A DNA stretch of 64,000 nucleotides from an uncultured Jannaschia sp. (lineage in GTDB: Bacteria; Pseudomonadota; Alphaproteobacteria; Rhodobacterales; Rhodobacteraceae): the NCBI GenBank assembly GCA_947494145.1, contig CANLTZ010000012.1, positions 1 to 64,000 of the forward strand. Direction: 5' to 3'. Of this stretch, positions 1 to 64,000 are shown in pieces (positions within the stretch are counted from its first letter, which is position 1; every line of letters begins with the position of its first letter). Under the pieces are notes generated by a model. That model was not told the DNA's origin, ran no database searches, and saw only the letters and a list, made by a program, of their open reading frames with translations. The position numbers and the translations under genes are program-made.

Positions 1-322
1 CCCGTGGAACTGGGCTCCGTGCAATCAGCAGCAGAAAACCGCCTGACACAGGGTCGTGGTCCCAACCAGGCGGTTACTATTCAACCACTTCTTGAGTCGC
101 ACAAATTTGACTGCTGAGTAAACCCAAAACCATAAGGCATACAATCATCCAGCTAATACGTCCGCTCAATACGATGTTGGGCCATCGCGGCAATCGGCTG
201 AAGTATATACCTTTCCAACCAAAAAGCCTATAATACAAGGATTGAACTCTCTAACCGATGAAGTACTCTATTACGTAGCTTAGAGCGCATCCACACACAT
301 AGAAGCCCCATATTGGACTTAT
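1..322. other. Gene-poor left edge
   Basis: No convincing gene is seen. A frame open from the window edge stops at 109-111 after 36 residues and could be the C-terminus of a gene lying to the left, but it has no recognisable motif. An inverted repeat with 9-bp arms (AACCGCCTG at 37-45, CAGGCGGTT at 67-75) could be a terminator for such a gene. The rest is A+T-rich compared with the window and carries no RNA gene I can recognise. Confidence 0.4.
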
Positions 323-436
323 TAAAGCGGTTTTCGAAAAACCTGAATCAGTATTTTCGGAAACGTCCCGACATCGCATTGAATTTGGACTGTTTCACGA
401 AAAGCCGATGGCTCAGGTTTTTCGAGAACCGCTGTA
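323..436. repeat. MITE-like palindromic repeat, copy 1 (full length)
   Basis: A 114-bp element with imperfect terminal inverted repeats: the left end begins TAAAGCGGTTTTCGAAAAAC and the right end is the near complement, finishing AGAACCGCTGTA. The same 114-bp unit recurs at 30351-30464 and, internally deleted, at 22764-22812. It holds no reading frame of note. TA is present at both ends, compatible with a TA target duplication as in many MITEs, but this cannot be proven without an empty site. It lies 27 bp left of the insertion sequence. Confidence 0.85.
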
Positions 437-529
437 AATAAAAAATACTCTAGTCAAGCCAATTGACCTGAGACCCGTTTCCTCCTTCAATTTGAGGTAG
501 ACTCCGTCCCAACGAGTGAGACGGACAGA

Positions 530-832
530 ATGAAAAGATCACGGTTTAACGAAGAGCAGATCATCGCGATCCTGAAGCAGCAGGAGAGCGATGTAGCGAC
601 AGCGGATGTGTGCCGCGAACACGGGATCAGCTCGGCAACGTTCTACAAATGGAAAGCGACGTTTGGTGGGCTGGAAGTATCAGACGCCCGAAGGCTGAAG
701 GCGCTTGAGGACGAGAACGCAAAGCTGAAGAAGCTTCTGGCCGAGCAGATGCTGGAGCGAGCCTTGTGCGCCATTGGTTCGAGCACAATGGCGAGCGCCA
801 TGTTGAAGGATGTCGCCTCGCGAAAGTGGTAA
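530..832 (+). CDS. IS3-family transposase OrfA (carries an extra in-frame segment)
   Basis: A 100-residue DNA-binding subunit of an IS3-type transposase. The N-terminal helix-turn-helix is clear (RFNEEQIIAILKQQ, then CREHGISSATFYKWK), followed by the leucine-rich coiled coil DENAKLKKLLAEQML. IS3 OrfA proteins usually run from here straight into an -AMLKDVxxKKW end. In this copy about 14 residues (ERALCAIGSSTMAS) are interposed before AMLKDVASRKW, encoded by the palindrome at 757-798, and the frame is kept. A GTG-started orfB frame overlaps the stop codon. The domain assignment is firm; activity is doubtful. Confidence 0.85.
   Translation: MKRSRFNEEQIIAILKQQESDVATADVCREHGISSATFYKWKATFGGLEVSDARRLKALEDENAKLKKLLAEQMLERALCAIGSSTMASAMLKDVASRKW
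757..798 (+). repeat. 42-bp palindromic insertion inside orfA
   Basis: The segment starts GCGAGCCTTGTGCGCCATTG and ends GAGCACAATGGCGAGCGC; it can fold on itself. It interrupts the conserved OrfA coiled-coil tail. Its near-identical relative lies in inverted orientation at 1282-1324 in the same insertion sequence (four differences over ~43 bp). Both insertions are in frame and leave no stop codon. Confidence 0.8.
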
Positions 833-1281
833 CGCCCAGCGCGAAGCGGGATGCTGTGGCGCATCTGTGCAAAGAGCACGAGGTGAGCCAGCGGCGGGCG
901 TGTTCTGTTCTTGGTGTTGATCGGTCAAGCGTGCGGTATCGCCGCGTGCGACCGGACGATGCCGATCTACGCACGGCGATGAAGACTGTTGCTGCCGAGC
1001 GTCGTCGGTTTGGATACCGCCGCGTGCATGTGGTGCTCGAACGCCAAGGATGGCGGGTGAACCAGAAGAAGCTGAGGCGGCTGTATCGTGAAGAGAAGAT
1101 GCAAGTACACAAGAGTAGAGGCCGGAAGCGTGCTCTGGGAACGCGAAGGCCAATGCTGGTGCCGGAACGCCCCAATGAACGCTGGAGCCTCGATTTCGTG
1201 TCGGACGCCTTCACTGATGGGCGCAGGTTCCGTGTTCTGGCCATCGTCGATGACTTCAGCCGGGAGTGTCTGGCACTGGTC

Positions 1282-1324
1282 GCGCTCGCCATTGTCCTCG
1301 GACCAATGGCGGACAAGGGCTCGC
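1282..1324 (-). repeat. 43-bp palindromic insertion inside orfB
   Basis: Read on the minus strand it starts GCGAGCCCTTGTCCGCCATT and ends GAGGACAATGGCGAGCGC, matching the element at 757-798 apart from a few substitutions and one extra C. It is inserted between two parts of the conserved SRECLALV...SLSG region of the transposase, in frame. Confidence 0.8.
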
Positions 1325-1494
1325 CGTCGCTCTCCGGGCTGCGCGTCACGCGGGACCTCACGGCGATCATGGCGCGGCGCGGACGGCCCAAGACCATTGT
1401 CAGCGACAACGGGACGGAGCTGACCAGTATGGCGGGGCTCAGATGGTGTCAGGAAACCCAGATCGACTGGCACTATATCGCGCCGGGAAAGCCC

Positions 1495-1535
1495 CCTTTC
1501 GGGACATTGCTCTGCAATGCCCTGCCGGGCAATGG
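1495..1535 (+). repeat. Hairpin insertion that frameshifts orfB
   Basis: About 41 extra bases sit between the GKP and QNAFVESF codons that are contiguous in IS3 transposases. The segment contains a perfect hairpin, CATTGC-TCT-GCAATG, followed by CCCTGCC. A similar string, CATTGC-AAG-GCAATG followed by CGCTGCC, occurs in the intergenic element at 45205-45404, which suggests a shared mobile module. Its length is not a multiple of three, so the transposase frame is lost. Confidence 0.65.
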
Positions 1536-1801
1536 ATGCAGAACGCATTCGTGGAGAGCTTCAACGGCAGCTTCCGCGACGAGCCTTTGAACGAAACCCT
1601 GTTCTCATCGCTGGCCGAGGCTCGCGAGAAGATCATCGCATGGAAGGAAGACTACAACCGACACAGACCCCACTCATCCCTGGGTAATCTCACGCCCCCG
1701 GGATTTGCATTGAAATCGAGGCTGGAAACCAAGACCGCATGAGGCCGGAAATCAACAGACAGATTCTTCAAAAGATTGGAGGGAAGTCGGGTCTCAAGTC
1801 A

Positions 1802-1962
1802 GGCTTCGTCATCACGCCCTCAAGGCGGTAAGCGCGATCCACAACACCACAGTGCGGGCAGACCGGGCCATCGGCCCAAAGCATGGCTTCGACGTGAGCG
1901 AAGGCAGCGGTTTCGTCGTGCATGTATGGGGCAGACAGAACGGATATTTCGAAGGCCTCTAA
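1802..1962 (+). pseudogene. C-terminal gene remnant beside the IS
   Basis: Directly after the IS right end a frame without start codon encodes about 52 residues (beginning RLRHHALKAVSAIHNTTVRA, ending VWGRQNGYFEGL) and stops at 1960-1962. Third codon positions are rich in G/C, like real genes of this genome, unlike the flanking A+T-rich sequence. I do not recognise the family. The likely history is a gene whose front was lost at the IS insertion. Confidence 0.4.
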
Positions 1963-2179
1963 GTTGTTGAGTTAGATATAGGTCTAACGAGTGGGTTTGT
2001 CAAATATACAATCACCAAAAACTAAGTTTTCGGATTTCCGAGATAACTTGTAACAATCTATTACTGCTGGGAGAATTTAACGGCGAGGCACCAGTTTCAA
2101 TAAAACCCAAGGGATATATGCCCTACTCAAAAGCTTTTTATTAACCTCAGTATCAATAACCTACGCAGATCTAAGCGCT

Positions 2180-4165
2180 CTAGATCGCGATTTTCTCTAG
2201 CGTGCCACGGCTCTGGCTTGGTTGATTGCCCAGAACTATACTCTCCATCTTTCTGGAACTCCGTTCTCCACCAATCTTGAAATGATGCACCGCCCTAGCG
2301 AGCGCATCGGTTTCAGTATAAAGTGCCTTACTTGCTGAGGACGTTTCTTCAAACATTGAGGTATTTTGTTGCGTCACTTGATCGAGATGACCCATCGCAG
2401 TGTTTAGTTCGACCAAGCCAGATGACTGATCCTTGGTTGAGATCGCAATCGACTCAACCAAGTCTGTAATCTCTGAAATTGACGACACAATCTCATCTAG
2501 GAAAACGCCGTTCTTTTTCACAAGTTCCACGCCGGAGCTGACCTGGGTTTCACTTGCAGAAATCAAGTTACTAATTTCCTTCGCTGCATCAGCAGATCTT
2601 TGGGCGAGCGCGCGGACCTCTGTTGCGACCACGGCAAAACCTCGCCCGGCCTCTCCGGCACGCGCAGCTTCTACCCCGGCATTCAAGGCCAAAAGGTTTG
2701 TCTGAAAGGCAATCGCGTCAATGACGCTGGTGATATTCGCAATTTCGTCGGAAGACGTCTTTATCTTACCCATTGCGACGACGGCCGAGCGTGCGACCTC
2801 CCCACCTTCATCCGCACGAAACCTGGCAGAATGTGCTTTATCGTTTGCAACTTGTGCACCTTCCGACGCAGAATGTACAGACGAACCAATACTGTTCAAT
2901 GTAGCTACAATTTCTTCCAGGGTCGCCGCTTGACGCTCAGTCCGCGACGCGAGATCGTTCGCGGACGACGATATCTCTGAAGTTTCCGAGCGGATCTTCC
3001 CGGTATGCTGCGCAACCGCAGAAATTGCGGACTTCAAAGATGCAGCGGCCGAGTTAAAGTCTTTCCGTAATTCTTCATATGCGCCCTCAAACCTCGTTTG
3101 GATCTGGACGTTGAGATCGCCGCCAGCGAGCTTTTTCAAAGATTCTGCAAGCAGTTCAACAACTCTTGATTGTTCGTCCATGATAGCTTGACGTTCGCGA
3201 TCTGCCTCGGCCCTCATTGCGTCACGCTCAGCTGCACGTTCTTCTTCGCGACGCCGTTCTTCTTCCATCTCCAGGACTTTCTGCTCACGTTCGCGGCGAG
3301 CTGCTTCCTCGGCCTCGCGCTCCTTCTTACGCTCTAACTCTTGTTCTCTCGCAAGACGCGCAGCCTCGTTCTTTTGCATTTCTGCATTTTTCACAGCAGT
3401 CTGCCGGAACAGATCAATGGCTTTCCCAAGCTGCCCAATTTCATCTTTTCGATTGGCGATCGCCGGAGTCTGGAAATCAGTATCATTCTTCGTAACTCGA
3501 TCAATCAGGCGCGCGCTCAAGGACAATGGCCGACCCACCATGAGAGCCAGAAGTATGTATGCTAGGATCGCCGAAACCAGAGCCGACCCGGCGCCGAGTA
3601 ACGCAGATGATCTAATCGTTTCCTGCCGCAAATCACTTGCCTGGGCTGTGAGCCCTTGAGACTTCTCTGCTGTTAGCGCTTCAATGTTGTTAGATAGGCG
3701 TTCGATCGGTTCGTATGATCTGACGACCGTTACTTCGCCAAGTTCTACACCATTGGCTTCGATCACTTTGGAAATTGCGACAGTTCTTGTGTCTTCCGGC
3801 AATGCGCCCCCTGTCGCCAACTCTATGTCATCGGCTGTCTTGAAGGACACCTGGGCTACCGAGGGGTCTTCAAGAACCGCTTCGATTATCTTATCCAACA
3901 TCGTAAGGTTGTATGAAGCGAGTGCGTCGCCCGATACGGACGCGAGGAGATCCACAATGAACTGGACCCGCACGTCCGCATCTTGCTCCGCCGTCAAGAC
4001 ATTGCCTTCACCCAATTGTTGGATTAGGCTCATGCTGCTGGTTTCTAGATGACCGAAAGCCGCAGTTTGACGGTTTGTATTAGACCAGGCCACAAACGCT
4101 ACGACAGCGGTACAAAGCAGACTGGTGACAAGCGCAAGCTTTGTCGACACGCTGAAGTTAAACAT
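2180..4165 (-). CDS. Methyl-accepting chemotaxis protein with two HAMP segments and a long charged helix
   Basis: A membrane chemoreceptor of 661 residues if started at the ATG at 4165, which precedes the first membrane segment (residues 9-27); a longer frame upstream overlaps the neighbouring gene and is unlikely. A periplasmic ligand domain of about 155 residues is followed by a second membrane segment (187-210) and a HAMP segment. Residues ~263-333 are an unusually long run of alternating E/K/R, a probable single alpha-helix or coiled coil, followed by a second HAMP-like segment (~336-385). The signalling tip IDAIAFQTNLLALNAGVEAA (~482-501) contacts CheA/CheW. There is no C-terminal CheR/CheB pentapeptide. 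It lies 43 bp after a PhnD-type binding protein on the same strand, so ligand-loaded binding protein may be its signal. Confidence 0.92.
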   Translation of the reverse strand: MFNFSVSTKLALVTSLLCTAVVAFVAWSNTNRQTAAFGHLETSSMSLIQQLGEGNVLTAEQDADVRVQFIVDLLASVSGDALASYNLTMLDKIIEAVLEDPSVAQVSFKTADDIELATGGALPEDTRTVAISKVIEANGVELGEVTVVRSYEPIERLSNNIEALTAEKSQGLTAQASDLRQETIRSSALLGAGSALVSAILAYILLALMVGRPLSLSARLIDRVTKNDTDFQTPAIANRKDEIGQLGKAIDLFRQTAVKNAEMQKNEAARLAREQELERKKEREAEEAARREREQKVLEMEEERRREEERAAERDAMRAEADRERQAIMDEQSRVVELLAESLKKLAGGDLNVQIQTRFEGAYEELRKDFNSAAASLKSAISAVAQHTGKIRSETSEISSSANDLASRTERQAATLEEIVATLNSIGSSVHSASEGAQVANDKAHSARFRADEGGEVARSAVVAMGKIKTSSDEIANITSVIDAIAFQTNLLALNAGVEAARAGEAGRGFAVVATEVRALAQRSADAAKEISNLISASETQVSSGVELVKKNGVFLDEIVSSISEITDLVESIAISTKDQSSGLVELNTAMGHLDQVTQQNTSMFEETSSASKALYTETDALARAVHHFKIGGERSSRKMESIVLGNQPSQSRGTLEKIAI

Positions 4166-4208
4166 ACTTAAAATCCCTTCTAGCCCAGAGGTCACATTAC
4201 TTGCGAAA

Positions 4209-5084
4209 CTAGTTTTCGGTCGGTTCCAACATGCCAACGGTTTCGAGCGCATCAATGACGCGGCCCAGGTCCTGGGGCGCCTCGAAGCCGCGCACGCGGG
4301 CGGAAGACAGCGCAGGATTGTCGGATGTGACGGCAATCAGAGCACGACGAATCTGCGTAATGCTGGTGCGATCAAGGTCGTCATTGGCGAAGACCATCCA
4401 CTCTGGATAGAGGTCCGTTGTGTGGACTTGCGGGAAGCCATCGGTTTGTTTCTGATCAACGATGATAACGTCACCTTCGGCGATATCACCATTCCTGATC
4501 ATATTCTCTACCATTCCGGTACGTACAAAACCTGCGTCAAACGCCCCTCGGGCTACGAGATTTACAATGTCTCGTTGGTTTTTGGCCGTTGCATGCCGTT
4601 CGAAATCATCCGGAACGCTCATCCCAAGGTCAGTCAAGTAATGTGTCTGGAAAATGTAACCGCCGGCTGCCGTGGATTGAAGCGAAATGACTTTCTTGCC
4701 GCGCAAATCCCTTGCCGATGTCACGCCGGAGTTTGGGTTTGCCACGATCACCCCCCCGAATTGCGCGCCCGACAGCCGAACAACGCTCGCGACCGGTTGT
4801 GCGCCCATCTGGATGGTCGCGACCGCGGCCTGAACTGGGTTACCAATCACTACGTCCAACTCACCGCTTTCCAGCATTTGCAGCAGCTCGCCAGGGGACG
4901 CAGCCGCGAGGTTGACGGGTTCACCGATCGATTCGCCCAGCAACTCAGCCACGGGAGACCATTGTTCCAGCGCAGCCGCTTCCCCAGCGGGGGCGACAAC
5001 GCCCAGGCGGATGGCGGCATCCGCAGTGGCAGAAGCGCCAAAGGTGAGGCCGAGCAACGCAATAGCAAGGGTCTCAAGTCTCAT
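4209..5084 (-). CDS. PhnD-type periplasmic substrate-binding protein
   Basis: A 291-residue secreted protein with a signal peptide (MRLETLAIALLGLTFGASATADA). The fold is that of phosphate/phosphite/phosphonate binding proteins: IRLGVVAPAGEAAALEQWSP at the start, SGELDVVIGNPVQAAVAT, then LRGKKVISLQSTAAGGYIFQ and ARGAFDAGFVRTG. No ABC permease or ATPase is nearby; the next gene downstream is the chemoreceptor. A sensory role, presenting an anion to the receptor or to a distant transporter, is therefore more likely than dedicated uptake. The ligand cannot be read from the sequence. Confidence 0.85.
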   Translation of the reverse strand: MRLETLAIALLGLTFGASATADAAIRLGVVAPAGEAAALEQWSPVAELLGESIGEPVNLAAASPGELLQMLESGELDVVIGNPVQAAVATIQMGAQPVASVVRLSGAQFGGVIVANPNSGVTSARDLRGKKVISLQSTAAGGYIFQTHYLTDLGMSVPDDFERHATAKNQRDIVNLVARGAFDAGFVRTGMVENMIRNGDIAEGDVIIVDQKQTDGFPQVHTTDLYPEWMVFANDDLDRTSITQIRRALIAVTSDNPALSSARVRGFEAPQDLGRVIDALETVGMLEPTEN

Positions 5085-5397
5085 ACCGAATTTCCTTTAT
5101 GTCAGGTCGCAGAAGTATTGGCCTCTCACGAATGACTGACAGAGATGGGCGGAAGTTATGAAGATTCGGCTAATGCACCCGACGCTATGTTGCTGCGATG
5201 CAGGTGCCAGGACGGCTTTCTTCGGCGTTCGTTAACGCAAGGTCACTCGATGGCCTTCCAAAGCCTGCGGGAAGCCGTTGATTTTCCGATGTTCCCATGT
5301 CGGCTCACAAACAAAGAAAGGCTTTCCTTGGCCTTTGTCTTGGTGCAGCTGGGACCCGTGCTTGCATCGCAAATGGGTCTGCTGGGACGCAATGTCC
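5085..5397. other. Intergenic, nothing recognised
   Basis: Short frames here have no recognisable domain, no good ribosome-binding site and mixed codon use. The region presumably holds the promoter of the minus-strand binding-protein/chemoreceptor pair near 5090-5200. Confidence 0.4.
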
Positions 5398-5842
5398 CTA
5401 CAGGAACCTGAGCCGAGCAGCGGCGATGGGTTCGGGCTTTTCATCGAAAAAATGGTGCCCCGCTCCCTGAGTGGTTACATGCCGGATCGCGCGTGTACCG
5501 GAAATGCTGGCTCGGAACCGTGTCTCAAACGGTCCAGTGGCTGGGTCACCGTCAGAAAATGCGGTCATCAGGGGCTTCCGGAACGTTTGAAAAGCTCCAG
5601 ACTTGTGCGTTTTCTTGCCGGTCGACCCCATGCTGCGGCATGATTGGGAAGACGTACGGAAAGGCGATCACGCTGGCCAAATGGGCTCGATCAGGGAAGG
5701 GGCTTCACGGCCTCGAAGCGCATTGGGGGCGATTTTGCCCGTGATCTTTGAGAACATGTCCGCAATCCGGAACTGGGGGTTCTGCGTGGCGTATTTGATC
5801 CAGGTTGCACCCGATATCAGTGCGCGCGAACCCGTCGCACTG
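5398..5842 (-). pseudogene. Haloalkane dehalogenase-like alpha/beta hydrolase, 3' remnant
   Basis: Translated on the minus strand in two frames, the pieces match the C-terminal half of haloalkane dehalogenases: TWIKYATQNPQFRIADMF then, after an in-frame stop near 5671, VFPIMPQHGVDRQENAQVW, then (shifted) FRKPLMTAFSDGDPATGPFE and a TTQGAGHHFFDEKPEPIAA end carrying the catalytic-His region. The N-terminal half with the nucleophile Asp is missing. It ends against the head of the remnant at 5843-6343. The family call is from memory of the motif series; the gene is certainly broken. Confidence 0.6.
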
Positions 5843-6343
5843 CATGGTGGCAGCGGCCGATGCGGCGCTCAACGCGCCACTGAGGAATCGCAACGCGCTA
5901 TCGCGCACCGGGTTTCGCGGACGTTTATCGGAACGGCAACCATTCAAACGAAGACATGCAACAAGTGCGCCAGGCCTTGCTGCACATCGCTCAAGCACAG
6001 GATCCCTTCCAGCATTCCTGATCGACCGAAGCTGGAATGTTCTCGGCACCAATGAAGGTGGCCAGCACGTCCTGGCGCCGGTTGCCGAAGACTATCCGCG
6101 TCGGTCGCTAAGCACTGCGATCAATATGTTAGACGCGGTGTTCGAGCCCGACGGACCCAGGTCCCATATATTGAACTAGGCACGCGGCACTTCATTCAGC
6201 GTCTGCACCGCGAAAATGCGTCGGACCGGGATCTGGCCGCAACGCTGAAGCGGTTCCACGAACGCTCGGAGCTTCCGCATGACTGGCGGGAATTCGCGGT
6301 GGACTTATTGATCCACCGACGATGCCTGCCGCTCCACGCATAA
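5843..6343 (+). pseudogene. XRE-type regulator with MmyB-like domain, 3' remnant
   Basis: Pieces in three frames reconstruct the C-terminal part of a helix-turn-helix regulator with an MmyB-like ligand domain: DAALNAPLRNRNALSRT, then GFADVYRNGNHSNEDMQQVR...AQAQDPFQHS, then AFLIDRSWNVLGTNEGGQHV...NMLDAVFEPDGPRSHILN, and finally TRHFIQRLHRENASDRDLAA to a TAA at 6341-6343. The XRE DNA-binding domain is missing. Together with the divergent dehalogenase remnant this looks like a regulator/enzyme pair whose shared promoter and both 5' halves were deleted. Confidence 0.6.
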
Positions 6344-6376
6344 CAAGCCCCGCTGGTTTGGCACCGGCGGGGCTTG
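6344..6376. terminator. Stem-loop terminator of the RTX gene
   Basis: Perfect arms CAAGCCCCGC (6344-6353) and GCGGGGCTTG (6367-6376), located 17 bp beyond the stop codon of the minus-strand RTX gene and directly after the plus-strand regulator remnant. It could act in both directions. No long T-run follows on either strand. Confidence 0.65.
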
Positions 6377-6393
6377 CTGCGCATAGATGATTG

Positions 6394-8043
6394 TTAGGCG
6401 ATTAGGAAATCACTGGTGTCGAAATCGCTCACCTGCGTGTCCTCGATCGTGATCAGCTTGCCATTGACGAAAAGCTCCACGTCGTCGCCGGCTTGCGTCA
6501 GTTGATCCAGCAGCGTCTCGGCAGTCACGTCGGGGTCGGTGGTCGCGAATTGCAGGCGATCAACCCCGAGCTCGAAATCAAGGATAACATCGACGCCAGT
6601 GTCCTGCAGGAAGAAGACAAAGGTATCGGCACCAGCGCCGCCGCTCATCGTGTCGTTGCCGGCCCCGCCGCGGATCACATTGTCCTGGTCGTCGCCGCGC
6701 AATACGTCGTCAAACGCAGTGCCGGTGATGTTCTCGAAGTTGACTGCGGTCGAAACATTCCCTTCCGAGCTTGTGACGGTGCCTTGGGCGAGATCGACAT
6801 AGACGGCAGATTCCGCTTGGCTGAGGTCGAGCAGGTCCACCCCTCCGCCGCCATCGAGGTCGAGAACGATCTCGTCCAGGACGGTGTCCACGATCACGGC
6901 TGCATCGTCACCATCGCCAAAGTTCGTCTCCAACGTCTCGGTTTGCCGAATGTCGAGTTGGAATAGGCCAACCTCGGTCTGGTCGTTCACCTCGATCCGG
7001 GCGAACTGGACGCCCTGATTTGTCACCGAAAACTCGGCCACGTCCTTGTTCTGCAAATCGTCGTTCACGAGGTCCGTGTCGAAATTGACCTGCACCCGGT
7101 CGTCGCCCTTGCCACCAACCATCAGGTCTGAGCCATCGCCATTGTTCCAGACAAGCAGGTCGTCACCCAGCCCTCCGAAGACGAAGTCGTCGCCTTTGTT
7201 GGCAATCAGGGTGTCATTGCCCCTGCGGCCGAACAATTCATCAACCCCGCCGAGGCCCGAGATGACGTTGTCTTGCAGGTCACCGATGATCTTGTCGTCG
7301 AATTCGGTGCCGATGGCATTCTCGAAGTTGTCCGCGGTGGAGCCATTCAAGATGCCTTTGCCCAGATTGACGTAAACCGCCTCAGCAGCCTGCGACATGT
7401 CGAGCGTGTCGATCCCGTCGCCGCCATCCAGATCCAAAACGATCTCGCTCAGCACGGTATCCACGATCACAGCGGTGTCGTCGCCATCGCCAAAATTCGT
7501 CTCCAACGTCTCGGTTTCCCGAATGTCGAGCCGGAAAAGGCCCACCTCGGTCTGGTCGTTCACCTCGATCCGGGCGAACTGGACACCCTGGTTGGTCACC
7601 GAAAATTCGGCGACATCTTTGTTCTGAAGATCGTCATTCACGAGGTCGGTGTTGAAGTTGACCTGCACCCGGTCATCGCCTTGGCCACCAACCATCAGGT
7701 CCGAGCCGTCGCCATTGTTCCAGACAAGCATGTCATTGCCCTGCCCACCGAACATCTGGTCGTTGCCCTTGTTGCCGACGATCCGGTCGTTGCCCGATGC
7801 GCCGAAGAGCCGGTCTTCGCCATTGCCGCCTTCCACGGTGTCGCGGCCACCGCCGCCAAAGACCGTGTCGTCGCCTTCGCCCCCTGCGATGGAATCGTCG
7901 CCGGACAGGCCGAACATCTCATCGTTGCCGCCATTCCCGGCGAGCGCGTCACCAAGGGACGTGCCGACGATGCGGTCATCCTCTTCTGTACCGCTGATCG
8001 CGCGGTCGCCGAAGAATTGATTGAAAAAGTTGGAATTAGCCAT
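6394..8043 (-). CDS. RTX calcium-binding repeat protein, type I secreted
   Basis: A 549-residue acidic protein. The ATG at 8043 follows a good GGAAA ribosome-binding site (MANSNFFNQFF). The N-terminal ~110 residues are GGxGxDxxx nonapeptide repeats that bind Ca2+ and fold outside the cell. Two blocks of about 130 residues, each starting WNNGDGSDLMVGG and reaching VYVNLGKG or VYVDLAQG, are almost identical, a recent internal duplication (roughly 6800-7160 and 7380-7740). A final RTX stretch (GGAGNDTMSGGAGADTFVF) and an acidic tail ending in DTSDFLIA resemble type I secretion signals. No ABC/HlyD secretion genes are in the window. The divergent ECF/anti-sigma/protease cluster may regulate or process it; that is inference. 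Confidence 0.9.
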   Translation of the reverse strand: MANSNFFNQFFGDRAISGTEEDDRIVGTSLGDALAGNGGNDEMFGLSGDDSIAGGEGDDTVFGGGGRDTVEGGNGEDRLFGASGNDRIVGNKGNDQMFGGQGNDMLVWNNGDGSDLMVGGQGDDRVQVNFNTDLVNDDLQNKDVAEFSVTNQGVQFARIEVNDQTEVGLFRLDIRETETLETNFGDGDDTAVIVDTVLSEIVLDLDGGDGIDTLDMSQAAEAVYVNLGKGILNGSTADNFENAIGTEFDDKIIGDLQDNVISGLGGVDELFGRRGNDTLIANKGDDFVFGGLGDDLLVWNNGDGSDLMVGGKGDDRVQVNFDTDLVNDDLQNKDVAEFSVTNQGVQFARIEVNDQTEVGLFQLDIRQTETLETNFGDGDDAAVIVDTVLDEIVLDLDGGGGVDLLDLSQAESAVYVDLAQGTVTSSEGNVSTAVNFENITGTAFDDVLRGDDQDNVIRGGAGNDTMSGGAGADTFVFFLQDTGVDVILDFELGVDRLQFATTDPDVTAETLLDQLTQAGDDVELFVNGKLITIEDTQVSDFDTSDFLIA

Positions 8044-8442
8044 TTTGGTTTTCCTTCGGTAAATCGTTTTGACTGTTGCGGACCCCCGCCAGCCGGTGGC
8101 GTCTGTCCCAGAGGAGTGATCTCTGGTTCGTCTTGCCCCCGACCGGCGGGTTATCCGTTGGTCGTGCGCCCGACCGGTTGGGTTCAAAAAAGATACGAAA
8201 AAATGTTCAAAATCGTTTTTCGTATTGATTAATAATGGTTTTTACCCGCGCCAAGCAGTCGCCTTTTGTCAATCTGACCGCGAGGTCCGGCAAAGTCGGC
8301 GTGTTTCCAGGCAATACCCTTGGCCCGCAATTGCGCGCGTGTCGGAAGGAAACGGCCCAAACACGCGCCTGCGGTAGCATGAAGCTTGCAAAGGGGTGTT
8401 TTCCCTTTGATGACGCGCGCGTCCTTTGCGTAGGGTGGTGTC
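8044..8442. promoter_or_regulatory. Divergent intergenic region of RTX and ECF sigma genes
   Basis: This 399-bp region separates the divergently transcribed RTX and sigma-factor genes and must contain both promoters. It has an A+T-rich core at about 8190-8245 and a small stem-loop (CCAGAG at 8108-8113, CTCTGG at 8121-8126) that would lie in the RTX leader. A short plus-strand frame starting at 8235 has no recognisable product and I do not call it a gene. Confidence 0.5.
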
Positions 8443-9018
8443 ATGGGTGAACCTTCCGGTCAGAAATTGCAGTCCGACCGGTCCGCGGATGCGGCGTTGC
8501 TGGCGCGTGTCGCCGAGGGGGACATGACAGCGATGAAAGCGCTATATGTCGCCCACGCCGATGCAGTGACCCGTTTCGTCCGGTCCCGCGTCCGTGATGA
8601 GGCAGAGGCCGCGGATATCGTCCATGACACCATGTTGACGGTCTGGCGTGCCGCCGCCGGGTTTCAGGGTCGGTCCAGCGTCCTGTCCTGGATCCTGTCG
8701 ATGGCGCGCAACAAGACGGTGGATCACATCCGCAAGCAGTCCCGCGTGACTTTGGGGGCCGTAGACGAAACCATTCCAGACGGCGACCCGGACCCGGAGG
8801 CCGTTCTGGGCGCCACGCAGGACGCAGCGCGCCTGCGTGCCTGCGTCGAAGAGTTACCCGAACGCCAGCGCGCCGTGATCCACCTTGCCTATTTCGAAGA
8901 CATGACCTGTGGTGAAATCGCGGGCATCGAAGCCGTCCCCGAAGGCACGGTGAAAAGCCGGATCTATCACGCGAAGCAGGTGCTTCTGCGGTGCCTCTCG
9001 CGGGGGGCAGGAAAATGA
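8443..9018 (+). CDS. ECF-type RNA polymerase sigma-70 factor
   Basis: A 191-residue sigma factor. Region 2 runs over residues ~32-98 (ALYVAHADAVTRFVRSRVRD..., with the core-binding and -10 recognition part DIVHDTMLTVWRAAAGF and MARNKTVDHIRKQ). Region 4 lies at ~130-185 (LPERQRAVIHLAYFEDMTCG...VPEGTVKSRIYHAKQVLLRC) and reads the -35 element. The linker is short and there is no region 1 or 3, as in ECF factors. The next gene downstream encodes a membrane protein with the length and topology of an anti-sigma factor, so activity is probably controlled by sequestration. Confidence 0.92.
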   Translation: MGEPSGQKLQSDRSADAALLARVAEGDMTAMKALYVAHADAVTRFVRSRVRDEAEAADIVHDTMLTVWRAAAGFQGRSSVLSWILSMARNKTVDHIRKQSRVTLGAVDETIPDGDPDPEAVLGATQDAARLRACVEELPERQRAVIHLAYFEDMTCGEIAGIEAVPEGTVKSRIYHAKQVLLRCLSRGAGK

Positions 9019-9085
9019 TTTTGAACCATGCGGCCGCTCAACCGTCCAACGGATATGAACCCTGGAACCCGCGATGGAGGTGGCG

Positions 9086-9667
9086 ATGGACCGGCCTGAC
9101 GGATTGACCGAAGACGCGCTACTTGCCCATTTGCGCGGCGAAAGCACGCCTGAAGACGCGGCAAAGATTGAAGCCGCTGCCGCAGAGGACCCCGACCTGC
9201 GTGCCGAATTGGCGTTGATGGGCGGCCTGAAGGGCGCGCTGGCGGCCGCGACCGACGGGCCGGATATGCGTGAATTCGGCTGGCGCCGGCTTGAGGCCGA
9301 CATTGGGAAGACCACCCGAACCGCACCGCCGCAGCGCACGCATATCTGGCGCATCGCGGCGGTGTTCCTGGGCGCGCTCGTTCTGGGGCAGGGCGCCTAC
9401 ATTGCGATGGCACCTGTCACCGGCGAAGCACCTACGTTCCGTACCGTGTCCGAAGAGGCGGCGGCCTTCGGGTTGGGCATCGGGTTCGTGGCGACGGCAG
9501 AAATCGGCGACATCCAGGAATTGCTGCGTGCAACGAATGCGCGCATCGTGGACGGCCCCGGTGCGATCGGTCTTTACCGCCTGGCATTCGAGACAGAAGC
9601 CGCCCGTGACGCCGGACGCGAGGTCCTGAGCGCGTCACCCCTTGTCGAACTGGTCGCGGAGGAATGA
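9086..9667 (+). CDS. Candidate membrane anti-sigma factor
   Basis: A 193-residue protein. I chose the ATG at 9086 because GGAGG lies just upstream, although another ATG at 9074 is in frame. The cytoplasmic part begins LTEDALLAHLRGESTPEDAAKIEAAAAED, the pattern of anti-sigma domains that count off a short helical bundle; the zinc-binding HxxxCxxC motif is absent. One membrane segment lies at residues ~87-108, and the outer domain has no catalytic motif. Position between the ECF gene and the subtilase (4-bp gap to the latter) supports the role. Function is inferred from context and topology. Confidence 0.7.
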   Translation: MDRPDGLTEDALLAHLRGESTPEDAAKIEAAAAEDPDLRAELALMGGLKGALAAATDGPDMREFGWRRLEADIGKTTRTAPPQRTHIWRIAAVFLGALVLGQGAYIAMAPVTGEAPTFRTVSEEAAAFGLGIGFVATAEIGDIQELLRATNARIVDGPGAIGLYRLAFETEAARDAGREVLSASPLVELVAEE

Positions 9668-9671
9668 GGCC

Positions 9672-10799
9672 ATGCGTGTTCTACTGATACTTTGCTTCGC
9701 GTTTGCTGCCTGCGTTCCCGTCGGACAGCCCCAGAGCCAAACGCCCGGCAACCCGGCCTTTGCGGTGGTCGACCCGCAGGAATTGATCGTCCTGACGGCA
9801 GAAAGCCCTGAAACGCTGATCGTGCGGGCCCAGCAGCTTGGCTACACCTTGCGCGACGTGCATCCGTTGCCCGATCTGGACGACACGCTCGTTGTCTTCG
9901 GCATTCCCGATGGAACCACGATCCCCGAAGCCATCGAAGAAGTCGAATTCGCGGTGCCAGGGGTCACCGCAGGGGCGCATCATCTCTATAGATTGCAGAT
10001 CGATGGGTCGGCAGGGCGAAACTATGCCGACGCGATGATCGGCTGGCCGTCAAATGGCTGCCGCGCCCATGCCAGGGTTGGCTTGATCGATAGCGGTGTC
10101 TTGGCCGACCATCCCGGCCTAGCGGACGGGCGCATCGAACAGCGCGCCTTCAGTGAATCGGCGGCGCCACCCGCCACCAATCACGGCACCCTCATGGCAG
10201 AGCTTCTGGTCGGCCAGGACAACCTCTCTGGAACGACACTCTACAGTGCCAATGTCATCGACCCGGCCTTTGGGGCAGGGGATGCCGCCGGTGTCGTGGC
10301 GATCCTGCGGGGCATGGACTGGCTGTCGGCAAATGGCGTGGATGTGGTGAATATCAGCCTCGCCGGGCCGCACAACAAGCTGATGGATCGCGCATTGGGA
10401 CACGCCGCCGAAAACGGTATGGTCCTGGTCGCCGCCGTGGGCAATCTGGGGGCGGGGCAGCCACCGCAATACCCCGCGGCATTCCCCTTTGCCTTGGCTG
10501 TCACAGCGGTCGATCGAGACGGCAACGTTTACCGAAATGCCATCCAGGGCGCGCATGTTGATATCGCCGCGCCGGGCGTCGACATCCTTGTTGCACCCGG
10601 TGGGCGCGTCACCGTGTCCAGCGGGACATCCATGGCGGCGCCACACGTCACGCGCGTCGTGGCCGCTGACCCCGTGCTCGCGGCCATGGATCTGCCTGCC
10701 CTGCGTGCCGAATTGACCAACCGCGCCATGGATCTGGGCGATGCCGGACCGGACCGCGTCTTCGGTGCGGGCCTTCTGCGCGCGGGACCTGGCTGCTAG
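9672..10799 (+). CDS. S8 subtilisin-like serine protease, predicted lipoprotein
   Basis: A 375-residue peptidase. The start at 9672 gives a lipoprotein signal peptide with lipobox FAAC (Cys14). The subtilase triad is complete: Asp140 in VGLIDSGV, His171 in TNHGTLMAEL, Ser320 in SSGTSMAAPH, with oxyanion Asn258 in VAAVGN. About 110 residues precede the catalytic domain, perhaps an inhibitory prodomain. It is 4 bp after the anti-sigma candidate and surely co-transcribed. A protease tethered to the outer membrane or periplasm could cleave the anti-sigma protein or process surface proteins such as the RTX protein; either is inference. Confidence 0.9.
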   Translation: MRVLLILCFAFAACVPVGQPQSQTPGNPAFAVVDPQELIVLTAESPETLIVRAQQLGYTLRDVHPLPDLDDTLVVFGIPDGTTIPEAIEEVEFAVPGVTAGAHHLYRLQIDGSAGRNYADAMIGWPSNGCRAHARVGLIDSGVLADHPGLADGRIEQRAFSESAAPPATNHGTLMAELLVGQDNLSGTTLYSANVIDPAFGAGDAAGVVAILRGMDWLSANGVDVVNISLAGPHNKLMDRALGHAAENGMVLVAAVGNLGAGQPPQYPAAFPFALAVTAVDRDGNVYRNAIQGAHVDIAAPGVDILVAPGGRVTVSSGTSMAAPHVTRVVAADPVLAAMDLPALRAELTNRAMDLGDAGPDRVFGAGLLRAGPGC

Positions 10800-11639
10800 G
10801 GGTATATGTCCTCCGCAGGGCACATGCTGAGCCCGAGAACAACAGGCGAGGCAACACCCGGTCTGACGCTGCCAGTGCTTGCTGCATTCGTAGATGCTCG
10901 TCACCCTATGTATCTTCGCGCAGCGCCATCGATCTGTTCATCCAATTCCTGGCGAAGCACTCTGACAACCTCACAGACTAGGAGATGCCTGTTGCTGAGA
11001 CCGCCGGGAAGCCAGACGGTGGCGGTCTAAGATCCATCCGGGGCTACCAGAATACTATCCGGCGCTTCGGCCAGTTGTTCCATCGCAAATCAGGCCTTGG
11101 GCGCAACAGCATGGCAGAAGGACGCGTGTTCCTCGCAAAGGACGGGGATGGGCCTGCCGTTCCGCACGTCATCCGCAAGAATGGCTCCGTGTTGTCGACC
11201 AACCCAAACCCCCTGCCGCGCTGCCGCGCTGCCGGGTGTTGCGACAGAGACGATAGTCGCGTCAACAACACCTGCCCAACTGACATACAGGCGCCCCCCG
11301 TGACACCGCCAACAGTCGTGGCGGCTCAGTCAGCTGGCAACGCTTGGCTTTCGTCCTCATCGCCGCCTTCGTTGGCGGACTATTGAAAATCGGATCAAAC
11401 GCCGTCCTCCCCTCCATTGCATTGGAGGCGGGTTCTCCATCGGACGACGCGCAGGGGCCGTTCGGCGCCCGAGTTCTTTTCCCGATGGCCGGTATGGTTA
11501 GGATGATCGACGATATTCTAGGATTGAGGCGGTACACTGTGCCAAGCAACCTCAATCCTCGGCAGGCGAGACCAACAGACTGTACAAGCAAGCTGCCATC
11601 TTGGACCTTGTGGAACGGATATGACGGCGGCGCCCTGGC
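10800..11639. other. Gene-poor stretch with decayed sequence
   Basis: No intact gene is seen in this 840-bp stretch. Minus-strand fragments at 10900-11290 resemble the end of a LysR-type regulator (listed separately). A plus-strand frame from 11344 has a hydrophobic beginning (LAFVLIAAFVGGLLKIGSNA) but no recognisable family and could be a relic of a membrane protein. A small inverted repeat, CCTCCATTG-CATTGGAGG, lies near 11410-11430. Confidence 0.4.
10903..11290 (-). pseudogene. LysR-type regulator C-terminal remnant
   Basis: On the minus strand, one frame reads DATIVSVATPGSAA and the shifted continuation reads QGVWVGRQHGAILADDVRNG then RPIPVLCEEHASFCHAVAPKA before a stop. This series matches the end of the LysR substrate-binding domain (typically GxGVALGRxxLxADDLxxGxLV...). 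Further pieces (HLLVCEVVRVLRQELDEQ) follow after another stop. The HTH domain is absent. The assignment is tentative. Confidence 0.35.
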
Positions 11640-12338
11640 CTAAGCGACCTCCACGGCAAGAAGTCGTAGAAGGCCCCGGGCACCAGCGGCGGAAGACTGC
11701 GGGTTTTGCCCCGTCACCAAGTTGCCATCAGTGACGATGTTGCTGGTGAAGTCAGCCGCATTTTCAATCGTGGCGCCAAGCGCACGAAGCCTGTCTTCCA
11801 GAAGAAACGGCACGACGTCTGTCAGGCCGACGGCCTCTTCTTCGCCGTTGGTAAAGGCGCTGACGCGGCGCCCCGCGACAAAAGACGTCCCGTCAGCCTT
11901 CCGCACGTCCACAAGCGCAACAGGACCATGGCAGACAGCGCCAATCGGTTTATCCTCAGCATCGAAGGCTTCGATCAGGCTCGCAAGCCGTTCATTGCCC
12001 GGATAGTCCCACATCGGCCCGTGCCCGCCTGGGAAGAAAATCGCGTCGTAATCCGCCGCACTCAGATCGGAGATCGGGCGCGTCGCGGCCAGCGCAGCTT
12101 GCCCCTCGGCATCGGCGTCAAAACGGCGTGTATCTTCGGTGTGCCATTCCTCCAGCACGCTTTTGGGGTCGATTGGCGGTTGACCACCTTTGACTGACGC
12201 TAGCGTAACGTCAGCACCGGCATCACGGAAAACATAGTAAGGCGAAGCAAATTCTTCGAGCCAGAAGCCCGTCCTCTCGCCGGTTTCACCGAGGCGGTCA
12301 TGGGACGTGAGCACAATCAGAATGCGGGGTTCGGTCAT
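11640..12338 (-). CDS. DJ-1/PfpI-superfamily protein (type 1 glutamine amidotransferase-like)
   Basis: A 232-residue cytoplasmic protein of the Hsp31/YhbO-like branch. Key features are ILIVLTSHDRLGETGERTGF at the start, a conserved acidic residue in WLEEF (Glu28/29), FFPGGHGPMWDY and the nucleophile elbow AVCHGPVAL with Cys136-His137. Such proteins act as glyoxalase III/deglycase-type enzymes or chaperones against reactive carbonyls. It is 77 bp after the secreted SnoaL-like gene in the same direction, and both are divergent from a LysR regulator that probably controls them. Confidence 0.88.
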   Translation of the reverse strand: MTEPRILIVLTSHDRLGETGERTGFWLEEFASPYYVFRDAGADVTLASVKGGQPPIDPKSVLEEWHTEDTRRFDADAEGQAALAATRPISDLSAADYDAIFFPGGHGPMWDYPGNERLASLIEAFDAEDKPIGAVCHGPVALVDVRKADGTSFVAGRRVSAFTNGEEEAVGLTDVVPFLLEDRLRALGATIENAADFTSNIVTDGNLVTGQNPQSSAAGARGLLRLLAVEVA

Positions 12339-12415
12339 GGCTAGGGAGATCCTTTAATAGAGGGAAAGGGGTGGCGTAGGACGCGCGGGATGTTGTCTTG
12401 GCCGATGTGGCCATG

Positions 12416-12898
12416 TCAGTCGACTGTGGTCTTGCCGAGTTGGCGATACCAATCGACGTTGTCCCAAAATGCAGTGAGATGGACGATCTTTCCGGCCTCG
12501 TCTGTCTCGACCACGAACATGTGTCGCAGGTCATATGTGCGGCCTTGGCTCTCGACCCCGAAAGCGTCTTTCTGCTGGGTGCCCGAGATGTTCACATCGA
12601 CATAGGCCCTCGTCCCGTCGGCAGATTCCGTGATAGACGACACCTCGTTCGACAAGTCGGGAAAGCTGTCAATCAGAACGCCCCAGCTGCCGGGGCCGAT
12701 CTCTTCGACAGGGCCAGACAGTGCGAAGGGGACATATTCGACGACCCCCTCCGGCTGGAACAGCTGGATCATCGCAGGCACATCCTGATCACGGTAGCGA
12801 TCAAAGAAGGCCCCGGCCGCATCGGCAGCCGGACCGGCATGGGCCATCGATGCAAAGCCTGCGGCGACAAGTGCAGCGGTGAAATGCAATGTGTTCAT
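12416..12898 (-). CDS. Secreted SnoaL/NTF2-like protein
   Basis: A 160-residue protein with signal peptide (MNTLHFTAALVAAGFASMAHA); the ATG at 12898 is preferred over one nine codons upstream because it begins the signal peptide. The mature part, DAAGAFFDRYRDQDVPAMIQ and later YDLRHMFVVETDEAGKIVHL, has the cone-like NTF2/SnoaL fold pattern. Members bind or convert small hydrophobic molecules; export to the periplasm is less common. Function unknown. It leads a two-gene unit with the DJ-1-like gene. Confidence 0.75.
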   Translation of the reverse strand: MNTLHFTAALVAAGFASMAHAGPAADAAGAFFDRYRDQDVPAMIQLFQPEGVVEYVPFALSGPVEEIGPGSWGVLIDSFPDLSNEVSSITESADGTRAYVDVNISGTQQKDAFGVESQGRTYDLRHMFVVETDEAGKIVHLTAFWDNVDWYRQLGKTTVD

Positions 12899-12990
12899 GG
12901 CGTTCTTCCTTAGCGCAACGAGCATATGCGCACTGGGCTAACCCTTGCAGAAAGGTTTATCTATCAATCAAAATGTGAGCCTATTCTTGC

Positions 12991-13872
12991 ATGTCAGCAA
13001 TAAAACGAAGCCAACTCGACGGTCTGATCGAGTTCTGCGCAGTCATCGAACATGGCAGCTTCACGCTCGCCGCCGAGACCTTGGGGGTTTCGACATCGTT
13101 TGTCAGTCGGCGTGTAGCCGATCTGGAACGGCGCGTGGGACATCAGTTGCTGCATCGAACGACCCGTCGCTTAGGCGTCACCGATATCGGTTCGCGGTAC
13201 TACGAAAGGGCCACAAAGATTCTGGCCGAGGTTCGTCGACTTGATGCCGATCTGGCTGACGAAAAGGACTTGGTGAAGGGACAAATCCGGATCACGGCTG
13301 GCGGTCGGATCGGTGAAAAACGTGTGGCGCCTGCACTCGTCCAGTTTGCCAGAATGTATCCCGGGGTCGAGATTGAGCTTCAGATCATGGAGCGCCGCGT
13401 CGACATGATCCGCGAAGGCTACGACCTCGCAATCCGACATGGCATGCCCCCCGATCCGAACCTGATCATTCGCCGGGTCGACACACGCCGTCTGATCGTC
13501 TGTGCTTCCCCCGACTACGTGACCGCACATGGCGCCCCCGAAGTGCCAGAGGACCTGACACGCCTTCCCTGCATTGGCGCACCCGATCAAAGGTGGCTTT
13601 TCGCGAAAGGCGGCAAGCAGATGGAAGTTCGGGTGCAGTGCCACTGGCGCAGCAACAACGGACCGGCCCTGGCAACGGCGTGCGAGATGGGCCTAGGCCT
13701 TGCCCGTTTGGCCGATACCTATGTCGGTGCCGCGCTGAAATCCAAGCGCCTTCTACCGTTTCTCGAAGATTACGAACTGCCGCCTCAGGAAATCGTTCTC
13801 GTCTATCCCGCGCGGGAACACATGCCCTACAGAACCCAACGTTTGATCCAACACCTTGTCCAAACGATGTAA
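12991..13872 (+). CDS. LysR-family transcriptional regulator
   Basis: A 293-residue regulator. The N-terminal winged helix-turn-helix is typical (LDGLIEFCAVIEHGSFTLAA then LGVSTSFVSRRVADLERRVG, residues 8-50), followed by a linker helix and a two-lobed effector domain (VKGQIRITAGGRIGEKRVAP, later GPALATACEMGLGLARLADT). It is divergent from the SnoaL/DJ-1 unit with 92 bp between the starts, the usual arrangement for a LysR activator and its target. Confidence 0.92.
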   Translation: MSAIKRSQLDGLIEFCAVIEHGSFTLAAETLGVSTSFVSRRVADLERRVGHQLLHRTTRRLGVTDIGSRYYERATKILAEVRRLDADLADEKDLVKGQIRITAGGRIGEKRVAPALVQFARMYPGVEIELQIMERRVDMIREGYDLAIRHGMPPDPNLIIRRVDTRRLIVCASPDYVTAHGAPEVPEDLTRLPCIGAPDQRWLFAKGGKQMEVRVQCHWRSNNGPALATACEMGLGLARLADTYVGAALKSKRLLPFLEDYELPPQEIVLVYPAREHMPYRTQRLIQHLVQTM

Positions 13873-13948
13873 GGCGCCCGTAGTGGAAGCGGTTGGTGAA
13901 AGGCGATGCGCCAGCCGCCGTTTCCAATGCCGCCGAGTTTGCCCGAAC

Positions 13949-14755
13949 TCAGTCCAAGAAAGCCTTCTCAACGACGAAATGACCCGGTTCTGAGTTCGCG
14001 CCTTCCGCAAGGCCGTGCTGCGTGCATAAGTCCATGACCTCGGTGTTCAGCGCGCGATTGCCGCAGATCATGACGCGATCGGCGGCGGGCGACCATCGCG
14101 GAAAATCCAAAGCCTCGAAGATGCGCCCGTCGGATATGTGGTCCGTGATGCGGCCCATAACCCCTGAGGGTGCACGTGTCGTCGTCGGGTAGTAGTGCAG
14201 CCGGTCGCCGACCAATGCGCCGATCAACGGATCGTCGGGCAGGGCCTCGACGATGTCACGGCCATAGGCAAGTTCCTCGGGGGTGCGACAGATATGGGCC
14301 AAAATGACCTCGTCGTAGCTTTCCCATGTCTCAGGGTCGCGCAACAGCGACGCGAAGGGGGCGACGCCGGTGCCCGTGCAGATCATCCAGAGCCGCCGTC
14401 CCGGCAGCAGCGCGTCCAGCACCAGGGTGCCAACGGGTTTGGGGCGCAGGATCACTTGGTCCCCCGGCACGATCTTCTGCAATCGGGAGGTCAGGGGGCC
14501 GTCCGGCACCTTGATTGAGTAAAATTCCAACCCATCATCCCAGTTCGGCGAGGCGATGGAATAGGCTCGCAAGAGCGGCTTTCCGTCCTCTTTTTCCAGA
14601 CCGATCATGACGAATTCGCCCGACCGGAAGCGCAATGTACGGGGACGCGTTACCCGGAACGAAAACAGCGTGTCCGTCCAATTCCGGACGGCGGTGACGG
14701 TCTGGGCATCCGGCAGGACTTTCTTTGCGGGGGCAGGGGTTGCGACTATGGTCAT
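13949..14755 (-). CDS. fpr: Ferredoxin--NADP+ reductase
   Basis: A 268-residue FAD enzyme that moves electrons between NADP(H) and ferredoxin or flavodoxin. The start at 14755 removes an unlikely 69-residue extension overlapping the ferredoxin gene. The FAD-binding motif LLRAYSIASPNWDD and the NADP-binding GTGVAPFASLLRD are intact, and the C-terminus GHFVVEKAFLD resembles bacterial Fpr. It lies 11 bp after the 7Fe ferredoxin gene on the same strand, so the two form an electron-transfer pair. The AprA-like cluster on the opposite side is a plausible client. Confidence 0.93.
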   Translation of the reverse strand: MTIVATPAPAKKVLPDAQTVTAVRNWTDTLFSFRVTRPRTLRFRSGEFVMIGLEKEDGKPLLRAYSIASPNWDDGLEFYSIKVPDGPLTSRLQKIVPGDQVILRPKPVGTLVLDALLPGRRLWMICTGTGVAPFASLLRDPETWESYDEVILAHICRTPEELAYGRDIVEALPDDPLIGALVGDRLHYYPTTTRAPSGVMGRITDHISDGRIFEALDFPRWSPAADRVMICGNRALNTEVMDLCTQHGLAEGANSEPGHFVVEKAFLD

Positions 14756-14766
14756 GGCGGCGTCCT

Positions 14767-15108
14767 TTAGGCGACTTCTTCTGCCGGCTTTTCGGAGAAA
14801 TTGGTGGAAAGCTTGCCACCCTTGCCATCCATGGTGCCGGCATTTGGCAGCGGGTCTTTCTTGGCGACAATGACCGGCCAAGCCTCGGAATACTTCCGAT
14901 TGAAATCGACCCATTTCGCCATCTCTGGCTCGGTATCCGGGCGGATAGCGTCGGCGGGGCATTCCGGCTCACAAACGCCGCAATCGATGCATTCTTCGGG
15001 GTGGATGACGAGCATGTTCTCCCCCTCATAGAAGCAATCCACGGGGCAGACTTCGACGCAATCCGTATACTTGCAGGCGATGCAATTTTCGGTGACGACA
15101 TAGGTCAT
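14767..15108 (-). CDS. fdxA: 7Fe ferredoxin ([3Fe-4S][4Fe-4S])
   Basis: A 113-residue ferredoxin of the Azotobacter FdI type. Cysteines 9, 17 and 50 fit the 3Fe-4S cluster; 21, 40, 43 and 46 fit the 4Fe-4S cluster, with extra Cys12 and Cys25. The sequence [20 protein letters not shown] followed by [16 protein letters not shown] is diagnostic. The start at 15108 gives [16 protein letters not shown]. It precedes fpr by 11 bp and is divergent from the DUF971/AprA-like operon, with about 100 bp between the starts. Confidence 0.94.
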
Positions 15109-15213
15109 GGTCGGGAACTCCAAACGCTTTGGCCCGATCTGCCGCAGCGCAGCACCGCCGTCCGTCAACAAGTTGCTATTTGAGTTCCGCTAGACGGGTC
15201 ACCCTTCTCCAAA

Positions 15214-15555
15214 TTGCTGGAGAAAGCCATGATCGAACGCCTAGCGGCCAGCGCAGACCATCGCATCCTGATTATCGAATGGGTGGGGGGTGAGGCCTCG
15301 GAACTTGCGGCCGAAACGCTCCGCCGCGAGGCGCGGGATGCCCATTCCATAAGGGCGCGGCTGGATCATGGGGCGGTTCACGTAGTCGATGGGCTGACGA
15401 TTACGCATCTGGCCCAGGTCGGGCGTGCCGCGGTGAATGTGCATTTTTCCGACGGGCATGACCGGGCGATCTACCCATTCGCTTATCTAAGGGAACTCTC
15501 CGACCAGTTTGGAAAGAAGTTGACATTTGCTGCGTCGCAGCAGGGTGCAGACTGA
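15214..15555 (+). CDS. DUF971-domain protein
   Basis: A 113-residue protein; a start at 15229 (MIERLAAS) is equally possible. The core WVGGEASELAAETLRREARD...HGAVHVVDGLTITHLAQVGR...FSDGHDRAIYPFAYLREL is the DUF971 domain also found at the N-terminus of gamma-butyrobetaine hydroxylase and beside ApbC/Mrp iron-sulfur carriers. It has no cysteine. It begins the operon that continues with the AprA-like flavoprotein 30 bp later, so a role in assembling or serving the iron-sulfur/flavin enzyme is an attractive inference. Confidence 0.82.
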   Translation: MLEKAMIERLAASADHRILIIEWVGGEASELAAETLRREARDAHSIRARLDHGAVHVVDGLTITHLAQVGRAAVNVHFSDGHDRAIYPFAYLRELSDQFGKKLTFAASQQGAD

Positions 15556-15585
15556 AGCGAAACCAGCATTTCGAGGAAGCGCGCC

Positions 15586-17328
15586 ATGGATGAGATCGTC
15601 GACGGCATTACGCAGATCGACTGCGACATCCTGATCATCGGCGGCGGAACCGCCGGCCCCATGGCTGCTATCAAGGCCAAGCGAAAGAACCCAGATGCGA
15701 ACGTGGTTCTGCTGGACAAGGCCAACGTGAAGCGGTCGGGCGCCATTTCCATGGGGATGGACGGCCTGAACAACTCGGTCATCCCGGGCTATGCCACGCC
15801 CGAGCAGTATACCAAGGAAATCACCATCGCGAATGACGGTATTTGCGACCAGGCCGCTGTCTACCGCTATGCCGAGGAATGCTACGGCATCATTCAGGAA
15901 CTCGACCAGTTCGGTATCCGCTTCCAGAAGGATCAAAACGGCGAATACGACGTCAAGAAGGTCCACCATATCGGCACCTATGTTCTGCCGATGCCCAACG
16001 GGGACACGGTCAAGAAGGCGCTGTATCGCCAGCTTCGGAAGGCGCGGATCAACATCATCAACCGCTACATGGCGACCCGGTTGCTGACCGGCGAAGGCCG
16101 TGTCGCGGGCGCCATTTGCATCAACACCCGCACGGCCGAAACACTGGTCGTGCGCGCCAAGGCGGTGATCATGGGGCTGGGTGCTGCGGGGCGGCTGGGC
16201 TTGCCGACATCCGGCTACCTGTATGGCACCTACGAGAACGCGTCCAATAGCGGCGAAGGCTATGCCATGGCCTACCATGCGGGCGCGGGGCTGGCGAACC
16301 TGGAATGCTTCCAGATCAATCCGTTGATCAAGGATTATAACGGCCCAGCCTGCGCCTATGTGGCCGGGCCCATGGGCGGCTATACCGCCAACGCCAAGGG
16401 CGAGCGGTTCATCGAGTGTGACTACTGGTCCGGCCAGATGATGCAGGAATTCTACGACGAACTTCAGGGCGGCAAGGGGCCGGTCTATCTGAAGCTCAAC
16501 CATTTGGCCGAAGAAACCGTGGCCGAGATCGAGCGCGTGCTGCACATCGTAGAACGCCCCACGCGCGGCCATTTCCACGCGGGACGCGGCACCGATTACC
16601 GCAAGCAGATGATCGAGATGCATATCTCCGAGATCGGCTTCTGTTCCGGCCATTCCGCCAGCGGCGTCTTCGTGGACAAGCATGCGCGGACAACCATCCC
16701 GGGCCTCTATGCGGCAGGCGATATGGCGAACGTGCCCCATAATTACATGCTGGGCGCCTTCACCAACGGCGCTTTCGCCGGCCTGGATGCGGTGGATTTC
16801 ATTGCCGATGTGGACCACGCCGCCTTCGACCAGGGCGAGGTCGACGCCGAACGGGCGCGCGTGCTGGCGCCAACCAAGCGCGACGACGGCATCCCGCCCA
16901 ACCAGATCGAATACAAGACCCGGCGCCTGGTGAACGACTACCTGCAACCGCCCAAGGTCACCGCCAAGATGGAACTGGCCCAGGCCCGCTTCGCCGAGGT
17001 TCGCGAGGATATGGAAACGGGCATGTATGTTCGCGACGCGCATGAATTGATGCGCGCGCTGGAAGCCTCGACCATCCTGGATTGCGCCGACATGGCCGCC
17101 GCCGCCTCCCTTTACCGAACGGAAAGCCGGTGGGGTCTTTACCACAATCGCGTGGAATACGACCGCGACGACGAAAACTGGTTTTGCCACACGATCCTCA
17201 CCAAGGGCGCCGACGGCAAACCCACGCACCGCAAGCAGGCGGTCGAGCCCTACATCGTCGACATCGCCGACGACGAGAAGGACGCCTACCAAAACCAGCG
17301 CGTCACCAAGACCGTCGCCGCCGAGTAA
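15586..17328 (+). CDS. AprA/FrdA-superfamily flavoprotein subunit
   Basis: A 580-residue cytoplasmic FAD enzyme. The dinucleotide fold is DILIIGGGTAGPMAAIKAKR (13-32), followed by LLDKANVKRSGAISMGMDGL, which resembles adenylylsulfate reductase alpha more than fumarate reductase. GLGAAGRLGLPTSGY and PGLYAAGDMANVPHNYMLGA are further FAD contacts. The partner immediately after is a small two-cluster ferredoxin, as AprB is to AprA. No ATP sulfurylase, Dsr or Qmo genes are present, so dissimilatory sulfate metabolism is not indicated. With an SsuABC-like importer in the same run of genes, the substrate may be an imported sulfonate-like or other small anion; this is unproven. Confidence 0.82.
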   Translation: MDEIVDGITQIDCDILIIGGGTAGPMAAIKAKRKNPDANVVLLDKANVKRSGAISMGMDGLNNSVIPGYATPEQYTKEITIANDGICDQAAVYRYAEECYGIIQELDQFGIRFQKDQNGEYDVKKVHHIGTYVLPMPNGDTVKKALYRQLRKARINIINRYMATRLLTGEGRVAGAICINTRTAETLVVRAKAVIMGLGAAGRLGLPTSGYLYGTYENASNSGEGYAMAYHAGAGLANLECFQINPLIKDYNGPACAYVAGPMGGYTANAKGERFIECDYWSGQMMQEFYDELQGGKGPVYLKLNHLAEETVAEIERVLHIVERPTRGHFHAGRGTDYRKQMIEMHISEIGFCSGHSASGVFVDKHARTTIPGLYAAGDMANVPHNYMLGAFTNGAFAGLDAVDFIADVDHAAFDQGEVDAERARVLAPTKRDDGIPPNQIEYKTRRLVNDYLQPPKVTAKMELAQARFAEVREDMETGMYVRDAHELMRALEASTILDCADMAAAASLYRTESRWGLYHNRVEYDRDDENWFCHTILTKGADGKPTHRKQAVEPYIVDIADDEKDAYQNQRVTKTVAAE

Positions 17329-17340
17329 GGAGAGCCGGAC

Positions 17341-17583
17341 ATGCCCCTCGCCGAAAGCGCCTCAATCGTTCCGGTCGTCGTCGACAAGGACCTATGCATC
17401 GCCGACAAGGGCTGCACCGTTTGCGTCGATGTTTGCCCATTGGACGTGCTTCGGATCGCCGTCAAAGACGGCGCGCCCGAAACCGCTTATATGAAGTACG
17501 ACGAGTGCTGGTACTGCATGCCCTGCGAGGCGGATTGCCCGACCGGCGCCGTTACCGTGAACCTCCCGTTTCTGTTGAAGTGA
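17341..17583 (+). CDS. AprB-like 2[4Fe-4S] ferredoxin
   Basis: An 80-residue iron-sulfur protein with two cluster motifs: CIADKGCTVCVDVCP and CWYCMPCEADCP. The spacing CX5CX2CX3CP in the first motif, and the pairing with a flavoprotein 12 bp upstream, fit the electron-transfer subunit of an adenylylsulfate-reductase-like complex, although AprB proteins are usually longer. It probably relays electrons between the flavoprotein and the Fpr/FdxA pair encoded divergently. The next gene starts 7 bp downstream. Confidence 0.85.
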   Translation: MPLAESASIVPVVVDKDLCIADKGCTVCVDVCPLDVLRIAVKDGAPETAYMKYDECWYCMPCEADCPTGAVTVNLPFLLK

Positions 17584-17590
17584 GGGTGTG

Positions 17591-18544
17591 ATGGCCGCGC
17601 TTTTTGAAGATTTCGACGAAATCGCCGACCTGGCCGAGGGGCTGGATGACCCCTCGGCCGGCGCGCGCATCATGGCGGTGATCGACCTGGCCGACAGCGC
17701 CGATCCGGCGGCCATCCAACATCTTGCACGGGCCATTGCGGACAGCGATCCGGGGGTGCGCAAGCAAGCCGCACAGGCTTTGACGGATTTCGACGGCCGC
17801 GAAACCGCCGCCGCGTTGGTGAGCGCGCTTACCGACGATGACCCAGCGGTGGTGCAGGCGGCCGCAATCAGTCTGACGGAGTTGAAGGATCCGGCGGCAG
17901 GCGATGCCATCCTGCCGCATCTGAGCGACCCGGACCCGATCAAGCTGACCGCATGCTTTGCAGGCATAAAGGAATTGCGCCGTCCCGAAGCGATGGGCCC
18001 GGCCATCCACGCGCTTCAGCGACCGGAAACCGACCTACGCATCCAAGCCGTCGGCGTGATCGGTTGGCTACAGGATGAAGGATCACTTCCGGCCCTGCGC
18101 GATGCTACCAAGGACGCGGACGCACAGGTGCGCCGGACGGCTTTGGCCGCGCTTGGCTTTTCCCGCTCGGACCATGCCGAAGCTACGCTGATCGACGGGT
18201 TGACCGACGCGGAATGGCAGGTGCGCGAAGCCGCTGCCGAGACGCTTGCCAAGGCCGGTGCCGCGTCTTGCATCCCCGCACTGCGCGCCGCCCTGGACGA
18301 CGCGTTCTGGCAAGTCCGCCTGAAGGCCGTGCGGTCGCTCGGCAAATTGCATGCGACCGATGCCGCAATGGAAATCGCGCCGATGATGGATATTCCAATT
18401 CCGAATCTTCGAAAGGAATGTGCCGCGGTGCTGGGCGAATTGGCAGTCGCGGAGTCGATCGAACACTTAAAGAAATACGAAAACGATAATGACCCAGACG
18501 TTCGAAAAAACGTGCGTTGGGCATTGGGAAAGATGGCTGCGTAG
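17591..18544 (+). CDS. HEAT-repeat protein (PBS-lyase-like repeats)
   Basis: A 317-residue all-helical repeat protein; a GTG one codon upstream is an alternative start. Repeats of about 31 residues recur through the whole length, e.g. DPGVRKQAAQALTDFDGRET, DPAVVQAAAISLTELKDPAA, DAQVRRTALAALGFSRSDHA, EWQVREAAAETLAKAGAAS and FWQVRLKAVRSLGKL. There is no signal peptide. Such scaffolds dock partner proteins or, in phycobilin lyases, deliver cofactors. It closes the redox part of the operon, so it may assemble or hold the flavoprotein-ferredoxin complex. The exact role is unknown. Confidence 0.88.
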   Translation: MAALFEDFDEIADLAEGLDDPSAGARIMAVIDLADSADPAAIQHLARAIADSDPGVRKQAAQALTDFDGRETAAALVSALTDDDPAVVQAAAISLTELKDPAAGDAILPHLSDPDPIKLTACFAGIKELRRPEAMGPAIHALQRPETDLRIQAVGVIGWLQDEGSLPALRDATKDADAQVRRTALAALGFSRSDHAEATLIDGLTDAEWQVREAAAETLAKAGAASCIPALRAALDDAFWQVRLKAVRSLGKLHATDAAMEIAPMMDIPIPNLRKECAAVLGELAVAESIEHLKKYENDNDPDVRKNVRWALGKMAA

Positions 18545-18852
18545 CAGCCGATGTCATTTGCCTTAACAAAGGCCGCAGGTTGTCGTTCAATCGCAAGGTT
18601 GATCGATGATTTGCGGCTTTATTCGCTTTAAAATACTGATATATAATACAAAAAACACTGCCCGATTCTTAATCATGTGCAGACTGCGCGTAAATCAATA
18701 GCCCATGGAGATGGCGGTTTCTCCAGATCGCGCGGAAATATTAACCATTTACGCCCTTACTGACCAAACACAGAAGATACATAAGCGTGATCCGCGCCCC
18801 CTTAATGGTAACAAAGGTTAATGCAATAGACTGAAGCCAGCCGGAGAGAGTC
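18545..18852. promoter_or_regulatory. Promoter region of the SsuABC-like operon
   Basis: 308 bp, A+T-rich (for instance ATACTGATATATAATACA near 18632-18650). A 9-mer, TAACAAAGG, occurs at 18564-18572 and again at 18809-18817 close to the transporter start; it could be a regulator site but is short. No perfect FNR box (TTGAT-N4-ATCAA) is seen. A separate promoter here would allow the importer to be expressed apart from the flavoprotein genes. Confidence 0.4.
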
Positions 18853-20226
18853 ATGTTTCCCAAAGCAACGCTAAAGAACGCATTATACGCCGCCACCTTC
18901 CTATCCATGGCTCCCGCGCTTAGCGCCGAGACGATCACAATCGGCATCGGACACCAAAGCACCGTGACCAACACCGTTCCGGGCGGCATCATCATCGAAA
19001 AGTTGGAGCTTCTCGAAAAATATCTACCGACCGACGGCGACTATGCCGATGTCGAGTATGAGATCGTTTATCGCGACTATACGTCCGGCCCGCCCATCAC
19101 CAACCAGATGATCGCAGGAAAGCTGCAATTCGGCGTGATGGGGGATTACCCGTTGATCGTGAACGGCGCTACGTTCCAGGACCAGGGCAACGATGAAAGC
19201 CTGTTGATCCAGATCACTGGCTATAACCTGAAGGGCACGGGCAACGGCGTGGTCGTACCCGTCGACTCCGATGTCTATACGTTGGAGGATCTGGCCGGAA
19301 AATCAGTCTCGGCGCCCTTCGGGTCGGCCGCTTGGGGGATGTTCCTGGCCGTCATGGACCGTGAGGGCCTGACCGATGACATCGACCTCGTGAATCAAAG
19401 CCCGCCAGTCGGGGTCAACAACATCGCTGTGGGCCGCATCGACGCCCATGTGGACTTCACACCCTGGTCCGAGGTCATGGAATTCCGCGGCACGGGCCGC
19501 AAAATCTATGACGGCAGCGAAGCGCTCATCCCGACGTTCCACGGCACGGTCGTCCTGAAATCCTTTGCGGAGGAATACCCCGAGATCGTGGATGCCTACA
19601 CCAAGGCGACGCTCGAAGCGCAGCAATGGATCGCGGATGACCCGCTCAACGCGGCGATCAAAGTGTCGGAGTGGACGGGCATCGAAAAGGAAGTGCTGTA
19701 CCTTTACTTCAGCGATGGCGGCATCTCGACCTTTGAGAGTTCGATCAAGCCGCAATGGGTTGAAAGTCTGAAGGAAAGCCATGCACTGCTGGTGCGTGAG
19801 CGGGACGTGCCTGCCCTGGATTTCGACAAATGGGTGGATGACAGCTTCATCCGCGCCTCTGTGGCGGAAACGGGTGGCGACTACGAAGCCATGGTCAGCT
19901 CCGTCGTTGACACCGCGATTGCGAACGAAGGCAAACCGGCAGAGATCTGGCATCCCCGCGATGGCATTTCGTCCTATGAGACGCTGCCCGACTTCTTCAA
20001 CGGGCTGGCCACCATTCGCGACACCGGCTTCGCGCCCCTGGCAAGCTACGTCTACGACGCGAATTCCGGTCTGAAACTTTTCGGGACCAGCGCATTCTAC
20101 GCGACCGATTCCGATGGCGGCTACGCGGCCTTCCTCAAGCGGGCGGATGCGGAAGCCTATGCCACCGCCGAGGGCGGCGCGCTGACGACCTATCAAGACA
20201 TCATCGCCAGCATCGCCAGCCAGTAA
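18853..20226 (+). CDS. NrtA/SsuA/TauA-like substrate-binding protein with NosL-like C-terminal domain
   Basis: A 457-residue periplasmic protein with signal peptide (cleavage near APALSAE). Residues ~25-370 have the pattern of nitrate/sulfonate/taurine binding proteins: ITIGIGHQSTVTNTVPGG, MIAGKLQFGVMGDYPLIVNG, LEDLAGKSVSAPFGSAAWGM and VGRIDAHVDFTPWSEV. It is over 100 residues longer than usual. The extra tail (about 372-457), with SAFYATDSDGGYAAFLKRAD and YATAEGGALTTYQDI, resembles the NosL copper-chaperone fold but contains no cysteine. It begins the importer operon; a stem-loop follows its stop codon. Confidence 0.82.
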   Translation: MFPKATLKNALYAATFLSMAPALSAETITIGIGHQSTVTNTVPGGIIIEKLELLEKYLPTDGDYADVEYEIVYRDYTSGPPITNQMIAGKLQFGVMGDYPLIVNGATFQDQGNDESLLIQITGYNLKGTGNGVVVPVDSDVYTLEDLAGKSVSAPFGSAAWGMFLAVMDREGLTDDIDLVNQSPPVGVNNIAVGRIDAHVDFTPWSEVMEFRGTGRKIYDGSEALIPTFHGTVVLKSFAEEYPEIVDAYTKATLEAQQWIADDPLNAAIKVSEWTGIEKEVLYLYFSDGGISTFESSIKPQWVESLKESHALLVRERDVPALDFDKWVDDSFIRASVAETGGDYEAMVSSVVDTAIANEGKPAEIWHPRDGISSYETLPDFFNGLATIRDTGFAPLASYVYDANSGLKLFGTSAFYATDSDGGYAAFLKRADAEAYATAEGGALTTYQDIIASIASQ

Positions 20227-20242
20227 TTACCCGACCATGCGA

Positions 20243-20264
20243 GCGCCGCGTGATCGCGCGGCGC
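20243..20264. terminator. Intra-operon stem-loop after the binding-protein gene
   Basis: Perfect 8-bp arms GCGCCGCG and CGCGGCGC with a 6-base loop, 16 bp after the binding-protein stop and before the permease start. It has no T-run, so it is more likely an attenuator or a 3' stabilising structure than a full terminator. Confidence 0.65.
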
Positions 20265-20295
20265 CCGCAATCTGATTTTGCCCGGGAGTGTCTCC

Positions 20296-21162
20296 ATGTC
20301 CGCCAATCCCGACCTAGCCGATGACGCCGCCGCCACCTCGACACACGCACCGCCGCCGAGGGCGGCGCCCGTACCGTCGGGCAATGGCCTGCCGCCTTGG
20401 GCCGTGCAGGCCCTTATCGCATGTGGCTCGCTTCTGGGGGGGCTCGCCATCTGGCAAGTTGGCAGCGCTCAGGGGTGGAGTGGGTTCATCAACTTCGCGA
20501 ACATTCCGACGCCCGGCGAGGTGTTGGACTCCACGCTCGAAAACATCGCAGACCCGGAATTCTACACCCACATCGCTGTGTCTATCCGGCGCGTGATGCT
20601 GAGTTTTGTGCTGGCCGTCGTGGTCGGCGTGCCGATCGGCCTCTTCATGGCGCGAAACAAATTCGCCCGCGCGGCGCTGCTGCCCTATATCGAAATCCTG
20701 CGTCCGATCCCGGCGGTCGCGTGGATCCCGCTGGCCATCCTGATGTGGCCGACCGAAGAATCCTCGATCATCTTCATCACCTATCTCGGGGCCTTTTTCC
20801 CCATCGTGCTCAACACCATCAGCGGGGCCGAACAAACGCCCGAAGTCCTGATCCGCGCCACCCGGTCCCTGGGCGCCTCCAAGTTCGACGAATTCCGCCA
20901 CGTGGTCTTCCCAGCCGCTTTGCCGTCGATCTCGGCGGGGTTGGCGGTCGGTATGGGGGTCGCGTGGTTCTCGCTTTTGGCGGGGGAAATCATCTCGGGC
21001 CAATACGGAATCGGCTACTTCACCTGGGATGCCTATTCCATGGTGCGCACGCCCGACATCGTCCTGGGCATGCTGGTGATCGGGATGCTGGGCACGGCCT
21101 CGACCGTGGCGGTCAAGCTACTGACAAAGCCCATGCTGAAATGGCAGGCCCGCGCCCGCTGA
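20296..21162 (+). CDS. ABC transporter permease, SsuC/TauC type
   Basis: A 288-residue inner-membrane permease; the ATG at 20296 has CGGGAG upstream. It has about six membrane segments and the BPD_transp_1 signature EFRHVVFPAALPSISAGLAV, the loop that contacts the ATPase. An N-terminal Pro/Ala-rich cytoplasmic tail of about 40 residues precedes the first membrane helix. It sits between the binding protein and ATPase genes. Confidence 0.9.
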   Translation: MSANPDLADDAAATSTHAPPPRAAPVPSGNGLPPWAVQALIACGSLLGGLAIWQVGSAQGWSGFINFANIPTPGEVLDSTLENIADPEFYTHIAVSIRRVMLSFVLAVVVGVPIGLFMARNKFARAALLPYIEILRPIPAVAWIPLAILMWPTEESSIIFITYLGAFFPIVLNTISGAEQTPEVLIRATRSLGASKFDEFRHVVFPAALPSISAGLAVGMGVAWFSLLAGEIISGQYGIGYFTWDAYSMVRTPDIVLGMLVIGMLGTASTVAVKLLTKPMLKWQARAR

Positions 21163-21184
21163 CGGCGATCAGAAGGACTAACCC

Positions 21185-22027
21185 ATGTTCAACGTCCACA
21201 AATTCACCAACGCCGAGGCCCGCCGCCAGTCCGATATCGGCAAGGGCCACATCGCGGTCCGCGACGTGTCGATCACCTTCGGACAGAGCGCCGCCGCACA
21301 CCTGGCGGTCGACACAACGTCGATCGACATCGCCCCGGGCGAGTTCGTCTGCATCCTTGGCCCGTCCGGCTGCGGGAAATCGACCTTGCTGAACGCGGTC
21401 GCGGGCTACGTGGCCCCCACCACCGGCACGGTGTCGGTGGATGAGGTCGTCGTGGACAAACCCGGGCCCGACCGGGGCATGGTCTTCCAACAATATTCCC
21501 TGCTGCCTTGGAAGACGGTCTACGAAAACGTCGCCTTCGGTCCCAAAATGGCCGGCGCGACCCGGACCGAGGCCGGGTCGGTCGCCAACACCTTTCTGAA
21601 CCTGGTCGGGTTGCGCAAATTCGGCAACCGCTATCCTGCCGAGTTGTCCGGCGGGATGCAGCAGCGGGTCGGCATTGCCCGCGCGCTGGCGAATTATCCG
21701 TCTGTCCTGCTGATGGACGAACCCTTCGGGGCGCTGGATGCGCAAACCCGCCTGGTCATGCAGGAAAGCCTGCTAGAGATCTGGCGGAAGTTCGGTACAA
21801 CCGTGGTCTTCGTCACCCATGACGTCGATGAAGCGGTCTTCCTGGCCGACCGCGTTTTGATCATGAGCGCAGCGCCCGGCCGCATCATCGAAGATGTGGA
21901 AATCAAACTGCCACGCCCCCGCAACCCCGACATGGCCAGCACGCCGACCTATGTCGAAGCGCGCCAGTTCTGCCTGGACACCATCCGCGCCGAAAGCCGG
22001 AAGGCCTTCGAGGCACAGAATGTCTAA
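21185..22027 (+). CDS. ABC transporter ATP-binding protein, SsuB/TauB type
   Basis: A 280-residue ATPase. Walker A is GPSGCGKST, the Q-loop lies in MVFQQYSLLPWKT, the signature is LSGGMQQR, Walker B is VLLMDEPFGALD and the H-loop is FVTHDVDEA. The Q-loop sequence QQYSLLPWKTVYENV is characteristic of nitrate/sulfonate/taurine importers. Its stop codon overlaps the start of the following CRP-type regulator (ATGTCTAA). Confidence 0.93.
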   Translation: MFNVHKFTNAEARRQSDIGKGHIAVRDVSITFGQSAAAHLAVDTTSIDIAPGEFVCILGPSGCGKSTLLNAVAGYVAPTTGTVSVDEVVVDKPGPDRGMVFQQYSLLPWKTVYENVAFGPKMAGATRTEAGSVANTFLNLVGLRKFGNRYPAELSGGMQQRVGIARALANYPSVLLMDEPFGALDAQTRLVMQESLLEIWRKFGTTVVFVTHDVDEAVFLADRVLIMSAAPGRIIEDVEIKLPRPRNPDMASTPTYVEARQFCLDTIRAESRKAFEAQNV

Positions 22028-22766
22028 GGCCCGCCCCGTCTTGGTCGCGGCAGGCGACCCGCAAGAAGCGAAGCAGCCAAGCGCGATCTACCTGTCCGAA
22101 TACCTACTCGACCTGAACGAAGGCGCGGGGTTCCTGACGGGACTTTCCGACCATGACCGCAAAGCCGTTCGCAAGCTCGGCACGCGCTGCATTGTCGAAA
22201 AGGGCGGGGGCATCTTCTTCCAAGGCGACGCCCATACCGGCGTCTGGATCGTCGAAGCGGGCCGGGTCCGCACCTTCTATGCCGGCCCTTCGGGGCGGGA
22301 GATCACCTTGGCTTATTGGAGCCCCGGCCACTTCGTGGGCGGGCCGGAAGTCTTTGGACGCGGGCGCCATGTCTGGTCGGCGGATGCCATGGAGGAATGC
22401 AAGCTGCTCTTCCTTTCGGGCACTAGCCTGCAAAGCCTGGTGCGGGATGTGCCCGACGTCGCCATTGCGGTCATCCAAGGGCTAATCGCCAAGGGAAAGT
22501 GTTATTCCGCGCTGATCCAGATGCTGGGCACCCGCACCGTGTCGGAACGTTTACGCCAGCTTCTTTTGATCCTGGCAGACACCCATGGCCGCCACGAAGG
22601 CGATGTAATCATCGTCGAACGGTCGATCACATACGATCAAATCGCGTCAATCGTCGGTGCGACGCGCCAATGGGTCACGCAGTCGCTCGACCGTTTGCAA
22701 GCTGACGGTATCATCAACCTCAACCGGCGAGAGATCGCGATCCGCGACTTGGATCGTCTTCACTAA
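22020..22766 (+). CDS. CRP/FNR-family transcriptional regulator
   Basis: A 248-residue regulator. A cyclic-nucleotide-type beta-roll covers residues ~45-150 (GGIFFQGDAHTGVWIVEAGR...WSPGHFVGGPEVFG) and the winged HTH lies at ~185-245 (ITYDQIASIVGATRQWVTQS). It has no cluster of N-terminal cysteines, so it is not an FNR-type oxygen sensor. The start overlaps the ATPase stop, implying that it controls this importer and perhaps the redox operon upstream. The stop codon TAA is the first base triplet of a repeat element, so the original C-terminus may have been altered. Confidence 0.9.
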   Translation: MSKARPVLVAAGDPQEAKQPSAIYLSEYLLDLNEGAGFLTGLSDHDRKAVRKLGTRCIVEKGGGIFFQGDAHTGVWIVEAGRVRTFYAGPSGREITLAYWSPGHFVGGPEVFGRGRHVWSADAMEECKLLFLSGTSLQSLVRDVPDVAIAVIQGLIAKGKCYSALIQMLGTRTVSERLRQLLLILADTHGRHEGDVIIVERSITYDQIASIVGATRQWVTQSLDRLQADGIINLNRREIAIRDLDRLH

Positions 22767-22812
22767 AGCGGTTTTCGAAACACCTGAATCAGTATTTTCG
22801 AGAACTGCTATA
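22764..22812. repeat. MITE-like palindromic repeat, copy 2 (internally deleted)
   Basis: 49 bp beginning TAAAGCGGTTTTCGAAACAC and ending TTTTCGAGAACTGCTATA. The outer parts match the 114-bp copies, but 65 internal bases are missing. The join lies at the string TTTTCG, which occurs at both deletion edges in the full copies, so slippage or recombination between these short repeats explains it. Its first three bases are the stop codon of the CRP-type regulator gene. Confidence 0.8.
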
Positions 22813-23162
22813 GCTTGCTCGGATCCAGCGCCCTTGCACATGGGCCAGCCTTATAAGCTGAGGCGGATGGGACTCATCGGCTTGGACGCCTTCCGGCGGA
22901 CTGCCGGGTCAGGATCGACTTCGTCGGATCGGAACGCCAGGGTCTTGGCGATGATGTGACGCAATGGAGGTCGATGCCTGCATCGGCGTGATGGCTTTAG
23001 CGGTTGGCCCGATGAGGCAAATGCGCTCCCGCGTTGTTTATGGTCGTCCAAGAAACATGGCCGCGGCCCAACGTTTTGTTTTCGATCCAAGGACAGGCCA
23101 AGTCCCCGATGGGCCACGGCCACGGGTCGGAACGATGACGGTCCGTCCCCCAGGGGCAGTAT
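22813..23162. other. Intergenic, nothing recognised
   Basis: 350 bp between the repeat copy and the stop of the TAXI-TRAP permease gene, which is on the opposite strand. Short frames on both strands have no recognisable domain. The region is G/C-rich and could be decayed coding sequence. Confidence 0.35.
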
Positions 23163-25457
23163 TCAGTTCGGCAGAATAGGGCGATGTCGCTTTATGGACA
23201 TGGCATGCACTCCGATCACAACAAGGGATGCCACGATCCCTGCAACCGTGATCCAAGACGGCTTCCACAGGACCGCCACGGCACAGCCAAGACGCAGGAC
23301 GGCTTCGGCCCTGGTCATCGGTCCCCGATCATAGCGCGCCAGGGCCGAGGCAATCAGATACAGCGCAAGGAGCAACCGCGCACCGAGCAGAGCCAATGCA
23401 AGGGGTTCGACCTGGCCCGAATAGCCCTCGATTAACGTGCTGCGCCCTGCCGCGTCGGTGATTGTCACGGCCTCCTCGATCAGCAGCAATTCCGGATACC
23501 AGGCGAAGACGAAGGGGATGGTGAACATCACGATGCCCACGCGCACGGCTGCAAAGCCGGTCCGCATCGGCTCCGCCCCGGTGATGGATGCGGCGGCGAA
23601 GGCTGCGATTGCGACGGGCGGTGTAATGGCCGATGCAACAGCAAAGTAGAAGACGAACATATTGGCGGTGAAGAAGCTAACGCCCAGATTGGCCAGCAGC
23701 GGCCCGAGCAGGAGCGCGACGTTCACATAAGCCGGCACCGTCGGCATCCCCATGCCCAGCAGGATCGCGCAGAGCATGGCGCAAATCAGCGCAAGCATCA
23801 GGTAGACCCCGCCCGCAATGGCGACTTCGACGCCCAGAATGGTGAAGGAGGTCGCCGTCTCAAGCCACGCGGTCACCGCGCGCGTCAACTCGCCTGTAAG
23901 ACCGGATTCGTTGAGGAAGGCGGCAATGATCGACACCGCGAAAAGCAGCAGGAACAGACGCGCGATAAGGATGCCGCCGTCACCCAGGGCCACGAGGACG
24001 GATGAGGGGCGGGCGCGTGTGCCTGCATCTAGGAATAGGAGCGGCAACAGCACGGCGACGGCCCACCAGCCGGCTGAGACGGCGTCGCCGGTCGCGTTCA
24101 CGATGGTCTGGACGACGGGGCCGGGCAAGAGCGTGGAAAGAAGGCCATCGGCCACCGCGTCCTTGTCGCCGAGCAGCAGAAACAGGATCACCATGATGGG
24201 CACGAAGATGATGATGAGGTTGAGCCAGTCCTGACGCTCCATGATGAGGTCTTCGGGGATCTCGCGCATGGCCGCGACCCCTTCGCGCCGGGCTTGGAAC
24301 ATGACCGCCAGGAAGATCGACAAAAAGAAGGCCAATGCGGGCAGGAAGGCCGCCGTGATGACCTTCGTGTAGGGCACTGCCGTCAGCGCCACGAGCACGA
24401 AGGCCGCCACGCCCATCACCGGCGGCATGATCTGCCCACCGGACGACGCCGCCGCCTCGACACCCCCCGCGAAGGGCGCGGAGAAGCCGTTGCGGCGCAT
24501 CATTGGAATGGTCAGACGGCCGGTGGACAGCACGTTCGTCACCGGACCGCCCGTGATCGTACCAAACATGGCCGAAGATACGATAGCTGCATGGGCTGGC
24601 CCGCCGCGCAGATTGCGGGTCGCGCGCACGGCCAACTTGATGAGGGACGTGCCCCCGGCAGACGCACCGAACAATGCGCCCAGGATCACATAGGGAAAGA
24701 CCTGGCCCACGATGATGTCCATGAACCGGCCCATGAAGCCATCCGGCGTCACGAAGACATTGGTTGCCTTCTGGATCGCGGCGGCCAAAGGGTCGCCCCC
24801 ATCGGCGCCCAGCTTGGTGACGAGAAAGCCGTTGTCGGCAAGCCCTAGGGCCCAGATGAGCGCGGTGCCCACGGTGTAAAGCACCACCACGCTGGCCACG
24901 ATCACCAGCGGCGCGCCCCAGACCCGGATGTTGTAGGCGAAGAAGACAGCGATGATCACAAACAGAAGCGGGATGATCCAGATACCGAAGCGGGCCTGGC
25001 AAGCGGGGACTTCGGCCTCGAAGGACATGCCCGGAATGACCCCCTCGGCGCGGGCGGCGGCATCGGCGATCAGGCGGGCGCGCTCCCCGGTGATCTGGTC
25101 GATCAGACAAACGGAGTCGATTTCGACCAGAAAGCCAATGCCACCCAGCAGGGCCGCACCCACCAAGCCGATATCGAGGACCTTTCCAAGCCAAGCCCGA
25201 GCCGTTCCGCGCCAAGCACGCCAAAGGCTGGCATCAAGCGCCACGATCCCCATCATCAGCACGAAGAGCGGCGGATAAAGGTATTCGGGCGGAAAGCCCG
25301 ACACCCGGAAGAACGGCCGCCCCGTGATGTCGCGCGCCCAATCCTGCAGCCCCGGAATTTCGGGCATGGTGTTCAGCATCCCCGCCACCACCAAGATCAG
25401 CGCGAGGCCCAGGGCCACGCGCCGGCCCAAAGGGCGTGTGCTCTCTATATCGGTCAT
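23163..25457 (-). CDS. TRAP transporter, fused 4TM/12TM permease of the TAXI type
   Basis: A 764-residue inner-membrane protein with around 17-19 predicted membrane helices. The start at 25457 (MTDIESTRPLGRRVALGL) is chosen because the upstream extension lacks a membrane pattern and overlaps the intergenic stem-loop. Fused permease motifs are present, e.g. GTITGGPVTNVLSTGRLTIP, GGVEAAASSGGQIMPPVMGV and ILLGMGMPTVPAYVNVALLL. Together with the TAXI binding protein encoded 49 bp upstream it makes a Na+- or proton-driven importer. The substrate is unknown; the divergent MarR-sulfatase unit suggests an ester or a product of it. Confidence 0.92.
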   Translation of the reverse strand: MTDIESTRPLGRRVALGLALILVVAGMLNTMPEIPGLQDWARDITGRPFFRVSGFPPEYLYPPLFVLMMGIVALDASLWRAWRGTARAWLGKVLDIGLVGAALLGGIGFLVEIDSVCLIDQITGERARLIADAAARAEGVIPGMSFEAEVPACQARFGIWIIPLLFVIIAVFFAYNIRVWGAPLVIVASVVVLYTVGTALIWALGLADNGFLVTKLGADGGDPLAAAIQKATNVFVTPDGFMGRFMDIIVGQVFPYVILGALFGASAGGTSLIKLAVRATRNLRGGPAHAAIVSSAMFGTITGGPVTNVLSTGRLTIPMMRRNGFSAPFAGGVEAAASSGGQIMPPVMGVAAFVLVALTAVPYTKVITAAFLPALAFFLSIFLAVMFQARREGVAAMREIPEDLIMERQDWLNLIIIFVPIMVILFLLLGDKDAVADGLLSTLLPGPVVQTIVNATGDAVSAGWWAVAVLLPLLFLDAGTRARPSSVLVALGDGGILIARLFLLLFAVSIIAAFLNESGLTGELTRAVTAWLETATSFTILGVEVAIAGGVYLMLALICAMLCAILLGMGMPTVPAYVNVALLLGPLLANLGVSFFTANMFVFYFAVASAITPPVAIAAFAAASITGAEPMRTGFAAVRVGIVMFTIPFVFAWYPELLLIEEAVTITDAAGRSTLIEGYSGQVEPLALALLGARLLLALYLIASALARYDRGPMTRAEAVLRLGCAVAVLWKPSWITVAGIVASLVVIGVHAMSIKRHRPILPN

Positions 25458-25474
25458 TCGCGCGATCGGTTGCC

Positions 25475-25499
25475 GGCGGGGTCGACCTGCGGCCCCGCC
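25475..25499. terminator. Intra-operon stem-loop after the TAXI binding-protein gene
   Basis: Arms GGCGGGG (25475-25481) and CCCCGCC (25493-25499) with an 11-base loop, lying in the 49-bp gap between the TAXI binding-protein stop and the permease start on the minus strand. Confidence 0.55.
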
Positions 25500-25506
25500 T
25501 TGGGCA

Positions 25507-26562
25507 TCAGGGGCGAAGGCAATCAGCGATTGTGTGGCCCGCCTCCTCATAGGCGCGGATGGCGCCCGGATGCATCGTCATATCCACCGCGCCACAAACG
25601 CCCTGGCTGACGCCGTCGATGTCGCCGAAGCTCATGAACAGCCAGGGCCCGCGCGGCGAGCCGGTTTCAAACCGTTCCTGCCCTTCGAGATATGCTTTGG
25701 TGATTTCATAGGCGAGGTCATCATCCATGCTGGCGGGCACGATCTGAGCGAAGGCGGTGGCGAAGCTGTCGAAGGTGTCGTCGTCTGTGACGATGGTGAT
25801 GTCATTACCTTCGTAGGCCGCGCGATATTCGTCCACCGGCACGGAATAAGGGGCATGGCCTGGCGCAGCCATGATCTGCTGGCCCAATTCACTGGCAAGC
25901 AGGTCCGAGGGCATGTCGTAGATCGTCGTCGCACCTGCTGCGGCGATGGCGATCTGGCGGCCAGAGGGCAAACCTTCGGGAATGGTCCAGGCATCGGCGC
26001 CACCACCCGTGATGGTCGACACCGTGTCGGGCCAGGGCGTCTGGATGCCCTCATAACCCTCACCCTCCTTGAGGCCGGACAGAAGCTGCACGGCGGCCCG
26101 GCCCGACGTCAGCGCCGCGCCGCGGGGCGGGCCATTCCAGACGCGCAGGCCATCAAGGTCGCGCAGATCCCCAACAGCCCCGCCGTCATAATGGCCAAAA
26201 ATCTGCGCTGAGGCGGCGGTGAAGAACAGCGCGCGCAGCCCACCCGCCAGCTCCGCGCCCCGTTCAGGGCCGATGCCGCTATAGGGGCCGATGCCGCGCG
26301 ACATCAGAAACGGCAGAATAAGCGGCGCGGGCGCCATGTCGAGCTGGCCCTCGGCCACGGCTTGAACCGAATTGGTCAGCGTGGCGCCCTCGGTGATCTG
26401 CATCGTGGCAACGCCCGCGCTTTCCAGAACGGCGGCCAGCGTGGTGTCGATATAGTGCGGCGTGGAACCGGGCGATGTCGTCTCGGCAGTCAGCGTGGCC
26501 TGCGCTGCGGCCAGTGCGGGGGCCAGCGCAAGCGCCGCACCCAGAACGGTCGATTTGATCAT
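25507..26562 (-). CDS. TAXI-family TRAP substrate-binding protein
   Basis: A 351-residue periplasmic protein with signal peptide (MIKSTVLGAALALAPALAAAQA). The start at 26562 has GAGGAAG upstream. The TAXI pattern is visible in the NSVQAVAEGQLDMAPAPLIL and DLRDLDGLRVWNGPPRGAAL segments. It has two cysteines near the C-terminus (VCGAVD and DCLRP) that could form a disulfide. It is the first gene of a two-gene operon with the fused permease and is divergent from marR with a likely operator between. Confidence 0.85.
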   Translation of the reverse strand: MIKSTVLGAALALAPALAAAQATLTAETTSPGSTPHYIDTTLAAVLESAGVATMQITEGATLTNSVQAVAEGQLDMAPAPLILPFLMSRGIGPYSGIGPERGAELAGGLRALFFTAASAQIFGHYDGGAVGDLRDLDGLRVWNGPPRGAALTSGRAAVQLLSGLKEGEGYEGIQTPWPDTVSTITGGGADAWTIPEGLPSGRQIAIAAAGATTIYDMPSDLLASELGQQIMAAPGHAPYSVPVDEYRAAYEGNDITIVTDDDTFDSFATAFAQIVPASMDDDLAYEITKAYLEGQERFETGSPRGPWLFMSFGDIDGVSQGVCGAVDMTMHPGAIRAYEEAGHTIADCLRP

Positions 26563-26642
26563 GTCTTCCTCCCTTGACGCCACGTCTCCCCGCGCGGCGA
26601 TACGCCCGTCGGTCCGGGCTCGGGGAACGGTCGCAGAAGCTT

Positions 26643-26656
26643 CGTGACTTGTCACG
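26643..26656. promoter_or_regulatory. Palindrome, probable MarR operator
   Basis: A 14-bp inverted repeat CGTGAC-TT-GTCACG between the divergent TAXI-TRAP operon (start 26562) and the MarR gene (start 26699). Position and symmetry fit an operator through which the MarR protein could control both directions. Confidence 0.55.
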
Positions 26657-26698
26657 TATTGATTTTCGGGGTCAGGTGGCATCCATGGGAGGACACGC

Positions 26699-27187
26699 AT
26701 GGAAGAGGAAGTCGAGGCGCGCGCGCGTCGCGTGGCAAGGCGCAAAGCCGACCAGGATGCGAACCCGTTCGGGCGCGTGCAGACCGCAGCCGCCGCGTCG
26801 CGTGCCCAGGCACAGCGGCTTTTGAAGGCAAGCGGCCTGTCCATCCTGGAATGGCGCGTGCTCTGGGATCTCAGCGAGGCGGGCCCCCTGACGGTGCGCG
26901 ATCTTGCGTCGATCCAGCGTGCGGATCATTCGCTCATCAGTCGGGCGCTGCCGGCCATGCGCAAGCGCGGCCTTGTTGCCGAAGTCGGCGGCGTCCGCGA
27001 CCGCCGCCGCACCCTGGTCGCGCTGACCGAGGCGGGCCGCGCCGCATTCGGGGTGGCCGCCCCCGTGATGCGCGCGCGCCGCGACGCCCTGCGCGCCGCC
27101 TTCACGCAAACCGAGCGCGAAACCTTCCTGACCCTGCTCGCCCGTTTCGAGGCGCAACTCGCCCCCCCACCGGAGACCGATCCATGA
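26699..27187 (+). CDS. MarR-family transcriptional regulator
   Basis: A 162-residue winged-helix regulator with GGGAGGA just upstream. Recognition region: LSILEWRVLWDLSEAGPLTV, LASIQRADHSLISRALPAMR, then the wing GVRDRRRTLVALTEAGRAAF. A basic N-terminal extension of about 25 residues precedes the dimer helix. Its stop overlaps the start of the sulfatase gene (ATGA), so the two are coupled; it likely senses a substrate or product of that enzyme or of the divergent transporter. Confidence 0.92.
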   Translation: MEEEVEARARRVARRKADQDANPFGRVQTAAAASRAQAQRLLKASGLSILEWRVLWDLSEAGPLTVRDLASIQRADHSLISRALPAMRKRGLVAEVGGVRDRRRTLVALTEAGRAAFGVAAPVMRARRDALRAAFTQTERETFLTLLARFEAQLAPPPETDP

Positions 27188-28830
27188 CCGACCGCCCCAA
27201 TGTCCTCTGGATCATGGCCGACCAATTGCGGTGGGATTACCTGTCCTGCTATGGCCACCCGCACCTCCATACGCCCCATATCGACGCCCTGGCCGCCCGC
27301 GGCGTGCGTTTTGACCGGGCCTATGTCCAATCCCCGGTTTGCGGCCCGTCGCGCATGTCGGCCTATACCGGGCGCTACGTCCGATCCCACGGGTCGACCT
27401 GGAACGGCATGCCGCTGCGCGTCGGTGAGCCGACGCTGGGCGATCATCTGCGCGAGGCGGGCGCCCGGGCCGTCCTGGTGGGCAAAACCCATATGATCGC
27501 CGATCGCGAAGGCATGGCCTGGCTGGGCATCGACCCGGCCAGCGAAATCGGCGTGCGTCGGTCCGAATGCGGCTTTGAGCCGTTTGAACGTGATGACGGC
27601 CTGCACCCCGATAGCCACCGGCAGAAGTGGTCGGCCTATGACGATTACCTAGTGGCGCATGGCTATGTCTCCGACAATCCGTGGGAGGATTTCGCCAATT
27701 CGGCGCTGGCCGAGGACGGGGAGCGGTTGTCGGCGTGGCTGCTTAAGCATTCGCGTCTGCCCGCGGACATTCCAGAAGAACATTCCGAGACAGCCTATAT
27801 GACCAACCGGGCAATGGACTTCATGCGCGACGCCCAAGCAAGTGGCCGCCCCTGGCTGTGCCATCTCAGCTATATCAAGCCGCACTGGCCCTATATCGTG
27901 CCCGCGCCTTACCACGACATGTACGACGAAACCCACGTCATCCCGCCCGTCCGCTCACAGGCGGAACGCAAGACGAACCACCCGCTGATGCGCGCTTACC
28001 TGGATGCCCGCGTCTGCCGCAGCTTCTCCCGCGACCATGTCCGCGAAACGGTGATCCCGGCTTATATGGGCCTCATCAAACAACTCGACGACAATCTTGG
28101 GCGGCTGTTTGCCTGGATTGATGAGACAGGGCTCAGCGAAACCACCATCATCGCCTTCACCTCCGATCACGGGGATTACCTGGGCGACCATTGGATGGGC
28201 GACAAGGATTTCTATCACGATGCCGCCGCGCGCGTCCCGCTGATCGTGTCCGACCCACGGCCCGAGGCGGCAGCCACCCGCGGTACCGTTTGTGACGACC
28301 TAGTTGAGATGATCGATCTCGCGCCAACCTTCATGGCGGCAATGGGGTGTCCGCCCAAACCTCATATCGTCGAGGGCCGCGACCTGACGCCGATTTTGCA
28401 TGGCGCGGGCGGCGTGGGTCGCCGCTACGCCATCTCAGAACACGATTACCACTGGTCCGACATGGCCCAGGCCCTCGACGTCCCGCAGGAAGACGCGCAC
28501 ACGACGATGATTTTCGATGGACGTTGGAAATACGTCCGCTGCGAGGGGTTTCGGCCGGTGCTCTTCGATCTCGATACCGATCCTGAAGAGCTGATCGATC
28601 TCGGCCCGTCCGAGACGGCTGAGCATGTGCAAGTCCGCGCCCGCATGGAGGCCGCGCTGCTGACCTGGGCGACCCGCCACCACGCGCGGATCACCGCGAC
28701 CCCGCAGGTGCTTGCAGGGCAACGCAGGGCAGCACAAGACGGCATCCTGATCGGCTTCTGGGACGAGGCGGAATATGAGGCCGCGACGGGTATCGCCTTT
28801 GGCGACCTGAAACCGCAGGGGCGGCAGTAG
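27184..28830 (+). CDS. Sulfatase-family hydrolase, phosphonate monoester hydrolase-like
   Basis: A 548-residue alkaline-phosphatase-superfamily enzyme without signal peptide. The metal-binding Asp12 lies in WIMADQLRWD; the nucleophile motif is CGPSR (Cys53 in SPVCGPSRMSAYTGRYVRSH), which a formylglycine-generating enzyme would modify. SHGSTWNGMPLRVGEPTLGD and LVGKTHMIADREGM resemble phosphonate monoester hydrolases and related choline-sulfatase-like enzymes. Further metal ligands are in FTSDHGDYLGDHWMGDKDF. No FGE gene is in the window. The substrate may be an imported sulfate or phosphonate ester. Confidence 0.88.
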   Translation: MTDRPNVLWIMADQLRWDYLSCYGHPHLHTPHIDALAARGVRFDRAYVQSPVCGPSRMSAYTGRYVRSHGSTWNGMPLRVGEPTLGDHLREAGARAVLVGKTHMIADREGMAWLGIDPASEIGVRRSECGFEPFERDDGLHPDSHRQKWSAYDDYLVAHGYVSDNPWEDFANSALAEDGERLSAWLLKHSRLPADIPEEHSETAYMTNRAMDFMRDAQASGRPWLCHLSYIKPHWPYIVPAPYHDMYDETHVIPPVRSQAERKTNHPLMRAYLDARVCRSFSRDHVRETVIPAYMGLIKQLDDNLGRLFAWIDETGLSETTIIAFTSDHGDYLGDHWMGDKDFYHDAAARVPLIVSDPRPEAAATRGTVCDDLVEMIDLAPTFMAAMGCPPKPHIVEGRDLTPILHGAGGVGRRYAISEHDYHWSDMAQALDVPQEDAHTTMIFDGRWKYVRCEGFRPVLFDLDTDPEELIDLGPSETAEHVQVRARMEAALLTWATRHHARITATPQVLAGQRRAAQDGILIGFWDEAEYEAATGIAFGDLKPQGRQ

Positions 28831-28982
28831 CACCCGGACAGATCTGACCCACAAGGCGGTCGGCAGATGGCTGGCACGGTCGCCCCAAGATCCTGCGAGA
28901 CGCCGCTGCGTCATCCTTGGGACAGGTCCGGATACATGCCCCGAAACAACGCAAGCCAATCACGTCTCGAAGCTATACCAGA

Positions 28983-29585
28983 TCAGCTTGCAGGGCGCCC
29001 AGCTTCGGTTGCGCGCGCCACCTCTTGCAATCTGCCTGTTTTCACATCGTAGACATATCCGTAGATCGGAATCGCCGGATTCACCAACGGGTGGGCGCGG
29101 ATCCGCATCACATCTTCTACCACTGCTTCGTCTTGATCGCGGATCGTATGCCATTTCACGTACCGCCCCTCGGGCGAGCCGCCGGGTTCGCTGGCATTCT
29201 GAAAGCCGCTTTCGGTCAGATCCGCCGTCTCCAACGAACCTGCAAGCAGGTCCGCCAAACCTGCAAGCAGGTCCGCCATGGCGGTGTCATTAAAAAACTG
29301 CATGCCGCAATCCGTGTGATGGATCACGAACCATTCCCGCGTGCCGAGAAGCTTGTGGCTGATCACAAGCGAGCGGATCGCATCGTCGCTGGCCCGGCCA
29401 CCGGCATTCCGCACCACATGGGCGTCGCCTTCGGCGAGCCCCGCATATTTCGCCGGATCCAAGCGGGCATCCATGCACGTCAGAATAAGAAAGCCGCGTG
29501 CGGGCGGCAGGCTCAGGTCCCCCTTGTCGAAGCTGTCTGCGTAGGCCGCATTTGCCTTTTCAACGTCTGATTTGATTTTGGACAT
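28983..29585 (-). CDS. Beta-class carbonic anhydrase
   Basis: A 200-residue cytoplasmic zinc enzyme that interconverts CO2 and bicarbonate. The zinc ligands and dyad are seen: Cys37-Met-Asp39-Ala-Arg41 and His90-Thr-Asp-Cys93 (HHTDCGM). The start at 29585 ([20 protein letters not shown]) is preferred to one 21 codons upstream. A 21-bp tandem duplication (29237-29278) repeats the residues LADLLAG after the second zinc motif. The gene stands alone. Confidence 0.88.
29237..29278. repeat. 21-bp tandem duplication in the carbonic anhydrase gene
   Basis: Two perfect 21-bp units starting AACCTGCAAGCAGGTCCGCC stand head to tail (29237-29257 and 29258-29278). They add seven residues in frame. Each unit contains a small palindrome, CCTGCAAGCAGG, which may have favoured slippage. 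Confidence 0.85.
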
Positions 29586-30166
29586 GTGGTTCTCCCCCTC
29601 CGTCATGGGGGAGACATTAGCACAGCGGAGGTCCTTGCCCCAAAACACCGCCTGGGATCAGCAAACGCACTCGGTCGTTCCGGACCCTTTTGCGTAGCTG
29701 TAAGGCAGTCGGAAACTGGCCAAACACTTCATCTTTGGCGGCCGAGGGTACCGACCTCAGGTCACCAGTCAGGTCGATGCTTGCAACGGCGAAATCACGC
29801 ATCGATTTCCAAATGGGATAAGGCTGAGATGGCGCTGAAAAACTGCGGGGCACTTTGGGGCCAGCCATGCACGCGGCGCATCAGCCGAAACGGCGCCCGC
29901 AACAGGATCGGCGCGCCATCACGCGAACAGCCTTGATACCCAGCCCAGAGGCCTGACCCGAGTTCTTTAATATCAGTTATGTAATTCGCATTCCCATTTC
30001 TTGCTCGCGTTCGGCCAATCTGTATTCCCTCGAATGACCAACGCCCCGCACACCGTAGACCAGCCAAAAAACCGGCAACTCATCACCAGGGGCGGGCCGA
30101 CGTTTCGCGGTTGCGCCTATTGCCGAGTAGCATCTTGATCATCTCGTCCTCCTTTTTGCCCTCATC
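29586..30166. other. Gene-poor stretch, nothing recognised
   Basis: About 580 bp with short frames on both strands and no recognisable domain or good start site. It probably contains the promoter of the carbonic anhydrase gene near 29590-29700. The base composition and broken frames suggest decayed sequence. Confidence 0.4.
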
Positions 30167-30436
30167 TTGGAAGTCGATGGGCGGCCAGCTCGTATAGACC
30201 GCCTGGGACTGGTCTGGCAGCTAAAGGATGAGACTGGAAAGACAGAAGAAATCACCTACACGCGGGACGCGAGCCAGATATCCGCCCCAACGGACGAAAT
30301 GTTCGCTGAAGCGGTTGCGCGTGTGACGGATTTCATGGCGGCTTGCCCGCTAAAGCGGTTTTCGAAAAACCCTAATCAGTATTTTCGAAAACGTCCCGGC
30401 ATCGCATGGACGTTGCACCGTTTCACGAAAAGCTGA
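30167..30436 (+). CDS. Small hypothetical protein ending inside a repeat element
   Basis: An 89-residue frame; residues 1-61 (EVDGRPARIDRLGLVWQLKD, then EMFAEAVARVTDFMAACP) look protein-like with an acidic amphipathic end, and the frame is also open upstream of the first ATG for about 12 codons. Residues 62-89 (LKRFSKNPNQYFRKRPGIAW...) are encoded by the 114-bp repeat at 30351-30464, so the original C-terminus was replaced or extended. I do not recognise the family. It may be a fragment. Confidence 0.4.
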   Translation: MEVDGRPARIDRLGLVWQLKDETGKTEEITYTRDASQISAPTDEMFAEAVARVTDFMAACPLKRFSKNPNQYFRKRPGIAWTLHRFTKS

Positions 30437-30464
30437 TGGCTCAGGTTTTTCGAGAACCGCTATA
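30351..30464. repeat. MITE-like palindromic repeat, copy 3 (full length)
   Basis: A 114-bp unit, same length and orientation as the copy at 323-436, starting TAAAGCGGTTTTCGAAAAAC and ending CGAGAACCGCTATA. It interrupts the end of the small open frame at 30167. Confidence 0.85.
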
Positions 30465-30557
30465 GATACCCAACCTCGGGGACGTCCCCATGATCTGCCA
30501 AACTGCGACGAAATCGCAGCCATTCTCGGGCCGCTCGATCGGCGTTGACCCTGTGCG

Positions 30558-31370
30558 TCAGCCCAGTTCCAGCGTGGTCACGGCAAAGAGCCGCCCGGGC
30601 CCCTTGGCAAAGGGACCGCGATACATCCGTGCCGTCTCGAAACCCGGGGTCAGCCCCAGATCGGCGCAAAGCCGCGCCAGACCGGGCGCGGCGTCGGGGA
30701 CGTCGATCATGATGTCGCCGGGAAAGACCGCTGCCGCCGCGTGCAGCAGGTCATGGACGGCGTCGGTATCGTCCGCCAGAAGCGGCCCGATCTTGGCGCC
30801 CACCCGGCAAGCACGCACGGTGCAAAGGCCCTGCGGACCTAGCAGCGTCTTGCGCGACGGCGTGTTCTGGAACCAGGCCGACATGTAGGCCGCTTTGCGC
30901 GCGCCAGAGGCGGCGGCTTCTCGGTCGACAAGCGCGGCCACATCGTCCGGGCGCGCGGGCCGGATACCGGGCACGGCGGTCCCCATAATCGCACCCACAT
31001 AGCGCGTCGTCGCCCCCGCATGGACGAAGCCTGACGCGGCGTAGTTGCTTTGTTGATCCGGCACACCATCCAAGCCCACGACCCGGCTGCCCGCATGATC
31101 CAAAGCGTGCTGCCACAGCCCATGGCCGATGCCCTGCCCCCGATAGGCGGGCTGCACGATATAAAGACCCAGGAACGCGAAGCTGTCATTGTGGTTCACG
31201 ACCGAAATGGCGGCGACGGGGGTGTCGCCATCGCTGGCGACAAAGAACCCCTGCGGGTCGGCGGCAAGGAATGCGGCGGCGTCATCCAGCCCAGGGTTCC
31301 AGCCTTCGGCAGCCGCCCAGTCCAAGACTTGATCCAATTCGTCCCGCCGGGCGTGTCGATAGCTAATCAT
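30558..31370 (-). CDS. GNAT-family N-acetyltransferase, two-domain
   Basis: A 270-residue enzyme. The N-terminal GNAT domain has the acetyl-CoA binding loop in YIVQPAYRGQGIGHGLWQHA (about 71-90). The C-terminal half (from about 136, GIRPARPDDVAALVDREAAA) looks like a second, acyltransferase-like domain as in the YitH-type proteins. Its start overlaps the stop of the GntR gene upstream (ATGA), so it is co-expressed with that regulator. The acceptor substrate is unknown. Confidence 0.85.
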   Translation of the reverse strand: MISYRHARRDELDQVLDWAAAEGWNPGLDDAAAFLAADPQGFFVASDGDTPVAAISVVNHNDSFAFLGLYIVQPAYRGQGIGHGLWQHALDHAGSRVVGLDGVPDQQSNYAASGFVHAGATTRYVGAIMGTAVPGIRPARPDDVAALVDREAAASGARKAAYMSAWFQNTPSRKTLLGPQGLCTVRACRVGAKIGPLLADDTDAVHDLLHAAAAVFPGDIMIDVPDAAPGLARLCADLGLTPGFETARMYRGPFAKGPGRLFAVTTLELG

Positions 31371-32056
31371 CCCAGCAGCGCATCCCGAAGCGATGTGGTT
31401 TCATCGCGCGTTTCGCGCAGGTTCAGTTGCGATACCAGGTCCAGCAGATGGCCCTTCATCAGGTCTTCAGCCTGATCGGGGTCATTGTGACGAAACGCGT
31501 CCAGAAGCGCGTGATGCGCATGGCTTTCGCAGAGCGCGTTGCGGCGCTGCCAATAGAGCGCGATGACGAGGGACGACCGTGAGACGAGCTGGCCGATGAA
31601 GGCTTCGATGGTCCGTTGATCGGCGATCCGGGCGATTTCGACGTGGAACGCACCGGACAGTTTCAGCGCCAGCCCCGCCTTGTCGGCTGCCAAAGCGGCG
31701 TGTTCCTGCGCGATGTGGTCTTCCAGCAGCGCCACATCTGCGGGTGTGGCACGTTCCGCGGCGGCGCGCGCGGTCTGCGGCTCTAGCAGGGCGCGGACCT
31801 CGAAGACTTCGCGGGCTTCCTTGACGGAGGGCTTGGCAACGAAGGCACCGCGATTGCGCTCGATGGACACGAGGCCGCCATGGGCCATGGCCCGCAGGGC
31901 CTGGCGCACCACCGTCCGGCTGACGCCGAAGATATCGCCCACTTCGTCCTCGCTCAGCTTCATGCCGGGCAGCACGCGGTGGTCGTGCACCGCTTCGGTA
32001 AGATGGGCGACAATGTCTTCGGCCGAAGACGCGGCGATTGGCAGAACATCTTTCAT
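31367..32056 (-). CDS. GntR-family regulator, FadR/FCD type
   Basis: A 229-residue regulator. The start at 32056 (MKDVLPIAASSAEDIVAHLT) is chosen since the upstream extension crosses the operator region. The winged HTH is in LSEDEVGDIFGVSRTVVRQA (35-54) with LRAMAHGGLVSIERNRGAFV. The all-helical FCD ligand domain follows (EVFEVRALLEPQTARAAAER; metal-site histidines in FHVEIARIAD and HAHHALLDAF). It is divergent from the PotABCD-like operon and probably represses it through the palindrome at 32125-32142. Confidence 0.92.
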   Translation of the reverse strand: MKDVLPIAASSAEDIVAHLTEAVHDHRVLPGMKLSEDEVGDIFGVSRTVVRQALRAMAHGGLVSIERNRGAFVAKPSVKEAREVFEVRALLEPQTARAAAERATPADVALLEDHIAQEHAALAADKAGLALKLSGAFHVEIARIADQRTIEAFIGQLVSRSSLVIALYWQRRNALCESHAHHALLDAFRHNDPDQAEDLMKGHLLDLVSQLNLRETRDETTSLRDALLG

Positions 32057-32124
32057 AGCTGCTCCCTTATTGACCTCACTGGCAGCGCGCAGGGGCTTCA
32101 ACAAGATCAGCGGCAAAAGAAACC

Positions 32125-32142
32125 CAGATCGTATACAATCTG
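32125..32142. promoter_or_regulatory. Palindrome, probable GntR operator
   Basis: An 18-bp near-perfect palindrome, CAGATCGTATACAATCTG, between the divergent GntR gene (start 32056) and the ABC transporter operon (start 32283). Its GTATAC core is shared with the palindrome upstream of the other complete GntR regulator (43550-43559). Confidence 0.65.
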
Positions 32143-32282
32143 TGCTAGATTTATGAACAACACTGGATGGTTTTGCCGTCATATCTTGCATCGCGCAGGA
32201 TAGCTGCCTTTCCCATGGGGAAAGTTCTTCGGCCCCGCGCCTCCATCCGACCAGTCTGATCGAAACACGGGTGGGGACCTGA

Positions 32283-33266
32283 ATGGAAAGCGCGCTTGAT
32301 CTGGAATTCGTCAGTCTGACCAAACGCTACGGCGATGCCGTGGCGGTGGATGCGATCAGCTACCATTTCACCGCGGGCACCTATGCCTGCCTGTTGGGCC
32401 CGTCGGGCTGTGGCAAGTCGTCGACCCTGCGCATGGTGGCGGGCCATGAAAGCGTCTCGAGCGGGTCGGTCCTGCTGGGCGGGCGCGATATTTCACACCG
32501 ACCGCCCGCAAAGCGCGGCACAGCGATGATGTTCCAGAATTACGCGCTGTTTCCCCATCTGAGCGTGGCCGATAACGTCGCCTTCAGCTTGAAGATGAAG
32601 GGCATCGACGCCACCACCCGCCGTCAGCGTGCCGGTGAGAGGCTGGAATTGGTCGATATGACCAGCTTCGCCGACCGCATCCCCGCCCAGCTTTCGGGCG
32701 GCCAGCAACAGCGCGTGGCTCTGGCCCGCGCGTTGATCACTGAGCCGCAAGTCCTGCTACTGGATGAGCCGCTATCCGCCCTCGACCCGTTTCTGCGCAT
32801 TCGCATGCGGGCCGAGCTGAAACGCCTGCAACGCGAATTGGGCATCACCTTCATCCACGTCACGCATGGCCAGGACGAAGCCTTGGCGCTGGCCGATGAA
32901 ATCGTCGTCATGAATGCAGCCAAAATCGAACAGGCGGGCAAAACGCGCGACGTGTTCGACGCGCCGGAAACCGCCTTCGTGGCGCGATTCCTGGGCTCAC
33001 ACAACGTGATCGCGCTGCCCGAAGGCAAGGTGGCCATCCGCTCAGACGCATTAACGCTGAAGGCGCCCGATGCGGCGCGCTTGCAGGGCCGGATCACCAA
33101 TATCGAATACCAGGGCACCCATGTGGCACTAACCGCCTTGATCGTGGGCGACCAAGAAGTGACGGCCCTTCTATCCGACACGGATTTCTTCGGTGCACCG
33201 AAGGATTTGGGTGAGGCCGTGGGCCTCGACTGGGACAATCAGGCAGCCCACGCGCTTTCTGCCTGA
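32283..33266 (+). CDS. ABC transporter ATP-binding protein, PotA-like
   Basis: A 327-residue ATPase with Walker A GPSGCGKSS, Q-loop MMFQNYALFPHLSV, signature LSGGQQQR, Walker B LLLDEPLSALD and H-loop HVTHGQDEA. A C-terminal TOBE-like domain (about 245-325) is typical of spermidine/putrescine and iron importers. It heads the operon ATPase, binding protein, permease, permease, racemase; such PotABCD-like systems import many small solutes, so the name does not fix the substrate. Confidence 0.93.
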   Translation: MESALDLEFVSLTKRYGDAVAVDAISYHFTAGTYACLLGPSGCGKSSTLRMVAGHESVSSGSVLLGGRDISHRPPAKRGTAMMFQNYALFPHLSVADNVAFSLKMKGIDATTRRQRAGERLELVDMTSFADRIPAQLSGGQQQRVALARALITEPQVLLLDEPLSALDPFLRIRMRAELKRLQRELGITFIHVTHGQDEALALADEIVVMNAAKIEQAGKTRDVFDAPETAFVARFLGSHNVIALPEGKVAIRSDALTLKAPDAARLQGRITNIEYQGTHVALTALIVGDQEVTALLSDTDFFGAPKDLGEAVGLDWDNQAAHALSA

Positions 33267-33299
33267 CACCACCTCCGACAAAAGACAGGGAGTTCAAAA

Positions 33300-34574
33300 A
33301 TGACAACAATTCCAAAGATCAGGTATTCCAGACGGTCCGTCCTCAAGACGGGCGGCGCAGCCATGGCGGCAACAGCCCTTCCGGCGCCCATGGTCTGGGG
33401 TCAGGCCATCAAGGACGTGACCCTGCGCCAGTTCGGCACCGGGGTGTCCAACCTCAACGAGGTGGCCGCGAAGGTGAAGGAAGATTTGGGCTTCACGCTG
33501 GAAATGACCGCGTTGGACAGTGACAGCGTCACCCAGCGGGCCGCCACCCAGCCCGATAGTTTCGACATCGCCGATATCGAATACTGGATCTGCAAGAAAG
33601 TTTGGCCCACGGGCAACCTGCAAGCCATGGATACGTCAAAGATCACCAATTACGACAAGATCGTCGGTATCTTCCGGGATGGCAAACTGACGCCCGACAG
33701 CGTCATCGCCCAGGGCACCGCGCCCCATACCGTAGGTTTCGTGGACGGGCCCGGCAGCACGGATTTCGTCGACAATGAATCCGGTTGGATGACGCTTATC
33801 CCCACGATCTACAACGCCGACACGCTGGGCATCCGCCCCGACTTGATCGGTCGTCCGATCAACAATTGGTCGGAGCTTCTGAACCCGGAATTCGCAGGGA
33901 AGGCGTCGATTCTAGATATCTCGTCCATCGGGGTCATGGACATGGCCATGGTCGTGGAATCCATGGGCGAATACACCTATCCCGACAAAGGCAATATGAC
34001 GCGCGAGGAAATCGACCTCACGCTGGGCATCTTCACGGAAGCCAAGCAGAACGGCCAATTCCGCGCCTTCTGGAAGACTTTCGACGAAAGCGTGAACCTC
34101 ATGGCGTCGGGCGAAGTGGTCATCCAATCCATGTGGTCCCCCGCCATCACGGCCGTCAAATCCCGCGGCATTCCCTGCGTCTACCAACCGCTCGAAGAAG
34201 GCTACCGCTCCTGGGGCGGCGGCATCGGCCTGTCCAATTCCCTCTCGGGGATCGAGCTGGATGCGGCTTACGAATACATCAACTGGTATCTGAGCGGCTG
34301 GGTCGGCGGCTTCCTGATGCGGCAAGGCTATTATTCGGCCGTGCCGGAAACCTCGAAGGAGCATATGAGCGTCAACGAATGGGGCTATTGGTTCGAAGGC
34401 AAGGAAGCCACCGACACCATCACCTCGCCCTTCGGCGACCCCCTGGCCCAAGCCGGAGAGGTGCGCGATGGCGGCTCCTTCTTCGACCGGATGGGCGCCG
34501 TCGCCTGCTGGAACGCCGTGATGGACGAAAACCAGTACATGGTCCGCAAGTGGAACGAGTTCATCGCCGCTTGA
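33300..34574 (+). CDS. PotD-like substrate-binding protein with Tat signal
   Basis: A 424-residue periplasmic protein. The N-terminus has a twin-arginine motif (SRRSVLKTGGAAMAATALPA), so it is probably exported folded. The rest has the extracellular solute-binding fold: ATQPDSFDIADIEYWICKKV, WSELLNPEFAGKASILDISS, and SWGGGIGLSNSLSGIELDAA. Ligand residues cannot be assigned. A strong stem-loop follows its stop. Its context with a hydantoin-type racemase argues for an amino-acid-derived ligand rather than a polyamine. Confidence 0.88.
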   Translation: MTTIPKIRYSRRSVLKTGGAAMAATALPAPMVWGQAIKDVTLRQFGTGVSNLNEVAAKVKEDLGFTLEMTALDSDSVTQRAATQPDSFDIADIEYWICKKVWPTGNLQAMDTSKITNYDKIVGIFRDGKLTPDSVIAQGTAPHTVGFVDGPGSTDFVDNESGWMTLIPTIYNADTLGIRPDLIGRPINNWSELLNPEFAGKASILDISSIGVMDMAMVVESMGEYTYPDKGNMTREEIDLTLGIFTEAKQNGQFRAFWKTFDESVNLMASGEVVIQSMWSPAITAVKSRGIPCVYQPLEEGYRSWGGGIGLSNSLSGIELDAAYEYINWYLSGWVGGFLMRQGYYSAVPETSKEHMSVNEWGYWFEGKEATDTITSPFGDPLAQAGEVRDGGSFFDRMGAVACWNAVMDENQYMVRKWNEFIAA

Positions 34575-34584
34575 GCCAGTCACA

Positions 34585-34608
34585 GGGCGCCCCGATCCCG
34601 GGGCGCCC
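34585..34608. terminator. Intra-operon stem-loop after the PotD-like gene
   Basis: Perfect 9-bp arms GGGCGCCCC (34585-34593) and GGGGCGCCC (34600-34608) with a 6-base loop, 10 bp after the binding-protein stop and 20 bp before the permease start. Confidence 0.7.
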
Positions 34609-34628
34609 CCCCTTACCCGTCAGGCCCC

Positions 34629-35531
34629 ATGACCGATCAGACCCTTCCCATCCCCGCGTCTGAGCCCGCGCGCCGAAAACCGGCCTCGCGACACGTGATC
34701 GGCTGGCTGCAAGCCGCGCCGCTGGCGCTGGTGCTGGCGGTGTTCCTGGTGGCACCCATCGTGATGATCGTCGTGGTCAGCTTCTGGGGCGCGACGGAGT
34801 TTTCGATCTACCCCGCCTTCCAGTTCGACAATTATGCCTTCCTGTTCGGCTCCGACGTCACCTATCGCGTCTTTGCCAACACCTTCAAATATGCCCTGAT
34901 CACCTGGATCTTCACCCTGCTGATCGGCTTCACAGTGGCCTATTTCCTGGCCTTCCACGTGCGGTCGCTGACTTGGCAGATCGCGCTTTTCCTGCTCTGC
35001 ACGATCCCTTTCTGGACGTCGAACATCATCCGCATGATTTCGTGGATCCCATTTCTGGGCCGCGAGGGCCTGGCCAATTCCACGCTCCTATCCTGGGGCG
35101 TCATCGACGCGCCTTTGGAATGGCTCCTGTTCAGCGATTTCAGCGTCATCCTGGCTTTCGTCCATCTTTACACGCTGTTCATGGTGGTTCCGATCTTCAA
35201 CACCATGATGCGGATCGACAAATCCCTGATCGAAGCGGCCGCCGATGCGGGCGCCACGGGCTGGCAGACGCTTTGGCACGTGATCATCCCGCTGACCAAA
35301 CCGGGCATCATGATCGGCACGATCTTCGTGGTGACCCTGGTCATGGGCGATTTCATCACCGTGCGGTTTATGTCGGGCAGCCAGTCGGCCAATGTGGGCC
35401 GGATGATCCAGAACGATGTGGGGCTGCTGCAATACCCCTCGGCCGCCGCGACCGCCGTGATCCTGCTGATCACGGTGCTGCTGGTCATCGGCATCCTGCT
35501 GCGCTTCGTCGACATCAGGAAGGAGCTTTGA
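34629..35531 (+). CDS. ABC transporter permease, PotB-like
   Basis: A 300-residue membrane permease with about six helices; the first (QAAPLALVLAVFLVAPIVMI) follows a short basic N-terminus. The ATPase-contact loop is IEAAADAGATGWQTLWHVIIPLTKPG. Its stop TGA overlaps the next start (TGATG), so the two permeases are translated in tandem. Confidence 0.92.
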   Translation: MTDQTLPIPASEPARRKPASRHVIGWLQAAPLALVLAVFLVAPIVMIVVVSFWGATEFSIYPAFQFDNYAFLFGSDVTYRVFANTFKYALITWIFTLLIGFTVAYFLAFHVRSLTWQIALFLLCTIPFWTSNIIRMISWIPFLGREGLANSTLLSWGVIDAPLEWLLFSDFSVILAFVHLYTLFMVVPIFNTMMRIDKSLIEAAADAGATGWQTLWHVIIPLTKPGIMIGTIFVVTLVMGDFITVRFMSGSQSANVGRMIQNDVGLLQYPSAAATAVILLITVLLVIGILLRFVDIRKEL

Positions 35532-36370
35532 TGGAACCGCGCCCTCGCTCCTTCTACGTCCTGGCCACCTTCTTCGTCCTGTTCCTCGCCTTCCTCTATG
35601 GGCCGACGATCACCATCGCGATCCTGTCGTTCCAGGGCCCCAGCGGCGGATTGACCTTCCCCATGCGGGGCACGTCGCTGCATTGGTTCCGCGACCTGTT
35701 CGAACAACAAGCGGTGGGGGATATCTGGGGGTCATTCTCCCGCTCGCTGGTGCTGGGGCTGATGGTCATGGTGACCACGGTGGTCGTGTCAATCATGGGC
35801 GGGCTCGCGTTCCGCAAACGCTTTGCCGGGTCTGGCGTGCTGTTCTATCTGATCATCACGTCGCTGGTCATTCCGTCCATCCTCGTATCACTGGGCGTCG
35901 GGCTGATTTGGTCGCAAGCGGGCCTCAACGTCCATTGGTCCACCTCGGGCTTTGGCGCGCAGCTGACCTGGACGCTGCCCTTCGGCCTGCTGATCATGTT
36001 CGCGGTCTTCAACCGCTTCGATCCCAGTTTTGAGGAAGCTGCGCACGACCTGGGCGCCTCCCCCTGGCAGACCATCCGCCACGTCGTGCTACCGATCATC
36101 GCGCCGTCACTGATCGGGGTGGCCTTGTTCGGCTTCACACTCAGCTATGACGAATTCGCCCGCAGCCTGCTGACGTCTGGCAGCTACAACACCCTGCCGT
36201 TGGAGATCTTCGGGATGACGACCAACGTCACCACCCCGGTCATTTTTGCCCTGGGCACGCTGACGACCCTCTTCTCCTTCATCGTGATCGGGATTTTCCT
36301 GCTTATTGTCTGGCTCACCGACCGGCGCCGCAAGCGGAGCGGGTCTGATGCGGGCAAAGGCCTGGTCTAG
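35531..36370 (+). CDS. ABC transporter permease, PotC-like
   Basis: A 279-residue membrane permease, partner of the preceding gene. The EAA loop is FEEAAHDLGASPWQTIRHVVLPIIAPSLIG and there are about six membrane helices, starting with SFYVLATFFVLFLAFLYGPT. It overlaps the previous gene by one base and is followed 7 bp later by the racemase gene. Confidence 0.92.
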   Translation: MEPRPRSFYVLATFFVLFLAFLYGPTITIAILSFQGPSGGLTFPMRGTSLHWFRDLFEQQAVGDIWGSFSRSLVLGLMVMVTTVVVSIMGGLAFRKRFAGSGVLFYLIITSLVIPSILVSLGVGLIWSQAGLNVHWSTSGFGAQLTWTLPFGLLIMFAVFNRFDPSFEEAAHDLGASPWQTIRHVVLPIIAPSLIGVALFGFTLSYDEFARSLLTSGSYNTLPLEIFGMTTNVTTPVIFALGTLTTLFSFIVIGIFLLIVWLTDRRRKRSGSDAGKGLV

Positions 36371-36377
36371 GCCGCCC

Positions 36378-37025
36378 ATGTCCGTCCTGATCATCAACCC
36401 CAACAGCACCGTGTCCATGACCGATGCGATGGTCGCCGCCGCCAGCGCTGCCGCCCCGGGGCTGCGTTTCGAAGGCTGGACCTCCCATGACGGCCCAGCC
36501 TCCATCCAGGGGCCCGCCGATGGCGCCGCCGCCACGCCGCCGCTGCTGGACCTCGTGGGAAAGGCCGCACAGCAAAACCCGCAGGGCATGATCATCGGCT
36601 GCTTCGACGACACCGCGCTGGCCGAAGCCGCCGCCCGCGCCCCCTGCCCCGTCATCGGTATCGGGCAAGCCGCCTACCACTTCGCCGCCCTGCGTCAATG
36701 GCGCTTCAGCGTCGTCACGACGCTGCCGATCTCTGTTCCGATTATCGAGGGCAATATCCGCGCCCTAGGCCTGGGCCACCACTTGGCCCGCGTGCGTGCC
36801 TCGGATGTGCCCGTCCTTGACCTGGAAGACGACAGCGAAACCGCGACCCGGATGATCCTGACCGAAGCGCAGCGCGCTGAAAGGGAAGATCAGATCGACG
36901 CCCTCATCCTCGGCTGCGCCGGCATGGTCCGCGTGACCCGTGCGGTGCAGCAGGACCTGGATATCGCCGTCTTGGACCCGGTCGAAACCGCCGCCACCTG
37001 CATGGCGTGGCTGGTTCGGGGATAG
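36378..37025 (+). CDS. Hydantoin / aspartate-glutamate racemase family protein
   Basis: A 215-residue cytoplasmic enzyme. The start MSVLIINPNSTVSMTDAMVA and both catalytic cysteines are typical of hydantoin racemases: Cys75 in IIGCFDDTAL and Cys180 in ILGCAGMVRV. The family inverts a stereocentre by a two-base mechanism without cofactor. It closes the ABC-transporter operon (7-bp gap), so the imported solute or an intermediate probably needs racemisation. No hydantoinase or carbamoylase is in the window. Confidence 0.85.
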   Translation: MSVLIINPNSTVSMTDAMVAAASAAAPGLRFEGWTSHDGPASIQGPADGAAATPPLLDLVGKAAQQNPQGMIIGCFDDTALAEAAARAPCPVIGIGQAAYHFAALRQWRFSVVTTLPISVPIIEGNIRALGLGHHLARVRASDVPVLDLEDDSETATRMILTEAQRAEREDQIDALILGCAGMVRVTRAVQQDLDIAVLDPVETAATCMAWLVRG

Positions 37026-37079
37026 ACCAAGGCAGATGAACAGGGCCTGTTGTCGGAATTGCCCAGAATAAGGTCCAAC

Positions 37080-37622
37080 ATGACACCATCCAAAGCATTT
37101 CCCTGCATTTTCATGGCGCTTACGCTGATGATGGCTCCGCCGTCCCTTGATGCCCAGGTGGGGGACCCTCCCGCGGGGGCGACCATCTATAGCCGCGATT
37201 TCACGTCTCTCTTGATCCGACGCGACGATCTTAATGTCACGCTGTCCTTCGTCGACAACGGCTATGCCCTGAAGACCGCGATCGGCGACAAGACCGCCAC
37301 CTTGCACATCCCCGAACAAGGCGGCCCGGCGGTTGACGCGATCTATCTGCTCGACGGCTATCTCTGCGGACAGGGCCTGATCGAGACGCTGATCCGTTTC
37401 CCGCCGCCCCGCTACGCGGACCTGCCGGGCTTCCGCTATCTGCGGGTTTTGATGGACGCTGAAACGCTCGATGTGGTGGCGCATTTCTATGATGACAGCG
37501 TTCGTCTGACCGGCGGCCTCGTCCCTATCCAAGGACTTGCCGACCCCGGTGGCATGTGGCCCTCGAAGCCCTATGACTGCGGGGCGGATCGGATGGGACT
37601 GCCGCACAATACGCTGACATAG
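37080..37622 (+). CDS. Secreted protein of unknown function
   Basis: A 180-residue protein. The ATG at 37080 with TAAGG upstream starts a clear signal peptide (MTPSKAFPCIFMALTLMMAPPSLDAQ). The mature part, with FTSLLIRRDDLNVTLSFVDN and ETLDVVAHFYDDSVRLTGGL, has alternating strand-like segments, and two cysteines (GYLCGQG and PYDCGAD) that may pair. I do not recognise the family. It lies 54 bp after the racemase but may have its own promoter. Confidence 0.65.
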   Translation: MTPSKAFPCIFMALTLMMAPPSLDAQVGDPPAGATIYSRDFTSLLIRRDDLNVTLSFVDNGYALKTAIGDKTATLHIPEQGGPAVDAIYLLDGYLCGQGLIETLIRFPPPRYADLPGFRYLRVLMDAETLDVVAHFYDDSVRLTGGLVPIQGLADPGGMWPSKPYDCGADRMGLPHNTLT

Positions 37623-37681
37623 CTTGCGGCCCTCGCAGAGTGTCCACGCCGTGTCGCGAAGACGACTGCGACGGCCCCCTT

Positions 37682-37751
37682 GGACCCGGAATCAAGGGGC
37701 TTCGGCCCCGCAATGCCAGCGCCGGTCCGGCCCCACGGACCGGTGCTGGCA
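37682..37751. repeat. Mosaic palindromic intergenic element A (short form)
   Basis: Located between the 3' ends of two convergent genes. It contains a GGAATCAAGG string, then a GGGGC-TTCG-GCCCC stem-loop (37696-37709), then a long inverted repeat with 16-bp arms TGCCAGCGCCGGTCCG (37714-37729) and CGGACCGGTGCTGGCA (37736-37751, one mismatch). The same modules occur in elements B and C (45205-45432 and 50739-50903). The structures could also serve as a bidirectional terminator. Confidence 0.75.
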
Positions 37752-37778
37752 CGACTCCGGTTCATCACCGGCCAGACA

Positions 37779-39314
37779 CTACGCCTGCGCCCCCTGTGCG
37801 ACCCCGTCAAAAAGCCCCGCATACCTGTCCCGCAGCACGTTCTTCTGGACCTTGCCCATTGTATTGCGCGGCAGTTCCTCCACCACGATCAATTCGCGCG
37901 GGTGCTTGAACCGCGCCAATCGCGCCGCCACCGCAGCCCCGATGGCCTCCAGGTCCGGCACCTCCCCCGGTGCTGCCACCAAAACCCCCACCGGCGTCTC
38001 GCCAAAATCGGGATGGGGCACGCCGATCACCGCTGACTCAAGCACGCCGGACTGATCGTCCAGCACAACTTCCACCTCTTTGGGATAGATGTTGTAGCCG
38101 CCCGAAATGATCAGGTCTTTCCCCCGCCCCACGATGGAAACGTATCCGTCCCCATCCAAGCGCCCCAGATCGCCGGTGATGAAGAACCCGTCGGGCCGTA
38201 GTTCTGCGGCGGTCTTATCCGGCATCTGCCAATAGCCTTGGAACACGTTCGGCCCCCGCACTTCGATCACACCGATTTCACCCTCGGGCAGGGCCGCACC
38301 CGTCTCGGGGTGGCAGATCTTCAGCTCCACCCCCGGCAGCGGAAAGCCCACGGTCCCCGCGCGTCTCTCTCCCTCATAGGGGTTGGAGGTGTTCATATTC
38401 GTCTCCGTCATCCCGTAGCGTTCCAGGATGCGCTGACCCGTGCGTGCGGCAAATCGGTCATGGGTTTCCGCCAACATCGGTGCGGAACCGGACACGAACA
38501 GCCGCATATGCCCCACCAGATCGCGGTCGAAGCGTTTGTCGTCCAGCAGGCGGGTATAGAAGGTGGGCACGCCCATCATGGCGGTGGCGCGGGGCAGATG
38601 CGCGATCATGGCATCCACGTCGAACTTCGGCAGGAAGATCATCGACCCCCCCGCCGCCAGCGTGACGTTGGTCGCCACGAACAGGCCATGGGTGTGGAAG
38701 ATCGGCAGGGCATGCAGCAGCACATCCGCATCGGTGAAGCGCCACAGATCTGCCAGGACCAGCGCGTTGGACAGGAGATTGTGCTGGCTCAGCATCGCCC
38801 CCTTGGACCGACCCGTGGTGCCGGAGGTGTAAAGGAACGCCGCCAGGTCATTGCCCGCCCGATCCACAACAGCATGGGTCTCGGGCTGCTCTGCCGCCGC
38901 CGCCGTCAAGCTGCCGCCGCCTGCCCCGTCCAACGTCATCAAGGCGGCGCCCAGCCCCTTGGCCAAAGGTGCCAGCCCGGCCTCACGCACGGGGTCGCAA
39001 ACCACCATCTTGGCGCCGCTATCTTCGATGAAATAGCGCAGTTCTTCGTCGGTATAGGCGGTGTTGAGCGGCAGAAAGATCACCCCCGCCCGCGCGCAAG
39101 CCGCATAGAGCGCCAGCGCCTCGGGGGACTTGGCCACCTGCGCGGCCAGACGGTCGCCGGGAACAAGCCCCACTGCCGCCAGCGCATTGGCCAAGCGGGC
39201 CGATACGGCCAGAAACGCATCATAGGACAGCACGCCGTCGCCCGGCAGGTGCAGGAACGGGTCGGCGCGCCCGGCATGGCAGGCGAATAGGCGGTCGAAG
39301 AGCGGGTTGGCCAT
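37779..39314 (-). CDS. matB: Malonyl-CoA synthetase (acyl-CoA ligase)
   Basis: A 511-residue AMP-forming ligase making malonyl-CoA from malonate, CoA and ATP. The start at 39314 (MANPLFDRLFACHAGRADPF) follows GGAGGAG. The P-loop is FLYTSGTTGRSKGAML, and ERYGMTETNMNTSNPYEGER matches MatB, with Met-Thr-Glu and the later DGFFITGDLG and RGKDLIISGGYNIYPKEVE. The catalytic Lys is in LPRNTMGKVQKNVL. It is the last gene of the malonate operon, 10 bp after the decarboxylase, as expected for MatB. Confidence 0.93.
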   Translation of the reverse strand: MANPLFDRLFACHAGRADPFLHLPGDGVLSYDAFLAVSARLANALAAVGLVPGDRLAAQVAKSPEALALYAACARAGVIFLPLNTAYTDEELRYFIEDSGAKMVVCDPVREAGLAPLAKGLGAALMTLDGAGGGSLTAAAAEQPETHAVVDRAGNDLAAFLYTSGTTGRSKGAMLSQHNLLSNALVLADLWRFTDADVLLHALPIFHTHGLFVATNVTLAAGGSMIFLPKFDVDAMIAHLPRATAMMGVPTFYTRLLDDKRFDRDLVGHMRLFVSGSAPMLAETHDRFAARTGQRILERYGMTETNMNTSNPYEGERRAGTVGFPLPGVELKICHPETGAALPEGEIGVIEVRGPNVFQGYWQMPDKTAAELRPDGFFITGDLGRLDGDGYVSIVGRGKDLIISGGYNIYPKEVEVVLDDQSGVLESAVIGVPHPDFGETPVGVLVAAPGEVPDLEAIGAAVAARLARFKHPRELIVVEELPRNTMGKVQKNVLRDRYAGLFDGVAQGAQA

Positions 39315-39324
39315 CTCCTCCTCC

Positions 39325-40560
39325 TTAGGCGGCGGGCCGGTCGAGCGATGCCAAGGCCCGCATCTCGGCACTGGCAATGACTTCGCCCGTGGCGGCATAG
39401 CGTTCGTGGTTCTGCGAGGTGGCGGACAGGTCGTAGAGATAGTTCACCATGGCGCCCCCCGATTGCCGCAGGCCCCGCTCCGACCGGTCGGCCCCGGCAT
39501 GGACGGCGTGAAGCACGGCGCCATTGCCCAGATGGAAGCGCGCCACGGGGTCCGCAGGCCCGCCATCGCGTCGCGCATTCAGTAAGTAATAGGCCGCCAT
39601 GCGGCGCACCCCTTCGGTGTCTTCGGGCACCAGCGCGCGGCCCTCGGCTTCCGCCCAGCGGGCGAGACCCGGAATGGGCGACAGCGTCACGAAGGTCCGC
39701 AGGTTGGGCAAAGCCGCAGCCAAGTCCGAGGCCACTTGCTTGATCAGCGAATTGCCAAACGACACCCCGGCCAACCCCGCCTGACAGTTGGAGATGGAAT
39801 AGAACGTGGCGGTATCCGCCGCCTCGGGCGCCAGCACCTGACGCCCCGGCGCCAGCAGATCCGCGATGGAGCCGGGCACGCCCTGCGTCAGCGCCACTTC
39901 AACGAAGATCAGCGGCTCATCGGGCATGGCCGGGTGGAAGAACGCGAAACAGCGCCGGTCGGGCGGGGCTAGGCGGCGGCGCAGATCGTCCCAACCGTCG
40001 ATATCGTGGACGGCTTCGTATTCGATGACCTTTTCGAGCAGGTGGGCCGGCGTTTCCCAGGTGATGGGCCGCAGCACCAGAAAGCCCCGGTTGAACCACG
40101 ATGCGAAAAGGTGCCGGAAATCCAGGTCCAGCGCCTCCAACGCCGCGTCGCCACGGCCCAAACGCAGCAAATCGGCGCGCATGGCAACCAATTCCCCCGT
40201 CGCACCCGGCACTTGGTTCAGGCGGCGGATCAGTTCCTGGCGGGGTGGCTCCACCGCCTGGGCAAAGGCGCGATAGGTGTCGACCGATGGCGCGGCCTCA
40301 TAAGCGGCCAGAGTCTTTCGGACCTGCATGGGTTCGATGTTCATGGCCGCCAGCATCTGAAAGAAGCCCAGCTTGGCCGCGTCGTCCTTCACCGCGTAGC
40401 GGTCCAGGATGGTGCGGGCTAGTTGCAGCCCCGACATCTCGCCCGCCGCGCCCACCAAGTCCGACGCCAGCACCCGCACCGGCGCCCCGCCATCGGCCCG
40501 GCCCTTGGCGCGCGGCCGCCGCTCCAGAATGGTGGCCAGCATATCGGCTAGCAGGCTCAC
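39325..40560 (-). CDS. Malonyl-CoA decarboxylase
   Basis: A 411-residue enzyme that decarboxylates malonyl-CoA to acetyl-CoA. The helical N-terminal domain and the acetyltransferase-like C-terminal domain are recognisable: HLFASWFNRGFLVLRPITWE, CFAFFHPAMPDEPLIFVEVA, FYSISNCQAGLAGVSFGNSL, IKQVASDL and FVTLSPIPGLARWAEA. The catalytic Ser/His are expected near LSPIPG and ARFHLGNGAVLH. Its start overlaps the stop of the DctM gene by four bases. With MatB and the TRAP importer it forms a complete malonate route. Confidence 0.94.
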   Translation of the reverse strand: MSLLADMLATILERRPRAKGRADGGAPVRVLASDLVGAAGEMSGLQLARTILDRYAVKDDAAKLGFFQMLAAMNIEPMQVRKTLAAYEAAPSVDTYRAFAQAVEPPRQELIRRLNQVPGATGELVAMRADLLRLGRGDAALEALDLDFRHLFASWFNRGFLVLRPITWETPAHLLEKVIEYEAVHDIDGWDDLRRRLAPPDRRCFAFFHPAMPDEPLIFVEVALTQGVPGSIADLLAPGRQVLAPEAADTATFYSISNCQAGLAGVSFGNSLIKQVASDLAAALPNLRTFVTLSPIPGLARWAEAEGRALVPEDTEGVRRMAAYYLLNARRDGGPADPVARFHLGNGAVLHAVHAGADRSERGLRQSGGAMVNYLYDLSATSQNHERYAATGEVIASAEMRALASLDRPAA

Positions 40561-41873
40561 CGTGCCGCGCCCATCACGGCGTCAGGCAACCACGTGGCCA
40601 GACCGGGAAACAGGCACAGCAGCAAGATCGCCACCACCATGCAGCCCACGAAGGGCAGCGACCCCTTCAGAATGGTCTTGAGTGGAATGTCGGGTGCGAT
40701 CCCGTTGATTACGTACAAATTCAACCCCACTGGCGGAGAGATCAGGCCAATTTCCATGTTAATCGTCAGCACCACCGCAAACCAGATCGGATCGAACCCC
40801 GCCGTCGTGATGATCGGCAACAGGATGGGCGCTGCCATCAAGATGACCGCAACCGGCGGCAGAAAGAACCCCGCAATCAGCAAAAAGACATTCACCGCCC
40901 CCATCAGGACCCAGCGGTTCACCTCCAGCGTCCCGATCCATTCCGCGATGCTTTGCGTGATGAAAAGCGATGACAGCATGTAACTGAACACACCCGCCGC
41001 CCCGATGATGAACAGGATCATGACGCTTTCGCGCGTGGAATCCCGCAGCACGTCCCACAGCTTCGTGGGCGACCACAGGCGGTAGATCACCATGGCGATC
41101 AGGATGCACAGAAGCGCACCCACCGCCGCCGTTTCCGACGGCGTCGCGATGCCGCCATACATTGCGTAGAGCACGCCCAGGATGATGGCCAGGAAGGGCA
41201 GAACCCGCGGCAAGATCTCGATCTTTTCGCGCCAGGAATAGCTGACGGCGTTTAACACATGGGCGTCGCCCGACCGCCAGGTGGAATAAAGCGACCAGGC
41301 CATGAACAGGCCCACCAGCATCAGGCCCGGGATGACGCCCGCCAGGAAAAGCCGCCCAATCGAAACCTCAGTGGCGATCCCGTAGACGATCATGGTGACC
41401 GAGGGCGGGATCAGAATGCCCAGCGTCCCGCCCGCCGCAATCGACCCCGCTGCCACGCCGTCCGGGTAGCCACGCTTCCGCATCTCGGGGATACCCATCT
41501 TGCCGATGGCCGCGCATGTGGCGGGGCTGGACCCGGACATGGCCGAGAACAGCGCGCAAGCGCCGAGGTTCGAAATCACCAACCCGCCGGGCACGCGGGT
41601 CAGCCACCGCTCCAACGCCTCATAAAGGTCGGCGCCCGCGCGGGTCGAGGCAATGGAAGCGCCCATGATGATGAACATCGGAATGGCCAGCAGCGCGAAA
41701 TTGTCGAGCTTGCCGAACATGATCTCGGGCATCAACTCAAGCGAGCGCATTCCGTCGAAGATGACCAGAAACGCGCCCGACACGATCAAAAGCCCAATGG
41801 CAACCGACACGCCCGAAAACAGCACGAAGATCGTGGCGACGGCGACGATGGCGCCCAAGATCAGCGGGTCCAT
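40557..41873 (-). CDS. dctM: TRAP transporter large permease, DctM
   Basis: A 438-residue membrane protein with about 12 helices. DctM signatures are ISNLGACALFSAMSGSSPAT, CAAIGKMGIPEMRKRGYPDG and GTLGILIPPSVTMIVYGIAT. It is the ion-coupled transport subunit, 3 bp after dctQ. The neighbours indicate malonate as the cargo. Confidence 0.94.
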   Translation of the reverse strand: MDPLILGAIVAVATIFVLFSGVSVAIGLLIVSGAFLVIFDGMRSLELMPEIMFGKLDNFALLAIPMFIIMGASIASTRAGADLYEALERWLTRVPGGLVISNLGACALFSAMSGSSPATCAAIGKMGIPEMRKRGYPDGVAAGSIAAGGTLGILIPPSVTMIVYGIATEVSIGRLFLAGVIPGLMLVGLFMAWSLYSTWRSGDAHVLNAVSYSWREKIEILPRVLPFLAIILGVLYAMYGGIATPSETAAVGALLCILIAMVIYRLWSPTKLWDVLRDSTRESVMILFIIGAAGVFSYMLSSLFITQSIAEWIGTLEVNRWVLMGAVNVFLLIAGFFLPPVAVILMAAPILLPIITTAGFDPIWFAVVLTINMEIGLISPPVGLNLYVINGIAPDIPLKTILKGSLPFVGCMVVAILLLCLFPGLATWLPDAVMGAAR

Positions 41874-41876
41874 GGC

Positions 41877-42422
41877 CTAGTCCTCCAACCCGAAGGGCGC
41901 GTCGATGCGCAGCCAGACCGCGACCCAATCCGCGACCAGTTGCAGCAATAGAAGGCCCAGACCGACGACCAGCGACAGGTAGGGCTTCCACAATTCCACC
42001 CCCCAGACCGTGTCCGACCGCCAGCCGCGCGACCAGGCCAGGTGCCAGAATTCATAGGCGTAGAACAGCATGATCGCGATGATCCCGGCGGAAATGCCGA
42101 GCGTGAATAACGCCAAAATCCGCCGCGCGGGCGGCTTCAGAGCCAAGGGGATCAGGTCCACATTCACGTGGCCGCGCAAGCGTTGCACATAAGGCAGGCC
42201 CAGCAGCGTGGCCGCGATCATCAGGTAAATCACCGCCTCGGTCTGCCACACGGTGGAGGCGTTCAGCACGAAGCGCACGAAGATCATCTGGCAGGTGATG
42301 GCCACCGATGCCACGATCATGGCGGCCGACACCCAGCCTGCTACCGTGCTGATCCAGCCCACACTTCTCAGGAACAGGTTTCCCCCGTCGGCAGCGACGC
42401 GCGTGCCGGTTTGGACCGCCAT
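41877..42422 (-). CDS. dctQ: TRAP transporter small permease, DctQ
   Basis: A 181-residue membrane protein with four helices; the start at 42422 (MAVQTGTRVAADGGNLFLRS) has GGAGG upstream. WQTEAVIYLMIAATLLGLPYVQRLRGHVNV is the conserved DctQ core. It is co-encoded with dctM (3-bp gap). Confidence 0.9.
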   Translation of the reverse strand: MAVQTGTRVAADGGNLFLRSVGWISTVAGWVSAAMIVASVAITCQMIFVRFVLNASTVWQTEAVIYLMIAATLLGLPYVQRLRGHVNVDLIPLALKPPARRILALFTLGISAGIIAIMLFYAYEFWHLAWSRGWRSDTVWGVELWKPYLSLVVGLGLLLLQLVADWVAVWLRIDAPFGLED

Positions 42423-42460
42423 GGCAGCCTCCTCCAAAACGTCTCTAAGTCAGGGGAAAC

Positions 42461-42484
42461 GGGCGCGCCTGACGCGGCGCGCCC
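42461..42484. terminator. Intra-operon stem-loop after dctP
   Basis: Perfect 9-bp arms GGGCGCGCC (42461-42469) and GGCGCGCCC (42476-42484) with a 6-base loop, in the 69-bp gap between the dctP stop and the dctQ start. Confidence 0.7.
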
Positions 42485-42491
42485 CGCCCGG

Positions 42492-43472
42492 TCACTCGAC
42501 CGACAACGCCATGTCCAGCAACTCCTGGCCGCCGGGCGTTTCTTCGATGAAGGCTTTGTACGACGTCTCCTGCGCCAAGGCGCGCCAGGCGTCGAACTCT
42601 TCCTGGGACATCTGCGCGATCTCGACGCCGTTTTCCTCGAAGACGCGGGCGGATTCCGCGTCCTGCTCTTTGGCTTCTTCCAGATAGAACGCTTCGGCTT
42701 TGGCAGACGCCTCCATGAGCGCGGCCTGCTGGTCTTCCGACAGACCTTCGAACGTCGTCTTATTGATCAAAAGGGGCTGATACATGAACCACAGCGCGAA
42801 ATCGCCCGCGGGCGTGTAGCACGACACCTGCTCGTAAATCCGATAACTCACGAAGCTGGAAGACGACGTGTTTGCCGCGTCCAGAACCCCCGTCTGCATC
42901 GCGTTGTAGATTTCCGACGACGCCATGGACGCAATCGAGGCGCCCGCCCCGGCCAGCATCTGTTCAAACGCCTTTCCCGCCGCACGGGTCTGCTTGCCGA
43001 CCATGTCGTCAGGGCCGGTGATGCAGCCGTCCTTTCCGGCAAACCCCCCGGCCAGATAGCCGTGGACCAGCACCATCACGTCATCTTCGGCCATCTTTTC
43101 TTCGATGGCTTCCATAAACGGGCTTTCGTTCAGCCGCGCCGCATGGTCGTGGTTCTTCACCAGCCCCGGCATCAGCGTCAGGTTATAGGCGGGCTGCACA
43201 CCGCCCGCATAGCTCAGCGGCAGAACGGTCATATCAAGCTGCCCACGGCTCAACGGCTGATACTGCTCGCGCGCTTTGAAAAGCGACGCAGACGGGAAGA
43301 TTTTGATGTCCAGGCCCACATCGGCGGCGGCCACGTCGTTGGCGATCATCTCGGCCACCTTGTGGCGCACATCGCCGGTGGACCATTGGTGCGACAGACG
43401 CAGTTCGGTGGCGGATGCGGTGCTGGCGGCGGTGGCCAGGGCCAGCGCGGACACGGTCAGTTTAATGTTCAT
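42492..43472 (-). CDS. dctP: TRAP transporter substrate-binding protein, DctP
   Basis: A 326-residue periplasmic protein; start at 43472 with signal peptide MNIKLTVSALALATAASTASA. The DctP fold shows in LRLSHQWSTGDVRHKVAEMI, DVGLDIKIFPSASLFKAREQ, and the conserved KAFEQMLAGAGASIASMASS with IYNAMQTGVLDAANTSSSSF, where an Arg of the TRAAGKAFE region normally binds the carboxylate. It is the first gene of the malonate TRAP/degradation operon and is divergent from the GntR gene. Confidence 0.92.
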   Translation of the reverse strand: MNIKLTVSALALATAASTASATELRLSHQWSTGDVRHKVAEMIANDVAAADVGLDIKIFPSASLFKAREQYQPLSRGQLDMTVLPLSYAGGVQPAYNLTLMPGLVKNHDHAARLNESPFMEAIEEKMAEDDVMVLVHGYLAGGFAGKDGCITGPDDMVGKQTRAAGKAFEQMLAGAGASIASMASSEIYNAMQTGVLDAANTSSSSFVSYRIYEQVSCYTPAGDFALWFMYQPLLINKTTFEGLSEDQQAALMEASAKAEAFYLEEAKEQDAESARVFEENGVEIAQMSQEEFDAWRALAQETSYKAFIEETPGGQELLDMALSVE

Positions 43473-43549
43473 TCGGTTCCTCCCAAACCCGGTCCTCCAC
43501 CGGGGTTGGCGTTCACGCTGCCCGAGTCGGCAATACCCTGTCAACGTTT

Positions 43550-43559
43550 TTGTATACAA
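43550..43559. promoter_or_regulatory. Palindrome, probable GntR operator of the malonate operon
   Basis: A perfect 10-bp palindrome TTGTATACAA between dctP (start 43472) and the GntR gene (start 43605). The GTATAC core also occurs in the operator candidate at 32125-32142. Confidence 0.65.
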
Positions 43560-43604
43560 GAAATGCCCGCTTGCATTCTGGACGGCCCGTGCTAGCGGTT
43601 GTTT

Positions 43605-44255
43605 ATGGCCCGCCATGCCGACACCATCGCGGAACAACTGGAAGAGTTGATCCTGTCCGACGCGTTTTCGGATGGCGACCGGCTGGACGAAGTCCAACTG
43701 GCCAAGCGCTTCGGCGTCTCCCGCACCCCGGTCCGCGAAGCCATCCAGCGGCTCGCCTTGTCCGGCCTGGTCGACCTGCGCCCCCGTCGCGGCGCCTTCG
43801 TGCACCAGCCCGATGCCGTTGAACTGATGGAGATGTTCGAAGTCATGGCCGAGTTGGAGGCGACCTGCGCCCGCCTCGCCGCGCAGCGCATCACCGACGA
43901 TGCCCTGGCCAAGTTGCAGGCCGCAAACCAGGCCTGCGAAGACGCCGTCGCCGCAGGCGATGCCGATGGCTATTACCGGGCCAATGAAGGCTTCCACCAC
44001 ATCCTTTACGCGCAATCCGGCAATCGGTTCTTGGAAACCGAGACCTTGCGCCTGAAGAACCGCCTGAAACCCTATCGCCGGATGCAACTGCGTTTGCGCG
44101 GCCGCATGGCGCAATCCCTGTCCGAACACAGCGCCATCGTCGACGCCCTGATCGCCGCCGACGGCCCCCGCGCTGCCGACGCGGTCCGCGACCACGTGGC
44201 CGTCCAGGGCGAAAAGTTTCACCGCCTGATGGCCACGCTTCAGGCGGCCGAGTGA
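43605..44255 (+). CDS. GntR-family regulator of the malonate operon (MatR-like)
   Basis: A 216-residue FCD-type regulator. HTH: LDEVQLAKRFGVSRTPVREAIQRLALSGL, with the wing LRPRRGAFVHQP. The FCD ligand domain has histidines in GFHHILY, SEHSAIV and DHVAVQGEKFH that usually hold a metal for carboxylate binding. It is divergent from the malonate operon, so malonate or malonyl-CoA is the likely effector. The stop overlaps the GTG start of the hydrolase gene. Confidence 0.9.
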   Translation: MARHADTIAEQLEELILSDAFSDGDRLDEVQLAKRFGVSRTPVREAIQRLALSGLVDLRPRRGAFVHQPDAVELMEMFEVMAELEATCARLAAQRITDDALAKLQAANQACEDAVAAGDADGYYRANEGFHHILYAQSGNRFLETETLRLKNRLKPYRRMQLRLRGRMAQSLSEHSAIVDALIAADGPRAADAVRDHVAVQGEKFHRLMATLQAAE

Positions 44256-45172
44256 ACCCGGACCCCGCCGCCATCCTCGCCGCCGCGCCCAACGCGCCCG
44301 GCTTCTTCGACGGGTTCAAGTCCCGCGTGATCGCCCTGCCCCATGGCGGCCATGCCTTCGCGCGCATCGGCGGGTCGGGCCCGCCGCTTCTATTGCTCCA
44401 CGGCTATCCGCAGACCTCCGCCATGTGGCACCGCATCGCCCCGGCGCTGGCCCGTGATCACACCGTCATCTGCCCCGACCTGCGCGGCTATGGCGCCTCG
44501 TGGAAGCCCGAGGTCACGCCCGACCATGCGGCCATGTCCAAGCGCGCCATGGCCGATGACCTGCTGGCGATGATGGACGCGCTCGGCCATGACAGCTTCG
44601 CCATCGGCGCCCATGACCGGGGTGCGCGCGTCGCCCACCGCCTGGCCGCCGACCACCCGGCCCGCGTCATGCGCCTCGCCACGCTGGACATCGCCCCCAC
44701 GCGCGAGATGTATGCCGAAGGTGGCCCCGGGTTTGCCGCCGCCTATTGGCATTGGTTCTGGCTCATCCAGCCCGCGCCCCTGCCCGAACGGCTGATCGGC
44801 GCGGACCCGGATTGGTACTGGTGCCGCAAATGCTGCTCCGGCAGCGCGGGCGCGGCGCCTTTCGCACGGCCAGCTTTGGAGGAATACCTCACGGCCTTCC
44901 GCAACCCGGCGATGATTTCGGCCAGTTGCGAAGATTACCGTGCCGCCTGGACCATCGACATCGCCCATGACGACGCCGAGACGGGTCCGATCAAGACCCC
45001 CCTGCTGGCGCTTTGGGGTAAAGACGGTGCGATCGACGCCCATTTCGACGCCCTCGCCCTCTGGCGCCGCCGCGCCTCTGACGTGACCGGCCAAGCCATC
45101 CCCGGCGGGCACTATCTGGCCGAAGAAACACCCGAGGTGGTTCTTGACCACTGGCGGGACTTCTTCGGTTAG
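44252..45172 (+). CDS. Fluoroacetate/haloacetate dehalogenase-like alpha/beta hydrolase
   Basis: A 306-residue hydrolase starting at GTG 44252, overlapping the GntR stop (GTGA). The nucleophile elbow is GAHDRGARVAHRLAADHP with Asp122, the signature of haloacetate dehalogenases; YWHWFWLIQPAPLPERLIGA keeps the His-Trp pair that cradles the halide, EEYLTAF may supply the Tyr, and CEDYRAAW plus LLALWGKDGAID match the family. The catalytic His is in IPGGHYLAEETPE. Epoxide hydrolases share the fold but lack this combination. Co-transcription with the malonate regulator suggests a linked C2/C3 acid metabolism. Confidence 0.83.
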   Translation: MNPDPAAILAAAPNAPGFFDGFKSRVIALPHGGHAFARIGGSGPPLLLLHGYPQTSAMWHRIAPALARDHTVICPDLRGYGASWKPEVTPDHAAMSKRAMADDLLAMMDALGHDSFAIGAHDRGARVAHRLAADHPARVMRLATLDIAPTREMYAEGGPGFAAAYWHWFWLIQPAPLPERLIGADPDWYWCRKCCSGSAGAAPFARPALEEYLTAFRNPAMISASCEDYRAAWTIDIAHDDAETGPIKTPLLALWGKDGAIDAHFDALALWRRRASDVTGQAIPGGHYLAEETPEVVLDHWRDFFG

Positions 45173-45204
45173 CCTTCGCACCCCGCTCCCGGCCAGGAAA
45201 TGAG

Positions 45205-45432
45205 CGGTGCCAGCGCCGGGCCGGGGATCGGCGCTTTGACGGTCGAGCGATGCACTTTATGGCTGCCAAGTCCATCGCACCGCCGTTCGGCGCGGAACAT
45301 CAACCAAAGCGCCGGTCCGCTGGGCCGGTCTCTCGCGCATTGCAAGGCAATGCGCTGCCGACAGGCGACTGCACGCAGTCGCCGAGAGGTCGGCGCTGGC
45401 ACGGCGGGGCTGAAGCCCCTTGATTCCGTGCC
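45205..45432. repeat. Mosaic palindromic intergenic element B
   Basis: Lies between two convergent gene ends. A 200-bp core (45205-45404) has terminal inverted repeats CGGTGCCAGCGCCGG and TCGGCGCTGGCACGG; the flank to 45432 repeats the CTTGATTCCGTGCC module. Internally it carries ACTTTATGGCTGCC, a CATTGC-AAG-GCAATG hairpin (near 45338-45352), and GCGACTGCACGCAGTCGC (45365-45382), a perfect small palindrome. It is in inverted orientation relative to element C. Confidence 0.75.
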
Positions 45433-45458
45433 AACGAAGACCAGACGATCTCAACCGA

Positions 45459-46310
45459 TCAAATCAACCCATACTGCGCCGCCTTATTCCGCAGAAACGG
45501 CAAGCCCTGGGCCAGCACCACGTCCCGGCTTTCGGCCACCGGGCGCCAGACGGCCAGGCCGTGGGCGATTTCGGGGGGCATGTCGATGAAGCTTTCCATG
45601 GCCAACCCGCCTTCGAAGCCAATGGCCGCCATGGCGCCGTAAACCTCATCCCACCGCACATTGCCTGCGCCCGGCGTGCCACGATCCGATTCCGACAGGT
45701 GGATATAGGCGAGATGCGCGCCCCCATCGAGAACACCCATGGCCATCCCCCGCTCCTCGATATTCATGTGATAGGTGTCGAGGTGCAGAAACATATTGTC
45801 CGCCCCCACGCGCTCGATCATCTCGACGCCCTGCCGGGCCGTGTTGATCAGATGGGTCTCGTAGCGGTTCACCGGCTCGATCCCGAAGCGCAGGCCCAGG
45901 CCCTTGGCATGGGCCGCCGCCGCCTCAAGCGTGCGGGCCACGTTATCCAATTCCGCAGCCGTGGGCGGCAATCCCGTCGTCTCGCCGATGCCGCCATAGA
46001 CGACGCCCGACAAGGCCTCCGCCCCCAAAGCATGGGCCACATCCAGCGCGCGCGTCAGGAAAGCCACCGCGCCGTCTGGCCCATGGCGCGACGGCCAGAC
46101 GGCTTCCGGCAGACCCAGTGAACACACCGCCCGCAAGCCCGCCTGTTCCAGCAAGGCGCGCGAATGGGCTGGGTCCACGATCTCCGGGTCCAGAAGCGCG
46201 ATCTCGATGAAGTCGAACCCCTCCGCCGCGCAGGCCGCCACGGCGCGCTCCGCGCCCGCGCGGTCCCACCGCATGGTCCACATGCTGGTATGCACGCCAA
46301 AACCCTGCAT
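45459..46310 (-). CDS. TIM-barrel sugar isomerase/epimerase (tagatose/psicose 3-epimerase-like)
   Basis: A 283-residue metal-dependent isomerase; start at 46310 (MQGFGVHTSMWTMRWDRAGA). Catalytic and metal residues follow the ketose 3-epimerase pattern: Glu145 in GIEPVNRYETHLINTARQG, Asp178 and His181 in LHLDTYHMNIEE, Arg210 in HLSESDRGTPGAG, and Glu239 in AMESF. Related TIM-barrel enzymes include D-apiose and erythrulose-phosphate isomerases, so the exact sugar is open. It is divergent from the FGGY kinase gene with 78 bp between the starts. Confidence 0.87.
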   Translation of the reverse strand: MQGFGVHTSMWTMRWDRAGAERAVAACAAEGFDFIEIALLDPEIVDPAHSRALLEQAGLRAVCSLGLPEAVWPSRHGPDGAVAFLTRALDVAHALGAEALSGVVYGGIGETTGLPPTAAELDNVARTLEAAAAHAKGLGLRFGIEPVNRYETHLINTARQGVEMIERVGADNMFLHLDTYHMNIEERGMAMGVLDGGAHLAYIHLSESDRGTPGAGNVRWDEVYGAMAAIGFEGGLAMESFIDMPPEIAHGLAVWRPVAESRDVVLAQGLPFLRNKAAQYGLI

Positions 46311-46323
46311 CCCCGATCCTCCC

Positions 46324-46349
46324 GATTTGACGACCCCTCGGGGCAAATC
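46324..46349. promoter_or_regulatory. Nested inverted repeat between divergent sugar genes
   Basis: Arms GATTTG (46324-46329) and CAAATC (46344-46349) enclose CCCC-TC-GGGG. It lies between the epimerase and kinase starts and could be an operator. No regulator gene for this sugar cluster is seen in the window, so the assignment is weak. Confidence 0.3.
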
Positions 46350-46388
46350 TAGAGATCCGGGGCGAAGGCGCAATCGGGGGGACCGCCA

Positions 46389-47885
46389 ATGACCTATCTG
46401 ATCGGAATTGATGGCGGCACGGAATCCGTGCGCGCCCATGTCTTCGACCTGGAGGGCCGATCCCTGGCGAGCCATGCCAGCCCCTACCAGACAGCGTTTC
46501 CCGCCCCCGGCCAAGCCGAACAAGACCCTGAGGAATGGTGGCGCGCCACCGGCGAGGCCGTGCAAGGCGCCGTCGTCGCTGCCGGGATCGACGCGCAGGA
46601 TGTGACCGCGTTAGCCTGTGATACGACCTCCTGCACCGTTGTCGCCCTTAATGCAGACGGCATCCCACTCCGACCCTGCTTGCTGTGGATGGATGTCCGC
46701 GCCCATGCCGAAGCCGACGAAATTGCCGCCACAGGCGACCCCGCCTTGCGCCTCAACGGCGCCGGTGCTGGGCCGCTCAGCCCCGAATGGATGCTGCCCA
46801 AGGCACTCTGGCTCAAGCGGCACCAACCAGATATCTGGGCCCGCGCCGCCCGCATCGGCGAATATCAAGACTTCCTGACCCTGCGCCTGACGGGCCGCTG
46901 GGTCGCGTCGCTCAACAACCTGACCATGCGCTGGCACTACCAGACGCGCCATGGCGGCTGGCCGGACAGCCTTCTTGCCAATTTGGACCTGACCGAACTG
47001 CGCGACCGCTGGCCCAGCGACATCGCCGCCCCGGGCGAAGTCATCGACACCTTAACCCCCGATGCCGCTGCCCATCTGGGCCTGCCGCAAAACGTAAAGG
47101 TCGTCCAAGGCGGGGCGGATGCGTTTATCGGTATGGTCGGCCTGGGCGTGCGCGCCTCGGGGGACCTGGCGCTCATCACCGGGTCATCGCACCTGCAACT
47201 GGGTGTGTCCCCGGTGGACACCCACGCGCCGGGCATCTGGGGCACCTATGCCGATTGCGTCTACCCAGACCGCCACATCATCGAAGGCGGGCAGACCTCG
47301 TCGGGCTCGGTCATCGCCTGGTTCAAGCGCCACTTTGCCCCTGACACGCCCTACGAGGTTCTGAACGAAGCCGCCGCTGCCCTGCCCCCGGGGGCCGAAG
47401 GCCTGCTGGCGGTGGACCACTTCCAGGGCAACCGCACACCCCATACCGATGCCCTGGCGCGCGGCGCGATCACCGGGCTGTCGCTGAAACACGAGCCCGC
47501 CCATATCTATCGCGCGCTGATCGAAGGGGTCTGCCTGGGCACACGCGCCATCGTGGACACCTTCGGCTCGGCCTTCGACACCAAGCGCATCGTGGTCGCG
47601 GGCGGGGCCACCAATGCGCCGTTCTGGCTGCAAATCCACGCTGACACGCTGGGCCTGCCGCTGGAAATCACCGAACAGCCCGAGGCGCCTGCATTGGGGT
47701 CCGCCATCCTGGCCGGGGTGGGCGCGGGACACTTCGCCAGCATCGACGACGGCTGCGCCGCCATGGTCCGCACCGCCCGAGTGATCGAGCCAGACATGGC
47801 CGCACATGCTGCCTACGGCCCTATCTTTGAGCGGTACAAGGCCGCTTACGAGGCGCTGAAAGCGGTGCGCGACGAGCAGATATAA
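46389..47885 (+). CDS. FGGY-family carbohydrate kinase
   Basis: A 498-residue kinase of the hexokinase/actin fold. The phosphate-1 motif is [35 protein letters not shown] and [17 protein letters not shown] belong to the sugar site; [14 protein letters not shown] carries the catalytic Asp; the adenosine region is [20 protein letters not shown]. Sequence features look nearer to ribulokinase/erythritol-kinase groups than to glycerol or xylulose kinase. It precedes the sugar importer, so it probably phosphorylates the imported sugar or its isomerised product. Confidence 0.88.
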
Positions 47886-47891
47886 GGCGAG

Positions 47892-48035
47892 GCCGGTCCA
47901 TCGACGGGCCGCCGGTCGGCGGGCCAACGGAGGTGCTGGGGCGCTTTATGGCTACCGTATCCGAAAACGCCTTCCGCTTCGCGCCAAGCCCCGCCAAATC
48001 GTCAGGCCGTGGGGGCAGCCCGTCGATGGACCGGC
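47892..48035. repeat. Mosaic palindromic intergenic element D
   Basis: A 144-bp element with perfect 18-bp terminal inverted repeats: GCCGGTCCATCGACGGGC (47892-47909) and its complement (48018-48035). The core GGCGCTTTATGGCTACC matches, inverted, the core of element C, and the right flank (GGGCTTGATTCCGGTCC) matches the flanks of A-C. It lies between the kinase and the binding-protein gene. Confidence 0.75.
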
Positions 48036-48186
48036 GCCCCGCGGGCTTGATTCCGGTCCATGCCATAGCCTGCATCTAAACCATGCAGGCCCTAATGTGC
48101 GGAAACATCTTGAACACGCTGCGTCGCACTTTACCGTGAGGAAACGCGACTCCGGCATGATCCGGGGCAACATCTGGGAGGATGAC

Positions 48187-49167
48187 ATGAAAAGACTGAC
48201 CGTGACCGCCGCCGCCCTGGCGACGACCATGCTTGCTGCGCCCGCTTTCGCGGACGGCCATTCCAAGGACATGGTAACCGTCGTGAAGATCGACGGCATC
48301 GCCTGGTTCAACCGGATGCGCGAAGGCGTGGACGAATGGGCGGCCGAGACCGGCAACAATGCCCGCCTCGTCGGTCCGGCCGAAGCCGACCCGCAGCAGC
48401 AAGCCGCGCTGATCGAAGACATGATCGCCCAAGGCGTCGATGCCCTTCTGGTGGTGCCGATGTCCCCCGAAGCCATCGAACCCGTACTGGGCCGCGCCAT
48501 GGAACAGGGCATCACGGTTATCACCCATGAAGCCGCCAGCCAGCAGAATACCAACTACGACATCGAAGCCTTCCGCAACGAAGATTTCGGCGCCAACCTG
48601 ATGGACCGCATGGCCGCCTGCATGGGCGAGGAAGGCGAATATGCCGTCTTCGTGGGCAGTCTTGGCAGCCAGACCCACAACCAATGGGTCGACGGCGCCA
48701 TCGCCCGCCAGCAGGAAGCCTATCCCAACATGACCCTGGTGGGCGACAAGAACGAAACCTTCGACGACCAGCAGGAAGCCTACGCCCGCGCCCAGGAAGT
48801 GCTGCGCGCCTTCCCGAACATCAAGGGAATGCAGGGTTCCGCCTCGACCGATGTGGCAGGCATTGGCCTCGCCATCGAAGAACGCGGGATGGAAGACGAT
48901 ACCTGCGTCTTCGGCACCTCGCTCCCGTCCATCGCGGGGCAATACATGGAAACCGGCGCCGTGGACGGCATCGGCTTCTGGGACCCGAAGATCGCCGGGC
49001 AGGCCATGAACAAGGTCGCCACAATGGTCATGGACGGCGAAGAGATCACCGACGGGATGGACCTCGGCCTGCCGGGCTATGAGAGCGTCAAGCTCGAAGG
49101 CAAGGTCATCTTCGGTGAAGCCTTCGTGGACGTGGACGCGTCCAACATGGCCGATTACCCGTTCTGA
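48187..49167 (+). CDS. Sugar ABC transporter substrate-binding protein (RbsB/RhaS/LsrB type)
   Basis: A 326-residue periplasmic protein with signal peptide [24 protein letters not shown]. The periplasmic-binding-protein type I fold shows in [20 protein letters not shown], the [20 protein letters not shown] hinge, and [20 protein letters not shown]. It starts the importer operon (binding protein, ATPase, two permeases) which continues into dhaK and dhaL. A stem-loop follows its stop. The ligand is a sugar or polyol, not further defined. Confidence 0.9.
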
Positions 49168-49176
49168 TCCGATCAA

Positions 49177-49202
49177 GGGGGTGGCGTGTCCGCGCCGCCC
49201 CC
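49177..49202. terminator. Intra-operon stem-loop after the sugar-binding gene
   Basis: 10-bp arms GGGGGTGGCG (49177-49186) and CGCCGCCCCC (49193-49202) with one G-T pair and a 6-base loop, between the binding-protein stop and the ATPase start. Confidence 0.7.
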
Positions 49203-49215
49203 ATCCGGGGTATCC

Positions 49216-50712
49216 ATGTCCACAAGCACAGCACCGCTGGTGACGCTGCAAGGCGTGACCAAGCGCTACGCCGCCATCACCGCGCTCGACCAGGTCGATC
49301 TGACCATCCGCGCGGGCGAAGCCGTGTGCCTGGCGGGCGAAAACGGGTCGGGCAAATCGACCCTGATCAAGGTGCTTGTGGGGGTGGAACAGCCCAGCGA
49401 GGGCCGCGTCCTGTTCGATGGCGTGGCCCAAGCCCGGATCACGCCGACCGCGGCGACGCAGGCCGGCGTCCAGGTCATCTTTCAGGATTTCAGTCTCTTT
49501 CCCAACCTCTCGGTCTGGGAAAACATCGCCATGACGGCCGAGCGTGCCACCGGCACCCGCCTTGTCCACCGTGCCCGCGCCCGCGCCCGGGCACGCGAGG
49601 TGTTGGACCGCGTGGGCGTGGCGCTGGACCTGAACGCGCGCGTCGAAACCTTGCCCGTTGCGCACAAACAACTGGTCGCCATCTGCCGGGCGCTCGCCTC
49701 AGACGCGCGGCTCATCATCATGGATGAGCCGACCACCGCTCTGACCGAACGCGAAGTCGCCCGGCTTCTCGACCTGATCCGGCGGCTCAAGGCCGACGGC
49801 GTGGCCGTCCTGTTCGTCTCGCACAAATTGGCCGAGGTGCTGGAGGTCTGCGAACACGTCGTCGTCCTGCGCAACGGCGCCAAGGTCGCCGAGGGCGATG
49901 CAAGCGAATTCGACGCTGCCTCGCTCACCCGCGCGATGACGGGCCGCGACGTGGCCGAAACACCCCCTGCCCCGCTGGATGCCGCCGCCGCGCCCCTGCT
50001 GTCCGTGGACCATCTGGGCAAAAATGGCGTCTTCAACGACGTGTCCTTCACGCTCCATGTGGGGGAGGTTCTGGGCGTCGCGGGCCTGCTCGGCTCGGGC
50101 CGGACGTCGCTGGCCAAGGCGCTGTTTGGCTTGGCCAAACCCGATCAGGGCCGCGTGATGCTCGATGGCGTCGACGTCCCGCTCGGCGACCCGATTGCGG
50201 CGTCGGGGCGCGGCATCGGCTATGTGCCCGAAGACCGCCTGACCGAGGGCCTTTTTCTGGAACAAAGCATCGCGCGCAACATCGCCGTGGGCCGCTTCGA
50301 CGACCACGCTTCGGGCGGCATCCTGAACCTGCGCGCACTTTGGGCCGAGGCCGCCGACTGGCTGGGCCGCCTGTCGGTCAAGGCGCCCGACCCGCAGGCG
50401 CCCGTCCGCTCGCTTTCTGGCGGCAACCAACAGCGCGTGGTGCTGGCCCGCTGGATGGCCCGGCAACCCCGTGTGTTGATCCTGAATGGGCCCTCCGTGG
50501 GCGTCGATGTCGGCTCCAAGGCAGAAATCCACGGCATCATCGCAGACCTGGCCGCGCGCGGCCTGGGCGTCATCGTCATCTCGGACGATCTGCCCGAGCT
50601 ACTGGGCACCTGCCACCGCATTCTGGTGATGAAAGCGGGTGTGATCACGGACGAAGTAGAAGGGGGCGCCGGCGTGAGCGAAGAAGACCTGAGCCATAGG
50701 TTGGCGTCGTGA
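49216..50712 (+). CDS. Sugar ABC transporter ATP-binding protein, duplicated ATPase
   Basis: A 498-residue protein with two ATPase domains as in RbsA. Domain 1 is complete: Walker A GENGSGKST, signature-region LPVAHKQLVAICRALA, Walker B LIIMDEPTTALT and FVSHKLAEV. Domain 2 has the altered Walker A GLLGSGRTS and Walker B VLILNGPSVGVD, with an intact signature LSGGNQQR, the common asymmetry in this family. The start at 49216 (MSTSTAPLVTLQGVTKRYAA) is preferred to one 10 codons upstream. Element C separates it from the permease genes. Confidence 0.93.
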   Translation: MSTSTAPLVTLQGVTKRYAAITALDQVDLTIRAGEAVCLAGENGSGKSTLIKVLVGVEQPSEGRVLFDGVAQARITPTAATQAGVQVIFQDFSLFPNLSVWENIAMTAERATGTRLVHRARARARAREVLDRVGVALDLNARVETLPVAHKQLVAICRALASDARLIIMDEPTTALTEREVARLLDLIRRLKADGVAVLFVSHKLAEVLEVCEHVVVLRNGAKVAEGDASEFDAASLTRAMTGRDVAETPPAPLDAAAAPLLSVDHLGKNGVFNDVSFTLHVGEVLGVAGLLGSGRTSLAKALFGLAKPDQGRVMLDGVDVPLGDPIAASGRGIGYVPEDRLTEGLFLEQSIARNIAVGRFDDHASGGILNLRALWAEAADWLGRLSVKAPDPQAPVRSLSGGNQQRVVLARWMARQPRVLILNGPSVGVDVGSKAEIHGIIADLAARGLGVIVISDDLPELLGTCHRILVMKAGVITDEVEGGAGVSEEDLSHRLAS

Positions 50713-50738
50713 GGGTTGCTGGCGGTGCTGCCCTGCCA

Positions 50739-50903
50739 GGCACGGAATCAAGGCCAAAGGCCGCCGTGCCAGCGCCGGTCCGGCCCAGCGGACCGGCGCT
50801 TTGGCTAGCCACACAAGCCGAAGGTCCGTTCAACGGACATGGCCACCATAAAGCGCCCCGCTTGACCGTTTCAGCGCCGCTCCCCGACCCGGCGCTGGCA
50901 CGG
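50739..50903. repeat. Mosaic palindromic intergenic element C
   Basis: Inserted between the ATPase and permease genes of one operon, so it must be transcribed. A 140-bp core (50764-50903) has perfect 15-bp terminal inverted repeats CCGTGCCAGCGCCGG and CCGGCGCTGGCACGG. Inside are AGCGCCGGTCCG/CGGACCGGCGCT (50771-50782 and 50789-50800), TCCGTT-C-AACGGA, and the core GGCCACCATAAAGCGCC. The left flank from 50739 (GGCACGGAATCAAGG) pairs with CCGTGCC at 50764-50770. Confidence 0.8.
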
Positions 50904-50929
50904 CTCACCGCAGGCGGGGGCCCCGCGAC

Positions 50930-51919
50930 ATGAAGTCCATCAACTGGACCCGCAACGAAGTCCTGGTCTTCGGCGTCATCCTCGCCTTCTGCGCCCTGGC
51001 CGCCGCCTCGGACCCGAACTTCCTGTCCATCCCCACGCTGACCGACCTGATGCGCAACTCCATCGTGTTGGGCATCTTCGCCGTGGGCGCCATGGTGGTC
51101 CTCGTCTCGGGCGGCATTGATGTCAGCTTCACCGCCGTCGCCGCCTTCGCCATGTACGCCACGACCGTTCTGCTCCGCGATGTGGCGCCCGATATGGGCT
51201 GGCCCGTGGCCTTCGTGGTGGCCACTGCCATTGGCGCGACCCTGGGCGCCTTCAACGGCATCTTCATCGCCCTTTTCGGCCTGCCCACGCTGATCGTGAC
51301 GCTGGGCACGCTCAGCCTGTTTCGCGGCGCGCTGCTGACCTTCATTGGCACGGCCCAAATCTCGAACCTGCCCTCGGGGATGCGCGATTTCAGCCGCTGG
51401 ATGATGCTACGCGGCACCGATGCGGACGGCAATTTCTACTCGCTCCATTGGGCCTTCGCTTTCCTCGTGGTGATCGTGATCCTGACCTGGTTCATCCTGA
51501 ACCGCACCATGCTGGGCCGCGCCATCTATGCCATCGGCGGCGCCCCCGAAAGCGCCCGGCGCATCGGCATCAACGTCAAGCGCACGCAGATGTTCATCTA
51601 TGTCTATGTCGGCGCGCTGGCGGGGCTGGCGGGCATCATGCATGCCTCGCTGGCGCGCATCTCGAACCCCCAAGACCTTGTGGGCCTAGAGCTTTCCGTC
51701 ATCGCCGCCGTCGTTCTGGGCGGCGCGCGCCTGACCGGGGGCGTCGGCACGCTGACGGGCACGCTGCTGGGCGTGGCGCTCATCGTGTTGGTGCGCAATT
51801 CACTGATCGTGGTCGGCGTGCCAAGCGTCTGGCAATCGGTGGTCATCGGCGCGCTGATCCTGCTGGGCACCGGCCTGCCCGCCTACCAGGCGCTGCGCGC
51901 GCAAAGGCGGGCGGCATGA
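50930..51919 (+). CDS. Sugar ABC transporter permease 1 (RbsC-like)
   Basis: A 329-residue membrane protein with about eight to ten helices and the BPD_transp_2 pattern: MVVLVSGGIDVSFTAVAAFA, FNGIFIALFGLPTLIVTLGT, NPQDLVGLELSVIAAVVLGG and ARLTGGVGTLTGTLLGVALI. The start at 50930 lies 27 bp after element C. Its stop overlaps the next start (ATGA). Confidence 0.93.
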   Translation: MKSINWTRNEVLVFGVILAFCALAAASDPNFLSIPTLTDLMRNSIVLGIFAVGAMVVLVSGGIDVSFTAVAAFAMYATTVLLRDVAPDMGWPVAFVVATAIGATLGAFNGIFIALFGLPTLIVTLGTLSLFRGALLTFIGTAQISNLPSGMRDFSRWMMLRGTDADGNFYSLHWAFAFLVVIVILTWFILNRTMLGRAIYAIGGAPESARRIGINVKRTQMFIYVYVGALAGLAGIMHASLARISNPQDLVGLELSVIAAVVLGGARLTGGVGTLTGTLLGVALIVLVRNSLIVVGVPSVWQSVVIGALILLGTGLPAYQALRAQRRAA

Positions 51920-52872
51920 GCTGGCTCAAGACACCCGAGGGCCGCCTGGCCGTCATCGCCGTGGCTGTCTTCGTGCTGATGGCCGCGCTCAACCCCGACC
52001 GGTTCCTGTCGCCGCAAAACCTGACATCCATGGCGTTTCAATTCCCGGAATTCGCCATCCTGGCCCTGGCCGTGGCAGTCGCCATGCTGACCGGCGGCAT
52101 CGACCTGAGCGTCGTGGGCACGGCCAACCTGGCCGCCGTCATCGCCGCCACCATCATGGCCACGTTCGCAGGCGATGGCGCGGGCATCGGCATCGTCGTC
52201 GCGGCCTCTGCCGTGGCGCTCGTGGTGGGGCTGGTGGCGGGGCTGTTCAATGGCGTGCTCGTCGCCACCTTCGGCCTACCGCCCATCCTGGCGACGCTGG
52301 GCACCGGCCTGATCTATACCGGCTTCGCCCTTGTGATCACGGGCGGCCCTGCCGTCCTGGGCCTGCCCCCCGCCGCCGCCTGGATCGGCAATTCCACCAT
52401 ACTGGGCATCCCCACCCCGCTCATCGTCTTCGCCCTGCTGGCCGCGGGCATTGGCTGGCTGATGATGCGCACCGCCTTCGGGCTCAAAACCCGGATGTTC
52501 GGCGCCAACCCCTTGGCCGCGCGCTATGCCGCCATGGATACGGGCCGCGTGCTGCTGAAGGTCTATGCCCTCTGCGGCACGCTGTCGGCCATTGCGGGCC
52601 TCATCGTCATGTCGCGCGCCAATTCGGCCAAGGCAGATTACGGATCCAGCTATCTGCTGCTGGCCGTCTTGATCGCAGTTCTGGGCGGCGTGAACCCCTA
52701 TGGCGGCTATGGCCGCATCATCGGCGTGGTCCTGGCCGTCCTGTCGATGCAATTCCTCAGCTCGGGTCTGAACCTCATGGGCGTCACCAATTTCGCGCGC
52801 GAAATGATCTGGGGCGCCCTGCTGATTGCCGTCATGCTGATCAACACACTCGCTTCCCGGAGGACGTCATGA
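51916..52872 (+). CDS. Sugar ABC transporter permease 2 (RbsC-like)
   Basis: A 318-residue membrane permease paralogous to the preceding one: AVAMLTGGIDLSVVGTANLA, FNGVLVATFGLPPILATLGT and YGSSYLLLAVLIAVLGGVNP. Two different permeases suggest a heterodimeric channel. The stop overlaps the dhaK start (ATGA), coupling transport to phosphorylation. Confidence 0.93.
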   Translation: MSWLKTPEGRLAVIAVAVFVLMAALNPDRFLSPQNLTSMAFQFPEFAILALAVAVAMLTGGIDLSVVGTANLAAVIAATIMATFAGDGAGIGIVVAASAVALVVGLVAGLFNGVLVATFGLPPILATLGTGLIYTGFALVITGGPAVLGLPPAAAWIGNSTILGIPTPLIVFALLAAGIGWLMMRTAFGLKTRMFGANPLAARYAAMDTGRVLLKVYALCGTLSAIAGLIVMSRANSAKADYGSSYLLLAVLIAVLGGVNPYGGYGRIIGVVLAVLSMQFLSSGLNLMGVTNFAREMIWGALLIAVMLINTLASRRTS

Positions 52873-53870
52873 AGAAAATCCTCAACGATCCCGAAAAATA
52901 TGTCGACGAGATGCTGGATGGCCTCTGCGCCGCGCATCCGCAATTCTACCGCCTGGTGGGCGACGATAAACGCGCCGTGGCCCGCGCCACGCCCGGCAAG
53001 TCGGGCAAGGTGGGCATCGTGTCGGGCGGCGGCTCCGGCCACTTGCCGGTCTTCACCGGCTATGTCGGCCCCGGCCTGCTGGATGCCTGCGCCATCGGCG
53101 ATGTCTTCAACTCGCCCACCACCGACCAGATGGCCGACGCGATCCGCGCCGCCGACCAGGGCGCGGGCGTGCTACGGCTTTACGGCAATTACGGCGGCGA
53201 CGTCATGAATTTCGACATGGCAGGCGACCTTGTTGAGATGGACGATATCACCTGCACGACCGTTCTTTTGGCCGATGACGTGGCCTCCGCCCCACCGGCA
53301 GAGGCTGAGAAACGTCGCGGCGTCGCGGGCATGGTCTACGCCTTCAAGATGGCGGGCGCCGCCGCCGAAGCAGGTCTGGACCTCGACGGTGTGACCCGCG
53401 TGGCCCAAAGGGCCGCCGATGCCTGCCGATCCGTCGGCGCCGCGTTGTCGTCCTGCACCGTGCCGCAAGCGGGCAAACCCACCTTCGACATCGCCGAGGA
53501 CGAGATGGAGATGGGCATGGGCATTCATGGCGAACCCGGCGTCTGGCGCGACAAGCTTCGGCCCGCCGACGCCATCGCCGAGGAAATGATGGACCGCCTG
53601 CTGGCCGACATGCCCGTAGACGCGGGTGACCGCGTGTCCATCCTGGTGAACTCGCTGGGCGCCACCCCGCCGGAAGAACTCTACATCCTCTATCGTATCG
53701 TCAAAAAACGGCTCGACGCGGCGGGCGCCGAGATCGTCATGCCGCTGGTGGGCCGCTACGCCACGTCGATGGAAATGGCGGGCGTGTCGTTTACGCTGTG
53801 CAAGCTCGATGACGAGTTGGAAGGATTCCTCAAAGCGCCCTGCGACTGCGCCTTCTGGACGGTCACGTGA
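52869..53870 (+). CDS. dhaK: Dihydroxyacetone kinase-type DhaK subunit
   Basis: A 333-residue subunit that binds the ketose substrate covalently. GIVSGGGSGHLPVFTGYVGP (49-68) and RLYGNYGGDVMNFDMA carry the active-site Gly-rich loop and Asp111; the substrate-binding His is His220 in EMGMGIHGEPG. No DhaM phosphotransferase gene is present, so an ATP-dependent DhaK/DhaL kinase is likely. Homologues act on dihydroxyacetone, erythrulose or apulose, so the symbol reflects the fold rather than a proven substrate. Confidence 0.9.
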   Translation: MKKILNDPEKYVDEMLDGLCAAHPQFYRLVGDDKRAVARATPGKSGKVGIVSGGGSGHLPVFTGYVGPGLLDACAIGDVFNSPTTDQMADAIRAADQGAGVLRLYGNYGGDVMNFDMAGDLVEMDDITCTTVLLADDVASAPPAEAEKRRGVAGMVYAFKMAGAAAEAGLDLDGVTRVAQRAADACRSVGAALSSCTVPQAGKPTFDIAEDEMEMGMGIHGEPGVWRDKLRPADAIAEEMMDRLLADMPVDAGDRVSILVNSLGATPPEELYILYRIVKKRLDAAGAEIVMPLVGRYATSMEMAGVSFTLCKLDDELEGFLKAPCDCAFWTVT

Positions 53871-54466
53871 TCACCGTCGCCGACCTGCGCGCCGCGGCCC
53901 TGCGCCTGCGCGACGCGATGGAGGTGGAGGCCGACGCGCTCAACGAGATCGACGGACAGTTGGGTGACGGCGATCTGGGCGTCACCATGCGGCGCGGCGC
54001 CCGCGCCGTGGCCGAACGCGTGGACGACATGCCGGACGACGATATGGGCCGCGCGCTGATGGTGGCGGCGCAGGCCTTCACCAAGACCTCGGCCTCGTCC
54101 TACGGCACGCTGATCGCCACGGGTCTGATGGCCGCCGCGAAAGAGACGAAGGGCAGCGACGGCATCGCCTCCGATGACCTATCCCGGCTCGTCGCCGCCG
54201 CGCGTGACAAGATGATGGAGCGCGGGAAAGCCGCCCTTGGCAACAAGACGGTGCTGGACTCGCTCGACGCCATGGCACGCGCGCTGGACGGCGCCGATGA
54301 CCCGGCGGCCGCCGCCTTGCGCGCAGCCGAGGACGCACAAATCGCCCTGCGCGACACGCCCGCGCAGATCGGGCGGGCCCGCATCTTCGCGGACAAATCG
54401 GTGGGCATGGATGACCCGGGCATGCTGGCCATGACGAAGATCGTCAAAGCTGTCACAGGTCGCTGA
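53867..54466 (+). CDS. dhaL: Dihydroxyacetone kinase-type DhaL subunit
   Basis: A 199-residue nucleotide-binding subunit. It starts at GTG 53867, overlapping the dhaK stop (GTGA). The Mg-nucleotide motif NEIDGQLGDGDLGVTMRRGA contains the three Asp ligands, and SYGTLIATGLMAAA plus GNKTVLDSLDAMARAL complete the DhaL barrel. It would hold ATP and pass phosphate to the ketose bound on DhaK. Confidence 0.9.
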   Translation: MITVADLRAAALRLRDAMEVEADALNEIDGQLGDGDLGVTMRRGARAVAERVDDMPDDDMGRALMVAAQAFTKTSASSYGTLIATGLMAAAKETKGSDGIASDDLSRLVAAARDKMMERGKAALGNKTVLDSLDAMARALDGADDPAAAALRAAEDAQIALRDTPAQIGRARIFADKSVGMDDPGMLAMTKIVKAVTGR

Positions 54467-54563
54467 TTTGCATCGTCATCCTCGGGCCAAACCCAAGGAT
54501 GAAGTGTCACTTGGACCAACCGTCTAAGCAGACCCGGCCCACCGGTGACCTGGTCAAACACGC

Positions 54564-55634
54564 TCAGCCATAGCCCTCCATTCCATCAACCATCTGCCCA
54601 TCATGCAACGCCTCATCCGCCACGCTGAAGCGCGGCTTTGCGAATTGGTGCTGGTGCCAATAGGGGTAAATCAGCGGTGGGCGCGACACCGCGTCCAGCT
54701 TCGCGACCTCGTCCGCCGTCAGCTTCAAGTCACACGCGCCCAACGTCTCCGCGAATTGCGCCTCGGTCCGACCGCCCACAACCAAGGTCGCCACGGCAGG
54801 CCGCTGCAACAGCCAGGCCAGCGCCACCTGCGCGGGCGGCACGCCCCGCGCGTCGGCCACCGCGCGCACGACGTCCACAATCGACCACAGCCTGTCCCAA
54901 TCGCGAATGGGCGGCTCCGTCCAGCCCTTGCCCTGCCGAGACCCTTCGGCAAAGCCGTCGCGGCTGTGCTTGCCCGTCAGCAGGCCCGCCACCAGGGGTG
55001 ACCAGATCATGACGCCAAGCCCCTGATCGACCGACAGCGGCAGCAATTCATACTCCGCTTCCCGCGCCTCCAGCGTGTAATGAATCTGTTGCGCCGCAAA
55101 CCGCTCCACCCCCCCTGCCCCGCTGGCCATCAAGCCCTTCATCACCTGCCAGGCCGACCAATTCGAACACCCGAAATAGCGCACCTTTCCGTCCTGCACC
55201 AAACGGTCCAGCGCGGACATCGCCTCCTCCACCGGGGTCCGTCCGTCCCATTCGTGCATCAGATAGATGTCGATGTGATCACGCCCCAACCGCTTCAACG
55301 ACCGCTCGCATTCCCGGATCAGGTGCCAACGGCTCATGCCCTCGTCATTGGGCCCCTCCCCGATCCGCATCCGCGCCTTGGAACAGATCAGCACGTCGGG
55401 GTCGCGGTCCTTCATCACCTGGCCCACGATGTCTTCGCTCAGGCCCAGGGAATACATGTTGGCGGTGTCGATCAGGTTCACGCCGTGGTCCAGGCAAGTG
55501 TCCACCAGCCGCGCGGCGTCGCCCACATCCTGCGCCCCGACCATGCCGAAATCGCCCCGACCGCCAAAGGTAAACGTGCCCATGGCCAGGGCCGAGACGC
55601 GCAGGCCGGTGCGGCCCAGATAGCGGTATTCCAT
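54564..55634 (-). CDS. Aldo/keto reductase
   Basis: A 356-residue NAD(P)H-dependent reductase; start at 55634 (MEYRYLGRTGLRVSALAMGT). The catalytic tetrad is complete: Asp56 and Tyr61 in IDTANMYSLGLSE, Lys86 in ICSKARM, His127 in LMHEWDGRTP. GCSNWSAWQVMKGL and QVALAWLLQRPAVATLVVGG are cofactor contacts. It is convergent with dhaL (97-bp gap). A role in oxidising or reducing the same sugar or polyol is plausible but the operon is separate. Confidence 0.9.
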   Translation of the reverse strand: MEYRYLGRTGLRVSALAMGTFTFGGRGDFGMVGAQDVGDAARLVDTCLDHGVNLIDTANMYSLGLSEDIVGQVMKDRDPDVLICSKARMRIGEGPNDEGMSRWHLIRECERSLKRLGRDHIDIYLMHEWDGRTPVEEAMSALDRLVQDGKVRYFGCSNWSAWQVMKGLMASGAGGVERFAAQQIHYTLEAREAEYELLPLSVDQGLGVMIWSPLVAGLLTGKHSRDGFAEGSRQGKGWTEPPIRDWDRLWSIVDVVRAVADARGVPPAQVALAWLLQRPAVATLVVGGRTEAQFAETLGACDLKLTADEVAKLDAVSRPPLIYPYWHQHQFAKPRFSVADEALHDGQMVDGMEGYG

Positions 55635-55850
55635 GATGTCCTCCCTCATTGGCGTGTGTTCCGCCCGTTTCCGAAGCGTAGTCGCGCCCATCGGGGCGGT
55701 CCAGGGACGCAAGCGCGGTTCCCGAAGTGCCGCGTAAGCTGGCCAGATGCGCAGATTTCGGGCGTCTGTCGCGCAAGATATGCCTGGGGGATTGACTCTC
55801 CCTTCGGTAGAGCGGACCAATTCGAAATTGGTTCACGCGAGGGTGAGACG

Positions 55851-56843
55851 CTGTCCAACACTGCCCCCCTTCTGTCGCTGAAAGACTTCCGGCTGCGCTT
55901 TCGCGGCCAGGATGCCTGCACCATCGACCGCATCGACCTGGAGGTCGCGCGCGGCGAAGTTCTGTGCGTCGTGGGAGAGTCGGGCTGCGGCAAAAGCGTG
56001 ACCGCCATGGCGCTGATGGGCCTGCTGCCCGAGGGCGCGGCGGAGATCCCGTCCGGCACACTGTCCTTTGAGGGGCTGGATTACGACCTGACCCGAGAAA
56101 GGCTGCCTGCCGATCTGCGCGGCGGGGCCATGGCTATGATCTTCCAAGAGCCCATGACCTCGCTCAACCCGGTCTTCCGCATCGGCGACCAGATTGCCGA
56201 GACGGTGCTGCGCCATCGCGGCGGCACCCGAGCCGAGGCAGAGACGCGGGCACTGGACATGCTGCGGCGGGTGGGCCTGCCCTCACCCGAAGCGCGGCTG
56301 CGATCTTATCCGCATCAACTGTCGGGCGGACAGCGTCAGCGCGTGATGATCGCCATGGCCTTGGCCAACGACCCCAAACTGTTGATCGCGGATGAGCCGA
56401 CGACGGCTCTGGACGTGACCATCCAGGCGCAAATTCTGGAGCTGATCCGCGATTTGCAGCACGAGGCAGGGACCGGGACGATTATGATCACCCATGATCT
56501 GGGCGTCGTGGCCGAAATCGCAGATGCCGTGGCGGTCATGTATGGCGGCCAAGTGGTCGAGACGGGGCCGGTGGCGCAGGTCTTCGACGACCCGCAGCAT
56601 CCCTACACGATCGGGCTTATGGAATCGGTGCCGCGTCTGTCGGGCGCAGGCGGGCGCTTGACGACGATTGACGGCGCGGTGCCCGCCATCGAGGCCATGC
56701 CCGAGGGCTGCCGCTTCCGCACCCGTTGTGCCTTTGCCGCGCCCGCCTGCGCGGCGCGGCCTGCACTGCGTGATGTGGGGTCGGGCCACGCGACGGCCTG
56801 CCATTTCGCCCCGTTGGAAGCGCATCTGCGGGTGGCGGGATGA
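55851..56843 (+). CDS. Oligopeptide ABC transporter ATP-binding protein, DppD/OppD-like (CTG start proposed)
   Basis: A 330-residue ATPase: Walker [10 protein letters not shown], signature LSGGQRQR, Walker [14 protein letters not shown]-loop MITHDLGVV, and a C-terminal cysteine-bearing domain ([20 protein letters not shown]) that binds an Fe-S cluster in relatives. The frame has no ATG, GTG or TTG between upstream coding-unlike sequence and [17 protein letters not shown], so I place the start at CTG 55851, seven bases after GAGGG. It overlaps the next gene by four bases (ATGA). Confidence 0.85.
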
Positions 56844-57943
56844 TCCTGGAGGCGCGCGATCTCACGAAGCATTTCCGCACCGGCGGGGGGCTGTTCACGG
56901 CCAAGGGTCTGATCAAGGCGGTGGACGGCGTGTCGCTGACCGTCGAGGCGGGGGAAACCTTTGCCATCGTGGGGGAATCGGGCTGCGGCAAGTCCACCTT
57001 GGCGCGGCTTCTGATGCGTCTGTTGGAGCCCACGGGCGGCGCGGTCACTTTCGACGGTACTGACGTGACGCATGCCAAGGGGCGCGATCTGGCCGCGCTT
57101 CGGCGTGACGTGCAATTCATCTTTCAAGACCCGTTTTCATCTCTGAACCCAAGGCTTAGCGTCGGCCGCCTGGTGGGCGAGCCGCTGGAAGTCCACGCCC
57201 CCGGCATGTCGCGCGACGCACGCCGCGCCCGTGTGGCGGAGTTGTTGGAACAGGTGGGCCTGCGCCCCGAACATGCGGACCGCTACCCCCATGAATTCAG
57301 CGGCGGGCAACGGCAACGCATCGGCATCGCGCGGGCTTTGGCCACGGGGCCGCGGGTCATCATCGGGGATGAACCGGTCAGCGCGCTCGATGTCAGCGTG
57401 CAGGCGCAGGTGGTGAACCTGCTGGCCGATCTGGGGCGCGATTTGGGGCTGACCCTGATCCTGATCGCCCACGATCTGGCGGTGATCCGGCATATGAGCG
57501 ACCGCGTGGCGGTCATGTATCTGGGCCGCATCGTCGAACAGGGTCGCACTGCGGATTTGTTCGAGACACCGCGCCATCCCTATACCCGCGCGCTGCTGGA
57601 CGCCGTGCCCGATCTGGAAGATCGCGGCGGCGCATCGCGGGCGCGGATCGAAGGGGAAATGCCATCGCCGTCGGACCCGCCTTCGGGCTGCGCCTTCCAC
57701 ACCCGCTGCCCCTTTGCGCGCGATCTGTGCCGCAGCGCGGTGCCACCGCTGGAAGACACCCCCAACGGCCATGCCACGGCCTGCCATTTCTGGCGCGAAA
57801 TCACGGCGCCGCCGCGCGCCGGGCGCGGGCGGGACCGCTCGGCCGCCACCACCGCACGGCTGGAGCTTTATCGAAAGGCGACGGAGGGGGCGCAGATCAT
57901 CCCCGTCCCGACATCAGAGACCAACACGGGAGAAAATCCATGA
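56840..57943 (+). CDS. Oligopeptide ABC transporter ATP-binding protein, DppF/OppF-like
   Basis: A 367-residue ATPase: Walker [11 protein letters not shown]-loop FIFQDPFSSLNPRLSV, signature FSGGQRQR, Walker B VIIGDEPVSALD, H-loop LIAHDLAVI. The C-terminal oligopeptide domain has GCAFHTRCPFARDLCRSAVP. An extra basic tail of about 40 residues extends past the family's usual end. Its stop overlaps the start of the binding-protein gene. Confidence 0.92.
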   Translation: MILEARDLTKHFRTGGGLFTAKGLIKAVDGVSLTVEAGETFAIVGESGCGKSTLARLLMRLLEPTGGAVTFDGTDVTHAKGRDLAALRRDVQFIFQDPFSSLNPRLSVGRLVGEPLEVHAPGMSRDARRARVAELLEQVGLRPEHADRYPHEFSGGQRQRIGIARALATGPRVIIGDEPVSALDVSVQAQVVNLLADLGRDLGLTLILIAHDLAVIRHMSDRVAVMYLGRIVEQGRTADLFETPRHPYTRALLDAVPDLEDRGGASRARIEGEMPSPSDPPSGCAFHTRCPFARDLCRSAVPPLEDTPNGHATACHFWREITAPPRAGRGRDRSAATTARLELYRKATEGAQIIPVPTSETNTGENP

Positions 57944-59445
57944 AACACCTGACCCTGACCACCGCGCTTGTGGCCGCGATGGCGATGCCTGCGGTCGCGC
58001 AAGACCTGCGCATCGCGCTGCAATCGGATGCGGACGTGCTGGACCCGGACCAGTCGCGCACCTTCGTGGGCCGGATCGTTTATGCGTCTTTGTGCGATAA
58101 GCTGGTCGACATCACGCCCGAGCTGGAAATCATCCCGCAACTGGCCACCGGATGGGAAGTCAGCGAAGACGGCCTGTCCATCGCCATGGATCTGCGCGAG
58201 GGCGTCGTCTTCCACGATGGCACGCCGTTCAACGCGGAGGCCGTGGCCGCGAATATCGAACGCTCCAAGACGTTGGAAGAAAGCCGCCGGAAGTCTGAAT
58301 TGGCCTCGATCACCTCGACCGAAGTGACGGGTGATTACGCCATCACGCTGAACCTGGCGCAGCCCGATGCGACGGTGATGGCGCAATTGGCCGACCGCGC
58401 GGGCATGATGGTGTCGCCCACGGCGGCAGCCGAGGCGGGCGCCGATTTCGGGCTGAACCCCGTCTGTTCGGGCCCATTTTCGTTCGGTGAGCGCGTGGCG
58501 CAAGACCGGATCGTGCTGGAGCGCTTCCCCGATTATTGGAACGCCGACGCCATCAATTTCGACAGCGTGACCTTCCTGCCCATCCCCGACACGACGGTGC
58601 GCCTGGCGAACCTGCAATCGGGCGATATCGACATGTTGGAACGCTTGGCGCCCACCGATCTGGCCCAGGCCGAGGCGGACCCGGATATCAATGTCGTGTC
58701 CGCCGTGTCCCTGGGCTATCAGGGCATCACCTTCAATGTGGGCAACGGCGACAACGCCAGCGGCCCCTGGGGCAGCGACAAGCGCCTGCGTCAGGCGCTG
58801 AGCTATGCGGTGGATCGCGAGGCCATCAATCAGGTCGTCTTCGAAGGCGCGTTCGCGCCCGGCAACCAGCCTTTCCCGCCCAATTCGCCTTGGTACGACA
58901 CCAGCCATCCGATTGAAGCGCGTGACGTGGAAAAGGCAAAGGCGCTGTTGGCCGAAGCGGGCTACCCCGACGGGATAGACCTGACCGTACAGGTGCCGAA
59001 CACGACGATTCCGCTGGCGCTGATGCAGGTGGTGCAAGCCATGGCGGGCGAGGCGGGCATTCGGATCGAGATCGTGTCGAAGGAATTCGCCACGCTGCTG
59101 GCCGACCAATCGGCGGGCGACTATTTCGCCAGCCAGATCGGCTGGTCCGGCCGCGTGGACCCCGATGGCAACATCCACCAGTTCACCACCACCGATGGCG
59201 GCATCAACGATAGCGGCTTTTCCCACCCGGATGTGGATGCGGCGTTGAACGCGGCGCGGACCATGCCCGACATGGCAGCGCGGAAGGCCGAATACGACAA
59301 GGCCCGCGCCATCCTGATCGATGAGGCGCCGCTGGTCTATCTGTATCACCAAAGCTGGATCACGGCGCTCGATGCCTCCATCGAAGGGTTCACGCCCTAT
59401 CCTGACGGCATGATCCGCCTGGAAGGCGTGACGAAGTCCGAGTGA
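57940..59445 (+). CDS. Peptide ABC transporter substrate-binding protein (SBP_bac_5)
   Basis: A 501-residue periplasmic protein with signal peptide MKHLTLTTALVAAMAMPAVAQ. Family motifs: LRIALQSDADVLDPDQSRTF, LATGWEVSEDGLSIAMDLRE, GVVFHDGTPFNAEAVAANIE and RLRQALSYAVDREAINQVVF. The operon also holds a gamma-glutamyltransferase homologue, so gamma-glutamyl peptides or glutathione are candidate ligands. A strong stem-loop follows its stop codon. Confidence 0.92.
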   Translation: MKHLTLTTALVAAMAMPAVAQDLRIALQSDADVLDPDQSRTFVGRIVYASLCDKLVDITPELEIIPQLATGWEVSEDGLSIAMDLREGVVFHDGTPFNAEAVAANIERSKTLEESRRKSELASITSTEVTGDYAITLNLAQPDATVMAQLADRAGMMVSPTAAAEAGADFGLNPVCSGPFSFGERVAQDRIVLERFPDYWNADAINFDSVTFLPIPDTTVRLANLQSGDIDMLERLAPTDLAQAEADPDINVVSAVSLGYQGITFNVGNGDNASGPWGSDKRLRQALSYAVDREAINQVVFEGAFAPGNQPFPPNSPWYDTSHPIEARDVEKAKALLAEAGYPDGIDLTVQVPNTTIPLALMQVVQAMAGEAGIRIEIVSKEFATLLADQSAGDYFASQIGWSGRVDPDGNIHQFTTTDGGINDSGFSHPDVDAALNAARTMPDMAARKAEYDKARAILIDEAPLVYLYHQSWITALDASIEGFTPYPDGMIRLEGVTKSE

Positions 59446-59453
59446 CCTCATCG

Positions 59454-59479
59454 GCCCTGCCCCCGAATGGGGGCGGGGC
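59454..59479. terminator. Intra-operon stem-loop after the peptide-binding gene
   Basis: An 11-bp stem (GCCCTGCCCCC at 59454-59464 with GGGGGCGGGGC at 59469-59479, one G-T pair) closed by a GAAT loop, 8 bp after the binding-protein stop and 21 bp before the permease start. Confidence 0.7.
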
Positions 59480-59500
59480 TCTTCGGCCCGGGGGCGTCCG

Positions 59501-60445
59501 ATGCTCGCTTACTTCCTCAGACGTGTGATGATCGCGATCCCGACGATTATCCTGATCTCGATGTTCGTGTTTTCGCTGCAGCACTTGCTGCCGGGCGACC
59601 CCTTGCTTGTGCTGGCGGGCGAAGAACGCGACCCTGAGACCCTGGAATTTCTGCGCGAGAAGTACCGCTTGAACGATCCGATCCCGGTGCAGTATTTGGC
59701 CTGGGTCTGGAACGCGTTGCAGGGTGATCTGGGCACCTCGTTCCGCACCAACCAGCCGGTGACGGAGTTGATCGCCGAAAAGCTGCCGGTGACGCTGCAA
59801 CTGGCGATCATGTCGCTGATCTTCGCACTGGCCATCGGCATCCCGGCGGGCATCATCTCGGCCTATAAGAAGGGGACGGTAACGGATTGGGCGGCCAATG
59901 TGGTGGCTTTGTCGGGCCTGTCCATTCCGAATTTCTGGCTGGGGATCATGCTGATTTTGCTGGTATCGGTGAAATGGCAGCTTCTACCTGCCTCGGGCTA
60001 TGTGCCGCCGGGCGAGGATTTGTGGCAATCTATCCGCACCATGCTGATGCCCGCCTTCGTCCTGGGCACCGCTTTGGCCGCGACGCTGATGCGGCACACA
60101 AGGTCGTCGATGTTGGGCGTTCTGACATCCGACTACGTGCGCACCGCCCGCGCCAAGGGGCTGAGCGAACGGGTCGTGGTGCTGAAACACGCCTTCCGCA
60201 ATGCGCTGACGCCCATCGTGACGCTGACGGCGTTGTTGTTCGGGGAACTGGTCGCAGGCGCGGTGCTGACGGAGCAGATTTTCACCATTCCGGGCTTCGG
60301 CAAGCTGGTGGTGGATGCGGTCTTCAACCGGGATTATGCCGTGGTGCAAGGCATCGTTCTGGTCACAGCCGTGGGCTTCATCGTCATGAACCTATTGGCC
60401 GACATGGCCTATATGCTGCTCAACCCCCGTCTGAGAGAGGCCTGA
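59501..60445 (+). CDS. Peptide ABC transporter permease, DppB/OppB-like
   Basis: A 314-residue membrane permease starting MLAYFLRRVMIAIPTIILIS, the typical OppB/DppB N-terminus. The conserved GDPLLVLAGE..., GTSFRTNQPVTELI, and EAA loop region RAKGLSERVVVLKHAFRNAL with TEQIFTIPGFGKLVVDAV are present. It is one base from the next start codon. Confidence 0.94.
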   Translation: MLAYFLRRVMIAIPTIILISMFVFSLQHLLPGDPLLVLAGEERDPETLEFLREKYRLNDPIPVQYLAWVWNALQGDLGTSFRTNQPVTELIAEKLPVTLQLAIMSLIFALAIGIPAGIISAYKKGTVTDWAANVVALSGLSIPNFWLGIMLILLVSVKWQLLPASGYVPPGEDLWQSIRTMLMPAFVLGTALAATLMRHTRSSMLGVLTSDYVRTARAKGLSERVVVLKHAFRNALTPIVTLTALLFGELVAGAVLTEQIFTIPGFGKLVVDAVFNRDYAVVQGIVLVTAVGFIVMNLLADMAYMLLNPRLREA

Positions 60446-60446
60446 T

Positions 60447-61331
60447 ATGGTTGCCGCAACCGACCCGCAGGCCGTAGCCGCGCCCGATGCCTTGCCCAAG
60501 CCCGAAAACCGCGTCTGGAAGAAGTTCCGCCGCCACAAGTCGGCGATGCTGGGCGGCGTGCTGGTGGTGTTCTTCGTGGTCATCGCCCTTCTGGCGCCGT
60601 TTCTGCCCATCGCCGCGCCCGAGGCGACGGATTGGTCAGCCGTGCGTCAGGCGCCATCGGCGGCCCATTGGTTCGGCACCGATGAGATTGGGCGCGACGT
60701 CTTGGCCCGGCTGATCTGGGGCGCGCAGGCATCCCTGCTGGCCGGTGTCGTCTCGGTCGGGATTGCGGTTCTGGTGGGCGTGCCCTTGGGCATACTGGCG
60801 GGGTATTTCGGCGGCTGGATCGACGCCATCATCTCCCGCTGTACTGAGGCGCTGCTGGCCGTGCCCTTCCTGATCCTGGCCATTGCCTTGGCGGCGTTTC
60901 TGGGGCCCAGCCTGACCAATGCGATGATTGCCATCGGGATATCGGCCACGCCTTTGTTCATCCGCCTGACGCGGGGCCAGGTCATCAACGTGAAGGTGGA
61001 AGACTACGTCGAATCCGCCCGCGCCATCGGTTTGCCGACCCGCATGATCCTGACCCGCTACATCCTGCCCAACGTGGCGCCGCCCATTCTGGTGCAAGCC
61101 ACGCTGACGGTGGCGACGGCGATCATCGCGGAAGCGTCGCTCAGCTTTCTGGGGCTGGGGCAGCAGCCGCCCGCGCCAAGCTGGGGCTCGATGCTGAACG
61201 TGGCCAAGAACTTTCTAAACCAGGCGCCGTGGATGGCGATGTATCCCGGCATTTCGATCTTCCTAGTGGTTTTGGGCTTCAATCTGTTGGGCGACGGGCT
61301 GCGCGATGCGCTGGACCCGCGCGAGAGGTGA
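60447..61331 (+). CDS. Peptide ABC transporter permease, DppC/OppC-like
   Basis: A 294-residue membrane permease: a hydrophilic N-terminus, then KFRRHKSAMLGGVLVVFFVV, HWFGTDEIGRDVLARLIWGA, the EAA loop SARAIGLPTRMILTRYILPN and AEASLSFLGLGQQPPAPSWG, all typical of OppC/DppC. It is directly followed by the gamma-glutamyltransferase gene. Confidence 0.94.
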   Translation: MVAATDPQAVAAPDALPKPENRVWKKFRRHKSAMLGGVLVVFFVVIALLAPFLPIAAPEATDWSAVRQAPSAAHWFGTDEIGRDVLARLIWGAQASLLAGVVSVGIAVLVGVPLGILAGYFGGWIDAIISRCTEALLAVPFLILAIALAAFLGPSLTNAMIAIGISATPLFIRLTRGQVINVKVEDYVESARAIGLPTRMILTRYILPNVAPPILVQATLTVATAIIAEASLSFLGLGQQPPAPSWGSMLNVAKNFLNQAPWMAMYPGISIFLVVLGFNLLGDGLRDALDPRER

Positions 61332-61334
61332 GTG

Positions 61335-63122
61335 ATGACATTTACGACCAGACCCGAGATCCGCGGCACCTTCGGGGTTGTGACCTCGACCCATTGGATC
61401 GCGTCCGCCACCGGAATGGGCGTGTTGGAGCGGGGCGGGAACGCGTTTGATGCCGCCGTGGCAACCGCGCTGGTTCTGCAAGTGGTGGAGCCGCATTTGA
61501 ACGGACCGGCAGGCGATATGCCGGCCATCTTCCAGAAGGCGGGCGAAGCCGCGCAGGTGATCTGCGCCCAGGGACCCGCGCCAGAGGGGGCGACGATTGC
61601 GCATTACCGCGACCAGGGTCTGGAACTGGTGCCCGGGTCGGGGCTGCTGGCAACGGTGGTGCCCGGCGCCTTCGACGGCTGGATGCTGATGTTGCGCGAC
61701 CACGGGAGCATCGGTCTGCGGCACGCCCTGACCCCCGCCATAGACTATGCGCGCGACGGCCATCCGGTGCTGCCGCGCGTGGCCAATACGATTGCAGGGC
61801 TGGTCGAGTATTTCGCCGAAGAATGGCCCAGCTCGGCTGAGGTCTGGACGCCGGGTGGCGCAGCCCCCGAACCCAACGCCCTGTTTCGCAACCCGGACCT
61901 CGCACGCACCTACGAACGGCTGGTGGAGGCCGGGGAAGCGGCGGGGGAAGACCGCGTGGCCCAGATTGACGCGGCGCGGTCCGAATGGCGCGAGGGCTTC
62001 GTGGCCGACGCCATAGGCGACTATCTGGCCAAGGCAGAGGTGCATGACGTATCGGGCGCCAAGCATCGCGGCGTGCTGACCCGCAAGGACATGGCGGCGT
62101 GGCGGGCGAGCTATGAGGCGCCGCTGAGCTATGACTACCACGGCTGGACCGTCCACAAGACTCAGGCCTGGGGTCAGGGGCCGGTGCTGTTGCAGGCGTT
62201 GGCCATCCTGAAACACCATGATCTGGGCGCGATGGACCCGAAGGGCGCGGCCTTCGTCCATACGGTGATCGAGGCTATGAAGCTCGCCTATGCCGACCGC
62301 GAAGCCTATTACGGAGACCCCGATTTCAGCGAAGTGCCGATGGAGCATTTGCTGTCGGAGGCTTACAACGCAGAGCGTGCCAAACTGATCGAGCCGGAGG
62401 CGAGCCACGACCAGCGCCCTGGCCGCGTGCCGGGGTTTGAGGCGCAGGCCGACGCTTATATCGCCCGCGCCACGCGGGATTTCGGCGCCGCCGATGCTGC
62501 ACCACAAGAACCCACCATGGCGCATCTGACGGAAAAGCGGGGCGATACCGTCCATCTGGATGTGATTGACCGCTGGGGTAACATGGTGGCGTCCACGCCC
62601 TCGGGCGGGTGGTTGCAATCGTCCCCGGTGGTGCCGGGCCTGGGCTTTCCGCTCAATTCCCGGGCGCAGATGTTCTGGCTGGAAGAGGGGTTGCCGACCT
62701 CGCTCGCGCCCGGCCGCAGGCCGCGCACGACGCTGACGCCGTCGCTGGCCGAACACGAAGACGGGCGGCGGCTGGTCTTCGGCACGCCCGGTGGGGACCA
62801 GCAGGATCAATGGCAGCTCATCTGGTTTCTGCGGCTCGTCCACCATGGACTGGACCTTCAGGAAGGGATGGATGCGCCACTGTTCCATTCCATGCACTTT
62901 CAGGGCAGCTTCTATCCGCGCGAAGCGAAGCCGGGTGAGATGATGATCGAACCCGCTTTCGGCGACGACGTGATCGCGGCGCTGGAAGCGCGGGGCCACA
63001 TCGTCCACGTGGCCGAACCTTGGACCGTGGGGCGCCTGACAGCGGCCATGCGCGACCCTGACGGGATGCTGCGCGCGGCGGCGACGCCCAGATTGATGCA
63101 AGCCTATGCGGTGGGACGATGA
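61335..63122 (+). CDS. Gamma-glutamyltransferase-family protein
   Basis: A 595-residue Ntn-hydrolase-fold protein; GTG one codon upstream is an alternative start. MGVLERGGNAFDAAVATALV and LNGPAGDMPAIFQKAG mark the N-terminal part; the candidate autocleavage/nucleophile Thr405 is in KRGDTVHLDVIDRWGNMVAS, and PSGGWLQSSPVVPGLGFPLN follows. No signal peptide is seen, so it would act in the cytoplasm on imported peptides, unlike E. coli Ggt. It overlaps the DUF1028 gene by four bases. Confidence 0.9.
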   Translation: MTFTTRPEIRGTFGVVTSTHWIASATGMGVLERGGNAFDAAVATALVLQVVEPHLNGPAGDMPAIFQKAGEAAQVICAQGPAPEGATIAHYRDQGLELVPGSGLLATVVPGAFDGWMLMLRDHGSIGLRHALTPAIDYARDGHPVLPRVANTIAGLVEYFAEEWPSSAEVWTPGGAAPEPNALFRNPDLARTYERLVEAGEAAGEDRVAQIDAARSEWREGFVADAIGDYLAKAEVHDVSGAKHRGVLTRKDMAAWRASYEAPLSYDYHGWTVHKTQAWGQGPVLLQALAILKHHDLGAMDPKGAAFVHTVIEAMKLAYADREAYYGDPDFSEVPMEHLLSEAYNAERAKLIEPEASHDQRPGRVPGFEAQADAYIARATRDFGAADAAPQEPTMAHLTEKRGDTVHLDVIDRWGNMVASTPSGGWLQSSPVVPGLGFPLNSRAQMFWLEEGLPTSLAPGRRPRTTLTPSLAEHEDGRRLVFGTPGGDQQDQWQLIWFLRLVHHGLDLQEGMDAPLFHSMHFQGSFYPREAKPGEMMIEPAFGDDVIAALEARGHIVHVAEPWTVGRLTAAMRDPDGMLRAAATPRLMQAYAVGR

Positions 63123-63856
63123 CCTATTCCTTGATTGCGAAAACAGGTGACGAAATCGGGCTTATCGTGGCCTCTAAATTCTTTGCATGTGGCGCGGTGG
63201 TGCCCTTTGTCGGGGCGCGCAGTGCCGTCGCCAGCCAAGCCTTCTGCAACCCCATTTGGGGCAGTGGGGGGCGCGCTCGGCTGGAAGCTGGGGAGGCCGC
63301 CGATGCGGTGCTGGCCGATTTCGTGGCGCGCGATGGCGGGCAGGCCATCCGGCAGGCGCATATGATGGATGCCGAAGGGCGTTTCGCGGCCCATACCGGC
63401 GTCGATTGCGTAGACTGGTGTGGGCATCTGATCAGCGACGACCATTCGGTGGCGGGCAACATGCTGGCTGGGCCTGACGTGATCGAGGCCACGTCAGCGG
63501 CCTTCGCCGCCAGCACCGGCCCCCTGCCCGAGCGGCTGATCACGGCCATGCGCGCGGGTGAGGCCGAAGGCGGCGACAAGCGCGGGCGGCAGGCGGCGGG
63601 CCTGGTCATCCACCGGGGCGAAGCCCATGCCTGGCTGGATCTGCGCGCCGACGACGATGCCGACCCCTTGGGCGAATTGGAGCGGCTTTGGGACGTGGCG
63701 CAGGAACGCTACACCTCGTTCACGCTGGGCATGGCCACAGCAGAGAATTTCAGCGGCATGACCGATCGCGCGCCCATCGACGCGGCGATTGCCGCCGAAG
63801 AGGAACGGCGGAAGGCGGAAGGTCGTCCTTCGCGATCACGGGCGGTGGAGACATGA
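63119..63856 (+). CDS. DUF1028 protein (putative Ntn-hydrolase)
   Basis: A 245-residue protein. It starts MTYSLIAKTGDEIGLIVASK and has the family's VGARSAVASQAFCNPIWGSG, GGQAIRQAHMMDAEGRFAAH and DDHSVAGNMLAGPDVIEATS segments, plus KRGRQAAGLVIHRGEAHAWL. DUF1028 proteins are predicted Ntn-type amidohydrolases and often lie beside peptide importers and gamma-glutamyltransferases, as here. It probably assists peptide breakdown. Its stop overlaps the next start. Confidence 0.88.
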   Translation: MTYSLIAKTGDEIGLIVASKFFACGAVVPFVGARSAVASQAFCNPIWGSGGRARLEAGEAADAVLADFVARDGGQAIRQAHMMDAEGRFAAHTGVDCVDWCGHLISDDHSVAGNMLAGPDVIEATSAAFAASTGPLPERLITAMRAGEAEGGDKRGRQAAGLVIHRGEAHAWLDLRADDDADPLGELERLWDVAQERYTSFTLGMATAENFSGMTDRAPIDAAIAAEEERRKAEGRPSRSRAVET

Positions 63857-64000
63857 CGGACCCCGTCCGCGCCAAGCTGATGGACCTGATCGCCGCCGGT
63901 GATCTGGGCGAAGGCGGGCGCCTGCCCACCGAGCGTGCTTTGGCCGACCGCTTCGGCACCTCGCGGCGGCTGGTGCGGCAGGCGCTGGACGCGCTGGAAG
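63853..64000 (+). CDS. GntR-family regulator, N-terminal part (cut by the window end)
   Basis: The first 49 codons of a winged-helix regulator: LMDLIAAGDLGEGGRLPTER, ALADRFGTSRRLVRQALDAL. The LPTERxLAxxFGxSRxxVRxAL string is the GntR HTH. It overlaps the DUF1028 stop (ATGA), so it is part of the peptide operon and probably autoregulates it. The effector domain lies outside the window. Confidence 0.88.
   Translation, partial: MTDPVRAKLMDLIAAGDLGEGGRLPTERALADRFGTSRRLVRQALDALE

Follow-up and report, generated by a model that had tools for sequence, protein, structure and literature searches.

A conserved gene cluster around an AprA-branch flavoprotein in an uncultured Jannaschia sp., with a tentative role in sulfur acquisition

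The closest solved relatives of the flavoprotein discussed here are the alpha subunit of the PAPS reductase (PAPSR) of Methanothermococcus thermolithotrophicus (MtPAPSR alpha, 8a8o), which is its best PDB match (1e-59), and then AprA. As far as the available excerpts of PMC10322725 go, MtPAPSR pairs a two-cluster ferredoxin with a flavoprotein whose fold is the same and whose length is similar, has a conserved Asn and a GH motif in common with our flavoprotein family, and likewise has a Trp proposed for electron transfer; those excerpts mention no importer, HEAT protein or DUF971, whereas the cluster described here has all three. AprBA (2fja, 3gyx) shares its alpha-beta layout with the cluster, according to the excerpts of PMC2211403. 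The three-part ABC importer of the cluster is organized like SsuABC and TauABC, but its 457-amino-acid binding protein has an extra C-terminal part and scores under the SsuA_fam cutoff. The fusion family PRK13800 (NF010374) combines the same flavoprotein and HEAT parts as the window, in one fused chain there and in two genes here. In Corynebacterium glutamicum, a ferredoxin-NADP reductase is reportedly encoded with a sulfur-reduction cluster (fpr2-cysIXHDNYZ), which, going by the title of PMC1266029, carries sulfate assimilation genes (cysI, cysH, and others) where the present cluster carries an AprA-like gene.

The window, by which we mean the whole stretch of 64,000 nucleotides that was analyzed, comprises positions 1 to 64,000 of the forward strand of contig CANLTZ010000012.1 (assembly GCA_947494145.1, uncultured Jannaschia sp.). 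All of the genes named in a first-pass annotation of this DNA were recovered where it had placed them, by Pfam and NCBIfam profile matches (Table 1); the start codons of the DUF971, HEAT, CRP, Fpr, and FdxA genes are probable ones, taken from the reading frames. Tight spacing had also been claimed, but it does not extend to all genes: the HEAT gene and the binding-protein gene are 308 bp apart, so two plus-strand units are likely; a promoter scan gave no excess over shuffles. The core of the 21-bp element that lies between fdxA and the divergent DUF971 gene is invariant in all 10 aligned Rhodobacterales-type loci. At up to 3 mismatches the element matches once per genome in 5/5 genomes, although a control pattern also matched in two of these genomes (once in one and twice in the other). 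It has 1 match in the window versus 0 in 100 shuffles.

Table 1. Features of the cluster and its surroundings in the window
Feature	Positions	Strand	Remarks
fpr, ferredoxin-NADP+ reductase	13949..14755	-	Probable start; open frame to 14962
fdxA, 7Fe-type ferredoxin	14767..15108	-	Probable start; FdxA_Protbact
Conserved 21-bp element GTCCGTMAACWARTTGCTATT	15160..15180	+	Between divergent fdxA and DUF971 genes
DUF971 protein	15229..15555	+	Pfam GBBH-like_N 2.2e-14; ATG 15229, alternative TTG start 15214
Flavoprotein, AprA-like, family NF006131	15586..17328	+	1042 bits, cutoff 587
AprB-core-like ferredoxin, 80 amino acids, eight Cys	17341..17583	+	Two-cluster
HEAT-repeat protein	17588..18544	+	Pfam HEAT_2 1.2e-60; start 17588 or 17591
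Gap, lower GC	18545..18852		308 bp; 45% GC; probable start of second plus-strand unit
ABC substrate-binding protein, SsuA/TauA-type, C-terminal extension	18853..20226	+	SsuA_fam 1.7e-26; PDB matches
ABC permease	20278..21162	+	BPD_transp_1 5.6e-24
ABC ATPase	21185..22027	+	ABC_tran 2.3e-31
CRP/FNR-type regulator	22020..22766	+	cNMP_binding 3e-14, HTH_Crp_2 4e-12; probable start, frame opens 21894

The flavoprotein (580 amino acids; Pfam FAD_binding_2, 1.5e-35) is a member of NCBIfam family NF006131 (PRK08275), with 1042.4 bits against a curated cutoff of 587; MtPAPSR reaches 277 bits in the profile search versus about 1040 for the family's own members. It scores well below the cutoffs of the AprA model TIGR02061 (127.5 versus 641.75 bits) and of TIGR01816 for succinate dehydrogenase/fumarate reductase (113.7 versus 727.35 bits). 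In the tree, a 100/100 branch divides 11 Sdh-type proteins from the AprA/PAPSR side, where the flavoprotein falls, and its family groups separately in 82% of the bootstrap trees. By these sequence comparisons, the flavoprotein is a separate family on the AprA/PAPS reductase branch, neither fumarate reductase nor APS reductase. Profile scores, tree, and motifs thus bear out the first-pass reading of an AprA-branch flavin enzyme that is neither AprA nor Frd/Sdh, and neither the NCBIfam profiles nor the tree placed it inside a characterized family, the outcome that had been named as counting against that reading. NF006131 is itself functionally uncharacterized, and NCBIfam and annotated plasmid records name it fumarate reductase/succinate dehydrogenase. 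The motifs HPTG, RDV, and HGANR, the catalytic-site motifs of succinate and fumarate enzymes, occur in 0/28 flavoprotein rows versus 11/11 Sdh-type rows; the sequences argue that the label is wrong. No sat, qmo, or dsr gene was found in eight annotated plasmid neighborhoods.

Three AprA active-site residues, Asn74, His398, and His446, are retained as N62, H356, and H385, each in all 28 flavoprotein rows. The place equivalent to H356 reads GSH in 6/6 AprA rows, and we take the AprA His of this motif to be residue 398 from its place in the alignment. AprA Arg265, which helps to hold the sulfate group according to the excerpts of PMC2211403 on the roles of active-site residues, lies in a region reading R-F-K-D-G in 6/6 AprA rows; it is replaced by L247, and Trp234 by Y216, in 28/28 flavoprotein rows, whereas MtPAPSR keeps the Arg. 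AprA Glu141 has no clear counterpart: one alignment pairs it with position 129 (I, L, M, V, or S), and another places it elsewhere. With Arg265 and Trp234 replaced, the AprA mechanism is not transferable unchanged.

The small ferredoxin is, on sequence grounds, an AprB-like core without the tail, as the first-pass annotation had proposed in calling it AprB-like but shorter. Its eight Cys and Trp57 are invariant in 82/82 rows of an alignment from which 27 redundant rows had been removed, and it is predicted to carry the two [4Fe-4S] sites and the electron-relay Trp in C-W-x-C that mark AprB, a relay common to AprBA and the cluster. The C-terminal tail of AprB is absent (80 versus about 140 to 160 amino acids). 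The ferredoxins encoded alongside three AprA-type genes carry C-W-E-C; these ferredoxins are called AprB from position and sequence rather than from a TIGR02060 score. The HEAT protein matches the C-terminal part of NF010374 (1.7e-22), and a flavoprotein-HEAT fusion of 893 amino acids in an actinobacterium (Tsukamurella) scores 1568 bits against the cutoff of 1196 for that family. In two cyanobacteria an Mrp gene follows the HEAT gene. The fusion and the Mrp genes are compatible with scaffold or assembly roles for the HEAT and DUF971 proteins, without proving them.

For the importer, the sulfonate-type assignment made earlier is supported by sequence similarity to solved binders. The binding protein scores 93.1 bits against SsuA_fam (TIGR01728), below the cutoff of 163.5, and its PDB matches with E up to 0.01 (3uif, 6ssy, 3e4r, and 2x26) are all of SsuA, taurine, or alkanesulfonate type; 3e4r, titled nitrate transport protein, is presumably an alkanesulfonate binder. 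The NosL tail that had been ascribed to the binding protein did not hold up (Pfam E 0.054, 14.3 bits, cutoff 24), and in the last 120 columns of the alignment no Cys, Met, or His column occurs in at least half of the 29 rows. No SsuD- or TauD-like gene was found among the ten cluster proteins scanned with Pfam and NCBIfam. Beside the importer and enzyme genes, Fpr matches Pfam NAD_binding_1 (1.4e-6) and FAD_binding_6 (2.7e-5) and, below the cutoff of 390, NCBIfam PRK10926 (4e-36, 124.5 bits), and FdxA belongs to NF045490 (164.8 bits, cutoff 135). Loci of the Bradyrhizobium type carry fpr immediately upstream of the flavoprotein gene and in the same orientation, and in one locus (L073), where no Fpr was detected, Rnf genes and FdxA lie beside the cluster. 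Fpr and FdxA, or FdxA with Rnf in L073, could be the electron source, as had been suggested for the Fpr-FdxA pair.

The first-pass annotation had let its reading depend on conservation of the neighborhood, and the neighborhood is conserved. Among 81 loci (80 plus L010; several misses lie at contig ends), the ferredoxin is present in 80, the HEAT protein in 77, the binding protein and ATPase in 65, and Fpr or FdxA in 53; with the window's protein as query DUF971 turned up in 63, and a second query detected it in 9 of the remaining 18. These loci are not independent, since 30 of the 80 are named Bradyrhizobium. The gene set recurs in three phyla, and plasmids that encode the family come from proteobacteria, cyanobacteria, and actinobacteria. 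The family is present in 21/398 sampled genomes of the window's phylum, and a search of 19 genomes from the same genus gave no match to the flavoprotein at E 1e-60. A literature search aimed at the cluster found no publication on it; the cluster is apparently widespread and unstudied.

The survey of gene neighborhoods that the first-pass annotation had proposed brought in YeiH and TauE, both pointing to sulfite. The distance between a YeiH gene and the flavoprotein gene is at most 10 kb in 7/22 genomes (0.106 expected) and 8/37 (0.203 expected), compared with 0/22 genomes for a control that paired YeiH with PF01507 genes. This proximity holds for only 15 of the 59 genomes, and in the window's own genome YeiH is on another contig, with none near the cluster. 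YeiH is common overall (20/22 and 27/37 host genomes; 6/14 control genomes). In the excerpts available, it is described as the main sulfite-resistance factor of Salmonella (PMC12880088) and termed a sulfite exporter in Hyphomicrobium (PMC12423496). TauE/SafE-type genes, TauE being a sulfite exporter, occur in 5 of 109 loci (L010 to L118), namely cyanobacterial loci and a small number of further ones. The YeiH and TauE neighbors are a clue to the substrate class. A sulfite/nitrite reductase domain is present in 22/22 genomes, and in the window's genome its gene adjoins a CysH-type gene; CysH-type genes are retained in 22/22 hosts checked.

We tentatively propose, with a probability of roughly 0.45, that the cluster encodes a sulfur acquisition system built on an AprBA-like enzyme, which would release sulfite with two electrons from an imported sulfonate-like compound. 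The importer would take up such a compound, bearing an SO3 group. In the cytoplasm, electrons from NADPH would reach the small ferredoxin by way of Fpr and FdxA, and its two [4Fe-4S] clusters and Trp57 would relay them to the flavoprotein's buried FAD. Once reduced, the flavin might attack or reduce the sulfo group in the fashion of APS reductase, giving a desulfonated product and sulfite, which would go to the ordinary assimilatory sulfite reductase, any excess leaving via YeiH- or TauE-type exporters. The HEAT protein may be a part or clamp of the enzyme complex, DUF971 (or Mrp) may serve its Fe-S clusters, and the local regulator would govern the cluster genes. With a plain alkanesulfonate, N5 attack on sulfur would have to expel a very poor leaving group; an activated sulfo-compound may therefore be the substrate. 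We regard as doubtful the more specific idea of oxygen-independent desulfonation in aerobes, in which an AprBA-derived, ferredoxin-driven flavoenzyme would reduce an imported sulfonate with two electrons via a flavin-sulfite adduct and so cleave its C-S bond. To our knowledge, the enzymes described for sulfonates are oxygenases, lyases, and thiamine and glycyl-radical enzymes, all unlike such a flavoenzyme. In some relatives, a Sco1, PCuAC, c-type cytochrome, or TlpA-like gene lies in the same run, an observation that sulfite release leaves unexplained.

The sulfite-pointing neighborhood would equally suit an oxidative pathway. In it, the flavoprotein would act as a dehydrogenase on an imported organosulfonate, with the ferredoxin, FdxA, and Fpr (or Rnf) carrying the electrons to NAD(P)+ and a later elimination step releasing sulfite. 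Dehydrogenases exist in the wider superfamily, and Fpr, FdxA, and Rnf can operate both ways. We nevertheless think this unlikely, given the missing Sdh-type motifs, the AprB-type relay kept in the ferredoxin, and the usual NADPH-to-ferredoxin direction of electron flow in aerobes when Fpr is paired with a low-potential ferredoxin. Sulfite exporters are also compatible with reductive splitting of an activated S-SO3, N-SO3, or O-SO3 bond (thiosulfate, polythionate, S-sulfocysteine, sulfamate, or a sulfate ester), which is nearer to APS chemistry. The AprA/PAPSR kinship and the kept Asn and His residues best match an O-SO3-like bond, but the resemblance of the binding protein to sulfonate and taurine binders and the loss of the Arg265 equivalent speak against it, and we would give this alternative low odds as well.

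A metal complex or another anion as the imported substrate, reduced by the redox module, would make the Sco1, PCuAC, cytochrome, and TlpA genes the real clue. BLAST finds Sco1 in 12, PCuAC in 7, and a c-type cytochrome in 8 of 109 loci, with one of each confirmed by Pfam, and a TlpA-like protein is present in L020 (Pfam) and in L051 and L056 (by eye). Most loci lack these genes, those that have them are mainly of the Rhodobacterales type, and none was seen in the window's run; moreover, the NosL-like tail is below cutoff and lacks conserved metal ligands, and YeiH and TauE would be left unexplained, which makes this account quite improbable. That the flavoprotein is simply a misnamed APS/PAPS reductase or fumarate reductase is very hard to credit: PAPSR and AprA are its best structural relatives and automatic annotation calls it fumarate reductase/succinate dehydrogenase, but the shortfall against TIGR02061 and TIGR01816, the loss of Arg265 and of the Sdh/Frd motifs, and the separate grouping in the tree all speak against it.

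If the proposed sulfur acquisition system is real, it would be an example of the APS reductase scaffold adapted to another substrate. If sulfite is freed in this way from sulfonates or other sulfo-compounds, the cluster would represent an unrecognized route in the organic sulfur cycle.

The gene content claimed by the first-pass annotation was found in full in the window and on the strands stated, with a divergent fpr-fdxA pair on the - strand and, on the + strand, genes for DUF971, a 580-aa flavoprotein, an 80-aa ferredoxin, a HEAT-repeat protein (HEAT), a binding protein, a permease, an ATPase, and a CRP-type regulator. The + strand genes likely form two transcription units, since 308 bp separate the HEAT gene from the binding-protein gene. 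The main idea of that annotation, an undescribed redox pathway, is partly supported and has become more specific: the family of the flavoprotein, its residues, and its gene neighborhood are established, and its function is putative. No description of the cluster was found in the titles and abstract openings of the open-licence literature on the cluster or its chemistry.

Coordinates of features in the window and in loci of relatives
Feature	Sequence	Position	Strand
Gene cluster	window	~13949-22766	both
21-bp element, between fdxA and DUF971	window	15160-15180	
Rhodanese-like protein adjoining DUF971	L151	15033-15542	
1153-aa protein beside the cluster, plasmid pTcM1	L111	10574-14035	
LysR regulator adjoining the flavoprotein gene	L113	9661-11661	-
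Unnamed membrane protein near importer genes	L015	13463-14266	

The flavoprotein scores 1042 bits against NCBIfam NF006131 (cut-off, 587); the aprA and sdhA models give 127.5 and 113.7 bits, both far below their cut-offs. Because the NF006131 cut-off is passed in 21 of 398 genomes of the phylum and the next-best match reaches 218 bits, the family is both clean and sporadic. At an E value of ≤1e-60, the flavoprotein has a match in 2 of 100 nearer genomes, that of the window itself and a second one in its taxonomic family, and in none of 19 other genomes of the genus. Among solved structures, the alpha subunit of the Methanothermococcus PAPS reductase (MtPAPSR; 1e-59) is nearest, followed by AprA of the dissimilatory APS reductase AprBA. 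In a 46-row tree, from which L133 and L134 were left out as too short and for which the program warned of long branches, a 100/100 branch separates the family, together with AprA and PAPSR, from 11 Sdh-type proteins, and the family forms a single group in 82% of bootstrap trees. Outgroup rows L119, L123, L127, and L137 were scored with NCBIfam, and the remaining ones were assigned by alignment. One Bradyrhizobium genome, that of L057, has two copies of the flavoprotein gene (G508 C12 and C13).

The alignment of 28 flavoprotein rows bears on what kind of enzyme this is. AprA residues Asn74, His398, and His446, placed in the substrate channel or at the sulfate group by the AprBA report (PMC2211403), have counterparts in N62, H356 (in an SGHSA motif), and H385 that are kept in every row. 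AprA Arg265 and Trp234 are replaced throughout by Leu247 and Tyr216, and Glu141 has no clear counterpart, as two alignments disagree at that place. The leucine also sets the family apart from MtPAPSR, in which an arginine is present at the Arg265 position. The Sdh/Frd motifs HPTG, RDV, and HGANR occur in 11/11 Sdh-type rows and 0/28 flavoprotein rows; with these motifs missing and the AprA-like residues partly kept, the database name is misleading. Judged by its residues, the flavoprotein is an AprA-like enzyme and not an APS reductase. A structure model (alignment A2) had a mean pLDDT of 64.6, with values of <50 at residues 46 to 62, 199 to 270, and 345 to 361 around the presumed active site, and was therefore excluded from fold searches and pocket mapping.

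The partner ferredoxin matched in 108 loci; leaving out 27 near-identical rows gave an alignment of 82, the window's among them, in which no row departs from the eight cysteines or from Trp57 (C-W-x-C). Ferredoxins beside three AprA-type genes in fetched genomes have C-W-E-C at the equivalent place. This tryptophan passes electrons from cluster I to FAD in AprBA (PMC2211403), and Trp42 is proposed for the equivalent transfer in PAPS reductase (PMC10322725). From this conserved pattern, the small ferredoxin looks like the core of AprB without its tail. In Tsukamurella, a single protein of 893 aa combines the flavoprotein and HEAT and belongs to family NF010374 (1568 bits; cut-off, 1196).

The neighborhood is conserved among 81 loci, of which 80 are the best of at least 596 matching stretches, with 30 of these 80 named Bradyrhizobium, so that they are not independent: the ferredoxin is present in 80 (median gap, 13 bp in mechanical frames), HEAT in 77, a CRP- or UTRA-type regulator in 71, binding protein plus ATPase in 65, and Fpr or FdxA in 53. 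The cluster lies on annotated plasmids of Acidithiobacillus, Cupriavidus, Methylobacterium, Mesorhizobium, Acinetobacter, Pseudanabaena, Leptolyngbya, and Tsukamurella. The protein beside the cluster on the Acidithiobacillus caldus plasmid has Pyr_redox_2 as its sole recognized domain. In a gammaproteobacterial MAG (L073), flavoprotein, ferredoxin, HEAT, FdxA, and DUF971 are followed by RnfB-, RnfC-, and RnfD-type genes, the RnfB label being based on FeS and 4Fe-4S domains, with a TauE protein farther along. DUF971 is not a universal part, as cyanobacterial L113 and L114 have no match and carry Mrp instead, and both query proteins missed it in 9/81 loci. A C-x-C-x-x-C motif (e.g., CKCAHC) occurs in 29 of 49 aligned DUF971 rows and is absent from the window and its nearest relatives; a rhodanese-like protein adjoins DUF971 in one genome. 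The C terminus of the cyanobacterial LysR regulator matches an NMT1-like substrate-binding domain (E 3e-4, below the cut-off).

The link to sulfite comes from the neighboring genes YeiH and TauE. YeiH (PF03601) lies ≤10 kb from the flavoprotein gene in 7/22 genomes of one set (0.106 expected) and in 8/37 further genomes of a second (0.203 expected), although some genomes may be shared between the sets. The corresponding p-values, 7e-12 and 1e-11, assume uniform placement and overstate the evidence, because five of the seven cases in the first set come from one genus. The second set covered 37 of 38 entries, with L026 left out, and in G525 YeiH is fragmentary and contains a stop. When YeiH was instead paired with PF01507 (CysH-type) genes as a control, the count was 0/22. 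The position of YeiH varies: its neighbor is fpr in Labrenzia (L020) and the regulator gene in G110 (L146), in Afipia (L022) it separates DUF971 from fpr, and in Bradyrhizobium (L026) it lies past the ATPase gene. In two cyanobacteria, an Mrp/NBP35 gene after HEAT is followed by YeiH and TauE genes in either order. It speaks against the link that 44/59 genomes lack a YeiH at this distance (≤10 kb) and that in the window's own genome it is on a different contig. Counts of TauE, from a few BLAST queries, are lower bounds. Salmonella owes its resistance to sulfite chiefly to YeiH (PMC12880088), and in Hyphomicrobium YeiH is called a sulfite exporter, next to TauE (PMC12423496).

The binding protein of the importer scores below the SsuA_fam cut-off, and its four PDB matches at E ≤0.01 are SsuA, one binder each of taurine and of aliphatic sulfonates, and a "nitrate transport protein" whose ligands are presumably alkanesulfonates. 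The NosL tail ascribed to it earlier is unsupported, and a copper reading of that tail was ruled out because the metal ligands are not conserved. In 12 relatives (L011, L012, L014, L015, L018, L020, L037, L051, L053, L056, L063, and L142), some of Sco1, PCuAC, a c-type cytochrome, a TlpA-like protein, and an unnamed membrane protein, the last without a Pfam match in L015, accompany the importer genes; the copper or thiol link of these extra genes does not follow from the mechanism proposed below. Sulfite/nitrite reductase and PF01507 domains are present in 22/22 flavoprotein-bearing genomes, and the window's genome has the two genes side by side. It also has two Mo-co_dimer proteins, a domain presumably of sulfite-oxidase-type enzymes.

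The 21-bp element in the divergent promoter region has a core that is invariant in 10/10 aligned Rhodobacterales-type loci, where its flanks have diverged. At ≤3 mismatches it occurs once per genome in 5/5 genomes searched, at the fdxA/DUF971 region in the window's genome and, by coordinates, at the locus of the flavoprotein in each of the four others; as these same loci supplied the pattern, the informative part of the result is how rarely it occurs elsewhere. Its backwards control matched once in one of the five genomes and twice in another. The conserved element suggests that the redox genes are switched locally. No site in common was detected upstream of the importer genes; one operator for both + strand units was rejected, as any 9-mer common to both regions occurs in at most one of nine loci, and no palindrome is common to them in the nine. 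Promoter and terminator scans gave no excess over shuffles.

In the mechanism that we propose, the importer would take up a sulfo-compound, and electrons would pass from NADPH through Fpr, FdxA, the ferredoxin clusters, and Trp57 to FAD, a route whose parts are present and whose order follows AprBA. Reduced FAD would attack the sulfo group by analogy, a step weakened by the loss of Arg265, and the YeiH and TauE neighbors point to sulfite as the product. HEAT would be part of the enzyme complex, as the Tsukamurella fusion supports, and DUF971 may be in Fe-S service, as suggested by Mrp taking its place in two cyanobacteria. A bolder possibility is that the flavoprotein system carries out a new desulfonation chemistry.
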